Shown here in pieces: positions 1 through 45,049 of a stretch of 45,049 bases of DNA. Within the stretch, counting starts at the first letter, position 1. Every line of letters begins with the position of its first letter. Source of the stretch: Desulfobacca sp. (GTDB lineage: Bacteria > Desulfobacterota > Desulfobaccia > Desulfobaccales > Desulfobaccaceae); NCBI GenBank assembly GCA_028695935.1, contig JAQVHY010000007.1, positions 1 through 45,049 on the forward strand. Direction: 5' to 3'. Below the pieces are notes generated by a model, which was given only the letters and a program-made list of their open reading frames with translations, was not told the origin of the DNA and ran no database searches. The position numbers were made by a program, and so were the translations under genes.

Positions 1-129
1 ATGTCACCGTGGTCTTAACCAAAAAAGGGCGTAACCTCGGCCCCAAGCATACGAAGCTCCTGGTGACCAATCTGCTGGAGTTGAGCGCGAGACAGGTGAT
101 TGATATTTACCAGCGGCGCTGGGCTATAG
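1..129 (+). pseudogene. IS4-type transposase, 5' exon fragment (split by group II intron)
   Basis: The reading frame is open from the window edge and carries the end of a DDE transposase core. The text IYQRRWAI matches the start of the IS4-family Y-(2)-R-(3)-E-(6)-K signature. The protein sequence then becomes unrelated, because group II intron sequence begins here. The matching downstream half is found at 2102-2361, and joining codon position 1 at base 129 to base 2102 restores IEILFKELK with the catalytic Glu. The N-terminal half of the transposase lies outside the window. The call as a split transposase is firm; the exact family within IS4-like elements is less sure. Confidence 0.8.
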
Positions 130-649
130 GCGTGTCCAGACAAGGGCACATAATCCAGTCGGTGCAAGTCCGACCGGGGCTAAGAGACTCAGGCCCCGTA
201 GCTGGGGAGGTGCCATGGCGCGAAAGCAAGATGGTAAAGCCCTCCGACAAGTTGTTTCACAAGGAAATGATGCAAGGCTTCAGGCCGCAACGTACAGTGA
301 ACGCAGATGTAGCCTCGTCACACGCAATTCCGGTGGCCGAGACGGTCGATAACGTGCGAAGGCAGCAAGAGTCGTCAGAAATGAGTCTGACACTGCGGCT
401 CTCACCGGCGGGGTATCAGCGGTGGCATGTAGCCCGGGATTATGTGTCAACTGGAGAAGCCCTCGGTGTCCGACGAAGAAATCTCGTCGAGGAGACCGGC
501 CCTATAACCGTGATCGGGAAGTGGGTGGGTAGACGCCAGGGTGGCGGACTGGGTCGTAGTACCGTTGATCGGTGTGCAGCAAAACGCACCGGGAGGATAG
601 GGCCCAGACCGGTGAATGATCCGTCAGTGGGCTAAGAGGCAGGGGCGAG

Positions 650-1957
650 ATGATCAAGGCGCCTATCAGTCGGCAGGATCTGCGGCGGCGGATCTACCGT
701 GAGGCGAAGTCCGATAAAGCGCATCGCTTTTGGGGGATCTTGGTGCCTAGCGCCAAGATGGAAACGCTCCAAGAGGCTTACCGGCTTTCAAAGCGGAACG
801 GCGGTGCCCCCGGCATTGACGGTCTGACCTTTGAGGACGTAGAAACCATGGGGCGGGACCGTTTTCTGGAAGATATCCGGCAAGATCTGCTCACGGGGCA
901 TTACAAACCTCAAAAGAACCGGCAGGTGGATATCCCTAAGGGCAACGGTAAAGTCAGAAGGCTGCAAATCCCCTGCATCCGCGACCGCGTGGTGCAAGGG
1001 GCCTTGAAGCTGATTATCGAGGCCATTTTTGAGGCCGACTTCTGCCCCAACTCCTATGGATATCGGCCGAGACGGTCGCCGCACCGGGCCCTGGCAGAAG
1101 TCAGGCGCAGCGTGTTGCGGCGCATGTCGACCGTGATTGATGTGGATCTGTCCAGCTACTTTGATACCATCCAGCATGACCAGTTGCTCAGACTGATTGC
1201 CCGGCGGGTTCAAGACCCCCAGGTTCTTGCACTGATCAAAAAGATCATCAAGGCCACCGGGAAGGTCGGAGTTCCGCAAGGTGGCCCCTTCAGTCCGTTG
1301 GCCGCAAATATTTATCTGAACGAGGTCGACTGGGCATTTGACGCGATTCGACGCCAAACCGCCCAGGGGCCCTATGAAGCGGTGAATTATCATCGCTTCT
1401 CAGATGATATAGTAATCACCGTTAGCGGACCTAGCAGCAAACGCGGCTGGGCCCCAAGAGCGCTGGAGAGACTGGAGGAGGAGCTGAAACCTCTCGGGGT
1501 CCGCCTCAATCGCGACAAAACCCGGATGGTCAATACCCTCCAGGGTGAAGCTTTCGGCTTCCTGGGGTTTGACTTGCGCCGGGTCCGGAAAAAGGCGGGT
1601 AACGGCTATTTCATCCTCATGACACCGCAAAAGAAGGCTCGCCAGGCCGTGAAAGCCAAGATCCGGGACATCATTGGCAACAGTGGGGCAACTCCAGCCC
1701 AAGAGGTGATGTCCAAGATCAAAGTGGTGTTAATCGGCTGGGTCAACTATTTTCGGGTCGGGAACTCCAGCCGAGCGTTCAGCGAAGTTCGCGATTACTT
1801 GGAGATGAAGGTTCGTACCCTCTTAACCCGTCGCAAGCGGCGACATAAGCGCAGTATAGGCTGGCGTCGGTGGAGTAACGAGTACCTCTACAATGTTTTA
1901 GGCCTGTATTGGGACTGGAAAATATATCCTCTCAAAGGCCCAGAGGCTTACCAGTGA
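650..1957 (+). CDS. ltrA: Group II intron-encoded reverse transcriptase/maturase
   Basis: The 435-residue protein helps its host intron splice and copies it into new DNA sites. The reverse transcriptase blocks appear in order: GGAPGIDG near residue 51, PKGNGKVRRLQIP near 97, NSYGYRPRRSPHRAL near 134, the catalytic VIDVDLSSYFD near 162, GVPQGG at 207 and FSDD at 250-253. The last block replaces the usual YADD; both Asp residues are kept. The maturase X domain follows, with GWVNYFR and a basic, Trp-rich C terminus ending in YWDWK. No HNH endonuclease domain is present, so mobility would depend on nicked or single-stranded targets, as known for such introns. The start ATG at 650 follows GGGGCGAG. 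The gene looks intact. Confidence 0.95.
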   Translation: MIKAPISRQDLRRRIYREAKSDKAHRFWGILVPSAKMETLQEAYRLSKRNGGAPGIDGLTFEDVETMGRDRFLEDIRQDLLTGHYKPQKNRQVDIPKGNGKVRRLQIPCIRDRVVQGALKLIIEAIFEADFCPNSYGYRPRRSPHRALAEVRRSVLRRMSTVIDVDLSSYFDTIQHDQLLRLIARRVQDPQVLALIKKIIKATGKVGVPQGGPFSPLAANIYLNEVDWAFDAIRRQTAQGPYEAVNYHRFSDDIVITVSGPSSKRGWAPRALERLEEELKPLGVRLNRDKTRMVNTLQGEAFGFLGFDLRRVRKKAGNGYFILMTPQKKARQAVKAKIRDIIGNSGATPAQEVMSKIKVVLIGWVNYFRVGNSSRAFSEVRDYLEMKVRTLLTRRKRRHKRSIGWRRWSNEYLYNVLGLYWDWKIYPLKGPEAYQ

Positions 1958-2012
1958 AAATCGCCGCCGGTATCTATAGTTCTCATAAACCTTACGATGA
2001 AGTTCACCGGGT

Positions 2013-2045
2013 GAGCCGCTTGAGGGAAAACCTCACGAGCGGTTC
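2013..2045 (+). ncRNA. Group II intron domain V hairpin
   Basis: The bases GAGCCGCT at the start pair with AGCGGTTC at the end. The inner TGAGG pairs with CCTCA around a GAAAA loop, leaving a two-base CG bulge on the 3' side. This is the size and shape of the catalytic domain V, and it lies about 50 bases before the 3' end of the intron. The hairpin is complete, so the ribozyme core may still work. Confidence 0.88.
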
Positions 2046-2101
2046 TGAAGGGGAGGGACTGGAAACGGGCCCGATGGCACCGCGCCAGTCCTTTACCCGC
2101 C

Positions 2102-2361
2102 AAATTCTTTTCAAAGAGCTTAAATCCGGTTTGGGATTAGGCGAACATCAGGTGACCAAAAAAGTGCCCCGCATTGAAAAATCTCTGGGCATTTCGTTGA
2201 TCGCCTATAACTTTCTCTTGAGGGCTCGTAAAGATGACCTCAAGCCCGGCAAACCGTGGAGTATCTTCCAACTCAAAACCAACTTTACGATGGACCTGAT
2301 CCAGCAACAATTTCAACATTCCCTGGCACTGGAGATCAAAAAATGGAAAAAAGCCGCGTGA
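2102..2361 (+). pseudogene. IS4-type transposase, 3' exon fragment
   Basis: The frame reads ILFKELKSGLGLGEHQVTK and continues to a stop at 2361. This is the C-terminal end of the DDE core and the tail of the transposase begun at the window start. The Lys of the Y-R-E-K signature is in FKELK. The intron separates it from the Y and R, and the signature Glu codon is split by the intron itself. Without splicing no transposase is made. The gene ends about 140 bases before the convergent minus-strand cluster. Confidence 0.82.
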
Positions 2362-2527
2362 TATCTGGATATTCAAACCGTACCCCGTCGGGTTTGAGAA
2401 TAAAATAGTCGCCTACAGGCCAATCCTCAAAAGGCGCATAAAATCCTCCATGATCAAGTCCAAGGAGACGGCTACGCTTTTTGATAATCGACAGAGTTTC
2501 AGGGTGACGTGTCGCTAATCTCCGCAA
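2336..2527 (-). pseudogene. Possible truncated gene fragment next to the IS end
   Basis: A minus-strand frame overlaps the end of the exported protein gene at 2499 and runs into the transposase end. Its text, with GLDHGGFYAPFEDWP and YFILKPDGVRFEYP, looks like genuine protein rather than noise. The only start is a TTG, and the stop lies inside IS sequence. It may be the remains of a further gene of the cluster that was cut by the IS, or a frameshifted extension of the gene upstream. No function can be given. Confidence 0.3.
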
Positions 2528-2981
2528 TCACCCACTCTCCTCGCTCCTGCTTCCATTTAATGTAAGTTCTCCCATTTTCGCTCCTGGGGGCGATAAAGAG
2601 GGCTGGGCCTTCTTTCCGCCAGCGCTCACCTTCGATGAAATTGAGTCTGAAGGTATAGCCGTTGGGTTCGTCAAAGAAGAATCCGTACCAATTGGTCTTC
2701 CTTTGAAAATCGGTCACTAAATTGGCATAACTCACCTGTTTGGAGAAGGAAAGCTTGTTGGTGCCAATTTCGTATGACAGAAACTTCCAAGTGGACTCCT
2801 TGGGGAAAAAGGTGAGTAACCGTTGGGAATTTTTCTGCAGTATTGCCTGGGTAAAGGCTCGCATGGCTTTATCGGGACTTTTGTAGCCAACCAGAGCATC
2901 GCTGCTCCAGCTTATCCCGGTCCAGACAAATAGGCCGAAAAATACTAACGTGACTTTTACCACGGCGGTTTTGAACCTCAT
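2499..2981 (-). CDS. Exported protein of unknown function
   Basis: The 160-residue product begins with a clear signal peptide: basic MRFK, then a hydrophobic stretch to about residue 24 ending near SWSSDA. The mature part would be periplasmic. It starts with SPDKAMRAFTQAILQKN and ends with GEWVIAEI, a layout like small NTF2/SnoaL-type or DUF4878-like folds, but this is only a resemblance. It is the last intact gene of the nine-gene minus-strand run, 117 bases after the zinc-ribbon protein gene at 3099. A transposase remnant follows, so further genes may have been lost. Confidence 0.75.
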   Translation of the reverse strand: MRFKTAVVKVTLVFFGLFVWTGISWSSDALVGYKSPDKAMRAFTQAILQKNSQRLLTFFPKESTWKFLSYEIGTNKLSFSKQVSYANLVTDFQRKTNWYGFFFDEPNGYTFRLNFIEGERWRKEGPALFIAPRSENGRTYIKWKQERGEWVIAEISDTSP

Positions 2982-3098
2982 AATGATACCTCCCCTTACT
3001 TATGGATTCATATATCCTGAAAAACTGTGGTTTATTGAGGCCTGGTTGTTCGCTCTCTTTGAGGGCAATCCAGGCTGGAGAACAACAGGACGGACCGA

Positions 3099-3929
3099 TC
3101 AATCAACCGGACGAGTGTTCTCAAAAGATCTGGCCAAGTGGTTGACAATGTTGTCATATAAAGCTTTTTGGTCTTTTTCGTAGGTAATTTCAAAACTCTT
3201 GAACATATTGTCCTGAAATAAGGTCTTGCGGTAGAAGATTCTCCCGTCAGAGAGGTATCCCGACACTACAAACCAATCAGGTTTGCATACCTTGTACGTA
3301 TAGATTCGGTCCGGCTCTCTTAAAATTTGCTTGTAGAGGTTTTTGAGGGAATCACCTATTTGTAGATATTCCCCCCATACCGTCAACACGGCCCGATTTT
3401 CCGGGGCTAAAAATCGCTGTCCGGAGCCCGACGGAGACACCCCCTGGGGAACCAGCAGGTTTCGGGGAAAACGGATGCGGTAACGGAACTTCGGATTGAT
3501 ATATAAAAAGTATTGTAAATCCCCAGGGACTGGGGTGGCTTGCGGCTGGGGAACGGACGGCGGCGCTGGTTGCGATGTGGCCGGCGGCTTGGTACTGGGT
3601 TCCGATGGTAGTGAAGGTATGGGTACCGATACCGATTTCCGGGTAGACACTGAATCAGAAGTTTCGGACCAGTAATAGTAGCCCAAGCCGCCCAAAACCA
3701 GCATGAGCACGAGGCTACCGCCCAATAGGAAAAGATTACGCCTACCCCGAGTAGCCTTCGGGGTTGCTGCGACGGCAGCCTGCGGCTGAACCGGAGGAGG
3801 GAAAGGAGGTGAAGGCACGCTAGTAGTGGCCGGTGCCGTCTCCACCGGGTGGCCACAAGCCTCGCAGAAGCGCATGTCGGCTTGCAGGGGCGCTCCGCAG
3901 TTTTCACAAAAACTTGCCGGTGGTCTCAT
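3099..3929 (-). CDS. Zinc-ribbon, single-pass membrane protein
   Basis: The 276-residue protein starts with a zinc ribbon (CENCG at about residue 8 and CEACG at about 23). A Pro/Ala-rich linker follows to about residue 62, then a basic stop-transfer RGRR and one membrane helix (about 65-87). A second Pro/Ser-rich linker leads to a C-terminal domain of about 140 residues. The zinc ribbon should therefore be cytoplasmic and the C-terminal domain outside the membrane. That domain (FLYINPKFRYRIRFP near its start) recalls the PsbP/DcrB-like folds seen in some lipoproteins, by eye only. No enzyme motif is visible. The gene lies 55 bases after the ankyrin-like protein gene. Confidence 0.82.
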   Translation of the reverse strand: MRPPASFCENCGAPLQADMRFCEACGHPVETAPATTSVPSPPFPPPVQPQAAVAATPKATRGRRNLFLLGGSLVLMLVLGGLGYYYWSETSDSVSTRKSVSVPIPSLPSEPSTKPPATSQPAPPSVPQPQATPVPGDLQYFLYINPKFRYRIRFPRNLLVPQGVSPSGSGQRFLAPENRAVLTVWGEYLQIGDSLKNLYKQILREPDRIYTYKVCKPDWFVVSGYLSDGRIFYRKTLFQDNMFKSFEITYEKDQKALYDNIVNHLARSFENTRPVD

Positions 3930-3984
3930 AGACTTTCTCCTCGTGGAATTTATTGGGAAAAGAGGGGTTAGACGAGCCTTCCCT

Positions 3985-4344
3985 TTATCGTTTCTCCGTC
4001 AACAGTTTCATGATTTCAGGATGATGATATTTTTTGGCTATCATAAAAGGGGTGTCGCCCGCTGAGTTTTTCTCCCCCGGATTCATCCCAGCCGCCAAAT
4101 AAACCCGCACCGCGTAAATGTCACCCTCCCGTATCTTTTGAAAAAAGGTTTCCCGGGTAAAAGGAAGGTTCATCTGCCACAATTCCAGGCGGGCCTCTTC
4201 CCGCTGCTGCATATTCTGGTAGACAGTAAACCGCCAGATGAGCAGGTCAATGATGACCACCGTTATGGCCAAGGCCACCAGAAGCCAGCCCCGGCGCCGG
4301 GGGAGCCAGAGTCTGATGCCGGATTCCTTCGTCTGATTTGCCAT
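3985..4344 (-). CDS. Small membrane protein with an ankyrin-like tail
   Basis: The 119-residue product has a basic N terminus (LWLPRRRG), one membrane helix (about residues 20-38) and a short helical spacer. Its C-terminal half reads like one or two ankyrin repeats: the pattern is GDIYAVRVYLAAGMNPG, then NSAGDTPFMIAKKYHHPEI and MKLL. Ankyrin repeats bind other proteins, so a scaffold role in the surrounding membrane complex is possible but inferred. It sits between the two zinc-ribbon membrane protein genes on the same strand. Confidence 0.75.
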   Translation of the reverse strand: MANQTKESGIRLWLPRRRGWLLVALAITVVIIDLLIWRFTVYQNMQQREEARLELWQMNLPFTRETFFQKIREGDIYAVRVYLAAGMNPGEKNSAGDTPFMIAKKYHHPEIMKLLTEKR

Positions 4345-4440
4345 GGTCCCTCGGCTTTACCCGCGTTATTCATCTCATATAGTTAAATGTATTCCCATAG
4401 GTTCTTAAATTTATGGCTCTGGCATTTGCTTTAAGCCTTC

Positions 4441-5310
4441 CTAACCCGGAGTAATTTTTTGACCGCAGCCGCTGCAAAACGGTTCGTCAGGATCTAGCTG
4501 CATCCCACATCGGGGACAGTTGCGAGGCGACGCGGCGACCGGCGGCGTGACCGGCGCCCCACAGGCCCGGCAAAATTTCGCTGTGGCCGACAACGGTGTC
4601 TGACACTTCTGGCAGATCGGCCCGACCGGCGCCGCGACTTCCGGCTGGGTTACCGGCCTGCCACAGGAGCGACAAAACTTCGCGTTGGCTGACAGTGGTG
4701 CCTGACAGTGGGCACAGGTTGGTGGTCCTAAGGGTTGGCGCACCACTGGTCCTGGTGGTGTCACGGTCAGCAGTGGCGTTGGTGTTTGAACCTTCAACGG
4801 TGGAGGTGGCGGCATGCCTCCTACGGGTGGAGGAGGCATTACTGCGGCGCTCTGTCCTATCCCCGGCGGAGGAGGCGGTACCGGGGCCGCGGCTGCCCCG
4901 CCCCGCAAGTCTCTGGGAATCAGAGCTCTCAGGCCGTCTTGGCGGCGAAACCCTGACGCCACTTGTAGTACCGCGACTCCTGCCAGGAGCATCAGCCAGC
5001 CGTAATCCAAGGACTTAAACAGCAACCCCCAAACGCGGAAATTCACGAGGCCTACTGTACTCATAAAGTTCAGGATACAGAAAAAGACTGGTAACAGGGA
5101 GAGTCCGGCGGTGAGTACCAATGGCTTGTAATCCTTTTTCCATAACAGATAAGCCGATCCCAAGATCAGGGCCAGGTAAGTCCCAGTATAAAAAAAAGGT
5201 AACTCGTAAACATATAAGCTTCTTTCACCTGGGGCACTCAACAAAGGCGCGAAGCCGCCGATGAGAAGGACGACACACCCGGCTATTCCCAAAATTTGTC
5301 GTTTTTCCAT
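4441..5310 (-). CDS. Four-helix membrane protein with three C-terminal zinc ribbons
   Basis: The first 120 residues of this 289-residue protein hold four hydrophobic segments (around 5-25, 35-56, 66-88 and 102-118). A long Pro-rich linker with runs such as PVPPPPPG and GGMPPPPPL follows. Three zinc ribbons of the type CxxC(G)...FCxxCG lie near residues 199-219, 233-253 and 265-285. The tail should hang in the cytoplasm. Ribbons of this class usually bind nucleic acid or protein partners; which applies here is unknown. The gene follows the small PepSY-like exported protein gene by 10 bases, so the two are probably co-transcribed. Confidence 0.85.
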   Translation of the reverse strand: MEKRQILGIAGCVVLLIGGFAPLLSAPGERSLYVYELPFFYTGTYLALILGSAYLLWKKDYKPLVLTAGLSLLPVFFCILNFMSTVGLVNFRVWGLLFKSLDYGWLMLLAGVAVLQVASGFRRQDGLRALIPRDLRGGAAAAPVPPPPPGIGQSAAVMPPPPVGGMPPPPPLKVQTPTPLLTVTPPGPVVRQPLGPPTCAHCQAPLSANAKFCRSCGRPVTQPEVAAPVGPICQKCQTPLSATAKFCRACGAPVTPPVAASPRNCPRCGMQLDPDEPFCSGCGQKITPG

Positions 5311-5320
5311 ATAATATGCC

Positions 5321-5659
5321 TCAGTACTCCAGTCCCGGCGTAAAGGAAGAGGCTAGGCCCGTGGCCTTGTCCACCGCATACCAGGCCACGGTGGTGGTGC
5401 GGGCCGGTAGGTCTCCTTCGGCCGGAATAAACATCACCAGGCGTAGAATGTAGCGGTCGGGGTCCTCGTCGTGCAGGACTACCTCATGCCTTTCCGTCGC
5501 GGACTGGCCCAGGAACCGGCGCACCTCCGGCAGGTTCTGTACCACGGTGACGGCCTCCTGGGCCGAGATGGCCGGGGAACCCGCCAGACCCTGAGAGGCG
5601 GCTACCAGAATCGCCATCGGGCTGACCACTATGGCGATAAGAACCAAACTGAAGATCAT
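5321..5659 (-). CDS. Small exported protein, PepSY-like
   Basis: The frame is open much further upstream, but that part overlaps the preceding zinc-ribbon gene. I chose the ATG at 5659, giving 112 residues (a GTG at 5701 is the alternative). The N terminus is a signal peptide or membrane anchor (IFSLVLIAIVVSP). The mature part has the look of a PepSY domain: SAQEAVTVVQNLPEVRRFL, a central strand pair, then TTTVAWYAVDKATG. PepSY-like domains often inhibit or bind partner proteins outside the membrane. The assignment is by pattern and is tentative. Confidence 0.65.
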   Translation of the reverse strand: MIFSLVLIAIVVSPMAILVAASQGLAGSPAISAQEAVTVVQNLPEVRRFLGQSATERHEVVLHDEDPDRYILRLVMFIPAEGDLPARTTTVAWYAVDKATGLASSFTPGLEY

Positions 5660-5760
5660 TCCTCGGATTTTCCTGACCTCCTGAAACTGCTTAGATACCA
5701 CATCCTTCCTTGTTTCCCTATTAACGGACCAGGTGATTCCGACTGGTAGCTTTGGCCTGT

Positions 5761-7077
5761 TTAAATTTTCTGGCCGCAGCCGCTGCAAAATTTGGCCCCG
5801 GGCTTCAAGGCTCGGCCACATTTCGGACAAGATATGGGTTGAGCTAGAGTGGATTCGGGCTGGACCGGAGCGACGGCAGCCCCACAATTCCGGCAAAACT
5901 TGGCACCCACCTTCAAAGGCATCTGGCATTGGGCACAGATGAGCGTTGCAGCATCAACTGGTTCAGCTTTGGGAGGCAGCGCTGCCAGAGATGCGCCGCA
6001 GGTATCACAGAATTTGCTGTCCGGATGCACCGGGGCCTGGCAATGGGGGCAGGTTAGGTCGGATGTCGGGCTTACTGCGGCTGATTTTATAACCGCTTCG
6101 GGTGATGCGGAGACCTCAGGAAACTGCAGATTGGTCAAGGCCTGGACAATTATTGCTTTGAGGACTGCTGCGCTGACCGTCACCAGCCGAACTTTGTCCG
6201 GAATTTCTATAAAAAGGAGATCGTTAACCCCGGCCTGCAAGCAGGCACACCTGGCCAGGCCAAGTTTACCGGCACCCAGGTCGCCGCCGGTTTCAAATAA
6301 TACGGCTTTATCCAGAACAATATAGCGCCCGGCCACGTTGGAGATTGCTTCGGTAAGAGAGTAGGCGTGGTCCTTTTTGGTTAGGTGCCCGACCTCGACC
6401 AGGGCTGAAAGTACGCTGCTGATGTCGGCTTCCGACAGGGGGTCCCGGTAGTCGGCAATATGTCTGAGGACGGAGACCAGCCACATCAGGTTCACCGTGC
6501 CCTGGTTGACTGCTGGCTCGAGGGAAGCCAGATCGCAGGCGGGGGCACTGATAAGTGACTCATCGAAATAGGAGCGCAAAAGAGCTCGGCGGTGCAGGTC
6601 CATGACCGCGGTCAGCACCAGGGCCTCGGGCAGATTGAGCTCGATTTCGAAGTTTAAGTTATAAAAACTGCTCCCGCCGATGAATTGTTCCAGTTCGGCT
6701 ACCGTTTCCGTGGCCGAAGCCGGATCGGTGAGGATGACGCCTTGATTGGCCAAGGTCAAAGACACGGCATGGAGGGCCTCCGGATGGTAAAAAAAGGTTT
6801 TGTCGATGGCCCGTCCTCCCAACTGAACGTTGAGCCGGGCAAATTTCTGGGCCTGGGCCAGAAAGCCAAGGGCGCGGCGGCTGCGAGTAACCAGAGAACC
6901 GCTGTCGTCAGTCAGTCCCGCTTGCCGAAGGGCCTGGAGTTGATCAGCAGAAAAGGGTGGGGCCGCATCGTCACGTATCGGTGAGATAATACTTTTGGGA
7001 CCCGGAACTAGGCACCCTAGGCCCTGCCATAAATCATGTAGTATGGTCACCTCGAATTTTTCTGCAGCCTCATTCAT
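5761..7077 (-). CDS. Soluble protein with three C-terminal zinc ribbons
   Basis: The 438-residue protein has no signal peptide and no clear membrane helix. Residues 1 to about 330 form a domain I do not recognise, rich in alpha-helix-like text. The tail holds three zinc ribbons (CPHCQ/CDTCG, CAQCQ/CRNCG and CPKCG/CSGCG) joined by short Pro/Ala linkers. They are close in sequence to the ribbons of the membrane protein gene at 4441. This is the only apparently cytoplasmic member of the cluster and the best candidate for its soluble effector or adaptor. No catalytic motif is seen. The gene at 7152 ends 74 bases upstream. Confidence 0.8.
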   Translation of the reverse strand: MNEAAEKFEVTILHDLWQGLGCLVPGPKSIISPIRDDAAPPFSADQLQALRQAGLTDDSGSLVTRSRRALGFLAQAQKFARLNVQLGGRAIDKTFFYHPEALHAVSLTLANQGVILTDPASATETVAELEQFIGGSSFYNLNFEIELNLPEALVLTAVMDLHRRALLRSYFDESLISAPACDLASLEPAVNQGTVNLMWLVSVLRHIADYRDPLSEADISSVLSALVEVGHLTKKDHAYSLTEAISNVAGRYIVLDKAVLFETGGDLGAGKLGLARCACLQAGVNDLLFIEIPDKVRLVTVSAAVLKAIIVQALTNLQFPEVSASPEAVIKSAAVSPTSDLTCPHCQAPVHPDSKFCDTCGASLAALPPKAEPVDAATLICAQCQMPLKVGAKFCRNCGAAVAPVQPESTLAQPISCPKCGRALKPGAKFCSGCGQKI

Positions 7078-7151
7078 GTCATCCTCCCGGGTGCACCGCT
7101 GGCTCTGTTTCCTAATAAAAAGTTGGTTCCCGCCGAGACGGAGCTGCCAGG

Positions 7152-8132
7152 CTATAAATTCTGTTGGAGTATCGGATAATCCTGGTCCAATGAAAAATAC
7201 TGCGTTTCACCGATCCGCATATCGAGGTTCGGGCGGTAAGAAATAGCCTCCCCTTTCCCCATACTATTGGTGGCATAATTGTACCCTTGATCGATGAGCC
7301 ATGATGCAGTGGCGCCATAATAATCGCTTTTCGTGGCTTCAATCTGACCGATAAGGTCCTGGTAGAATTTTAAGGACTCGGGTTCCACGAAATCGGTTTT
7401 ACCGCTGGAGATGAGGGGCTTTGTAACTTGGTCCCAGATGATTTCCCGGATCCCCGCGATAATGGCATCCTTTTGGGTATAAGGCTGGCCACTATTCTGG
7501 GCTTGATAGTAACCGTCGATGGCACCTTTGGTAAAGTCAAAACCGATCTTGATCCCTTTACCCGGAGTGCCGGTGAATTGTTCGAGATAATCTAAACTCC
7601 AGCCAATGCCTTCATTAATCCTGGGGAACAGGTCAAACCGGCCCCCTAGGTCAGTTACATCCCATAGCCCGGCTTTGAGGTTGGCATTTTCGGCCTCGGC
7701 ATTCTTAAAATACTGCCTGATCTCGCGATCCGTCAGGCCCTGACCTTTCAGCCAGTCATAGACTTGTTGGTCTTTTGCCGGCATGCCAATCTCGCCCTGG
7801 GAGGCAAAGATTTCTTCCTGGGAAGGCGTTTTTTCTGGTGGGGCCGGACCGATCCACGTTTCCGGGTAAGGTAATTCTGGGGCCGGACCTATCTCTGGCT
7901 GTGGGGGAAGTGCCGTTTGGTGAGACGCGGCCCCGGAAAGCAAGGGCCCCAGAAGGGCGGCCAGAATGCCCATGAAGCCGCCGACAATAGCCAGGACGGC
8001 GTTGTAGCCCGCGGTTTGCTCACAGTCTGCCGGGCTGGAGCAGTCGTGAGCCCAGAGTGCGCCAGCTAGCAGCAGGACCAGCAGACCGGCCAGAAATCCC
8101 GAAACCATTAAGCGAGTACACAGCTTACGCAT
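7152..8132 (-). CDS. Exported, membrane-anchored protein of unknown function
   Basis: I placed the start at the ATG at 8132, inside the last codons of the preceding gene; the overlap of eight bases suggests translational coupling. The 326-residue product has a signal peptide (residues 1-28, ending ALWA), then CSSPADCEQ and a second hydrophobic segment (about 39-62). A Pro-rich stretch follows, then a soluble domain of about 230 residues. That domain contains GLTDREIRQYFKNA and many Trp, Tyr and Gly residues. No enzyme signature is visible. It could be an outer-face or secreted part of the membrane complex encoded by its neighbours. Confidence 0.75.
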   Translation of the reverse strand: MRKLCTRLMVSGFLAGLLVLLLAGALWAHDCSSPADCEQTAGYNAVLAIVGGFMGILAALLGPLLSGAASHQTALPPQPEIGPAPELPYPETWIGPAPPEKTPSQEEIFASQGEIGMPAKDQQVYDWLKGQGLTDREIRQYFKNAEAENANLKAGLWDVTDLGGRFDLFPRINEGIGWSLDYLEQFTGTPGKGIKIGFDFTKGAIDGYYQAQNSGQPYTQKDAIIAGIREIIWDQVTKPLISSGKTDFVEPESLKFYQDLIGQIEATKSDYYGATASWLIDQGYNYATNSMGKGEAISYRPNLDMRIGETQYFSLDQDYPILQQNL

Positions 8133-8823
8133 CACGCCACCCCCATCGGCGCATCCCGGCTCCCAATACCACCCCAAAAAGTCCCATACCGATGACGCCG
8201 TTGGCCAGAAACTCCGGGTCCTCCCAGCTGGCCTGGAGAACGCTGGGATAGGCCGCCAGGCGGACAACCTGTATGGCCGCGATGAAGAGCAGTCCGGCCA
8301 GGACACCGCCCCGTGGCCTCAATATGGCGAACATCATGCCCAGGAGGATGCCCATCCAGAGATGATATCCCCACCCCAGAAAGAGGGCCAAGGGATCGGA
8401 CGCAGGCAGGCCGGTGATGATGTGTCCGAAAACCGGCTGCACCCGATAAGGGTCGAACGGCAGGCTCAAAATATGTTTCACCAAGGGACGGTATAAATCA
8501 TAAGCAAGGGTGGCAAGCAGGCCCCACAGGGCTCCCATCAGAAGAACCCCACAGCAGTAATGCAGTTTTTGATATAATCCGCGCCCCCAGAGGATGAACC
8601 CGGCCAGCAGCAGCCCCAGGGGCATAGCACCCACCGACACCATGTAAGCCAGAGGTATAACGCCCCACGCGTATCCTGCCGCCGCGGCCAGGGTCAGTAA
8701 GCCCAAGACCGCGCCAAATGTTCTTTCATAGACCCGCAAGCTACAACTCTTGCAGCTTTGAGGTAGTTGCGGGTGAGGATTTGGAAAGTCGCAGATGGCC
8801 GATTCGGGGGTCAACCCGATCAT
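8125..8823 (-). CDS. Polytopic membrane protein of unknown function
   Basis: The 232-residue product starts with a short cytoplasmic region holding Cys residues (SCKSCSLRVYERT). About six membrane helices follow, with glycine-rich faces such as GWGYHLWMGILLGMMF. The last helix ends in a basic tail (MRRWGWRD). No transport or enzyme motif is recognised. The start ATG overlaps the stop of the preceding gene by four bases (8820-8823) and its own end overlaps the next start. The three first genes of the run are thus translationally linked. Confidence 0.78.
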   Translation of the reverse strand: MIGLTPESAICDFPNPHPQLPQSCKSCSLRVYERTFGAVLGLLTLAAAAGYAWGVIPLAYMVSVGAMPLGLLLAGFILWGRGLYQKLHYCCGVLLMGALWGLLATLAYDLYRPLVKHILSLPFDPYRVQPVFGHIITGLPASDPLALFLGWGYHLWMGILLGMMFAILRPRGGVLAGLLFIAAIQVVRLAAYPSVLQASWEDPEFLANGVIGMGLFGVVLGAGMRRWGWRDA

Positions 8824-9830
8824 GGTTGTCGTCCTTTTCCGGCCATCATGCCCTTGATCCCCGCCAGGAGGTCTCCCGAATGCGGGGCCAGCATTAGATA
8901 GCCCATGGTGAGGCCAACCAGCACCACTACCTGCTCTTTTGTTGCGGTGGCGGAGACCCGATCTTGGTAGGTGATCACCAGGGACAGCAGGGTGGGGACG
9001 AGGAGCACGGCCAGAAACCTTAAAAACTTTGGCACCTTATCCCTGCTCACAAAAAATCCTGCCAGGGCGCGCTGCAACCCCGGTCCATAACGCTTGGTAA
9101 TAAAGGTAAAAAGCCCGATCAGGGCTGGAAAGAGCTTCTGAGGCAGTATGCCTGAGCCTCCCCCGGTTTGGTAATGCGCCCCGGCCCACACGATCACGAA
9201 AAATAGGGTTGCCAGAGATGGCGCCACCAAAAAGTGCATTGCCGACGGGAGATGGGGAATCAGGCGGGCCGTCAGCGCCGCCAACCGGCGGCGTAACAGA
9301 AAAATTAAGAGAGCCGTAAGCAATGGGACTATCAGAATAAAAACTGCGATCTTGGCGGAACACAGATACATAGCCAGGGAACCTACTCTGTAATTGCTGC
9401 AATTGCCGGGCGGTACCAAGGTAGTGAACAACCGGGGCGGCCAACTGAAAGGTATCCATCCTATTAAGGAGATAGCGGCGCTCAGGACGAAAACTGCAAT
9501 TCCCTGGATTATCCCGGAGGGGTTGGATTCGAAAAACTGGGAAACCGATTCAATATTAGAAGCAGATGGCCCGGTTGTGGAGGAGGCGTCTATCAATGAA
9601 GGCCTCCGATCTGGCGTTCTGGGGGGAAGAGCAGCGGCTTGCCAGGCACCGCTGCCAGGATCATAGCGCAACCAACCACCGGTGCCGGGATCAATGGCCC
9701 ACCAGATGCTTTGATCATCCTGAAAGAGAAGTTCCTGACAGGCAAGAGAAAACTGTTCTTGAGACAGGCTGCCTTTTTGGTAGGCCGCCAGGAGTTGGCG
9801 GTAACGTGCCTCTAACTGTTGGGGGCCCAT
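8820..9830 (-). CDS. SHOCT-like N terminus plus multi-helix membrane protein; first gene of cluster
   Basis: The 336-residue protein begins with a segment LLAAYQKGSLSQEQFSLACQ, which resembles the short SHOCT-type oligomerisation helix pair. A small Trp-rich motif with an internal repeat follows (DPGTGGWLRYDPGSGAW near residue 47). After a linker there are about six membrane helices (about 108 to 320). The function is unknown; membrane assembly is a reasonable guess. As the first gene of the run it would sit just after the promoter, and an AT-rich region lies upstream (9840-10020). The start ATG at 9830 follows AGGAGAGTAAG, a good ribosome site. Confidence 0.78.
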   Translation of the reverse strand: MGPQQLEARYRQLLAAYQKGSLSQEQFSLACQELLFQDDQSIWWAIDPGTGGWLRYDPGSGAWQAAALPPRTPDRRPSLIDASSTTGPSASNIESVSQFFESNPSGIIQGIAVFVLSAAISLIGWIPFSWPPRLFTTLVPPGNCSNYRVGSLAMYLCSAKIAVFILIVPLLTALLIFLLRRRLAALTARLIPHLPSAMHFLVAPSLATLFFVIVWAGAHYQTGGGSGILPQKLFPALIGLFTFITKRYGPGLQRALAGFFVSRDKVPKFLRFLAVLLVPTLLSLVITYQDRVSATATKEQVVVLVGLTMGYLMLAPHSGDLLAGIKGMMAGKGRQP

Positions 9831-9839
9831 CTTACTCTC

Positions 9840-10020
9840 CTAGAAGGATGGCGCCAGTACTGCAAAAGGTAATATTTAATAACTGTAAAAATAGCTTTTT
9901 AATAGCTGATTTAACTTTAATATTATTAATACACAGCTGTCCGCTAGACGCTTGTTAAAAAGAATGTGAATACTACTTAAGAACACAGTCTCCCTAACTG
10001 CCAATTATTGTATAATGTTT
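9840..10020 (-). promoter_or_regulatory. AT-rich region likely holding the cluster promoter
   Basis: This stretch is far more AT-rich than the genes on either side and lies directly upstream of the nine-gene minus-strand run. On the minus strand TACAAT occurs at 10012-10007 without a convincing -35 box. On the plus strand TATAAT occurs at 10011-10016, which could have served the adjacent transposase. A promoter is expected here, but the exact boxes are not certain. Confidence 0.3.
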
Positions 10021-10058
10021 TAAGCAAAAACCTAATAACAAAAAGGTGTCAAGGGGAT

Positions 10059-10921
10059 TATGGCACATAGTAACACAACACTGGCTCAAATGCTACAACT
10101 AATACCTAGATATGGTTTCGACCATAGCGGCGACACCCATTCTTGGGCTGGCCCCACGCCCAGGAAGCCGATGTATTGGTCTCAAATTTGTTGCCCTGCT
10201 GTACGCCCAACTTTCTGGATGCAGGAGTCTTAGAGACCTCGTTTTTAGCATGCACCAACACGTCAAAAAGCTCTATTTCTTGGGCCTGTCCTTAAGCAAA
10301 CGCTTGACGTTGGCTAAGGCCAATGAGCAACGACCAGCTATTATTTTTGAAAAGCTTTATCAATACTCTTTAATCCTGGATAAGTTGCGACAGACCATAG
10401 ACCAACAGGGTGCAAAAGCGGTGATCGGCAACCAGGGCTAGGCTCGCTTTCTCAAGGTGGCCCAGGGCAGTGTTACCATCGACGAAGAAGCCGTAAAGCG
10501 GGATGCCCGCCTGGATGACAAGTTCGTCCTGACTACCAACACCGACCTGCCGGCCGACGAGGCGGCCCAGACCAATAAAAGCCTGGGGCGAGCGGAGCGT
10601 ACCTTCCGGGAGCAGAAATCTACCCTGAAAGTACGGCCGAGCTATCATCAGCAGGATGATACCTGTATCGGTCACATGGTGGCCAGCTTCCTGGCCTTGC
10701 GCCTGGAGGTGGACCTGCAACAACGCCTGGAAGAGCGAGAAATTAAGGTTTCCTGGCCGGACCTGATGCGGGACCTGGGGCAAGTCCAATCTGTCCTGAT
10801 CGAACTGGACGGCAACCGCTATCAACTGCGCACCGACTTGGTGGGCGCCGCCTATCAGGCCTTCACCGGCGCCGGCGTACGCCCGCCGGCACCGGTGACC
10901 CTCCTGGGCCCCAGCTTTTGA
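10059..10921 (+). pseudogene. Decayed, apparently chimeric transposase (IS4-like front, IS1634-like back)
   Basis: From ATG 10059 the text MAHSNTTLAQMLQLIPRYGF is the start of a transposase with the DUF4372 N-terminal domain. The reading frame then shifts near 10180, and SGCRSLRDLVFSMHQHVKKL continues in frame 2 to about 10370. From there the same frame reads LDKLRQT...AKAVIGNQG, a stop TAG at 10439-10441, then ARFLKVAQGSVTIDEE and the typical IS1634 C terminus (KFVLTTNTDLPADE, FREQKSTLKVRPSYH). At least one frameshift and one in-frame stop make it inactive. The change of family near 10370 points to one element landing in, or recombining with, another. Confidence 0.72.
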
Positions 10922-11178
10922 CGGCTTAAAACCCGCAACCTGGAAACCTTATAGTGCCGAAACATGATCGTAATACTCAAGCTGTTATTGTCGTATTACT
11001 ATTTTTCCCTTGCTGTCGAAGATAGGTAACAAATTGATAGATTGTTAGGTTGAGCGACCACAAAAGAGGGTATTGCGAACTAGTTGCAAGGGAGCTCAAT
11101 TGCGATTCTTTCGAAATCTGAAGTAACTGTCAAGACGAAACGACCAGACGATACTTTTAGCTTTATTATGACTGAGCT

Positions 11179-12198
11179 TCACTGAAGTGCTTTACTGTCG
11201 AAAGGCTTAATACGGGTCAAGCCTTTATCGGTTCCTAACCAATAAATACCCTCATCATCCTGAACCATTTTTTTCAATTCCCAGCCGGCCAAACCTTCCC
11301 GGGGTGTGTAAATCCGCCAATTATTGCCGTTATATACCGCCACCCCGTCAAATTCAGACCCGAACCAGAGCCGCCCAGAGCGATCTTCAAAAACTGAACG
11401 CACCAATTCTCCCGCCAAACCGTCCTTGCGGGTCCAAACCGTCCAGCCTTTTTGATCAACCCGGGCCACCCCACCGTGCTGGGCAAAGCCAGTGGCAATC
11501 CAAAGGGCCCCGCTGCGGTCCTCAAGAAGATCGAGGACGGAGTTGTGGGGCAGACCGTTGGCGGTAGTAAAAGTTTGCCATCTGTGACCATCAAATCGGC
11601 TGAGTCCACCCCGCACGGGAGAAGCCGAACCGAACCACATAACCCCGTCACGAGTCTGATAGATGACATTCACAGAAGGAAATCCGAGGCCCTCCTTGGT
11701 GGTGAAGGCTTTAAAGGAATTGTCATCATACCGTACAACCCCCTCTTCCCCGCCGATCCACAAGGCGCCGTCCCGGTCCACCCAGAGCGCGGTGACTGGC
11801 CCCGGCAAGAGGCCGTCGGCTTGGGTGAAGGTCTGCCATCGCTCTTGCTTATAGCAGCTGAGGCCCTTTTGGTGGCCAACCCAGAGGGCACCCCGGTGAT
11901 CTAGCCGAATGTCCTTGACATAACGCATAGTAGGGGTATTGGCTGGCAACGGCAGCAGACGGCCGGTATGTCGGTCCACCGCTGTTAGGCCATCCCGGCC
12001 CCCGGCCCAGACCGTGTCGCCCTGAATTGCCAAGGCAAAGACATCGTGGGGCGGTCGAATGATACGCCAACCCAGGAGAGGCTGGACCGGTGCCGATGAC
12101 CTGGAATAAAAAATAATGAGCGCTATTCCCAGACCTGCCAGTGCCAGACCGATTAACCCTAAAGTCCAACGAGATCTCATGGTTCCCGGCATATGCAC
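11179..12198 (-). CDS. Membrane-anchored beta-propeller (two-component-regulator propeller type)
   Basis: The 339-residue protein has one N-terminal membrane helix (about residues 12-30) and then repeats of the Reg_prop type. Each repeat has an LWVG, LWIG, MWFG or LWFG strand followed by GL/GV plus an aromatic residue. At least six are visible, for instance ALWVGHQKGL, ALWIGGEEGV, RLWFGSEFDGV and YWLGTDKGL. The propeller would lie outside the cytoplasmic membrane. In related proteins such propellers sense ligands in front of histidine kinases; here no kinase part exists. It closes the iron-type ABC operon, 24 bases after the ATPase gene, so a sensing or binding role is plausible. Starts at 12192 or 12180 are also possible. 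Confidence 0.8.
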   Translation of the reverse strand: MHMPGTMRSRWTLGLIGLALAGLGIALIIFYSRSSAPVQPLLGWRIIRPPHDVFALAIQGDTVWAGGRDGLTAVDRHTGRLLPLPANTPTMRYVKDIRLDHRGALWVGHQKGLSCYKQERWQTFTQADGLLPGPVTALWVDRDGALWIGGEEGVVRYDDNSFKAFTTKEGLGFPSVNVIYQTRDGVMWFGSASPVRGGLSRFDGHRWQTFTTANGLPHNSVLDLLEDRSGALWIATGFAQHGGVARVDQKGWTVWTRKDGLAGELVRSVFEDRSGRLWFGSEFDGVAVYNGNNWRIYTPREGLAGWELKKMVQDDEGIYWLGTDKGLTRIKPFDSKALQ

Positions 12199-12222
12199 GT
12201 CTCTTGCTGCTTCAGCAGCGGT

Positions 12223-12882
12223 TTAAACAGAATTGGATCGCCGCATGATGCGGCCTTTTTCCAGGAAGAGAAAATCCTGTGAAATTGTAGCAGCCTCTAT
12301 GAGATCATGAGTCACATAAATCAGGGTTGCGTGGTGTCGAGTCACGGCTGCCTTGATGAGATGCATTAGCTGTTCTTTGAGTTCGAGATCAAGATTAATG
12401 AGGGGTTCGTCCATGAGCAAGATGGGGGGCCGCGGGGCCAGAGTGCGGGCCAGACTTACCCGTCTGGCTTCTCCACCAGAGACCTGGTAGGGGAAACGGT
12501 TGGCAACATCGCAAAGAACCATCTGCTCCAAGAGTTCCTCCAGTCGCGCCCGGGCTGCTGGCCTTGGCAGGTGATGCAGACCAAACAGGATATTCTGGGC
12601 CACGGTTAGGTGGGGCCACAGTGCCGGTGTCTGGAAAAGGAAGCCGATTCCGCGGCGGTAAGGTTCCAGAGACCAGCCCGGTCGGCTGGCCAACTTGCCG
12701 TCCAGATAGATTTCGCCTGCATTCGGAAGGTCCAGACCAGCGATAAGTCGCAGAAGAGAAGTCTTCCCACTGCCTGAGGGCCCCAAAATGGTCAGAGTCC
12801 CCTGAGCGGGCACAACAAAAGAAACCTCCACTACTGCGTCTACCGTTCCGAAGCTTTTACTCAGCTGGACTGTTCGGATCAT
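12223..12882 (-). CDS. ABC transporter ATP-binding protein, iron(III)-type
   Basis: The 219-residue ATPase powers the importer encoded by the next two transport genes upstream. Walker A GPSGSGKT is at 34-41, the Q-loop Gln at 84, the signature VSGGEARR at 134, Walker B ILLMDEP at 154-160 and the switch His at 192. It is much shorter than FbpC/PotA (about 350 residues) because it lacks the C-terminal TOBE regulatory domain, so in size it resembles ThiQ. The signature is a slightly unusual SGGEARR rather than SGGQQQR. It lies 16 bases after the two-ribbon protein gene. Confidence 0.9.
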   Translation of the reverse strand: MIRTVQLSKSFGTVDAVVEVSFVVPAQGTLTILGPSGSGKTSLLRLIAGLDLPNAGEIYLDGKLASRPGWSLEPYRRGIGFLFQTPALWPHLTVAQNILFGLHHLPRPAARARLEELLEQMVLCDVANRFPYQVSGGEARRVSLARTLAPRPPILLMDEPLINLDLELKEQLMHLIKAAVTRHHATLIYVTHDLIEAATISQDFLFLEKGRIMRRSNSV

Positions 12883-12898
12883 AAAAATTTAACCGTAG

Positions 12899-13219
12899 TT
12901 ATCTACTAGGCATTAAGGATGTACCGCATTGCCCACAAAAGCGTTCCCCAGGGGTTACCTGACTGGAACATCGAGGGCAGATAGTAGGAGCAACCCGGAG
13001 TGGCAACTGGGTGCCACATTGCTCACAAAATTTACTTCCGGGAGGTTGAGGGTTGCCGCATATCGGGCATCTGGCGTTAGTAGCAATCTCCGGAGAGACT
13101 GGCGCAAGGTCGTTATATCCTGTTGGCGTGTGTTTACGTCGACAGCGAGAGGTGATGCAATAACCTACCACAAAGACAATCACCACGATAAGGCCCAAAA
13201 GTGTTTTCCCCAAAAACAT
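12899..13219 (-). CDS. Small membrane protein with two zinc ribbons, inside the ABC operon
   Basis: The ATG at 13219 has GAGGAGG seven bases upstream, so I prefer it to the further ATG at 13252. The 106-residue product has one membrane helix (about residues 3-22), a short linker, then two zinc ribbons: CPICGN/CEQCG and CPRCSS/CGQCG. Such a protein is not a usual part of iron(III) importers. The same ribbon-plus-helix design occurs three times in the cluster at 2499-9830, so the two loci may be functionally linked. Its role is unknown. Confidence 0.82.
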   Translation of the reverse strand: MFLGKTLLGLIVVIVFVVGYCITSRCRRKHTPTGYNDLAPVSPEIATNARCPICGNPQPPGSKFCEQCGTQLPLRVAPTICPRCSSQVTPGERFCGQCGTSLMPSR

Positions 13220-13327
13220 CCGGAAACCTCCTCGGGCTTTTTTCCGGTTCAACGAGACAGCAAAACTCCCCCAAGACTCGGTCTGGTTTCAATGCCAGGG
13301 GGCAGGCCGACCTTGAAGCCAAAATCC

Positions 13328-14962
13328 TTATGACCGGGGCAATAGGCGAAACCAGGCCGCCAGGACCAGGGCCGCACCACAGCCGGCTAGCAGCACTGTG
13401 GCCGCAAGGACCAGGCAAAGGCTGGCCACTGTGTCTGCAGCGCCATAGTGCAGGTAGTTATAAATCCTCATGACCAGGGTGGCCTGCCCTGGAGGAGCTA
13501 CCAGAAGGGTTGCGCCCAATTCTCCGATGGACAGCATGAAGGCTAACCCGGCTCCCGCCAGCAAGCCTGGTGCCAGAATCGGCAGCTCAACCTGAAACCA
13601 GGTTTGGAAGCGGCTGGTTTGCAGGACCCGGGCTGCCTCAATCCACAAAGGATTGACGGACTTTAACTGGACCAGCAGCACCACTGCGGCCCAGGGGGTG
13701 AAGCGGCTAAGATCGGCCAACACCGGAACCATCCCAGTTCCACTCATGAACCTAGGGAACCATGGGGTGTTTCCCAGGGAGATCAGGCCAACGCCGATGA
13801 GTGGCGCCGGAATGGCGAGCGTCGCGGCAATGATCAGCCACCACAAGAGTTTATCGCCTTTGTCTTTTTGAAGCTCCCGGGCCATGGCCAACGCCGGGGG
13901 AAGGCAAAGGACAGCAGTAAGGCTTGCGATACGCAGGCTATAAGTAATTTCCGGGACCGCAGAGGTAACCGCGTCCGCCATCTGGGTCCACCCACCGGCG
14001 GAGATCCCTAAACCCAGAAGCAGCACGGTGACCAGACTCAGAAGCAGACCCATAGCACCGTACTGCAAAACCACAAAATATCGGGACCATTCTGGTGGTC
14101 TCTCCCAGGCATTGATGGTCCAGGCCGGAGGCTGGAGGGAATCTCGCAGGCCTGTTATGGAGCCAACGACAACCCCTACCGTTACCAACAGGAGCGGTAA
14201 CGACATGGCCAGAGCCCTGGCCGGTTCGTGGCTGGCGCTGAATTCCGCAAAGATCTCTAAAGCATAAACATGGTATTGAAAAAGCGAGGGCACACTGTAA
14301 TCGGTGATACTGAGAAGAAAAAGGAAGCCCGCCCCCGCCAGAATCTTCGGGGCGGCCAGAGGAAGGACAATTCGCCCCAGGGTCGCTATATCGGAACGGA
14401 CAAGCCGGCCCGCCTCGATGAGGGCCGGGTCCACCGTCTCCAGCCCCAAGAGCGCCAGTCCCACCGCCAGGGGCAACAGGGCCATCATTTGCACCCACCC
14501 GGCAGCCAGTCCACCCTGGAAAGAAAGAGCCGGTAGACCGAACCAGGCGAGGCCATAATTAACACCGTCCACCAGGGTCCACCAAGCCAAAGCATGCACG
14601 CAGAAGGGGACCGGTAACAAGATCAACGGTAGCCACCGCAGGTATGAGAGCCACCCCTTTTGCCAGCGCCACAAGAAAATGGCCCCCAGAACGCCCAAAA
14701 CCGTCCCGGCCCCCGCCACTCCGCACGCCAGTAACAGGCTCCTGGCCAACAACGGCCCGCGTCGCCCTGAAGGAATTGCCAGCCACAGCCATTGGCTATG
14801 ATCGGCAACTGCGTCCCGTCCTAATTGGCACAGCAATACCAGAAACGGTCCCATGACCACCGCGACGCCAACCAGCAGAGCTCCCCGGTGTCCCATGTCC
14901 CGGATGACCGGCGCGAACCATCGGCATGGTCGCAGAAAGGCCACCAGAGGGTGACTATCCAT
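13328..14962 (-). CDS. ABC transporter permease with two fused membrane domains (FbpB-type)
   Basis: The start ATG at 14962 overlaps the stop of the binding-protein gene by one base (TAATG), giving 544 residues. About twelve membrane helices form two halves, each with a permease EAA-type loop: GLETVDPALIEAGRLV in the first half and NPLWIEAARVLQ in the second. Fused double permeases are typical of the iron(III)/thiamine family (FbpB, ThiP). The protein forms the membrane channel for the substrate brought by the lipoprotein. A long out-of-frame extension upstream of 14962 is not part of the gene. Confidence 0.9.
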   Translation of the reverse strand: MDSHPLVAFLRPCRWFAPVIRDMGHRGALLVGVAVVMGPFLVLLCQLGRDAVADHSQWLWLAIPSGRRGPLLARSLLLACGVAGAGTVLGVLGAIFLWRWQKGWLSYLRWLPLILLPVPFCVHALAWWTLVDGVNYGLAWFGLPALSFQGGLAAGWVQMMALLPLAVGLALLGLETVDPALIEAGRLVRSDIATLGRIVLPLAAPKILAGAGFLFLLSITDYSVPSLFQYHVYALEIFAEFSASHEPARALAMSLPLLLVTVGVVVGSITGLRDSLQPPAWTINAWERPPEWSRYFVVLQYGAMGLLLSLVTVLLLGLGISAGGWTQMADAVTSAVPEITYSLRIASLTAVLCLPPALAMARELQKDKGDKLLWWLIIAATLAIPAPLIGVGLISLGNTPWFPRFMSGTGMVPVLADLSRFTPWAAVVLLVQLKSVNPLWIEAARVLQTSRFQTWFQVELPILAPGLLAGAGLAFMLSIGELGATLLVAPPGQATLVMRIYNYLHYGAADTVASLCLVLAATVLLAGCGAALVLAAWFRLLPRS

Positions 14963-15972
14963 TACCGAACAAACAACTCCCTCATGTCCTTTTGTACCAG
15001 TGGCAACTGTTGATAAATTTGTTGAAGAGTCAGATTCATGCCTTTGATGCTGGTTCCCTTGAAACAGACAGGTTGGGCGTCGACCGGTCGCGCAGGCACC
15101 TGGCACCATCCCGACGCCAGCATCATTTTTTCCACCTCAGGACTCAGCAAAAAGTCGATAAAGGCCTGCCCTTCCTGTGGATGGGGACCGCCTGCCACCA
15201 GGGCCACCGTGTTGGGAATTATCAGAGTCCCCATACCTTCTTGATCAGGAAAGACGGCTGCAACCTCTGCTCCACGCCTTACTGCCCCGCAGGCATCGTC
15301 CGTATCCGTCAAGCCAATAAGCAGTTGCCCCTGGACCACCAAATCCCTGACCGCGCCATTACCCGCAGCAATGCGCAGGCCGCGTTCCTTGATCTTCTCG
15401 AAGAAGGCTTTTCCCTCCTGAGGGCCCAGGTAAGCGTATAGAGCCGCAGCGTGGGTAAGGGTGGTGCCAAAAAGGGGGTAAGCCAACCCCATTTGCTGGG
15501 CCGGCAAGGCAGCATTAAGTAGATCGAATAAAGAAACGGGACATTGAGATGGTGTCAAACCCCGAGTATTGACCAGTAGGACCCGGGCCCGGCCCGCAAA
15601 TCCGTTCCAATAGCCCTCCGGGTCTTTATATTCGGCAGGCAGGTCTTTGGCCGAGGGCGACATATAGGGGGCCAGCACTCCCTTGTCCTTGAGGAGTAAG
15701 GTCTGGGCGAATTCCCCGTTCCAGAAAACGTCTGCCTGGGGACGGGGTTTTTCCGCTACCAGGCGGTTCACCAGTCCGGTGGTCTTGGCAGCCTCCACAT
15801 CATAAACCGGCAAGACTTTTATTTTGGTTTTTTGGGCAAATTTTTGAATGATGGGTTCTGAATAGTTTTGGTCCACTGAGGCATAAACGATAAGTTCTTT
15901 TTCCTTAGTTGAATTAGAACAAGCCATAATAAAGATAGAACTGGCTAACACTATAATAAATAAGCTTCGCAT
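14962..15972 (-). CDS. Iron(III)-type ABC transporter substrate-binding lipoprotein
   Basis: The 336-residue protein has a lipoprotein signal peptide with lipobox IMAC (Cys 18). The mature part fits family 1 binding proteins: LIVYASVDQNYSEPII, then PVYDVEAAKTTGLVNRL and ADVFWNGE. This text is characteristic of the iron(III)/FbpA-AfuA group. A different oxyanion or metal complex cannot be excluded from sequence alone. It is the first gene of the operon. GAGG lies six bases before the ATG, and ISL3 transposase sequence ends only about 50 bases upstream, so the promoter must lie in or next to that remnant. Confidence 0.88.
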   Translation of the reverse strand: MRSLFIIVLASSIFIMACSNSTKEKELIVYASVDQNYSEPIIQKFAQKTKIKVLPVYDVEAAKTTGLVNRLVAEKPRPQADVFWNGEFAQTLLLKDKGVLAPYMSPSAKDLPAEYKDPEGYWNGFAGRARVLLVNTRGLTPSQCPVSLFDLLNAALPAQQMGLAYPLFGTTLTHAAALYAYLGPQEGKAFFEKIKERGLRIAAGNGAVRDLVVQGQLLIGLTDTDDACGAVRRGAEVAAVFPDQEGMGTLIIPNTVALVAGGPHPQEGQAFIDFLLSPEVEKMMLASGWCQVPARPVDAQPVCFKGTSIKGMNLTLQQIYQQLPLVQKDMRELFVR

Positions 15973-16022
15973 TTATAACCTCGCAAAAATGTTTTTAAAA
16001 ATAAGGTTCAGCCGACTAAAGC

Positions 16023-16250
16023 TTACTTGGTTTCATGCAAGGCCAGGATCTTGAGTTTGAAGAATTAGAGATCACGATAGCCGTAGGCTTGGCGTTTCAT
16101 GGTTTTAATTTTATTGTTGGTGCCATCCAAGGGTCAAGCGAGCCATGGCCTCTGGTATCGCCATGCTCATCAAGTTCGCCAAAACCCTGGCTCTGTATCG
16201 CTCGGGCGTCTTGGCTTACTATGACTACCCCATTTCTACCGGACCCTTTA
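16023..16250 (-). pseudogene. ISL3-family transposase C-terminal remnant with internal inversion
   Basis: The minus strand from about 16128 to 16023 reads PLDGTNNKIKTMKRQAYGYR, an in-frame stop, then FFKLKILALHETK and a stop. This is the C-terminal end of an ISL3 transposase. The part that should precede it, MASGIAMLIKFAKTL followed by YYDYPISTGP, is found at about 16145-16245 on the plus strand. The two blocks are bounded by the inverted repeats AAGGGTC (16129-16135) and GACCCTT (16242-16248). Flipping the 106 bases between them restores a continuous ISL3 text. Confidence 0.75.
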
Positions 16251-16269
16251 CAGGGTGTCGTTGCACAAT

Positions 16270-16362
16270 ACCGATTACAAAACCCCTGAGGAAATCGAAG
16301 CCGGCCTTCTCCAGGGAATAGTCTATTTGAATCAACACCCCAACCATATCAGTGGATGAAAA
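16270..16362 (+). pseudogene. Possible second transposase tail
   Basis: Just after the ISL3 remnant a plus-strand frame reads YKTPEEIEAGLLQGIVYLNQ and stops at GGATGA. The style resembles the C-terminal tail of IS transposases, but no family can be assigned. It has no start codon of its own and is one more scrap in this IS graveyard. Confidence 0.3.
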
Positions 16363-16437
16363 TGTAGCGCGACTTATGTGTCATATCACTATCATTATCC
16401 TGATGTTAAATTTTAGCGGCGATAATTTCCTCTAACG

Positions 16438-16487
16438 GTAGGAGTGCAATTTGTTGCTCTAAAAGGCGTGATCAATCACGCCCCTAC
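16438..16487. repeat. REP-like imperfect palindrome, copy 1
   Basis: Fifty bases start with GTAGGAGTGCAA and end with TCACGCCCCTAC, so the ends pair with each other (GTAGG.G / C.CCTAC). Inside, two smaller inverted pairs are visible: GCAA/TTGC, and GGCGTGAT/ATCACGCC (GGCGTGATCAATCACGCC). A related element lies at 19680-19731. It sits about 40 bases beyond the end of the outer-membrane protein gene, a usual place for REP-type elements and transcript ends. Confidence 0.6.
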
Positions 16488-16528
16488 CAAAAATATCCGT
16501 TTGATGGCGATTTATTATTAGAAGTGGT

Positions 16529-17584
16529 TCAAAAAACATATTTCATGGAAAAAATCGGGGTTAAACAGGCCTCCTTATTCTTGCCAATCAGGTCGATGCA
16601 TAGACCCAAGGCCATAGAGAGGTTATGGTTAGCGATGTATTCGATACCCGGCACCGTTCCCAGGCGTGCTGTGGGTTCTTTATTGGGGTGGGGGCCCAAC
16701 AAGCGGCCGCCGTCCCAGGTGCTATAGAGTTCCAGCAGGCTGATCCATCGCCCGGTAAGGGGATATTCCGCTGCCAATTTAACCGTGACCGTATCGCGCG
16801 GGTGATAACGGACCAGGAGAGTATTGCCCTGGACATATTCTCCGTCCCCGGTATAATCGGTATGCATATTATACCACAGGTTAGCGTACAACTTGAAGGG
16901 TGGCAGCCACTTAGCGAGATTAAACCCGATGCGAAAGGCATAAGTGCCATCCCCCAGTTCGTCGGTGCCCAGGTGGCTGGGGAGACAACCGGCATGATGA
17001 CCGGTGGGAAACACTATCCCAAATAGACCAGTAACCGTAGGCGTCTTTGGACCCTCGGGGATTAATTGATATTTAAACGATAAGTACATATCCCCCAGTC
17101 CCCCAAAATCAGCCTGGTGCTCCCCCAGGGGTCCGGGCTCAGTGACATGGTCGGCCCAGTTATGGATATAAGGCACCAACTCAAAAGCCATCTCCATATT
17201 GTCTATTAAACCGTAAGTAAACTCCAGAAGCATAGAAAAACTGGTGAAATCACCGCCGGCCGAGACGCTTCGCCAACTGGGACTGAATCGGTCGCGCACC
17301 ACCTCAACCAACCAAGTAGCTTTGATTTCAAATTCACCCCGGGCAGCCGGCACTGCAGTCCCGGTAATTATTGGTCCAAAGGTTGATGGCGGCTTCACTT
17401 CTTTTAGGGCTACGCCAGAGTTTGGTGCCGCCTCCTCGAGATTCCTTGCTTCTTCGGTCGCTCCCCAAATCGGAGTAGGCAGCAACAAATAAAGAATAAT
17501 CAACAATATTAACCAGCTCTGCACCTGCGGCCATTGCCCGGTCTGTCCATTATCACCATTCCTGCCTCGATAACTAATGCTCAC
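16529..17584 (-). CDS. Outer-membrane beta-barrel protein (MetA-like/transporter type)
   Basis: With the GTG at 17584 as start (GGAGAGGG about nine bases upstream) the product has 351 residues. It has a signal peptide (LILLIILYLLLPTPIWGA), a short Pro/Glu-rich stretch, then alternating strands with many aromatic residues. Strand-like segments include FEIKATWLVEVV, MEMAFELVPYIHN, GDMYLSFKYQL and KLYANLWYNM. The last residues FSMKYVF end in Phe, the usual C-terminal signal for outer-membrane insertion. The pattern fits the Phenol_MetA_deg-type barrel group. Its cargo is unknown. It stands alone, with repeats and IS scraps on both sides. Confidence 0.75.
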   Translation of the reverse strand: MSISYRGRNGDNGQTGQWPQVQSWLILLIILYLLLPTPIWGATEEARNLEEAAPNSGVALKEVKPPSTFGPIITGTAVPAARGEFEIKATWLVEVVRDRFSPSWRSVSAGGDFTSFSMLLEFTYGLIDNMEMAFELVPYIHNWADHVTEPGPLGEHQADFGGLGDMYLSFKYQLIPEGPKTPTVTGLFGIVFPTGHHAGCLPSHLGTDELGDGTYAFRIGFNLAKWLPPFKLYANLWYNMHTDYTGDGEYVQGNTLLVRYHPRDTVTVKLAAEYPLTGRWISLLELYSTWDGGRLLGPHPNKEPTARLGTVPGIEYIANHNLSMALGLCIDLIGKNKEACLTPIFSMKYVF

Positions 17585-17619
17585 GTGGAAGAACCCTCTC
17601 CAACAGGGCATCAGTCTGG

Positions 17620-17708
17620 CTGACGCTGGCAATCTCACTACGGCTGCCCTTGATGGCGGCTATAAGCTTGTCAACCTCGGCGGCAACCAGATGTTTTCGC
17701 TTTATCAT
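17620..17708 (-). pseudogene. Possible tyrosine-integrase fragment
   Basis: From an ATG at 17708 the minus strand reads IKRKHLVAAEVDKLIAAIKG, which looks like the start of the catalytic domain of a phage-type tyrosine recombinase. The frame then loses any likeness and no catalytic residue is present. It lies in the otherwise featureless interval between the outer-membrane protein gene and the acetyltransferase gene. Confidence 0.28.
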
Positions 17709-17872
17709 GACTGCGGGTTGTTCGCATCGTAAAGCGGCTTGATGCATAAGTCTCGGATAATCTCGCCCGGATGGGGGGGCTTCATGGTCACATCGCACGC
17801 CCGCCAACCGCCGTTATTACAGCAGCCGTCAACTACCCCACCCTACAGTAATTTATCACCGTTAGTGATGCC

Positions 17873-18403
17873 TCAGCGATATTGACCCAGAGGGAAACGC
17901 AATTCCATCTTAAAAAATTGTCCGCAACTCCCTAGCTCTGAAAAACCGAGTTTTCTATAAATAGCGATCGCTGGGGCATTGTTCATATGAACCTCAAGGT
18001 AGATCCTGGTCAGAGACAGCTCTTGCCTGGCCCAATCGATAAGGACCTGAGAGGCTTCCTGGGCCAATCCTTGCCCCCGATGGTCAGCCGAAGCAATAAT
18101 TAAACGCCCAAATTCGGCAGAACCAGCATTAAAATCAATATCATATAAAGCGACGGTCCCAATGGGGCGAGCTTGGACTTTCTGCCAGATGATGAACATC
18201 AAATCATTATCGCACTGCTGATATGCCTCCCACCAGGCTTTATGCTTGGCTGGCGAGATGATCTCTGAATACTTAAACCATACCCGGATGTGGTCCTTAT
18301 TTCGCCATTGCCTGATTAACTCGCGCTCTTTTTGACTGATAAGGCGAAGTTGAACCCTTTGACCCGGGATTTCTAGGGATGCGTCTTTACCAATAAATTT
18401 CAT
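17873..18403 (-). CDS. GNAT-family N-acetyltransferase (RimJ/RimL-like)
   Basis: The 176-residue protein has the GNAT fold: IRQWRN near residue 29, the acetyl-CoA loop HRGQGLAQEA near 107, and NAPAIAIYRKLGF near 141. Its start overlaps the stop of the aminotransferase gene by four bases (ATGA), so the two are translationally coupled. Such pairs often make N-acetylated amino sugars for surface glycans: the aminotransferase adds an amino group to a nucleotide-linked keto-sugar and the acetyltransferase caps it. The substrate here is inferred from this coupling. Confidence 0.88.
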   Translation of the reverse strand: MKFIGKDASLEIPGQRVQLRLISQKERELIRQWRNKDHIRVWFKYSEIISPAKHKAWWEAYQQCDNDLMFIIWQKVQARPIGTVALYDIDFNAGSAEFGRLIIASADHRGQGLAQEASQVLIDWARQELSLTRIYLEVHMNNAPAIAIYRKLGFSELGSCGQFFKMELRFPLGQYR

Positions 18404-19539
18404 GCCTTAAATGACATGACTGCCTCGATTACCCGATCCTGATCTGCATAGGAAAGACCGGGGAAGAGGGGCAAAGTCAGGATCCGTTTCCAGATGGCGT
18501 TGGCGACCGGGACTTCGGCTTTCACATCCTTATAATACGGATGCAAATTGATGGGATAATAATGGACCCCGGGACTTATTTTATGCTCTTTAAGATGTCT
18601 GATGAGGTCATCGCGGCAACGCTGATTAGGAAGTTTGATCACGTATAGATGCCATGAGCTTTTAGCATAATCGTGCTCTACCGGTGTTTCGATATACTCT
18701 AGATTGGCAAACGCCTGGTTATATCTTTCCACCAGAGCGCGACGTTTGGTATTATTTGCCTCAAGTTTTTGCAATTGCACTAAACCAATGGCCGCCGCGA
18801 TGTCAGACAGGTGGTATTTATAGCCGAGCTTATCAACCCAATAGCGCCAAGCATAAACCTTCTCATCGACCGTTCGGGTATAGGTATCTTTAGTGATGCC
18901 CAGCCAGCGCATCTCTCTAAAAAATCTGGCATACCAGTCTGAATTAATGGTAATCGCCCCACCTTCACCCATAGCCAGATTTTTTACGGCATGAAAACTG
19001 AAACAGGTGATTTCTGAAATACCCCCTACTTTGCGGTCCTTATAAGTCGCGCCACAAGCATGCGCGGCATCTTCAATCACGTTAATGCCCCGCGGTTCAG
19101 TTAATTCAAAGATCGCGTCCATATCGCAGGGATGACCGCCATAATGAACACAGACAAGGGCTTTGGTTTGGGGAGTAAGTTTTTTTTCAATATCCCCGGG
19201 ATCAATATTTAAGGTATCCGGGCAAACATCGCAAAAAACCGGGATGGCATGACAGTAGCGCACCACATGACAGGTAGACACAAAGGTGATGGGCGGAACA
19301 ATTACTTCGTCTCCCGGCTTTAATTGTAGAGATAATACCGCCAGGTGCAAGGCCGCAGTACCTGAGTTCAGTCCCACGGCGAAATCGCAGCCAATATAAT
19401 TGGCAAAGGCCTCTTCAAATTCTTGAGTTTTGGGCCCTAATCCCACCCAGCCACTCCTAAGGACGTCGGATACCGCCTTAATCTCTTCTTCATCGTAACA
19501 GGGCTTAAGAACCGGGATCACGGGTAAATCGTTATTCAA
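18400..19539 (-). CDS. DegT/DnrJ/EryC1/StrS-type sugar aminotransferase
   Basis: The 379-residue PLP enzyme probably aminates a nucleotide-bound keto-sugar. Family marks are GLNSGTAALHLA near residue 56, IEDAAHACGA with Asp 157 and His 160, and the PLP Lys 186 in SFHAVKNLAMGEGGA. A C-terminal LPLFPGLS motif is also present. The start is a TTG with GGGAGG about five bases upstream. The coupled acetyltransferase gene follows. An intergenic gap with a REP-like repeat separates it from the rest of the glycan cluster, so it may have its own promoter. Confidence 0.92.
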   Translation of the reverse strand: MNNDLPVIPVLKPCYDEEEIKAVSDVLRSGWVGLGPKTQEFEEAFANYIGCDFAVGLNSGTAALHLAVLSLQLKPGDEVIVPPITFVSTCHVVRYCHAIPVFCDVCPDTLNIDPGDIEKKLTPQTKALVCVHYGGHPCDMDAIFELTEPRGINVIEDAAHACGATYKDRKVGGISEITCFSFHAVKNLAMGEGGAITINSDWYARFFREMRWLGITKDTYTRTVDEKVYAWRYWVDKLGYKYHLSDIAAAIGLVQLQKLEANNTKRRALVERYNQAFANLEYIETPVEHDYAKSSWHLYVIKLPNQRCRDDLIRHLKEHKISPGVHYYPINLHPYYKDVKAEVPVANAIWKRILTLPLFPGLSYADQDRVIEAVMSFKA

Positions 19540-19679
19540 GGGTGCCTCCCAATCTGATACCCATTGGCGTTCAAAAGGTATTAGTTAAGTAATATTTAAA
19601 GTTCTTTGGTTTAAGTGCAGTTTTTGGCAATCAAAAAGTATGGCTTATAACAGGTTGCGTTCAAAAAATTAATTTAACC

Positions 19680-19731
19680 GTAGGGGCGCAATTCATTGCG
19701 CCCTAAAGGGCTTGCTAAATCAAGCTCCTAC
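19680..19731. repeat. REP-like imperfect palindrome, copy 2
   Basis: The element starts GTAGGGGCGCAATTCATTGC and ends TCAAGCTCCTAC, so it folds end to end like the copy at 16438-16487. Its inner part holds GGGCGCAATTCATTGCGCCC, a strong hairpin. About two thirds of the positions agree with copy 1. It lies between the CgeB-like glycosyltransferase and aminotransferase genes. Confidence 0.6.
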
Positions 19732-19766
19732 AATGAGGATATTCCCTTTTTGATAACAACTTGGTA

Positions 19767-20846
19767 TTATTGGTCGCCCCTCCGCTGTGCCTCCCAGTCG
19801 GTGCAGAGCTGGACTGCCAGATCATTATAAGTCCGGCCCGTTGAGGCCCGGTTATAGCCATTCTGGGCGATTTGACGGCGTTGTTCGGCATTGGCTAGCA
19901 GTTCTGCCAACTTTTGCTGCATCTCCGGAAGGTTTTGGGCGCTGACAAACTCTTTCCCCGGCGTCATCAAAAGCTCGGCATCGCGATTGAAATCACTCAG
20001 CAAACAGACCTGACAGGCTGGAACTTCCAACACACGGGTATTAGCTCCGGCACCGCCCTTGGTCTCATCACTCCATACCGAAATGTTAACCACCACCTTG
20101 GTCTGATTATATAACTTGACTACTTCATCCCCCCAGATGCCCGTGCCTTTTATCCGAAACAAAATACGCGGGTTATGCCAATTATGTTTACGCCAGCGGC
20201 TGCCGTAGAGCACGAAGTTTTTAGAAACCTCGGCCAGTCCTGCGACATATTGCTGGCGACGTTCATGCCACTGCCCCACAAAACACCAGTCATAGATCTG
20301 CCTCTGCGGCAGCGGCCGGAATCTGTTGGTATCAACCCCGGGTTGCAGGAAACCTAGATTTTTAAAGCCCAGTTCTTGAGCTTGGGCAAGGGCGGCAGAG
20401 GAGAAGAAATAAGTATGATGATAAAATTTCAGCTCATTTTTAATCTCGGGGAACCGGTCCTCCGATTCGCTGAACCAGTAAAACACTGTGGTCAGCTGGT
20501 GTAATTTTTCCAGCACAGCTTCTTTAAAACGTTGTATGCCGGTTATAATGATCAGCTCGGGTTTAAATTTCAGGGCTAATCGGAGTAATTCCTGGCTGCG
20601 CCATTCTTTATGAGACTTAGGATGCCCTTCAAATAAATTAGTATTTTTGGGCACTAGCCGCAAGGCCCGGGCATAATGGTTGACAGGATGAATAATAAAG
20701 CGGTCGTAGAGTGTATTACACGGCCAGGAGTGAAAAATTTTGGTCTTGATTCCCAAAGATTCAAAACCAGCGGCCATAGCCTCGGCCAACGGGGGCTTCG
20801 GGCCATAGGAAACCATCAGGACTCGCTGAGGAAGATTGCTTAACAT
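19767..20846 (-). CDS. CgeB-like glycosyltransferase
   Basis: The product has 359 residues from the ATG at 20846 (a GTG at 20858 is also possible). The N-terminal half is Rossmann-like (RVLMVSYGPKPPL; FKPELIIITGIQ). The C-terminal half holds GFLQPGVDTNRFRP, CFVGQWHERRQQ and RVLEVPACQVCLLSD, the layout of CgeB/glycosyl transferase group 1 proteins with GT-B fold. It likely transfers a sugar from a nucleotide donor onto a surface glycan at the inner face of the membrane. It follows the membrane protein gene by 52 bases on the same strand. Confidence 0.8.
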   Translation of the reverse strand: MLSNLPQRVLMVSYGPKPPLAEAMAAGFESLGIKTKIFHSWPCNTLYDRFIIHPVNHYARALRLVPKNTNLFEGHPKSHKEWRSQELLRLALKFKPELIIITGIQRFKEAVLEKLHQLTTVFYWFSESEDRFPEIKNELKFYHHTYFFSSAALAQAQELGFKNLGFLQPGVDTNRFRPLPQRQIYDWCFVGQWHERRQQYVAGLAEVSKNFVLYGSRWRKHNWHNPRILFRIKGTGIWGDEVVKLYNQTKVVVNISVWSDETKGGAGANTRVLEVPACQVCLLSDFNRDAELLMTPGKEFVSAQNLPEMQQKLAELLANAEQRRQIAQNGYNRASTGRTYNDLAVQLCTDWEAQRRGDQ

Positions 20847-20898
20847 TGTAGAGCCCACTCAAAACGCCTCAGAGTATGACAGAGCTTCGCCATCCATG

Positions 20899-22674
20899 TC
20901 AATGCGCCGAGCACTTAGAATATTTCGGCCCGGGGGCGCGGGGCGGCGTCCCGGCCCAGGGATATTGTTCCCGATACTTGGTCAGCCTGGCCGGATTCGG
21001 ATGGAAACGGAAAAGCCGTCCGTGCTGCGGATAGGCGCGGTTATCAGAGTGGAAGTCCGCCACCAGTTTTAATTCCTGGTACTGCCGTTGGATTTTGTCT
21101 TGATCATCCCAGAAAAATTCTTGGGCACTGGTCCGGGGATACTTGTTGGTAAACAGGAGATAATCTGCACCGCCCAGATATAACCATTCCACCAGCTCCG
21201 CGGCGTTGCCTTCGGGAAGACCAATGGCCAAACCCCGACTGCGATACACCACTTCAATATGTCGAGAGCTAATCACTGCGCCAGGGCCATGATTTTTTAA
21301 AATATATTCAGAAGCTAATTGATACAGATGGGGTGTCTGGCGCATTCGCCATTTGCGCGGGAATTCCTTAAAATAATCTGGGTAAAGCAGAAGGAAAACA
21401 AAGACCAGGACAAGTAAAAAAGATAACCAGGTTTTCCGGGAATTACTTTGCACTTTGATGTGTAAGTAATTCCAAACCCAGAGAGTAGAGGCGGATAGCC
21501 CCAGATACAGCCAGGGGAAAAACCAGGCGATATGACGGGCTTCTCTGACCAGAGCGACCAGGTGTAAACCTAATAACACTAGGCTAGCCCATAATGCCGG
21601 CGCCAGTAAACTCAGGTTTATACCTTGATAATAGTGTCCTCGGAATAATAATATCAGTCCAATCACACCAGGAAGCAGGATTAACTTAATTTCTTTTACG
21701 GCAAAATGAAGGTTGCGCGGAATCCCTGATACTCTTGTGACCATATCCCGCATGAAGTTTCCCGCCCTTGCTTTAGGATAACGGGGATCGTTGGGCAGTG
21801 GCGCTCTGGTGTACTCCATATATTCATAAGGTCTATATTTAAAAGGTCCTACAGTACCCGCATGATATTTCAGCGGATGTTCTCCCTGGACGTCGGCCTG
21901 GACCCAATTCAGATAGAATCGCCACCCCTCGCCTAAAGAAATAACGCCAAAGGTACAGTAATAATAATAGACCCACAGGCTGATAATGGCAACCAAGATC
22001 ACTAAGACCGACCCACTTAGTTTTAGAAACTGCTTAATTCTAGTTTTTATGCCTCCGACTTTCCATAGGCGAGTTATAACTAACACACCAAAAATGACGC
22101 CGCCACAGTAAAGGCCGTTATCTCGAGTCAGATACAGCAGGGCCCATAGTCCTCCGAAGGCCAACCCCGCCTCCCAGGTGGGATTTTTTAATAAGCTAAC
22201 CATGAGGAGCAATAGGCCTAATAGAATAGGGTAGAAGAGATTGTCGGTCATCACAAAAGGAGCTAATTCCGCCCAAACGTGGTTTAATGCCAGGCCTATT
22301 CCCGTCAGCCAGGCCAGGGCCGGCCATGGGGGAATCACGCGGCGGGTGAACAGCATGGCCAGTCCTACGGCGCTGGTATTGCAAAGCAGACAAAATATCC
22401 GGCCGGTCCAGAGATTCTCCCCGGTTAGCCATGATAATAGACCGATAGCAAAGGGTAGCAAAGGAGAAGTAAAGAGTTGGGGAAGACGCTCCCACTCCTG
22501 GTAGGTAACGTGCTCACTAACCCAAAGATAGCGAATTGCATCATGGCCATATTCTTGCTGAAATATGAGCAGCCATAAAATTCGCACTACTAGGGCAAGC
22601 AGCAGGATCGACCCGAACCAGAAATAGCTTCCTTTATTAGCCAGGCGCTGGAGATTCCTCAGTGAACTAAACAT
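20899..22674 (-). CDS. Large membrane glycosyltransferase (GT39/PMT-like)
   Basis: The 591-residue protein has about eleven membrane helices and then a soluble C-terminal domain of about 140 residues. The first outer loop has FQQEYGHDAIRYLW with the acidic Asp that GT-C enzymes use for catalysis. Such enzymes take sugars from polyprenyl-phosphate donors, made by GT2 enzymes like that at 26128, and transfer them outside the membrane. The family match rests on topology and on this motif. It is 25 bases after the radical SAM gene. Confidence 0.75.
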   Translation of the reverse strand: MFSSLRNLQRLANKGSYFWFGSILLLALVVRILWLLIFQQEYGHDAIRYLWVSEHVTYQEWERLPQLFTSPLLPFAIGLLSWLTGENLWTGRIFCLLCNTSAVGLAMLFTRRVIPPWPALAWLTGIGLALNHVWAELAPFVMTDNLFYPILLGLLLLMVSLLKNPTWEAGLAFGGLWALLYLTRDNGLYCGGVIFGVLVITRLWKVGGIKTRIKQFLKLSGSVLVILVAIISLWVYYYYCTFGVISLGEGWRFYLNWVQADVQGEHPLKYHAGTVGPFKYRPYEYMEYTRAPLPNDPRYPKARAGNFMRDMVTRVSGIPRNLHFAVKEIKLILLPGVIGLILLFRGHYYQGINLSLLAPALWASLVLLGLHLVALVREARHIAWFFPWLYLGLSASTLWVWNYLHIKVQSNSRKTWLSFLLVLVFVFLLLYPDYFKEFPRKWRMRQTPHLYQLASEYILKNHGPGAVISSRHIEVVYRSRGLAIGLPEGNAAELVEWLYLGGADYLLFTNKYPRTSAQEFFWDDQDKIQRQYQELKLVADFHSDNRAYPQHGRLFRFHPNPARLTKYREQYPWAGTPPRAPGPKYSKCSAH

Positions 22675-22699
22675 GGGGGCTTGAATGATCCAGAATCTC

Positions 22700-24097
22700 T
22701 TAGGAGTTAGCGGGCAGGGAGCGTTTCTTCGTTATCCACCTTAGTAGATCCAGGCCCCCCTGGCAGGCATTGGTTAGTTGAGAAAAGCTTTTGATCGCCA
22801 CCAACCTTTTCAGGATGTAGCTGGGCCTAAAATAAAAGGAGCGGTGGGCGCGCCGTAAAATCCGTTGCAGATCGTCCATATTCCATTGGGGTGCCAGGAT
22901 CAAGGGCCTTTTGTGGCCTTTGTCCATGGGCCCAAAGGTCTCGACCTCAGTATACCATTTCCTTTCCTGAGCTTCCTCATACAGGCGAGTGCCGTAGTAC
23001 GGGGAGAGAGTGCTAAACTGCACATAAGTAGGATCGATTTCCTTAGCGAATTCTATAGTCCGAAGTTCGTCTGCGTAACTCTCTACCGGAAGGCCTAGAA
23101 TAAAATAGGCCATGGTCTCCAACCCCACTTGATGGGTAAGGGCAAAGGCCCGGCGGATCTGCTCCACCGTGATCTTTTTATTTAAATAATCCAGACCATG
23201 TTGATTGCCGGATTCCACCCCATAAGCTACCAGGGAACACCCCGCCCGTTTCATCAGCTTCAGAGTTTCCAGATCGACTAAATTGACCCGGCTTTCACAT
23301 TTCCAATCCAGCTGATAGCCGCGTTGCAAGATCCCCTCACAGACCGCTTTTACTCTGTCATTATTAAGAGTAAAGAGATCATCATAAATAATCAGGGAAG
23401 TTATATGGAAACGTTGAACTAATTCGTCAATTTCTGCCAAAATGTTGCTTGCCGAACGGGCTCGCCAGCGAGACCCGAAGATCGACTTGTCACAGAAAAT
23501 ACAGTGGTAGGGGCAACCCCGAGAAGTGAACAACGTGGTAAACCGCCTTTTCTTCGAAAGGGCATAGTGGTAACTGTCCAGGGGCAAAAGGCCGCGGGCG
23601 GGAAAGGGCAGTCCATTAAGATCACGGATGAGCGGGCGGGGGGGGCCGACAAAATCTTTTCCGATTACTCCCGGAATGCCAGCCGGAGAGCGACCAGCAG
23701 CCAGAGCCGCTACTAACTCCACAATAGTTTCCTCGCCTTCGCCCACTACCCCTAAGTCTATCTCGGGGTACTGTTGAAAAATCTGATTCCCCCAGGCAGA
23801 GATATGAGGCCCGCCGACGATGATAGCATTCACATGGGGCCGGGCCAGGCTCATCGCTTTAGCTGTTGCTTCTATGGTATGAGTTACGCTACTCAGACCT
23901 AAGATATCCGGCTGTTCAGCTTTAAGGTATGAGGCCAAGGCCTCCCAACTCATTCGTTCGGCATAAGCGTCCTTGATCTTGACCTGATAGCCTGCTTGTT
24001 GCAGGACCGCCGCGATGTATGCCAATCCCAGCGGAGGCACTAATAAACTGGCGGACTCCGATCGCTGGGCCGGCGGATTAAGAAGTAAAATATGCAT
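22700..24097 (-). CDS. B12-binding-domain radical SAM protein
   Basis: The 465-residue enzyme has an N-terminal B12-type Rossmann domain (MHILLLNPPA; LGLAYIAAVLQQAGY; VGGPHIS near residue 94; GEGEETI near 119). The radical SAM core then carries CPYHCIFC with Cys 195, 199 and 202, which bind the [4Fe-4S] cluster. Later motifs include YGVESGNQHGLDYLNK and YFILGLP. Members of this group methylate or rearrange unactivated carbons. Embedded among glycosyltransferases, it probably modifies a sugar or lipid carrier; the substrate is not visible. The typical DxHxxG cobalamin loop is not evident, so base-off B12 binding is unsure. Confidence 0.88.
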   Translation of the reverse strand: MHILLLNPPAQRSESASLLVPPLGLAYIAAVLQQAGYQVKIKDAYAERMSWEALASYLKAEQPDILGLSSVTHTIEATAKAMSLARPHVNAIIVGGPHISAWGNQIFQQYPEIDLGVVGEGEETIVELVAALAAGRSPAGIPGVIGKDFVGPPRPLIRDLNGLPFPARGLLPLDSYHYALSKKRRFTTLFTSRGCPYHCIFCDKSIFGSRWRARSASNILAEIDELVQRFHITSLIIYDDLFTLNNDRVKAVCEGILQRGYQLDWKCESRVNLVDLETLKLMKRAGCSLVAYGVESGNQHGLDYLNKKITVEQIRRAFALTHQVGLETMAYFILGLPVESYADELRTIEFAKEIDPTYVQFSTLSPYYGTRLYEEAQERKWYTEVETFGPMDKGHKRPLILAPQWNMDDLQRILRRAHRSFYFRPSYILKRLVAIKSFSQLTNACQGGLDLLRWITKKRSLPANS

Positions 24098-24170
24098 CGA
24101 CCTCTCGTTGATGGCTCAGACTAGAGCAAGATAATATCTAGTTTATTGTCAGGTGGCGCAAAGCCTATGC

Positions 24171-24731
24171 TTAATATTCTGACTTTGGTCCCGGAGCTTT
24201 CACTGCAATAATCAAATTATTCAAACCGAATACGAAGCGTTCCCGCTTTTCTAGTTTATAGCCGACTTCTTGAAGAGCTGTGACAATCTCTGTTGTTGGA
24301 ATATAGTATCTCTCTTCAGCTTCGTTAATCCCCCTGAAGAGTTGATCATCATCATAATTATGGGTAATTCTATGCCATAATTTTTGGGCAAAGCCGATCG
24401 GCATAGTAATAATGATTTTCCCTCCTGGTTTCAATAAGCGCCGAGCCTCGGCAAGGGTCGCTTTGTAATTAGGTATGTGATTAAGGGCAGCTACTATGGT
24501 TATAGTGTCAAAGGATTCCGATTGCAAGGGCAGCTCTGCTGAGGATTTAACTACCAAGTCTACTTTGCCGTAATAATTGAATACATCTACGCCGATTCCA
24601 TTAGGATGATATTTTTTAACTAAAGTATTATCTCCACAGCCTATATCTAATAATCTACCCTCGATATAGTTATTAACGACCCTGAGGCGCGCTGCTTTAA
24701 GATATTCGACAATTCTTTGAATGACTGCCAT
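24171..24731 (-). CDS. SAM-dependent methyltransferase, type 11
   Basis: The 186-residue protein shows the class I fold: LLDIGCGDNTLV near residue 27, GIGVDVF at 45, SFDTITIVAALNHI near 73 and the LLKPGGKIIITMP strand near 103. These are the SAM-binding steps of the family. The acceptor is unknown. By context it would methylate a sugar or lipid in surface glycan synthesis. AAGGAT lies about ten bases before the ATG. Confidence 0.88.
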   Translation of the reverse strand: MAVIQRIVEYLKAARLRVVNNYIEGRLLDIGCGDNTLVKKYHPNGIGVDVFNYYGKVDLVVKSSAELPLQSESFDTITIVAALNHIPNYKATLAEARRLLKPGGKIIITMPIGFAQKLWHRITHNYDDDQLFRGINEAEERYYIPTTEIVTALQEVGYKLEKRERFVFGLNNLIIAVKAPGPKSEY

Positions 24732-24799
24732 GTTAGCAAATATCCTTTTTTCTATTTGAAAACAATTGACATTATAAACGACTTCGCTAGACTTTAAGC

Positions 24800-25726
24800 C
24801 TAACCTGGCATGAGAACTAAGTTTATATTGCGCGGCAGTATCGACGACTCATATACCTTAAGACCGCGCAGTTTATAAAGTTTACGGTTAGTTAGAGACC
24901 AAAAATTATTATAACTAACCTGTTGAATGGCGTATTCTCTTGGCAACAGGTCTTTGATTTCCTGTACTAGACTGCCATTTTTAGCATTATAATTGGTTAA
25001 CTCCATAACCAGCAGCGGCCGGAACCGCTTTAGGGTACTGCTCAGACCGCTCAAGACATATGCTTCGAAGCCTTCTACATCAATCTTGATTAAGTCAAGT
25101 CTGGGCAAGGCTAATCCAGAAAGATAATCATCTCCATTTACTACTCTTAATTTGCCGATGGGCTGATGTTTATGGCGGTGATGCGCTAAAAAAGAGCCGA
25201 CGCCGATATTATGACCCACCGGGGCATAAAACTCTAGATCCTCGTTGTGCGCTCCCAAGCCCACACTATGAACCATGATATTTTGCAGCTGATTTAGCGC
25301 GATTTTCTCTTGTAACCGTTCTCTGGCTCGCGCATATGGTTCGAAGGCATGCACCTGGGCACAGAACTGGGACATAAATAAGGAATGTTGGCCCACGCTC
25401 GCGCCGATATCGAGAAAGACCGGCTCCGGTTTCGCACTGACCAGATCTCGCAATAAAAACAGCTCTTGTTTTTCGTAAGCGCCAAAAAAATAAACAAACC
25501 AATCGATCAACTCGGTTAAATTACCACGATATCTCAAGCCAAAGAAATCTATTTCAAATTTCTGCGAACCGACCGTGTTGTGATTAACAAATTTTTTAAT
25601 AATGCGCCGCCTGAGTTCCACACTGAGCCACTCTTGATGACCTAAGCATCTTAACACTTTAATTTTTCTGGTGCTTAGCAAGGTATTCTCAGCCGGCTGT
25701 AGAGTCAGGGTGTCGGTTTGTTGCAA
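24800..25726 (-). CDS. FkbM-family methyltransferase
   Basis: The 308-residue protein contains the FkbM core: FLDIGASVGQHSLF near residue 104, VHAFEP near 125, and IKIDVEGFEAYVLSG near 210. FkbM enzymes O-methylate hydroxyl groups, often on sugars of polysaccharides. The first 90 residues are an extra region without a recognised domain. The start is a TTG inside the end of the preceding DUF2304 gene. A GTG further in is an alternative, so the N terminus is uncertain. Confidence 0.85.
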   Translation of the reverse strand: MQQTDTLTLQPAENTLLSTRKIKVLRCLGHQEWLSVELRRRIIKKFVNHNTVGSQKFEIDFFGLRYRGNLTELIDWFVYFFGAYEKQELFLLRDLVSAKPEPVFLDIGASVGQHSLFMSQFCAQVHAFEPYARARERLQEKIALNQLQNIMVHSVGLGAHNEDLEFYAPVGHNIGVGSFLAHHRHKHQPIGKLRVVNGDDYLSGLALPRLDLIKIDVEGFEAYVLSGLSSTLKRFRPLLVMELTNYNAKNGSLVQEIKDLLPREYAIQQVSYNNFWSLTNRKLYKLRGLKVYESSILPRNINLVLMPG

Positions 25727-26118
25727 GGCTTTTCAGAATCTCCCGGTTCCGGAGGGTGGTGTTCGTCTTTATAGGTTGTGATCAGAGCCACTTCCTGAGC
25801 TAATATTTTCATCTGGGTTTTAAGCTGGGAAAGGCGGACCGAAATTTTTAAGCACAACAGTAAGACAAAAATAAATCCGAACAAGAATAAGGTCGTCGTC
25901 GGGGTGACACTGCCAATTAAGGAACTTACAAACAAGAGTCCTTGATAAAACCAGATGACTCCTAGCATCAGGATACCGCAACCGATCCAGAATAGGGCAT
26001 ACTCCTCGCGCAAGCGGCGTTTGCGCACCAGATAAAAAATGATGCTTACCATTATTAAAGCAATAACAGTAGAAGCAATTTTTTGATGGGTAGTCATAAT
26101 ATTCAAAAGCAATGCCAC
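25705..26118 (-). CDS. DUF2304 membrane protein
   Basis: The 137-residue protein has three membrane helices with the family pattern RRLREEYALFWIGCGILM between the first and second. An amphipathic tail follows (LSQLKTQMKILAQEVALI). DUF2304 proteins nearly always sit beside a GT2 polyprenyl-phosphate glycosyltransferase, and that is the case here (gene at 26128, 9 bases upstream). They are thought to partner or anchor the transferase. The start is a GTG with AGGAAG five bases upstream. Confidence 0.88.
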   Translation of the reverse strand: MALLLNIMTTHQKIASTVIALIMVSIIFYLVRKRRLREEYALFWIGCGILMLGVIWFYQGLLFVSSLIGSVTPTTTLFLFGFIFVLLLCLKISVRLSQLKTQMKILAQEVALITTYKDEHHPPEPGDSEKPCNKPTP

Positions 26119-26127
26119 TCAGGCTTC

Positions 26128-26841
26128 CTAGACCGAGCTACGGCGCCGTCTGAAGTGACCTTTTAAAGAACAAGTTATCAATAAAGAAAAGCACATCTTC
26201 GCCATGTAAAAAAAAGGCCGCCACCAGCCATGATGCATGGATCTGGTGGTTGACGCATACATCCGCACCGGGATTTCTTGGATAGTGATCCCATAAAAAT
26301 TTAACATCACCAAGACATCGGCATCCGGATAATCATCTGGAAAATGGCGACCGGTAAAAATTTGTAATACCCTGCGATTCATGGCTTGAAAGCCACTGGT
26401 CGGATCAGTAATGGGTTGCCCGGTGATCAGTTTGGTGATCCCGCGAAAGAATCGGATGCCCACTCGCCGCGGCCAAGCCGGCCGATAGGAGGCATCATTG
26501 AGAAACCGGCTTCCTAAGGCTAGATCACAAAGACCTTGTTTGACGGGCTGCACTAAGAGCGCCACATCCTCTACTTCATGCTGCCCGTCTGCGTCCATTT
26601 GGACCACATAGGGGCATTGCTTCTCCAGGGCATATTTGTATCCCGTCTGGATCGCCGCGCCATAGCCCAAATTGAAAGGATGTGAAACCACCGCGACTTG
26701 CTGGGCCTGGGCGATCGCCCTGGTCTGGTCTTGCGAGCCATCGTCCACTACCAGCACGGGCATCTCCGGGTACCGGGCCTTAACCTTGGGCAGCAATACC
26801 TGGAGATCTTTGGCTTCATTATAAGCCGGAATAATGAGCAA
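26128..26841 (-). CDS. GT2 glycosyltransferase (polyprenyl-phosphate sugar synthase type)
   Basis: The protein begins with LIIPAYNEA and has the GT2 nucleotide site VVDDGSQD (near residue 31) and the metal-binding DADG (near 83). Later marks are LGSRF near 109 and TDPTSGFQAM, typical of DPM1-like enzymes that charge a polyprenyl phosphate with a sugar. The charged lipid would feed the GT-C membrane enzymes of this cluster. Only a TTG at 26841 offers a start. The frame remains open upstream all the way to the stop of the previous gene, so translation may begin at an unusual codon or rely on coupling. Confidence 0.85.
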   Translation of the reverse strand: MLIIPAYNEAKDLQVLLPKVKARYPEMPVLVVDDGSQDQTRAIAQAQQVAVVSHPFNLGYGAAIQTGYKYALEKQCPYVVQMDADGQHEVEDVALLVQPVKQGLCDLALGSRFLNDASYRPAWPRRVGIRFFRGITKLITGQPITDPTSGFQAMNRRVLQIFTGRHFPDDYPDADVLVMLNFYGITIQEIPVRMYASTTRSMHHGWWRPFFYMAKMCFSLLITCSLKGHFRRRRSSV

Positions 26842-26934
26842 GGTATCAGGCCCAGGCGTAATCTTACCCTGGTTATGCTCTATTATGGTACTCCGATCCG
26901 GATGGGAAGTGTACCGTTCTGAGAACCGCGCGTC

Positions 26935-28830
26935 TCAGCGCTGCTGGAGCTGATAAACTAGAAATCTCTGATTCTCAAAAACTAGGGGTAAGTTTAAATT
27001 AACCCCTTCTTGCTTGTCAATTACAATATAATCCGCCTTAAGCCTCGCCGCGTGCTGTACTAAGCTCTCCGGATGTTTATAGGCTTCCTGCAACTTTAGA
27101 CTACGGTAATATAAGTTTACTATGTCGGTAGTACGATAATTTCCCGTTTCCCCCCAGGTGGGGTGACCGTGCGTGATACTGCGACGGGCCCGATAACGGA
27201 AAAAAGCCGACTGGTGATAAAAAAGGGCATCCTTCGGGGTATGTTCCCGCGCCCAATTGGCCAACTCTTCTTCATTTTTCAGATAGTCAGAACTAAAGGT
27301 CGTAAACGTTGAGATGGGCGCGAAAAGCTCTTTGGAGCCCGGGACCGAGATATAACCAGCAAAATATCCACCAGCCAGCACAGTTAACCAGAGTATGCCG
27401 GCCAGCCCTGGGCCATAACGGCGAGACCAACGGCGCCCGGCTTCAAACAGGCTCACCGCTAATGCCGTAACCCAAAAGATGGTGCGGTTAAACATCGCCA
27501 GGGTGATGAGGGTATATTCAACTTGCACTGCCGTTAATGAGCTCCGGAGAAGCTGGCTTATACAGGGGAGCAAGTAAACGGCCGCTTGAGCCCCCATTAA
27601 ATAACTAAAAGGATGAATCAGGCGTGCTACCCGGCGGTACTCTACCACCCAGGTAGTCAAGGGGACATACTCCACATTGAGCCAGATCACCGTTATCAAA
27701 TAAGAAGGGACCAAATAGATGACCAGAGTAACGAATCCCCATCCTAATAACCACCAATCCTGACGTTGCAACTGTTGTCGGTAAAAGCAAAAAATCACGT
27801 AAACCGCGAGCGTCGCATAAAGCCAGGACAATCCCGCGCCTTTGCCGACGATGCGCCAACAGAGATAAACTACGGTAAGGCCACCCCAAAGCCATAACTG
27901 CAATGCCGCCCGACTTTTTTTATCTGGGGCGGCAAAGAGATATCTGCCGCCAAAAATTGCCAAAACCACGATCAGCAAAGACAGGTGACGGATTAGCTTA
28001 TTTCCTTGGAAACTATGCCACGGGTCAGGGATCTTGAACATAATCTGCACCACGTGCCGGAAATCATCAAAAGAAATTCCTAACCCGGGAGCCCAGGCTT
28101 GTTGTTCCCTTAGGGTGCCGGGATATACGGCCAGAACCCCAAAGATCATCAACATCAGGGCCAACATGCTCCAAGTGGATTTATTGCGCCAATGGCAAAT
28201 TAAAAACAGGCCGGCAAAAAGTTCCACGTAAGATAGGGGAGTCAAAGGATAAATAAAGGCTCCCAATCCGGTCAAGCTGCCTAATAGAATAGCCGGCCAA
28301 TAACGCGGTTCCTTCAGCCAGCTAAAAAAAATTAAAAACAGGTAGGGCGCGGGCGCGGTGACCAGGGTTCGGGCGACCATACCTTCTACGCCGGCGACGC
28401 CCCAAACCTCCCCTAACGGCGCAGGACGATAAGGGATGGCTAAAAAGGTAAACAACAGGACAATCCACCACGAGTGATGCCAGCGCCACAACAATATGCC
28501 CCACCCTAAAGCGTAGATAAACACCAGGATAGGGACTAACAGCCATAGCCCCGCTTCAAATGAACCGCTAAGTTGGCTTAGGAATGTTAATAACTGGCGA
28601 AATATGGGCAGATAGTGGCTAAAAAAAGACTCATCGTGAAAGGCGGAATCTCTGTTAAATAAACTGGGATCAGCAGCTTTGGCATCGAAGGTTCCCAAGT
28701 AAATCTGATCATGACTCAGATTCCAGGGGGTACATACTCTGTACAAAGTACAACCCAAAGCCATTAGCAAGGCAAAACCTACCAGAATAATTATAACTCG
28801 ATAACGGGAATTAGAACTATGAGCCGCCAT
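26935..28830 (-). CDS. Large multi-membrane protein, glycosyltransferase-like
   Basis: The 631-residue protein has about thirteen membrane helices. An N-terminal outer loop contains NLSHDQIYLGTFDAKAADPS, and a soluble C-terminal domain begins near residue 510 (EELANWAREHTPKDALFYHQ). The topology and the C-terminal domain match those of GT-C or O-antigen ligase/PMT-like membrane proteins. No exact family can be named by eye. It is the first gene of the minus-strand glycan run and is divergent from the GT4 gene at 29100. Confidence 0.7.
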   Translation of the reverse strand: MAAHSSNSRYRVIIILVGFALLMALGCTLYRVCTPWNLSHDQIYLGTFDAKAADPSLFNRDSAFHDESFFSHYLPIFRQLLTFLSQLSGSFEAGLWLLVPILVFIYALGWGILLWRWHHSWWIVLLFTFLAIPYRPAPLGEVWGVAGVEGMVARTLVTAPAPYLFLIFFSWLKEPRYWPAILLGSLTGLGAFIYPLTPLSYVELFAGLFLICHWRNKSTWSMLALMLMIFGVLAVYPGTLREQQAWAPGLGISFDDFRHVVQIMFKIPDPWHSFQGNKLIRHLSLLIVVLAIFGGRYLFAAPDKKSRAALQLWLWGGLTVVYLCWRIVGKGAGLSWLYATLAVYVIFCFYRQQLQRQDWWLLGWGFVTLVIYLVPSYLITVIWLNVEYVPLTTWVVEYRRVARLIHPFSYLMGAQAAVYLLPCISQLLRSSLTAVQVEYTLITLAMFNRTIFWVTALAVSLFEAGRRWSRRYGPGLAGILWLTVLAGGYFAGYISVPGSKELFAPISTFTTFSSDYLKNEEELANWAREHTPKDALFYHQSAFFRYRARRSITHGHPTWGETGNYRTTDIVNLYYRSLKLQEAYKHPESLVQHAARLKADYIVIDKQEGVNLNLPLVFENQRFLVYQLQQR

Positions 28831-29099
28831 AGTGCTAAATTGACTCCGAGATGCTGACTAACCGCGGTTACTTATGTGTTAATGGACGCTCCCCGTACTC
28901 TCCCGGCGGGACAACAAATTCCATTGCAGGGTTCTTAGCAGCCATGATATTTCTTCTTTAAGCTTCATTAGCGCCCCGCTCGATCAACATCACCTTAACA
29001 TAAGAACGCCCTTGAAGCTTAACTTTTTAAAAATTGCCCCAAGATTAGATTTGGTAACCGGCTTATCATCTTCAATACCAGATCTATCAACAAGCAGCC
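28831..29099. promoter_or_regulatory. Divergent intergenic region of the glycan cluster
   Basis: This 269-base region separates the minus-strand and plus-strand glycan operons and must hold promoters for both. AT-rich text lies near 29018-29040 (AACTTTTTAAAAATTG). I could not find a convincing pair of -10/-35 boxes or an operator. No gene is seen in it. Confidence 0.35.
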
Positions 29100-30308
29100 A
29101 TGCCAACTGTCATGTTAATCGGCTCTGAACTCTTTCCCATCCCCCCGATCCGGGGGGGAGCCGCCGAACTTTTCATTGAAAAGGCGGCCTCGTGTCTGAC
29201 CAGGTATCGGCCGCTGATTGTCTCTCCTGCTGATCCGGATTTGCCCAGGCAGGAACGTCGGGATAACGTGGAATATATCCGCGTCCCCATGTCTGGCTGG
29301 AGAGCATGGTTATATCGACGCTATCGGGAATATTTTCCCCTCTACGATCGGCAGGTGGCCAAGCTCATTCACCACCGGCAACCCGTTCTGGTTCACGTTC
29401 ACAACCGTCCATTGTTGGCTCTCTCCTTAAAACAACGTTACGCCGTAAAGGCACCGGTTATTTTACACTTACATAACCTCTATAATTCCTTGGGTAAACG
29501 CGAAAGACCGGAACCGGGAACCATGATACCCGTCGAAGGATTGGTGGCTTGTAGCCAATTCGTCTTAAATGCCGAGAAAAACCGCTTGGGGCTAGGAGCA
29601 GCCGCGTACTCGGTGATTTATAATGGCGTAGATGTCAAGGCGTTTCGCTCTCGCTGGGACCAAACCCGGCAAGCCCAAGAAGTTCGGCATCAATATCAAC
29701 TCTCAGATGAACCAACCGTTCTTTATGTTGGCAAACTGCGGGAAAGCAAAGGGGTTGACCTCATTCTGGGGGCCATGTCGAGAGTCTGGCGAATAATACC
29801 AGACGCGGTCCTGGTGCTGGTGGGAGGGACAGAATTTGGTCGGGGCCGGACTCAGCGAGTAACAGCTTTTTACAAGGAACTTTGTCAACAGATCGATAGG
29901 GCCGCGGGTCGGATAGTGCTTACCGGATTTATCCCTCCGTCTCAGATGCCGCAAGCCTACCTGTTAGGAGACCTTTTTGTCGGTCCTTCTCAAATTGCCG
30001 AAGGGTTAGGGATGGTCTTTCTGGAGGCCTCAGCGAGTGGGTTGCCGATTATCGCCACCCGGATGGGAGGGATACCAGAGGTAGTTAAGGACGGCCTGAA
30101 CGGAGTGCTTTTGGAAGAAAAAGATAATCCCGACGAGCTGGCCCAAAAGATGGTTATGCTCCTGGAGGATCGGGAGCGCAGCCGAAAAATAGGGGAACAG
30201 GGGCGCCTCTGGGTGCAGCAGAACTTTGCTTGGCAAAAAATCGCCCAGGATTTAGAAATGTTCTATGACCGGATAATCGCAAACTCGCGGGGCCAGGAGC
30301 TTCATTAA
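29100..30308 (+). CDS. GT4-family glycosyltransferase
   Basis: The 402-residue GT-B enzyme has the glycine-rich N-terminal loop PPIRGGAAELFIE. The linker motif YNGVDVKAFR lies near residue 180, and LYVGKLRESKGVDLIL near 208 starts the donor domain. The EX7E-type motif is EGLGMVFLEASASGLP near 300. It transfers a sugar from a nucleotide donor with retention of configuration, presumably onto the surface polysaccharide. The GT9 gene follows eight bases downstream, so the two form an operon divergent from the rest. Confidence 0.93.
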   Translation: MPTVMLIGSELFPIPPIRGGAAELFIEKAASCLTRYRPLIVSPADPDLPRQERRDNVEYIRVPMSGWRAWLYRRYREYFPLYDRQVAKLIHHRQPVLVHVHNRPLLALSLKQRYAVKAPVILHLHNLYNSLGKRERPEPGTMIPVEGLVACSQFVLNAEKNRLGLGAAAYSVIYNGVDVKAFRSRWDQTRQAQEVRHQYQLSDEPTVLYVGKLRESKGVDLILGAMSRVWRIIPDAVLVLVGGTEFGRGRTQRVTAFYKELCQQIDRAAGRIVLTGFIPPSQMPQAYLLGDLFVGPSQIAEGLGMVFLEASASGLPIIATRMGGIPEVVKDGLNGVLLEEKDNPDELAQKMVMLLEDRERSRKIGEQGRLWVQQNFAWQKIAQDLEMFYDRIIANSRGQELH

Positions 30309-30316
30309 AAACTGTT

Positions 30317-31483
30317 ATGTGGCATAAGTTCTTATTGTTTCTGACCAAATGCTTCTTACGATACCAATCGGCGGCTGCGACTCCCAGCCCATGGGAAAAT
30401 TTTGATCCGCAGCAGGTGACGCGGGTACTGCTCATCAGTATGACCGGATTGGGTGATACCCTTTTTTCCACGCCGGCCCTGCGGGCCGTTAAGACTACCT
30501 ATCCGAGCTGGCAGATCGATTTCTTATGCCACCATCGCTGGTCCGCGCTGTTGTCTCATAATCCCTATATTAATCAAATTTTTGTCTATCCCGGCCGCAA
30601 CTGGCGACTTATTAGTCTGGCCCAGGCCCTCCGTCGGAGAAATTATGATCTGGTTGTCATTCTCCATGGCAATGATCCCGAGGCGACGTTATTAGCCTTC
30701 CTAACCAAAGCCCCATATATCATAGGTTCTAGCAAAAGTCCTCTAGCCTTTATCTATTCCGCCAAGATAGCCATCTCAGATCCCTATGAACACGCCATCG
30801 AGAGGCGGCTGAATTATGTCCGCCGCTGTGGAGCCGATACTCCCGAGAAGAAGATGGATATTTTTCTACCTCGGGATTGCTTAGACCAGGCCGACGCTAT
30901 CTTGGCTAGAAATTTTGGCCGGACGCCCAAATTACTGATAGCCTTACACCCTACTGGTTCCGGGGCCTATAAATGGTGGCCCCAAGAATACTATATTCGC
31001 CTGGGAGCCCAACTCTACCAGGAATATCAGGCCGATCTGCTGATCATTAGCGGCAAGTCGGACCGGATCGTCGCCGAAGCCATTGCCCAGCAAATCCCTG
31101 GTCCCAGCCTGGTGACCGGAGGCCGTTTCAGTCTCCTGGCCGTAGCCGGTTTATTATCCAGATGTCGACTCTTCGTGGGCAACGACAGCGGTCCGCTCCA
31201 TATGGCCTTGGCTTTGGGAATTCCCAGTCTGGCTCTGCTCGGCGCCGACCATCCGGACCGGATCGGACCATATGAGGTGGAATGGGGAAAATTTCTTTAT
31301 AAAAAGCCAGGGGTATGTACCTGCGAACCTTGCCTGACCAAACACTGTTCTTGCAATTACTGTATGCAGGCTATCAGTGTAGAGGAAGTGCTGCACCTGC
31401 TCAAACTGTGGTGGGAGCCGCGCTTCTTATCCTCCAGTGAAGCAGACCAGCGGGGCTGCCGGTATTTTTTGGGGAAAGACTAG
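30317..31483 (+). CDS. GT9-family (heptosyltransferase-like) glycosyltransferase
   Basis: The 388-residue protein has RVLLISMTGLGDTLFSTPAL near residue 36. The C-terminal donor site has LHPTGSGAYKWWP near 211 and FVGNDSGPLHMALALGIPSL near 288. These are the signature motifs of ADP-heptose:LPS heptosyltransferases and relatives. A Cys cluster near the end (CTCEPCLTKHCSCNYC) matches the one seen in many GT9 proteins. It most likely adds a heptose or related sugar to lipopolysaccharide. It ends 32 bases from the convergent cNMP-binding gene. Confidence 0.92.
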   Translation: MWHKFLLFLTKCFLRYQSAAATPSPWENFDPQQVTRVLLISMTGLGDTLFSTPALRAVKTTYPSWQIDFLCHHRWSALLSHNPYINQIFVYPGRNWRLISLAQALRRRNYDLVVILHGNDPEATLLAFLTKAPYIIGSSKSPLAFIYSAKIAISDPYEHAIERRLNYVRRCGADTPEKKMDIFLPRDCLDQADAILARNFGRTPKLLIALHPTGSGAYKWWPQEYYIRLGAQLYQEYQADLLIISGKSDRIVAEAIAQQIPGPSLVTGGRFSLLAVAGLLSRCRLFVGNDSGPLHMALALGIPSLALLGADHPDRIGPYEVEWGKFLYKKPGVCTCEPCLTKHCSCNYCMQAISVEEVLHLLKLWWEPRFLSSSEADQRGCRYFLGKD

Positions 31484-31515
31484 GCAGCCCCGGGGCCGTA
31501 GGGTGATATACCCGA

Positions 31516-31998
31516 TCATTCCTGGACCAGTTCCTTCATTTCCGGGTGGTTGCGGATGACGTTGATGAGCTGGACCGTTCGCCGCTCCAGGCGTCGTTTA
31601 AAGATGGCGAAGATGTTTTTCATGACCTTGTACCCCTCCGGGTGGCGGTCGAGGATCTGCAGGAATTCCGCTCCGGGGACCCAAAAGATCACGGACGGTT
31701 CGGTGCACAGGGCGTTGGACTTGTGGGTCCGGTCGGCGGGGGAGAGGGCTGACCAGCCGAAGGAGTTTCCGTATTTTATCGAGCCCAGCGACATCATCAC
31801 CCGGGGTGAGATCTCCACTTCCAGGAGAATTTTACCCGTTTTGAGCATATAAAAGAATTCCGCCGGATCGTTTTCGTTGAAGATGATTTCTTGTTCCTTA
31901 CATTCCCGGGACTGGACCAGGAGCCGCAGTTCCTCCAGCATGGGATTGGTGAAGTCCCGCAAGATCAGAATTTTTTTCAAGTCGTGGATGGCTACCAT
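31516..31998 (-). CDS. Cyclic-nucleotide-binding-fold protein at the end of the Mrp operon
   Basis: The ATG at 31998 has AAGGAG six bases upstream; the longer frame is rejected. The 160-residue protein is a lone cNMP-binding beta-barrel (IIFNENDPAEFFYMLKTGKI near residue 38), followed by helices. In the phosphate-binding cassette, where FGE(M/L)ALL...R is usual, it reads FGWSALSPADR, so Trp 82 takes the place of the Glu that holds the ribose; Arg 90 is kept. No DNA-binding domain is present. It lies 13 bases after the last antiporter gene, so it may gate or sense for the transporter. Classic cAMP binding looks doubtful. Confidence 0.85.
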   Translation of the reverse strand: MVAIHDLKKILILRDFTNPMLEELRLLVQSRECKEQEIIFNENDPAEFFYMLKTGKILLEVEISPRVMMSLGSIKYGNSFGWSALSPADRTHKSNALCTEPSVIFWVPGAEFLQILDRHPEGYKVMKNIFAIFKRRLERRTVQLINVIRNHPEMKELVQE

Positions 31999-32011
31999 AC
32001 CGCGCTCCTTG

Positions 32012-33793
32012 TCAGACCAGACCGGATAAGATGATAAACAGCAGCAGGAAGGCCGTGGCGACCGCGGCACCGATCCCCAGTGGAGAGGCGCCGTCGGCCA
32101 GGGCCTGTTGCAGGGCCAGGCGTTTTTTCCGGAGCTCCTCGCCCCGAAGCCCCCGGGCCAGCCAGAGGGGATAGAGGAGGAGCAGGGCCAGGCGGAAGGG
32201 GAGGTCGCGCGACCGGCGGCCCAACCACCCCGCCAGTCCCAGGCTGAAGACCTGCTCGGCCCGGTCGTTCAAGCCGTTCAGGGCCCGGTCCATGATCCGG
32301 TAAAAGAGCCGCCCCCCGCGGCGGTAGAACCAGTCGGCGTCGAGGTTGATTCTCCGGATCTCCGCTGGATAGATGCCCGAGAGCAGGAGCAGGGGAAAGG
32401 CCAACGCGGCGAATAACAGGAGCTGTAGCTGCCCGATCACGTGGGCGGCCGTATAGGGTTCGTAGTCTACGGGATACGGCAGGAGACTATAGAGCGGGCC
32501 GGGGAAGGAACCGATAAAAATGCAGAGGCCGGCCGTCAGGACCATGGCCAGGGACATATTCCAGGGGGCTTCTTTGGGACGCAACCCAGAGTCGTGGGAA
32601 AAGAAGGCGAAGAACGGGACCTTGATCCCCGCGTGTTCCAACACCCCGGCGGAGGCGAACAGGAGGATAAACCAGATGAGGCGCAGATCGCCCAGGGCGG
32701 CTGCTTCCATGACCATGGACTTGCTGACAAAGCCGCTGAAGAGGGGGAAGGCTGAGATGGAGGCCGCTCCCACTATGCAACAGATACAGGTCAGAGGCAT
32801 GGTCTTATAAAGCCCCCCGAGATCGGTAGCCTTGGTCGTGCCGGTGCGGTAGAGGACCGCGCCTATGGACATGAACAGCAGGGCCTTGAAGAGGATGTCG
32901 TTGAAGGCGTGGGAGATCGCTCCGTTGATCGCCAACGGGGTGCCGATGCCGATCCCGCAGACCATGAACCCCACCTGGTTGATGAGGCTGTAGGCCAGCA
33001 CCCGGCGCAGGTCGTTTTCGATGACCGCGTAAAAGATGGGGAAGGCGGTCATGATGGTTCCGATCCAGATCAGGACCTCGGTCCCCGGAAAGCCCCGGGC
33101 CAGGACATAGACGGCAGTTTTGGTGGTAAAAGCGCTTAGCCAGATCACCCCGGTGACGGTGGCCTCTGGATAGGCATCGGTCAACCAGGGGTGCAGCAGC
33201 GGCCAGGCGCAGTTGACCCCCACCCCGAAAAAGATCAGGTAGGTGGCTAGGCCGTTTAATCCGATGTATTCGAAGGCCAAGGACCCAGTCTGGTGAATCT
33301 GGAGGGTCACACCGGCCAGCAGGCAGAGGCCGCCGACCACATGGACCAGAAGGTAGCGGAAGCCGGCGGCCAGAGACTCCCGGGTGCGCCGGTTCCAGAT
33401 GAGGAAGACCGAACTGACGGTCAACAATTCCCAGAACACGAACAGGGTCAAGAGGTCCCCGGCAAACACCACTCCCAGGGCGCTGCCGGCGTAGACCAGG
33501 CCGGCCATCTGTTCCAGATCATCCCGGACGTGCAGGGCATAGATGGCACCGAGAAAAGCGACCAGGTGAAAGATATATCCAAACAGGAGGCTGAGCCGGT
33601 CCACCCGGGCCAGGATGAGTTGATAATCCCAGAAGGCAATTATGCCATGAATCCCGGTGGACAACTGGAGCAGATTCAGGAATCCGATAACCGGTAAAAG
33701 GAGCAGGAAACCGGCCTGGATCCTCCCCTTGAGAAAGGGCAGCACCAGCGCTCCCCCGATGAAAACCAGGGCTGGCGGCAGGCCGCTATTCAT
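32012..33793 (-). CDS. mnhD: Mrp antiporter D-type subunit (third copy, long form)
   Basis: The 593-residue protein belongs to the NuoL/M/N-MrpD superfamily of proton/cation-moving subunits. The TM5 Glu is Glu 122 (FVFWELLTV). The TM7 Lys site reads GVNCAWPLLHPWL, so Asn 194 replaces Lys, while the TM8 Lys is Lys 225 (AFTTKTAVY). This ATVTGVIWLSAFTTKTAVYV text is typical of one MrpD branch. An extra C-terminal part of about 130 residues holds an amphipathic stretch (DRALNGLNDRAEQ) and a last membrane helix. It overlaps the start of the operon's next gene upstream by eight bases. Confidence 0.9.
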   Translation of the reverse strand: MNSGLPPALVFIGGALVLPFLKGRIQAGFLLLLPVIGFLNLLQLSTGIHGIIAFWDYQLILARVDRLSLLFGYIFHLVAFLGAIYALHVRDDLEQMAGLVYAGSALGVVFAGDLLTLFVFWELLTVSSVFLIWNRRTRESLAAGFRYLLVHVVGGLCLLAGVTLQIHQTGSLAFEYIGLNGLATYLIFFGVGVNCAWPLLHPWLTDAYPEATVTGVIWLSAFTTKTAVYVLARGFPGTEVLIWIGTIMTAFPIFYAVIENDLRRVLAYSLINQVGFMVCGIGIGTPLAINGAISHAFNDILFKALLFMSIGAVLYRTGTTKATDLGGLYKTMPLTCICCIVGAASISAFPLFSGFVSKSMVMEAAALGDLRLIWFILLFASAGVLEHAGIKVPFFAFFSHDSGLRPKEAPWNMSLAMVLTAGLCIFIGSFPGPLYSLLPYPVDYEPYTAAHVIGQLQLLLFAALAFPLLLLSGIYPAEIRRINLDADWFYRRGGRLFYRIMDRALNGLNDRAEQVFSLGLAGWLGRRSRDLPFRLALLLLYPLWLARGLRGEELRKKRLALQQALADGASPLGIGAAVATAFLLLFIILSGLV

Positions 33794-34049
33794 CGTAGTA
33801 ATCCTCTTTCCGCATTACCAAGGGCCGCAGGACATACTTGGCGGCCAGCACCAGCGCCACGAAGCTCACGAACCCAAAGGCGGCGTAAAACTGAGGCCAG
33901 TTCTCCCAGGGGAAAATGGCGTGCTTGGGAAGCAACAGGTCGAGGACCAGCAGCAGCACCAGAACAAAATAAAAGATCCAAAAGAATCGCTTGATGTTGG
34001 CCGGTTTGTCGAACAGATACTGTTTTTCTTTTGCCGTCGTCTCGGACAT
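33786..34049 (-). CDS. Small two-helix membrane protein in the Mrp operon
   Basis: The 87-residue product has two membrane helices (about 22-42 and 53-73) and a charged tail (MRKEDYYDE). Its first residues are polar and rich in Lys and Glu. Its end overlaps the start of the following D-type subunit by eight bases, which indicates coupled translation. No family is recognised. Its place between antiporter subunits suggests an accessory subunit of the complex. Confidence 0.8.
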   Translation of the reverse strand: MSETTAKEKQYLFDKPANIKRFFWIFYFVLVLLLVLDLLLPKHAIFPWENWPQFYAAFGFVSFVALVLAAKYVLRPLVMRKEDYYDE

Positions 34050-34059
34050 GGCCGGGTCC

Positions 34060-34188
34060 TTATAAGGTGTAATAAAAAATCAAGGCCAGGTAGATCACCC
34101 CGGCGGCCAGGATGATGAAGAAAAAGGGCCGGTATCCTGGAACGGGATCGTGCCGCAGTTCCATTTTGTCGGAAGGTTCTCCGCTCAT
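34060..34188 (-). CDS. 42-residue single-pass membrane protein in the Mrp operon
   Basis: A short gene fills the gap between the second D-type subunit and the 87-residue protein gene. Its ATG at 34188 overlaps the stop of the subunit gene upstream by four bases (ATGA) and it ends 10 bases before the next start. The product is polar for about 20 residues (MSGEPSDKMELRHDP), then one membrane helix (FFFIILAAGVIYLALIFYY). The tight coupling on both sides and the sensible protein argue for a real gene, likely a structural subunit. Confidence 0.72.
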   Translation of the reverse strand: MSGEPSDKMELRHDPVPGYRPFFFIILAAGVIYLALIFYYTL

Positions 34189-35672
34189 TTTCCAGTTCCT
34201 CCGAGCAGGGCCTGGACAGCCAGCTGCGCCAGGTCCAAAAATGGCTGAGGATAAAAAAACAACGCCAAGGAAATCAGGGCGGTCAGCGCCAGGGGCGCTA
34301 CGCAGAAAATCGGTGCTTCCGAGACGGTGTCCGGGAAATTAGTTTCCCGGGAACCGACAAAGAAGGCCCGGTAGACGATAGGTATAAAATAGGCGGCGTT
34401 CAGCAGGGAACTGACCAGAATGACCAGCAGCAAGGGAAACTGGTCGGCCTGCAGCGCCCCGAGGACCAGGTACCATTTGCTGAGAAAGCCGCCACCGGGG
34501 GGGATGCCGATAATGGACAGGGCGCCGATGAAAAAGGCGGTCATGGTGACCGGCATCCGTTTGCCGATACCCACCATTTCATTGATGTACTTCTTCCCGG
34601 TGGCCACAAAGATGGCGCCGGCGCAGAAAAACAGCGTGATCTTGCCGAAGGCGTGCATGGCGATATGAACCATGCCACCCATGAGGCCTTTGGGTGAGAG
34701 CAGGGCCGCCCCCAGCACGATGTAGGACAACTGGCCGATGGTGGAGAAGGCCAGGAGACGTTTCATTTCTTTCTGGGTCAGGGCGATTAAGGAGGCGACG
34801 ATGATCGTAAAGGCCGCCACGTAGGCCACCGCCGTGCCCAGATGCAGGGAGGCCAACAGGTCAAGGCCAAACACCCCGGTGAGGATCCGGAGAATGGAAA
34901 AGACCCCCACCTTGACCACGGCCACGGCATGGAGCAGGGCGCTCACCGGGGTCGGCGCCACCATGGCCGCCGGCAGCCAGGCGTGCAGGGGGATGATCGC
35001 CGCCTTGGCAAAGCCGAACAAGAACATGAACAACAGGACCCCCAGCAGGATAGGCGAGGCCGAGCGCGGGAGAAACCCCTGCCCCGAGAATTCCAGCGTT
35101 CCGGACAGGTGATAGGAGATGACCATGGCCGGCAGGACCAGCCCGATGGAGGTGCCCACGATATATAAGAGATACTTACGGCCTGAGCGCCGCGCCTCCG
35201 CATCCTGGTGGTGGGTGACCAGGGGATAGGTGGCAAAGGAAAGCATTTCGTAAAACAGATACAGGGTAAAGAGATTGGCGGAAAAGGCCGCGCCAATGGT
35301 GGCCGAAAGGGCCAGGGCGAAAAAACAAAAATAACGGGTCTGGCTATGCTCGTCCAATCCCCGCATATAGCCGATGGAATAGGCCGAGGTGATGATCCAC
35401 AGCGAGGAGGCCACCAGGGCGAAGAGCATCCCTAAGGCGTCCACCCGCAGGCGGAGGGCTACTCCGGGCAGGACTTCCACCAGGGTGCAGACCAGTTCCC
35501 GGCCCTCCAAGACCGTCGGCAGCATGGAAAGGATGATTAAAAACTTCAGGCCGGCGGCCCCAAAGGTCCAGGCCTCCCGGACGTTGGCGTTGCGGCTGGA
35601 AATCAGGATGGGGACCACGCCGAGGGACACCAGCACAGCGATCAGCGGTTTTAGGGAAGACAACGGTTCCAC
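34185..35672 (-). CDS. mnhD: Mrp antiporter D-type subunit (second copy)
   Basis: The 495-residue protein has about fourteen membrane helices and the full set of NuoM-like charged residues: Glu 142 (LFYEMLSF), Lys 223 (GFAKAAIIPLHAWLP) and Lys 254 (AVVKVGVFS). It should move protons or sodium ions through the membrane as part of the complex. The text ALLHAVAVVKVGVF is typical of NuoL/HyfB/MbhH-like subunits. It starts 16 bases after the first D-type gene. Confidence 0.92.
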   Translation of the reverse strand: MEPLSSLKPLIAVLVSLGVVPILISSRNANVREAWTFGAAGLKFLIILSMLPTVLEGRELVCTLVEVLPGVALRLRVDALGMLFALVASSLWIITSAYSIGYMRGLDEHSQTRYFCFFALALSATIGAAFSANLFTLYLFYEMLSFATYPLVTHHQDAEARRSGRKYLLYIVGTSIGLVLPAMVISYHLSGTLEFSGQGFLPRSASPILLGVLLFMFLFGFAKAAIIPLHAWLPAAMVAPTPVSALLHAVAVVKVGVFSILRILTGVFGLDLLASLHLGTAVAYVAAFTIIVASLIALTQKEMKRLLAFSTIGQLSYIVLGAALLSPKGLMGGMVHIAMHAFGKITLFFCAGAIFVATGKKYINEMVGIGKRMPVTMTAFFIGALSIIGIPPGGGFLSKWYLVLGALQADQFPLLLVILVSSLLNAAYFIPIVYRAFFVGSRETNFPDTVSEAPIFCVAPLALTALISLALFFYPQPFLDLAQLAVQALLGGTGK

Positions 35673-35688
35673 TTCAGTCCACCTGTGT

Positions 35689-37185
35689 TCAGAGCATCAT
35701 TCCCGGAACGGCGTGGCGGATCACTCGCCCGACGATTTCTCCGGTGTATAGGCCTACCAGGATCAGGCCCAGGGCCGTCATCCAAAGCGGCACCAGCATG
35801 CCCAGCGGGGCTTCCTGGATGGCCGGTCCGCCCTCGCCGTGGGCCGAGCCATGGGAGGCTCCGAAGGGTTCGAAAAAGCCGATCTCGAAGATCCGGAAAA
35901 ACAAGACCACACTCACCAGGCTGCTGAACAGCAGGGCCACCAAAAACCCGTAATGGCCGCCCTGGATCGCCCCCAGCAAGAGATACCACTTGCTGAAGAA
36001 CCCGCAGGTCGGCGGGACCCCGATGATCGACAAGGCCCCCACCACCAGGGCTCCCATGGTCCAGGGCATGGTTCGAAACAGGCCCGGCAGACTTTCCCAC
36101 CGGCTGTCCCCGTTGACATGCACGATATTTCCCACGGCGAGAAAAAGGCAGAGAGTCATCAGGGCGTCGTTGAGGATGTGCAGGACCGCCCCGGTGAAAC
36201 CCGCCTGGTTGCCCAGCCAGAAACCGCCGACCATATAGCCCACCTCGGCCACCACGATGAAGGTCAGCATCCGCTTCACGTCCTTCTCGGCCAGGGCCAG
36301 CAGGGACCCCATGACGATTGCGATGACGGCCAGCCAGACCACCACCTCGTTTAACCTTAAGACTAAAAAGGCGAAGTCCACGGTGAAGACGGTCAGGACC
36401 ATCCGGATCATGACATAGACCATCACCTTAGTCATCAGGGGGGCCACCAAGCTGCTCACCGGCGACGGCGCATAGGTGTAGGCGTTGGGCAGCCAGGCAT
36501 GGAGCGGAAAAAAACCCATCTTGAGCCAGACCCCGACCATCAGGATCGCAAAGGCCACGGTCACCACTTTCGACTCGTACAGGGGCGGCAGCAAGCGGGC
36601 GATGTCCTCCATGTTCAGCGAACCGGTGATGATGTACAGGTAGCCGACTCCGAGGAGATAAAAACAGGCCCCGATGGTCCCCAGGAACACGTAATGGAGA
36701 CTGGAGAGGGCCGCCCGGCCTTTTCCCAGGGCGATCAGGGCATAGCCGGTAATAGCGGCAATTTCCAGCAGGACATAAAGGTTGAAGGCGTCGCCGGTAG
36801 CCACCATCCCCAGCAGTCCGGTGACAAACAACACATAGAGGGTATAAAAAGGACCGGCTTTTTCCGGAAAGTCCTTTTCCACGCTGGGTCGGGCCGCGAT
36901 CAGGTTGACGAATCCCACTGCGCAAACCACGGCCAGGACCAGGGCGTTCAGGTAGTCCACCCGGTAGTAGATCCCCCAGGGAGGGGGCCAGCCCCCCATC
37001 CAGTAGGAAACCGGGCCACCGCTAATCACGTCGCCGAGCAACCCCAGAGAAACCAGGAGGCTGCTGCCCAGGGCGGCCAGGGCCAACGGGAAACAACAGA
37101 CCGGCCGGAGCCAGCCAGCGGCACTGATGAAAAAAGAAGCTAACAGGGGGAGGATGACCAGCAGGGCAGGATAGTGTTCGCTCAT
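35689..37185 (-). CDS. mnhD: Mrp antiporter D-type subunit (first copy)
   Basis: The 498-residue protein is another NuoM/MrpD-like subunit. Glu 141 (YVLLEIAAI), Lys 222 (VWLKMGFFPLHAWLP) and Lys 253 (LMTKVMVYV) are present, as expected for an active ion path. The segment YTYAPSPVSSLVAPLMTKV is characteristic of the MnhD branch. It overlaps the MnhC gene by four bases (ATGA). Confidence 0.93.
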   Translation of the reverse strand: MSEHYPALLVILPLLASFFISAAGWLRPVCCFPLALAALGSSLLVSLGLLGDVISGGPVSYWMGGWPPPWGIYYRVDYLNALVLAVVCAVGFVNLIAARPSVEKDFPEKAGPFYTLYVLFVTGLLGMVATGDAFNLYVLLEIAAITGYALIALGKGRAALSSLHYVFLGTIGACFYLLGVGYLYIITGSLNMEDIARLLPPLYESKVVTVAFAILMVGVWLKMGFFPLHAWLPNAYTYAPSPVSSLVAPLMTKVMVYVMIRMVLTVFTVDFAFLVLRLNEVVVWLAVIAIVMGSLLALAEKDVKRMLTFIVVAEVGYMVGGFWLGNQAGFTGAVLHILNDALMTLCLFLAVGNIVHVNGDSRWESLPGLFRTMPWTMGALVVGALSIIGVPPTCGFFSKWYLLLGAIQGGHYGFLVALLFSSLVSVVLFFRIFEIGFFEPFGASHGSAHGEGGPAIQEAPLGMLVPLWMTALGLILVGLYTGEIVGRVIRHAVPGMML

Positions 37186-37577
37186 AGCTCTCGAATCTGC
37201 TCTAGGATTTCGTCTTCTTCCAGGGTCTGGTAACGATGATAAACCTTGATGGCAATGGCCAGGGCTACGCCCAACGTGGCTACCGAGACGACGATGGCGG
37301 TAAGCATCAGGACGTGGGGCAGGGGGTTGATGTAATCGGCGGCCCGGACGGCCTGGTGGGCAACGTCGTGGCCGTGTTCGATGATCGGAATAGTGGCCCC
37401 TTTCTTAACCCCGGTGGAAACATAAAACAGGATGACGGCCGTCTGAAAAATGTTCATCCCGACGATCTTCTTCACCAAGTTATTCTTGGCGATCATCGCA
37501 TAGAGACCGATCATCATCAGGGTAATGTAGATCCAATAATTGTATTTTTCAATGATCAGGTTAAGGACCGCTTCCAT
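37182..37577 (-). CDS. mnhC: Mrp antiporter subunit C (NuoK-like)
   Basis: The 131-residue protein has three membrane helices and the MnhC marks NLVKKIVGMNIFQTAVILFY and PHVLMLTAIVVSVATLGVAL. It corresponds to NuoK of complex I. A longer-than-usual loop follows the second helix (KKGATIPIIEHGHDVAHQA). The gene starts three bases after MnhB and couples to the first D-type subunit. Confidence 0.95.
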   Translation of the reverse strand: MEAVLNLIIEKYNYWIYITLMMIGLYAMIAKNNLVKKIVGMNIFQTAVILFYVSTGVKKGATIPIIEHGHDVAHQAVRAADYINPLPHVLMLTAIVVSVATLGVALAIAIKVYHRYQTLEEDEILEQIREL

Positions 37578-37580
37578 AGC

Positions 37581-38411
37581 CTACAACCCCTCGTCATACC
37601 GGCCTCGGGAAGCCAGGTTCTTGAAGATCCAGACCATGGTGCCCATAACCGCCATGCCTACCCCCACCTCCACCAATAAAATCCCGTGGGAGCGGGCCAT
37701 GATCGGCCCCCCGGGCAACAGGGCGGCCAGGGCCTGATAGTCCAGAAAGCGATATCCCAAAACCAGACACAGGGCCCCGGTCCCGGCGAAGATGAACACC
37801 CCGACGGGACTGAAAAGGGCGCTAATCTTTTCCCCCATGCGGTTTAGGGCGGTCCGCAGGTTGTGGGACACGGAAAGCAGGATGATGCTGGCCCCCAGGA
37901 TTACCCCCCCCTGAAATCCTCCCCCGGGACTGTGATGCCCGTGGGCGATAACATACAGGCCGAAAAGCTGGATGAAAGGAATCAGATAGCGGCAGACCTT
38001 TTCGATGATGAAATCATGGGGCGTCCAGATGCTGTCCACCGGCTCGAATTCCCGTAAGGGCAGAAAAATCTCCCCCCCCTCCTTGATTCGAAAGGTCAAA
38101 CCGGTCAGCCGGTGCCGGTACTGCCGGGGGCCTGACGACCGGCGCCGGGGGATTCGTAACAGCAAGAAACAGGCCACCCCGGCGCAGAAAATGACCGTAG
38201 TCTCAAACATGGTATCGAAGCCCCGGTAATCTCCCAGTACCGAGGTCACCGCATTGGGGACGGCGGTTTCCTCCACCGTCTTTTCAAGGTAACGGGGCGA
38301 GACATGGAGGCTCGCCGGGGATTTAGGATCCCCGAACGGGGGAAAATCGATCGTGGCATAGACCAGGCCCGCCCCCACCAGCCCGACAATGATAAGTCCC
38401 AGGGTTTTCAA
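37581..38411 (-). CDS. mnhB: Mrp antiporter subunit B, with an MbhE-like N-terminal part
   Basis: The start is a TTG at 38411 overlapping the previous stop (TTGA), with GGAGG eight bases upstream; the longer frame is rejected. The 276-residue protein has a first part with SVLGDYRGFDTMFETTVIF, which in MnhA or MbhE-type proteins links the DUF4040 domain to MnhB. The MnhB domain follows, with FGLYVIAHGHHSPGGGFQGG and a glycine-rich helix. It is thus a fusion of what are two small subunits in the Mbh hydrogenases. Confidence 0.9.
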   Translation of the reverse strand: MKTLGLIIVGLVGAGLVYATIDFPPFGDPKSPASLHVSPRYLEKTVEETAVPNAVTSVLGDYRGFDTMFETTVIFCAGVACFLLLRIPRRRSSGPRQYRHRLTGLTFRIKEGGEIFLPLREFEPVDSIWTPHDFIIEKVCRYLIPFIQLFGLYVIAHGHHSPGGGFQGGVILGASIILLSVSHNLRTALNRMGEKISALFSPVGVFIFAGTGALCLVLGYRFLDYQALAALLPGGPIMARSHGILLVEVGVGMAVMGTMVWIFKNLASRGRYDEGL

Positions 38412-38653
38412 TCCTTCGTCCTCCGGGTGGTGTGATACACCGCAGCTATGAAAAATACCGTGCTGACCCCGGCTCCCACCGAGGCTTCGGTGAAGGCCAC
38501 GTCCACCGCCCCCATGATCGCCCAGAGCAGGCACATCATGAAACTGTAGGCGCCGAACAGGATGGCCGCTCCCAGCAGGTCCCGGATCATGATCGCCCCG
38601 ATCCCGCAGAGCACCACCAGGGTCAGTATGAGCAGATCAAGTTGCCAAATCAT
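38408..38653 (-). CDS. DUF4040 subunit (MbhD-like; MnhA C-terminal module)
   Basis: The ATG at 38653 has GGAGG seven bases upstream; the longer frame is rejected. The 81-residue protein has three helices with VVLCGIGAIMIRDLLGAAIL and DVAFTEASVGAGVSTVFFIA, the DUF4040 pattern. In classic Mrp systems this is part of MnhA. Here it is a free subunit, as in membrane-bound hydrogenase (Mbh) modules. It is four bases after MnhG and overlaps MnhB. Confidence 0.88.
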   Translation of the reverse strand: MIWQLDLLILTLVVLCGIGAIMIRDLLGAAILFGAYSFMMCLLWAIMGAVDVAFTEASVGAGVSTVFFIAAVYHTTRRTKD

Positions 38654-38657
38654 CGGC

Positions 38658-38987
38658 TTACCTCCGGGGATCCCCCTTTCTCCAGGGCTCCAGCCCAGCC
38701 CGGAACCCGGCGTCCACGATGGCATGGGTAGCCGTTGGGCTGGCCAAAAAGACGAAGACCACGATCAGCATCAGCTTCAGACCGGTGAGCACGGTACCCA
38801 GGGTCAGGGGAAACAGTTGATGAATGGCCAGCCCGAGCAGGACCAGAAAGGACCCCATGGTGTCCAGCTTGCCGGCCGGATGCAGCCGGGAATAAAAGTC
38901 GGGAAAACGCAAAAGGCCCAAAGTCCCGCCGGCAAAAAATATCAGCCCTACCACCAGGCAGAAGGCGACGATCAGATCAATCACCAT
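38658..38987 (-). CDS. mnhG: Mrp antiporter subunit G
   Basis: The 109-residue protein has three helices and the MnhG pattern GTLGLLRFPDFYSRLHPAGK, then GLAIHQLFPLTLG. MnhG is a small structural subunit of the multi-part antiporter. An 84-base gap with no visible gene separates it from MnhF. Confidence 0.94.
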   Translation of the reverse strand: MVIDLIVAFCLVVGLIFFAGGTLGLLRFPDFYSRLHPAGKLDTMGSFLVLLGLAIHQLFPLTLGTVLTGLKLMLIVVFVFLASPTATHAIVDAGFRAGLEPWRKGDPRR

Positions 38988-39071
38988 ACGCCCTCCTTAA
39001 ATGGGCGCCTCGAAAACTTCCGCCGAAGCAATTTCCAGATGTCGGCCGAAGGCCGAGGTCCGTCCCCGATG

Positions 39072-39353
39072 CTAATAAAGTCTTTCATAAAGCCCTTTGC
39101 GCTTCTGAAAATACCGGGCTGCCGCCAGGACGGCGATAAAATTCAACAGGGCATAGGCCAGGGCGATGTCGACGAACATGTCCAGCCGGTGATACAGCAG
39201 GCCGATAAAAATCAGCAGCACCGTCGTCTTGGTCCCGATGGCGTTCACCCCGATCATACGGTCCAACACTGTGGGGCCGAAAATGCCCCGATAGAGCGAA
39301 AGCATTATCAGGCCGCCCAGAAAGAGACTGCATCCCAAGAAAAAATCATCCAC
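39072..39353 (-). CDS. mnhF: Mrp antiporter subunit F
   Basis: The 93-residue protein has three helices with LYRGIFGPTVLDRMIGVNAI and DIALAYALLNFIAVLAAARY, the typical MnhF motifs. It starts two bases after the end of MnhE. It is a small membrane subunit needed for assembly of the complex. Confidence 0.95.
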   Translation of the reverse strand: MDDFFLGCSLFLGGLIMLSLYRGIFGPTVLDRMIGVNAIGTKTTVLLIFIGLLYHRLDMFVDIALAYALLNFIAVLAAARYFQKRKGLYERLY

Positions 39354-39355
39354 CT

Positions 39356-39910
39356 TTACTCCTCCCCGAAGGCCCGGGCGATGCGCCGCTCCATCTCCCC
39401 GGGCAGATCCTCCCCGCTGAAACGGTCGATAGCGTGCACGCTGAAGTCCCGGTGAAAATTAACGTAGATCGTGATCGTCCCTGGCGTCAGGGTGATCGAA
39501 TTGGCAAAGGTCACCTGGGCCAGGTCGCTCTTTAACCGGCTTCGAAACCGCAATACCTGGGGGTCGATCAGTTCCATCATCCGAGGATGAAAAGAAAGAT
39601 ACAATACATGCAGGGCCGATAGCAAAATCTGATACAGCAGCCAGGGCAGATATCTCAAAAACCCGAAAGCCGTTCGGATGGTTTTTCCGGTCAGAGGTTC
39701 GGAAAAGAGAAGGTCCGCGGAAAAATACGACACCAAGGCGCTGGACAGCACGCCCAGTGCCAAATGAAAGGGGTCGAATTTACCCGACAGCAGGACCCAG
39801 ACCCCCATCATAAGGATAAACGTGGCTCCGTAAACGGAACCGCTCCTTTTCCCCTCCTGGTGGGGGGGGGAGAGGTCGAGCTTTGGCTGTTGAGCAGCGT
39901 CTTTTTTCAT
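39356..39910 (-). CDS. mnhE: Mrp antiporter subunit E; first gene of the operon
   Basis: The 184-residue protein has a polar N-terminal extension (about 25 residues), helices between about 28 and 100, and the soluble MnhE domain with FANSITLTPGTITIY near residue 133. It opens the operon. The upstream region has no strong promoter signal. The order E-F-G-DUF4040-B-C-D follows the Mbh/Mrp type II layout rather than the classic MnhABCDEFG order. Confidence 0.94.
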   Translation of the reverse strand: MKKDAAQQPKLDLSPPHQEGKRSGSVYGATFILMMGVWVLLSGKFDPFHLALGVLSSALVSYFSADLLFSEPLTGKTIRTAFGFLRYLPWLLYQILLSALHVLYLSFHPRMMELIDPQVLRFRSRLKSDLAQVTFANSITLTPGTITIYVNFHRDFSVHAIDRFSGEDLPGEMERRIARAFGEE

Positions 39911-40314
39911 GTCTTCCTGTTAGGGCGATAAGATATTTATGGTCTTCCGTAACACCTCTCAGCGGATGTTGTCAAGTGTATTCGAGTGCCGGTTCAGGGC
40001 AACAGGATATAAGAGAACTGGATAGTTAATTAGAATTACAGCAATTCCCGGTCAAAAGCAAAAAGAACTTTACCTAGGGGTAAAATCAGCAATAAGCCTC
40101 CGCAAATTCGGCTTCCCGGGCCCTTATTACTTCCTGCCAAAATTCTTTAGAAACATTTTCGACTTGAGCCTTAAAATTGGCCCACAAGAAAAAATCATCA
40201 AAGTGGTTAAGTTTAAGCCCGGGAAAGCACTAAAGGAGGCGGTCAGGTAATTTGGAGGGAAGAAGATAGACCGGGACCGGGGGAGAAAAACCCCGGCCTT
40301 ACCGAAAAAATTTG
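39911..40314. other. Intergenic region with a 47-residue broken reading frame and a hairpin
   Basis: No intact gene is seen in these 404 bases. On the minus strand, about 40227-40087, a frame without start reads HFDDFFLWANFKAQVENVSK and then EFWQEVIRAREAEFAEAYC before a stop. It looks like the end of a lost gene. A GC-rich hairpin (CCGGGGG at 40277-40283 with CCCCGGC at 40291-40297) follows the end of the DUF1640-like gene. It lacks a T-run, so its role as a terminator is doubtful. Confidence 0.4.
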
Positions 40315-40662
40315 TTAAAGCAGCTTTACCAGGGTGGCGACAATAGCTACCGCCGCGGTCATCATGATACCCAGACGCAGGGTGAGGTCGTGTTTGAGGC
40401 GAAGTTCCAGTTCCTGCATGTCGCGCCTTAAACTTTCGATATCTCGTTTTACCTCACCTCTCAATTCTTCGATATCTCGTTTTAGTTCACCCCTTAACTG
40501 CTCTATATCGCGTTGCAGCAAGGCAACATCTTCTTTGGTAGCCAGGCGGCTTTCAATAATCTCTGCTACTGCCGTAGCCAGGGCTTCGGCCTGCTTCTCG
40601 GAAAACCCCGCTTCCCGCAAACGTTTGGCAAACTCTAGGGTATCGAAGGCAATTGCTTTCAT
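40315..40662 (-). CDS. Coiled-coil protein with C-terminal membrane helix (DUF1640-like)
   Basis: The ATG at 40662 is preferred because the longer frame overlaps a transposase scrap. The 115-residue protein starts with AIAFDTLEFAKRLREAGFSE and KQAEALATAVAE, as in DUF1640/CCDC90-like proteins. A coiled coil built from 11-residue repeats follows (RDIEQLRGELK, RDIEELRGEVK, RDIESLRRDMQ). The C terminus is one membrane helix (LGIMMTAAVAIVATLVKLL). Such proteins are common near mobile elements; the function is not established. Confidence 0.8.
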   Translation of the reverse strand: MKAIAFDTLEFAKRLREAGFSEKQAEALATAVAEIIESRLATKEDVALLQRDIEQLRGELKRDIEELRGEVKRDIESLRRDMQELELRLKHDLTLRLGIMMTAAVAIVATLVKLL

Positions 40663-40675
40663 ATTGAGTAACACT

Positions 40676-40816
40676 TCAGTTAACTGAGAGCTTCGCCTCA
40701 GGCAAAGGAGGCATGGAGCCGGTAACCACATAACTTTTCATGGCGCTGACGATGGTGTCCAGGGGATCGAGGCCGCGCAACTTGGTGCGCCAGGCCAAGC
40801 TCTGGCGGTTCTAGAT
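40676..40816 (-). pseudogene. C-terminal scrap of a probable transposase
   Basis: A minus-strand frame reads QSLAWRTKLRGLDPLDTIVS and AMKSYVVTGSMPPLPEAKLS, ending with a TGA at 40676. The style matches the tail of some IS transposases, but the family is not certain. A stop closes the frame upstream near 40815, and the second group II intron starts about 60 bases further on, on the opposite strand. Confidence 0.35.
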
Positions 40817-40879
40817 AGATGTAAGGTTCTATCCATGGTAATTGCCTGTTCACCATGAAGTCACGACTCGGCACCAAGG

Positions 40880-42013
40880 GTGACCCGAAGTGTCAAGCGA
40901 GTTGATCAAGGTCATATGACTGAGACAGGATGCAGGCCGCAGCGTGAGCGAACTCGATTCGGCCTCGTTACGCAAATTGGCGGACGGCGACCCTCCCAAG
41001 TTATGGGGAAGCCTGCCACCGGCGTCATCAGACAACAGGAGCGTGGCGCTGGGCCGTCCGGGGTGTTTGGAGGCGGCATGTATCCAAAGAATCGTCAGGG
41101 AACCTGGGAGACCCGGCAGGACGGGTTGGGCAGCAGGTAGCCTCAGCCCAAAGGAGGCAGGGAAATCATAACCTGTTTTCCTGTCCTGGCCGGGAGTCGG
41201 ACCTGCCCATAGTAGCGAGGAAGCGGCTAATCCCCGTGGAGCCAAGGGGCAGGACTTTGATCGTGTTTTCATCAAGAGAGGGAAAGCCGCTTGAACGAAA
41301 GTTCCACTACGGAAGAAGGGTTCAAACCAGAACCCGGTTTGCCCCTGAAGGTTTCTCGCTTGCGCTGGAAACTGGGCCGTAAGGCCAAGCAAGAGCCGCA
41401 GTTCCGGTTCTACGCCCTGTATGATCGGATCTATCGACGGGATGTTCTGGAAACGGCATGGAAGCGAGTCTGTGCCAACGGCGGTGCCGGAGGAGTGGAT
41501 GGCGTGATCATGGCGTCCATCAAGACTCGGGAAGGTGGAGTCCAACTGCTGCTGGATGAAATTGAGCAGGAGTTGAAGGCGAAAACCTACCAGCCCCTGC
41601 CGGTGCGTCGGGTGTACATTCCCAAAGCCAATGGCAAGTTGAGACCTCTGGGTATTCCGACGATTAAAGATCGGATAGTTCAGATGGCCGTGCTGTTGGT
41701 GATAGAGCCGATTTTTGAGGCCGACTTTGCCGATTGTTCGTATGGCTTCCGCCCTGGCCGGGGGGCGCATGACGCCTTGACGGCGGTGCCGGATGGCATC
41801 CAACAAGGTCTGCGAGTCGCCTTGGACGCTGATTTGAGCAGCTATTTTGACACCATACCGCATGATAAGCTGATGCGTTGCCTGGAGCGCCGGATTGCAG
41901 ACCGGAGTGTTCTGACATTGATCCGTAAGTGGCTGAAATGCCAGATTGTCGAGAGTGACGGCCATGGCGGCGATAAAACGACGAAACCCAAGCAGGGAAC
42001 CCCTCAAGGCGGA
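40880..42013 (+). mobile_element. Group II intron (second copy), truncated at its 3' side
   Basis: A 5' end of the type GTGAC at 40880 opens a non-coding leader of about 410 bases with the text AAGTGTCAAGCGAGTTGATC and AGGTCATATGACTGAGAC, characteristic of bacterial group II introns. The reverse transcriptase starts at 41291. The intron stops abruptly at 42013, inside the reverse transcriptase motif, where the RIT-like element begins. Domains V and VI are not in the window. It is not a copy of the first intron: the proteins and leaders differ clearly. Confidence 0.82.
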
Positions 42014-42076
42014 TTATGCAAAGCTTTGCATAACGCTCCTTATGCAAAGAAAGTAATTATGCAAAGTAACCAGTAA
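41291..42076 (+). pseudogene. ltrA: Truncated group II intron reverse transcriptase
   Basis: Starting at a TTG, the protein shows GGAGGVDG near residue 67, [20 protein letters not shown] near 112, [14 protein letters not shown] near 150, the catalytic [18 protein letters not shown] near 177, and GTPQGG at the break. After Gly 241 the frame reads into the palindrome of the inserted element and ends after 20 foreign residues. The YADD box, thumb and maturase domain are cut off, so the enzyme is dead. The missing part may lie beyond the inserted element. Confidence 0.92.
42014..42066. repeat. RIT-like left end: 20-bp palindrome plus repeats
   Basis: TTATGCAAAGCTTTGCATAA at 42014-42033 is a perfect palindrome. 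Two further copies of TTATGCAAAG follow at 42040-42049 and 42057-42066. Four half-sites in 53 bases, two of them face to face, look like binding and cleavage sites for the recombinases encoded just downstream. Confidence 0.8.
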
Positions 42077-42178
42077 AATTCCTGACAATTCAAGGGTTTC
42101 TTGTTGATTTGCTTAGCATAATCTCCGCTAATGATGGCTGAGCAAAAGCTCAAAAAATCATTGAAGGAGATATGTTTT

Positions 42179-43408
42179 ATGCAAAAGAAGCCATTGAAAG
42201 AGCTGTTACAGGAGTTGGAGCAGGAGCTACTGCGGCTCGGTTACACCGAAGGCTCCATGAAGTTTTACCGCAACCGTTGGAAGAAGATCATCCGATTCGC
42301 CCAAGAACTGGGTGAAATCTATTATTCCGAGCAGCTTGGAATCAACTACGTCGAACACCATTATCAGATCCTTGAAAAGGATTTTGGCAAAACCTTATCC
42401 CAGAAGGACACACAGGAGCTCCGCATCATTCGTATGCTTGGAGACTTCCAGCTCCATCACCCTGTTCTGAGACGGTACTATAAGCATAGGGAACTGCTTG
42501 CAGATTCCTATTACATGGGCGTCAGCAAAGGTTTTAGAAAATACTGCGAGCACAAGGGGTATTCCAGAGTAACCGTAGATCATTACGTTAAGCAGTCGGA
42601 GCGTCTCATGGATTATCTTGTTTCCCAGGGAATCCGTGACTGCCGTGGTGTCGAGCTTCCTCTCATCAATGGATATATACGGACTCTGGCCGGATACACC
42701 TATAAAACCGTAGAACAGAACATCTGTTCCATACGTTCTTTTTTAAGATATCTGCAGGAGCAGGACATCCTGAAAACAGACCTGGCCTCTAAGACACCGA
42801 TGATTCAGGCTCGCAAGCAGACACGCATCCCATCCGTCTGGACGAAAGAAGAGTTGGATGCGCTGATTGGTGCCATTGACCGAGGAAATCCAAAGGGAAA
42901 ACGGGACTATGCCATTATTCTCCTTGCCTGCGTGTTGGGTCTTAGAGTTACTGACATCAAAAACCTTGCCTTTGGCTGTTTCCACTGGGAGGCAAAAAGA
43001 CTGATATTTATCCAGTCAAAAACAAGGGAAACAGTAACCCTGCCGATTCCTTCCGAAGTTGGATGGGCTGTCATTGATTATCTGAGGTATGGCAGGCCCA
43101 AAGTGGATTCTCCTATTCTTTTTGTAAGGCATGTGGCACCATTTCTGCCCTTTTCAGAAGGCGATCATCTGTATCAGATAATCCGCGATTATATGCGGAT
43201 TGCACATCTGCCTACTTTAAAGAAGCACCGTGGCATGCACTCTCTCCGCCATACGGCAGCTTCAAGAATGCTTGAACATGACACTCCGCTTGCTGTCATC
43301 TCGGATATCCTGGGTCATACGGACACGAACTCTACAGCAGTTTATTTGAAGGTCGACGTCAATAAACTGAAAGAATGCTGTCTGGATACTCCGGAGGTGC
43401 GCTCATGA
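42179..43408 (+). CDS. Tyrosine recombinase, first of trio (RitA-like)
   Basis: The ATG at 42179 follows AAGGAG nine bases upstream; the frame is open from 42131 but that part is probably untranslated. The 409-residue protein has an N-terminal core-binding region and a C-terminal catalytic domain. The catalytic residues appear as CVLGLRVTD (Arg I), HRGMHSLRHTAAS (His-x-x-Arg), ILGHTDTNSTAVY (His and the nucleophile Tyr). All are present, so it is likely active. Its stop overlaps the start of the second gene (ATGA). Confidence 0.9.
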   Translation: MQKKPLKELLQELEQELLRLGYTEGSMKFYRNRWKKIIRFAQELGEIYYSEQLGINYVEHHYQILEKDFGKTLSQKDTQELRIIRMLGDFQLHHPVLRRYYKHRELLADSYYMGVSKGFRKYCEHKGYSRVTVDHYVKQSERLMDYLVSQGIRDCRGVELPLINGYIRTLAGYTYKTVEQNICSIRSFLRYLQEQDILKTDLASKTPMIQARKQTRIPSVWTKEELDALIGAIDRGNPKGKRDYAIILLACVLGLRVTDIKNLAFGCFHWEAKRLIFIQSKTRETVTLPIPSEVGWAVIDYLRYGRPKVDSPILFVRHVAPFLPFSEGDHLYQIIRDYMRIAHLPTLKKHRGMHSLRHTAASRMLEHDTPLAVISDILGHTDTNSTAVYLKVDVNKLKECCLDTPEVRS

Positions 43409-44391
43409 GAAACTACCTGTTCAGTGGTCCATTTGCAGAGCACATCAAGAACCATGTCCAGTTGAAGCAGGCGGTTGGGTATAAATATGAGGCAGAAGCA
43501 GAGCATCTGTTGAGATTTTCCTCCTTTAGCGCTGAAAAATATCCCGAAGCATCGATCCTTTCAAAGGAAATAGTGCTGGAGTGGTGCTCAAAAAGGAATT
43601 ATGAGGCACAGGCCAACCAATGTGCAAGATCCTCCATCCTGCGGCAGCTTGCCATGTATATGGAAGGTATTGGGATTGGCGCATACGTCCTCCCAAAGGG
43701 ATATTACCCGGCAGCACAGCAGTATGTCCCTCACATCTATACGGAAGATGAACTGCAGCGCTTCTTCCATCAGACAGATCAATGTCGCTAGGTCAGTGGA
43801 TGTCCATATCGTCATCTCATCATGCCGGTATTCTTCCGGATGGTTTATGCCTGCGGCCTTCGCTCTTCGGAAGCAAGGCTTCTGAAGGTAGAAGATGTGG
43901 ATATGGATGCAGGCATACTGGGCATTCAGCACTCAAAGAAAGACAACAGCCGTTTGGTTGCGATGTCAGACGAGCTTACGGGCCGATGCAGGGACTACTC
44001 TGAAAATGTGCATAGACTCTCAAAGGGATCTGATTGGTTTTTCCCAGGACTGCATGGAAAGCCAATGACCATAGGAAACATCTACCACAATTTCAGGCGA
44101 TTCCTGTGGAGAGCCGGCATTTCCCACGGCGGGAGGGGAAAAGGCCCAAGGGTCCACGATTTTCGTCATACATATGCCTGCCACTGCCTGAAAAAATGGG
44201 TGCTGGAAGGAAAAGACCGCGCTGCATATCTTCCTGTACTGAAAACATACATGGGGCACGCTTCCTTTGAGGAAACAGCCTATTACCTCAGGCTTACAGG
44301 TGATATCTTTCCGGACATATCCATTAAACTCGAAGGATGTTATCCCAATATGATCCCTCGACTGGAAGGTGATGGCGATGAAACCTACTGA
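43405..44391 (+). pseudogene. Tyrosine recombinase, second of trio (RitB-like), with in-frame stop
   Basis: ATG 43405 has GGAGG seven bases upstream. The frame runs to a TAG at 43789-43791 (after QTDQCR) and then continues in the same frame to 44391. Both parts together make a full-length recombinase of about 328 residues. Downstream of the stop lie YACGLRSSEARLL (Arg I), RVHDFRHTYACH, TYMGHASFEETAYY with the nucleophile Tyr. The stop removes the whole catalytic domain unless it is read through or the reading is an error. No shift of frame is involved. Confidence 0.88.
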
Positions 44392-45049
44392 TTTTGCTAC
44401 TCACCTTACGGAATTCCTATCCGTGTATCTGCCACGGCAGAAAAACGCCAGCAGCAATACGATAGCATCCTACCGTGATACCTTTAAACTGCTGCTCCGC
44501 TTCTGTCAGGGACAGAAGGACATACCAGTCGAAAAGCTGAATATGGACATGCTGACCCATGTAATGATTGCTGATTTTCTTGAATGGCTTGAAGAGGAAC
44601 GTAAATGCAGCACTGCAACCAGGAACCAAAGGCTTGCAGCCATACATTCCTTTTTCAGGTATGCCCAATACGAGGAACCATCTGGAATCCTTCATTTCCA
44701 AAAGGTAATTGCCTTGCCGGTTAAGAAGGCATCCAAGCCGTCGGTACCGCATCTGACACCGGAGGCAATGAAACTTTTGCTGTCACAGCCCGATAAAATG
44801 ACTGTGAAAGGCAGAAGAGACCTGACGCTTTTGAGCGTCCTCTACGATTCCGGATGCAGAGTGCAGGAATTAGCCAATCTCAGGGTACGGGATGTTGTAC
44901 TGGACAATCCGGCAGTGCTTATCCTCACCGGAAAAGGCTACAAGGTTCGCAGGGTTCCACTTATGAAAAACACGCTGGCTTTGCTACAACGTTACATCCA
45001 GGAGCATTCTCTTGATAAACCTTGGAAGTATGACTATCCGCTCTTTGTC
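44378..45049 (+). CDS. Tyrosine recombinase, third of trio (RitC-like), partial
   Basis: The ATG at 44378 lies inside the end of the second gene (14-base overlap). The frame is open to the window edge, 224 codons. The N-terminal SAM-like core-binding domain is visible (FLSVYLPRQKNASSNTIASY, then FLEWLEEERKCSTATRNQR). The first catalytic block DSGCRVQELANLRVRDV carries Arg I. The remaining His, Arg and Tyr blocks lie beyond the window. Confidence 0.88.
   Translation, partial: MKPTDFATHLTEFLSVYLPRQKNASSNTIASYRDTFKLLLRFCQGQKDIPVEKLNMDMLTHVMIADFLEWLEEERKCSTATRNQRLAAIHSFFRYAQYEEPSGILHFQKVIALPVKKASKPSVPHLTPEAMKLLLSQPDKMTVKGRRDLTLLSVLYDSGCRVQELANLRVRDVVLDNPAVLILTGKGYKVRRVPLMKNTLALLQRYIQEHSLDKPWKYDYPLFV

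Follow-up and report, generated by a model that had tools for sequence, protein, structure and literature searches.

The split reverse transcriptase gene and its recombinase neighbours

The window (the whole stretch of DNA analysed, 45,049 nucleotides from Desulfobacca sp.) is the entire contig C34 of a 3.17 Mb genome assembled in 201 contigs. A group II intron reverse transcriptase (RT) frame in it is open as far as the residues GTPQGG and ends at 42013, and a RIT (recombinase-in-trio) element starts at the next base. The N-terminal part of the RT, counted from the start of the open frame, lies on the plus strand at 41291..42013, inside an open reading frame (41291-42076, plus strand) whose last 63 bases belong to the element end and not to the RT. 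The residues up to 42013 matched RVT_1 (9.7e-21) and TIGR04416 (6.5e-70; profile positions 2-185 of 353), the latter at 236 bits against a cut-off of 300, a shortfall expected because the protein is cut short; the match to TIGR04416 on the N-terminal half identifies an intron-type RT. This protein has a 52% identity to an intact Mesorhizobium ltrA as far as GTPQGG. The two glycine codons of PQGG, GGCGGA (42008..42013, plus strand), make up the 6-bp core of the junction on the RT 5' side, and the break falls directly after them. A previous sequence-only reading of this DNA had proposed a RIT-type element within a group II intron RT, which is borne out by RVT_1, TIGR04416 and three recombinase genes, and a clean break following GTPQGG at 42013, which proved exact, with a palindrome (TTATGCAAAGCTTTGCATAA) running from 42014.

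A putative group II intron RNA region covering domains I-IV was located 5' of the RT at 40823..41073 (plus strand) with the Rfam model RF02005 (group-II-D1D4-6). The match spans the full model (1-225) at 37.3 bits (E 5.4e-9), under the gathering score of 49; it appears by E-value alone, and the search of the window at the gathering threshold gave zero intron RNA matches. An IS-transposase-like fragment (LRGLDPLDTIVSAMK) was recognised by eye on the minus strand at 40682-40828, its end being the intron start, and on this basis the window may hold a nest in the order transposase, intron, RIT. A second RT of group II type is present at the left end of the contig (662-1909) as an uninterrupted 445-residue open frame.

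The left end of the element consists of a 20-bp perfect palindrome, the spacer (42014..42033), which in relatives always lies on the RT 5' side, followed by a second, inverted core or 'scar', CGCTCC (42034..42039, minus strand), whose reverse complement GGAGCG reads Gly-Ala, and by the element end proper (42040..42066, plus strand) with two arm repeats TTATGCAAAG (42040-42049 and 42057-42066). The window holds this left end of the inverted repeat and palindrome layout; in relatives both ends show it, the far one carrying arms that match in inverted form. Next come three adjacent tyrosine recombinase genes in the RIT order A-B-C on one strand (42179-45049, plus), all with Phage_integrase matches, and they show the short overlaps of RIT genes, an ATGA shared by ritA and ritB (43405-43408) and about 20 bp shared by ritB and ritC. 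ritA (42179..43408; 2.6e-24) is read from the ATG at 42179, from which relatives align, the start of the ORF caller being 42131. RitA has a complete set of catalytic residues, with R272, K297, H370, R373, H396 and Y405 (numbering of the 425-residue open reading frame) invariant in a four-row alignment. ritB (43405..44391) contains an in-frame stop at 43789-43791, and intact homologues of it are present in loci L040, L042 and L043. ritC (44372..45049; 9.6e-12) is partial, cut by the contig end ahead of the part coding for the catalytic His-Arg-His-Tyr.

The contig stops inside ritC at 45049, and neither the right element end nor a remainder of this RT is present in the assembly; the expected places of the maturase domain and of intron domains V-VI, 3' of the RT, likewise fall past the contig end. 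A search of the genome with the ritC fragment returned itself and a 28%-identical recombinase on contig C50 and nothing else, and a query with an RT C-terminal half returned just two other RTs (C34:1280 and C155), without the missing half. A 237-bp ritA piece with 99.6% identity to window positions 42171-42407 was present on contig C196 (14380-14616; locus L003). Unrelated sequence lies on both sides of it and neither of its edges is an element end; it is either a chimeric assembly or a rearranged fragment.

The insertion site in related RIT elements

Relatives were collected in one scan of 84,980 species genomes with an alignment of RitA from the window and from Rhodococcus, Agrobacterium and Cupriavidus plasmids, a scan that was unable to favour any target because the RitA sequence was the sole query. 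229 stretches encoded RitA relatives. The best 80 of the 229, picked by similarity to the window RitA, were examined together with the window and four plasmid loci (one of them fetched once the Rhodococcus insertion had already been seen), giving 85 RIT loci whose counts are not descriptive of all RITs. Flanks were scored using RT halves from the window and Rhodococcus, junction parsing, reading of the flanks and, for some unclear cases, Pfam. Group II RTs were the target at 66 of the 85 loci and other sequences at 12 (L038, L066, L069, L076, L077, L084, L093, L094, L104, L110, L112, L117), with seven unassignable where the flank was absent, very short or masked (L041, L043, L047, L048, L056, L099, L108). 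A comparison with other RIT insertions, as the sequence-only reading had proposed, thus placed 66 of 78 readable loci in group II RTs. The RT assignment came from a parsed RT 5' junction at 48 loci and from an adjacent RT half at 18. L091 and L092 were counted by an adjacent RT half (with a GIIM domain for L091), carry undetermined labels in the RitA tree and both have a damaged ritA; L116 was classed by eye from AVSPVLANLFMHYAFDKWL, with Pfam giving no match on 36 residues of another frame.

The 48 loci yielded 52 parsed junctions, as an RT 5' half was present on both sides of the element in four of them (L059, L080, L097, L113); the set excludes L104, L043, L056, L071 and L081 and includes junctions with changed Pro codons. 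All 52 were at the same two codons, the Gly-Gly/Ser of PQGG or PQGS, and had a core of six bases, GGN-GGN or GGN-TCN, directly before the insertion. The codons before the core were Pro-Gln in nearly all cases (the CA of Gln in 51/52, the two C of Pro in 49/52 and 47/52), and an exact CCNCAR ahead of the core was found at 48 junctions, one being the non-RT locus L104. The element was in sense orientation at 33 of the 52 junctions and antisense at 19. The earlier suggestion that the site is conserved and matters is upheld by these counts: this RIT lineage usually inserts there, and the window junction is no single odd event.

The RT resumed directly after the two core codons in all 21 loci with both RT halves usable, and on the 3' side of the element in these loci the inverted arm CTTTGCATAA or a variant stood just before the core. 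Intact Streptomyces and Mesorhizobium RTs aligned across the rejoined halves, and the exact empty site on which the earlier reading had placed value was supplied by these relatives, in which the RT is continuous past the two codons (21/21). At the four loci with double RT 5' flanks, inward-pointing RT halves flank the RIT, each with its own palindrome, and these are perhaps inversions between two element copies.

In L061 (1058/3655) and L062 (9979/12442) the same RTs carry a further break, made by a large serine recombinase gene at the conserved YFD motif (near RT residue 187), and a tyrosine recombinase array was present at about the same motif in L055. On the basis of these three loci, YFD is another point at which insertions into intron RTs recur.

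The RitA tree (a quick method on 86 rows, with long branches flagged) showed RT-targeting elements in at least two of its large clades. RT-targeting elements were found in Bacillota, Actinomycetota, Thermodesulfobacteriota, Pseudomonadota, Chloroflexota, Lentisphaerota and others, with the proviso that the labels of metagenome-assembled genomes may be wrong. A degenerate junction pattern occurred in one of 395 genomes of the phylum, the Desulfobacca genome of the window. Viral contigs gave zero relatives in single-protein scans with RitA and RitC and no matches in an exact palindrome search. An alignment scan of the viral collection gave four loci: one RIT in an RT (RitA 43% identical), two RITs outside RTs (29-32%) and one too distant to judge.

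The preference for RTs is not absolute, because five of the 12 non-RT loci (L066, L069, L076, L077, L104) fall inside or beside RT-targeting clades. The site at L104 resembles the RT site at the DNA level (CCGCAAGGTGGT), and two RT queries found no RT there. At L076, on a contig from a Flavobacteriales metagenome-assembled genome, an RT-clade RIT lies off target at the core CCTGAG; other frames of this contig look eukaryotic by eye, and the contig is likely contamination. Outside the RT-targeting clades, RIT lineages had ends of the same build at different conserved motifs. L093 interrupts an istB gene of IS21 type, the joined flank reading AGVPGTGKTHM, and the break in L094 is at the identical Walker A position, while L110 and L112 lie at a single point of a PcfJ-like gene in opposite orientations.

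Cores, palindrome and the route of insertion

In both element orientations, each parsed RT junction had its 20-bp palindrome on the side of the RT 5' half. Beyond it lay the second inverted 6-bp core, with Gly-Gly, Gly-Ser or Gly-Ala as its reading at 50 of 52 junctions. First and second cores were unequal in 32 of the 52, and in 30 of those 32 the second core still read Gly-Gly, Gly-Ser or Gly-Ala; in the other 20 the palindrome plus core made a near-perfect inverted repeat of the target core. The outer cores of the 5' and 3' sides were unequal in 15 of the 21 two-sided loci, which rules out a simple target-site duplication such as the earlier reading had proposed to define.

Four near-identical RIT copies are carried by the chromosome of Neobacillus sp. 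PS3-12 in four different intron RTs (40-56% identical in the three pairs measured), one sense and three antisense. Their 5' core was GGAGGC in all four copies and their 3' cores were GGAGGT, GGTGGA and GGTGGC in three copies and GGAGGC in the fourth (L053), as if the element core were kept on the 5' side and the target core on the 3' side. Measured against the element, the imperfect palindrome points the same way in all four of these copies, whether the insertion is sense or antisense. The second core of the antisense L078 equals the 3' core of the sense L055, which would fit a descent of L078 from the L055 site, although with few wobble positions the identity could be due to chance. We also considered the second core as a pure memory of the last target, an idea weakened by the off-target L076, where the second core is the local core; equal cores at this locus are explicable by core-core exchange after insertion or by a copying mechanism.

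Nearly the same intron is present in three Rhodococcus plasmids, with the element in one orientation or the other. Two of these plasmids match over 1.4 and 2.4 kb of flank but have the element inverted, and this difference in orientation may be an inversion in place. In the third (L135, from about 6517), the RIT at the same RT site is interrupted by recombinase genes of a second trio-like element.

The junction layout, together with the varying 6-bp core that the inverted arms enclose, suggests integration by tyrosine recombinases through a 6-bp crossover and a palindromic attP. In the proposed route the three recombinases would excise the element as a circle whose joint reads arm-core-palindrome-core-arm, the palindromic attP consisting of two 6-bp cores flanking the 20-bp palindrome. 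RitABC would then pair one of these cores with a GGNGGN or GGNTCN in the recipient RT gene; the strand exchange would run over the six bases and tolerate wobble mismatches, and because it covers six bases the outer cores may differ. Either core would be usable, giving both orientations, with the spacer and the unused core always left on the RT 5' side; the constant direction of the Neobacillus palindrome is what such a circle predicts. Core-core recombination at a later stage may turn the spacer or the whole element round, or remove the element again. The intron would lose its own RT, and the element would gain a target conserved from phylum to phylum, with host genes left unharmed. The circular form, the step at which each recombinase acts, the activity of any copy and the benefit to the element are what we infer from these arrangements. 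The window copy itself weighs against the account in having one end only and a stop in ritB, as does L076, whose equal cores a plain circle would not give unless cores were exchanged afterwards, and neither an excised circle nor transposition was observed. Overall we consider it probable, with good confidence, that the left part of a RIT element is present in the window, inside a group II intron RT, and that it comes from a lineage specialised for the PQGG/PQGS codons and moving by way of a two-core circle.

Four other accounts were weighed against this one. An assembly join in the window contig, or a scar left there by a deletion, either of which the sequence-only reading had kept as an alternative, would agree with the contig end 3 kb past the junction, the fall in G+C content at the junction and the out-of-context 237-bp ritA piece on C196, but the same layout of RT core, palindrome, inverted core and arm recurs in 47 other loci, including the complete Neobacillus chromosome and complete Rhodococcus plasmids, and makes such an origin extremely unlikely. 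The shared site could also reflect common descent, if RIT and intron had been joined once and travelled together as a composite element. A few pairs do share both parts, for example L036 and L114 (RitA 84%, RT 81%). Against this, RitA identity and RT identity showed next to no correlation (r = 0.15 over 300 pairs, drawn from the 25 loci having 120 or more RT residues), the 132 pairs with RitA at least 60% identical had a median RT identity of 40%, no congruent RT and RitA trees were seen, both orientations occur, and the near-identical Neobacillus elements occupy different RTs; a composite is scarcely credible.

Loose target choice followed by survivorship would have RITs inserting widely and persisting in dispensable mobile-element genes, hence the excess in RTs. 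Other RIT lineages do lie in mobile-element genes (IS21 istB in L093 and L094, PcfJ in L110 and L112), and published work places RITs in IS66 tnpA and radC (PMC2864759) and in a Tn6049-type transposase (PMC3414803). Survivorship cannot, however, explain one codon pair at 52 of 52 RT junctions or the repeated exact PcfJ and IstB points, and as the whole explanation it is very improbable; it may act in addition to targeting. Less easily dismissed, though still unlikely, is a formation of the second core and its spacer during insertion, through copying of a strand or processing of a hairpin (for instance a single-strand or copy-out route) in place of a two-core circular attP. The 20 junctions with a near-perfect inverted repeat of the target core agree with it, as does the same layout at the off-target loci L038, L076, L084, L093 and L110, and copy-out movement has been proposed for the related SEs in PMC10214605. 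The 32 junctions with differing cores speak against it, with 30 of their second cores reading Gly-Gly, Gly-Ser or Gly-Ala as if carried from another RT.

A wider reading, possible but somewhat short of probable, is that RITs are hyperparasites, each lineage adapted to the codons for a single conserved motif in a gene of another mobile element (RT PQGG, IS21 IstB Walker A, a PcfJ motif) and spreading through a two-core palindromic attP, with the unused core recording the former target.

Relation to RIT elements and other mobile elements

We regard the finding as a genuine target preference, exact and repeatedly seen, in an element of a known kind, and its mechanism can be tested. Descriptions of RITs go back to 2009, and the exact target, 6-bp core and defined ends make targeting testable at the bench. 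By splitting group II intron RTs in many phyla, such a mobile element could be a check on intron spread, and the PQGG target would be a motif that the RT cannot easily change. RITs with inverted repeat and palindrome have already been described (PMC3414803, PMC10214605, PMC8138268, PMC5385486 and PMC2864759). According to a 2023 review (PMC10214605), RIT target specificity has not been formally tested and the movement is unknown (its Table 1), and RIT transposition has never been reproduced in the laboratory. A full-text search found no paper with both 'group II intron' and 'RIT element', and none of the papers listed by related searches reports this target; the novelty of the group II RT target is provisional, as Ricker 2013 (Plasmid 70:226) and Nielsen 2017 may contain part of it.

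The element resembles described RIT elements (Van Houdt 2009/2012, Ricker 2013) in its A-B-C trio on one strand, its short overlaps, a length of about 3.4-3.5 kb in relatives and its ends with inverted repeat and palindrome (PMC3414803). It differs in having a defined PQGG/PQGS target, an exact core with arms and a rule for the side of the palindrome, whereas RITs described in PMC2864759 and PMC3414803 lie in radC, IS66 tnpA and a Tn6049 transposase. Tn554 relatives, SE and GInt likewise carry several tyrosine-type recombinases together, and a 6-bp footprint is given for SE and Tn554-type elements in PMC10214605; unlike them, the trio here was seen with no fourth protein of the TnpC, Srap or GinD type, occupies other hosts and targets and inserts in both orientations. 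The window shares with bacterial group II introns a putative intron RNA and an RT with the PQGG motif, but its RT gene is split, and splicing or mobility of this intron would need a maturase supplied in trans.
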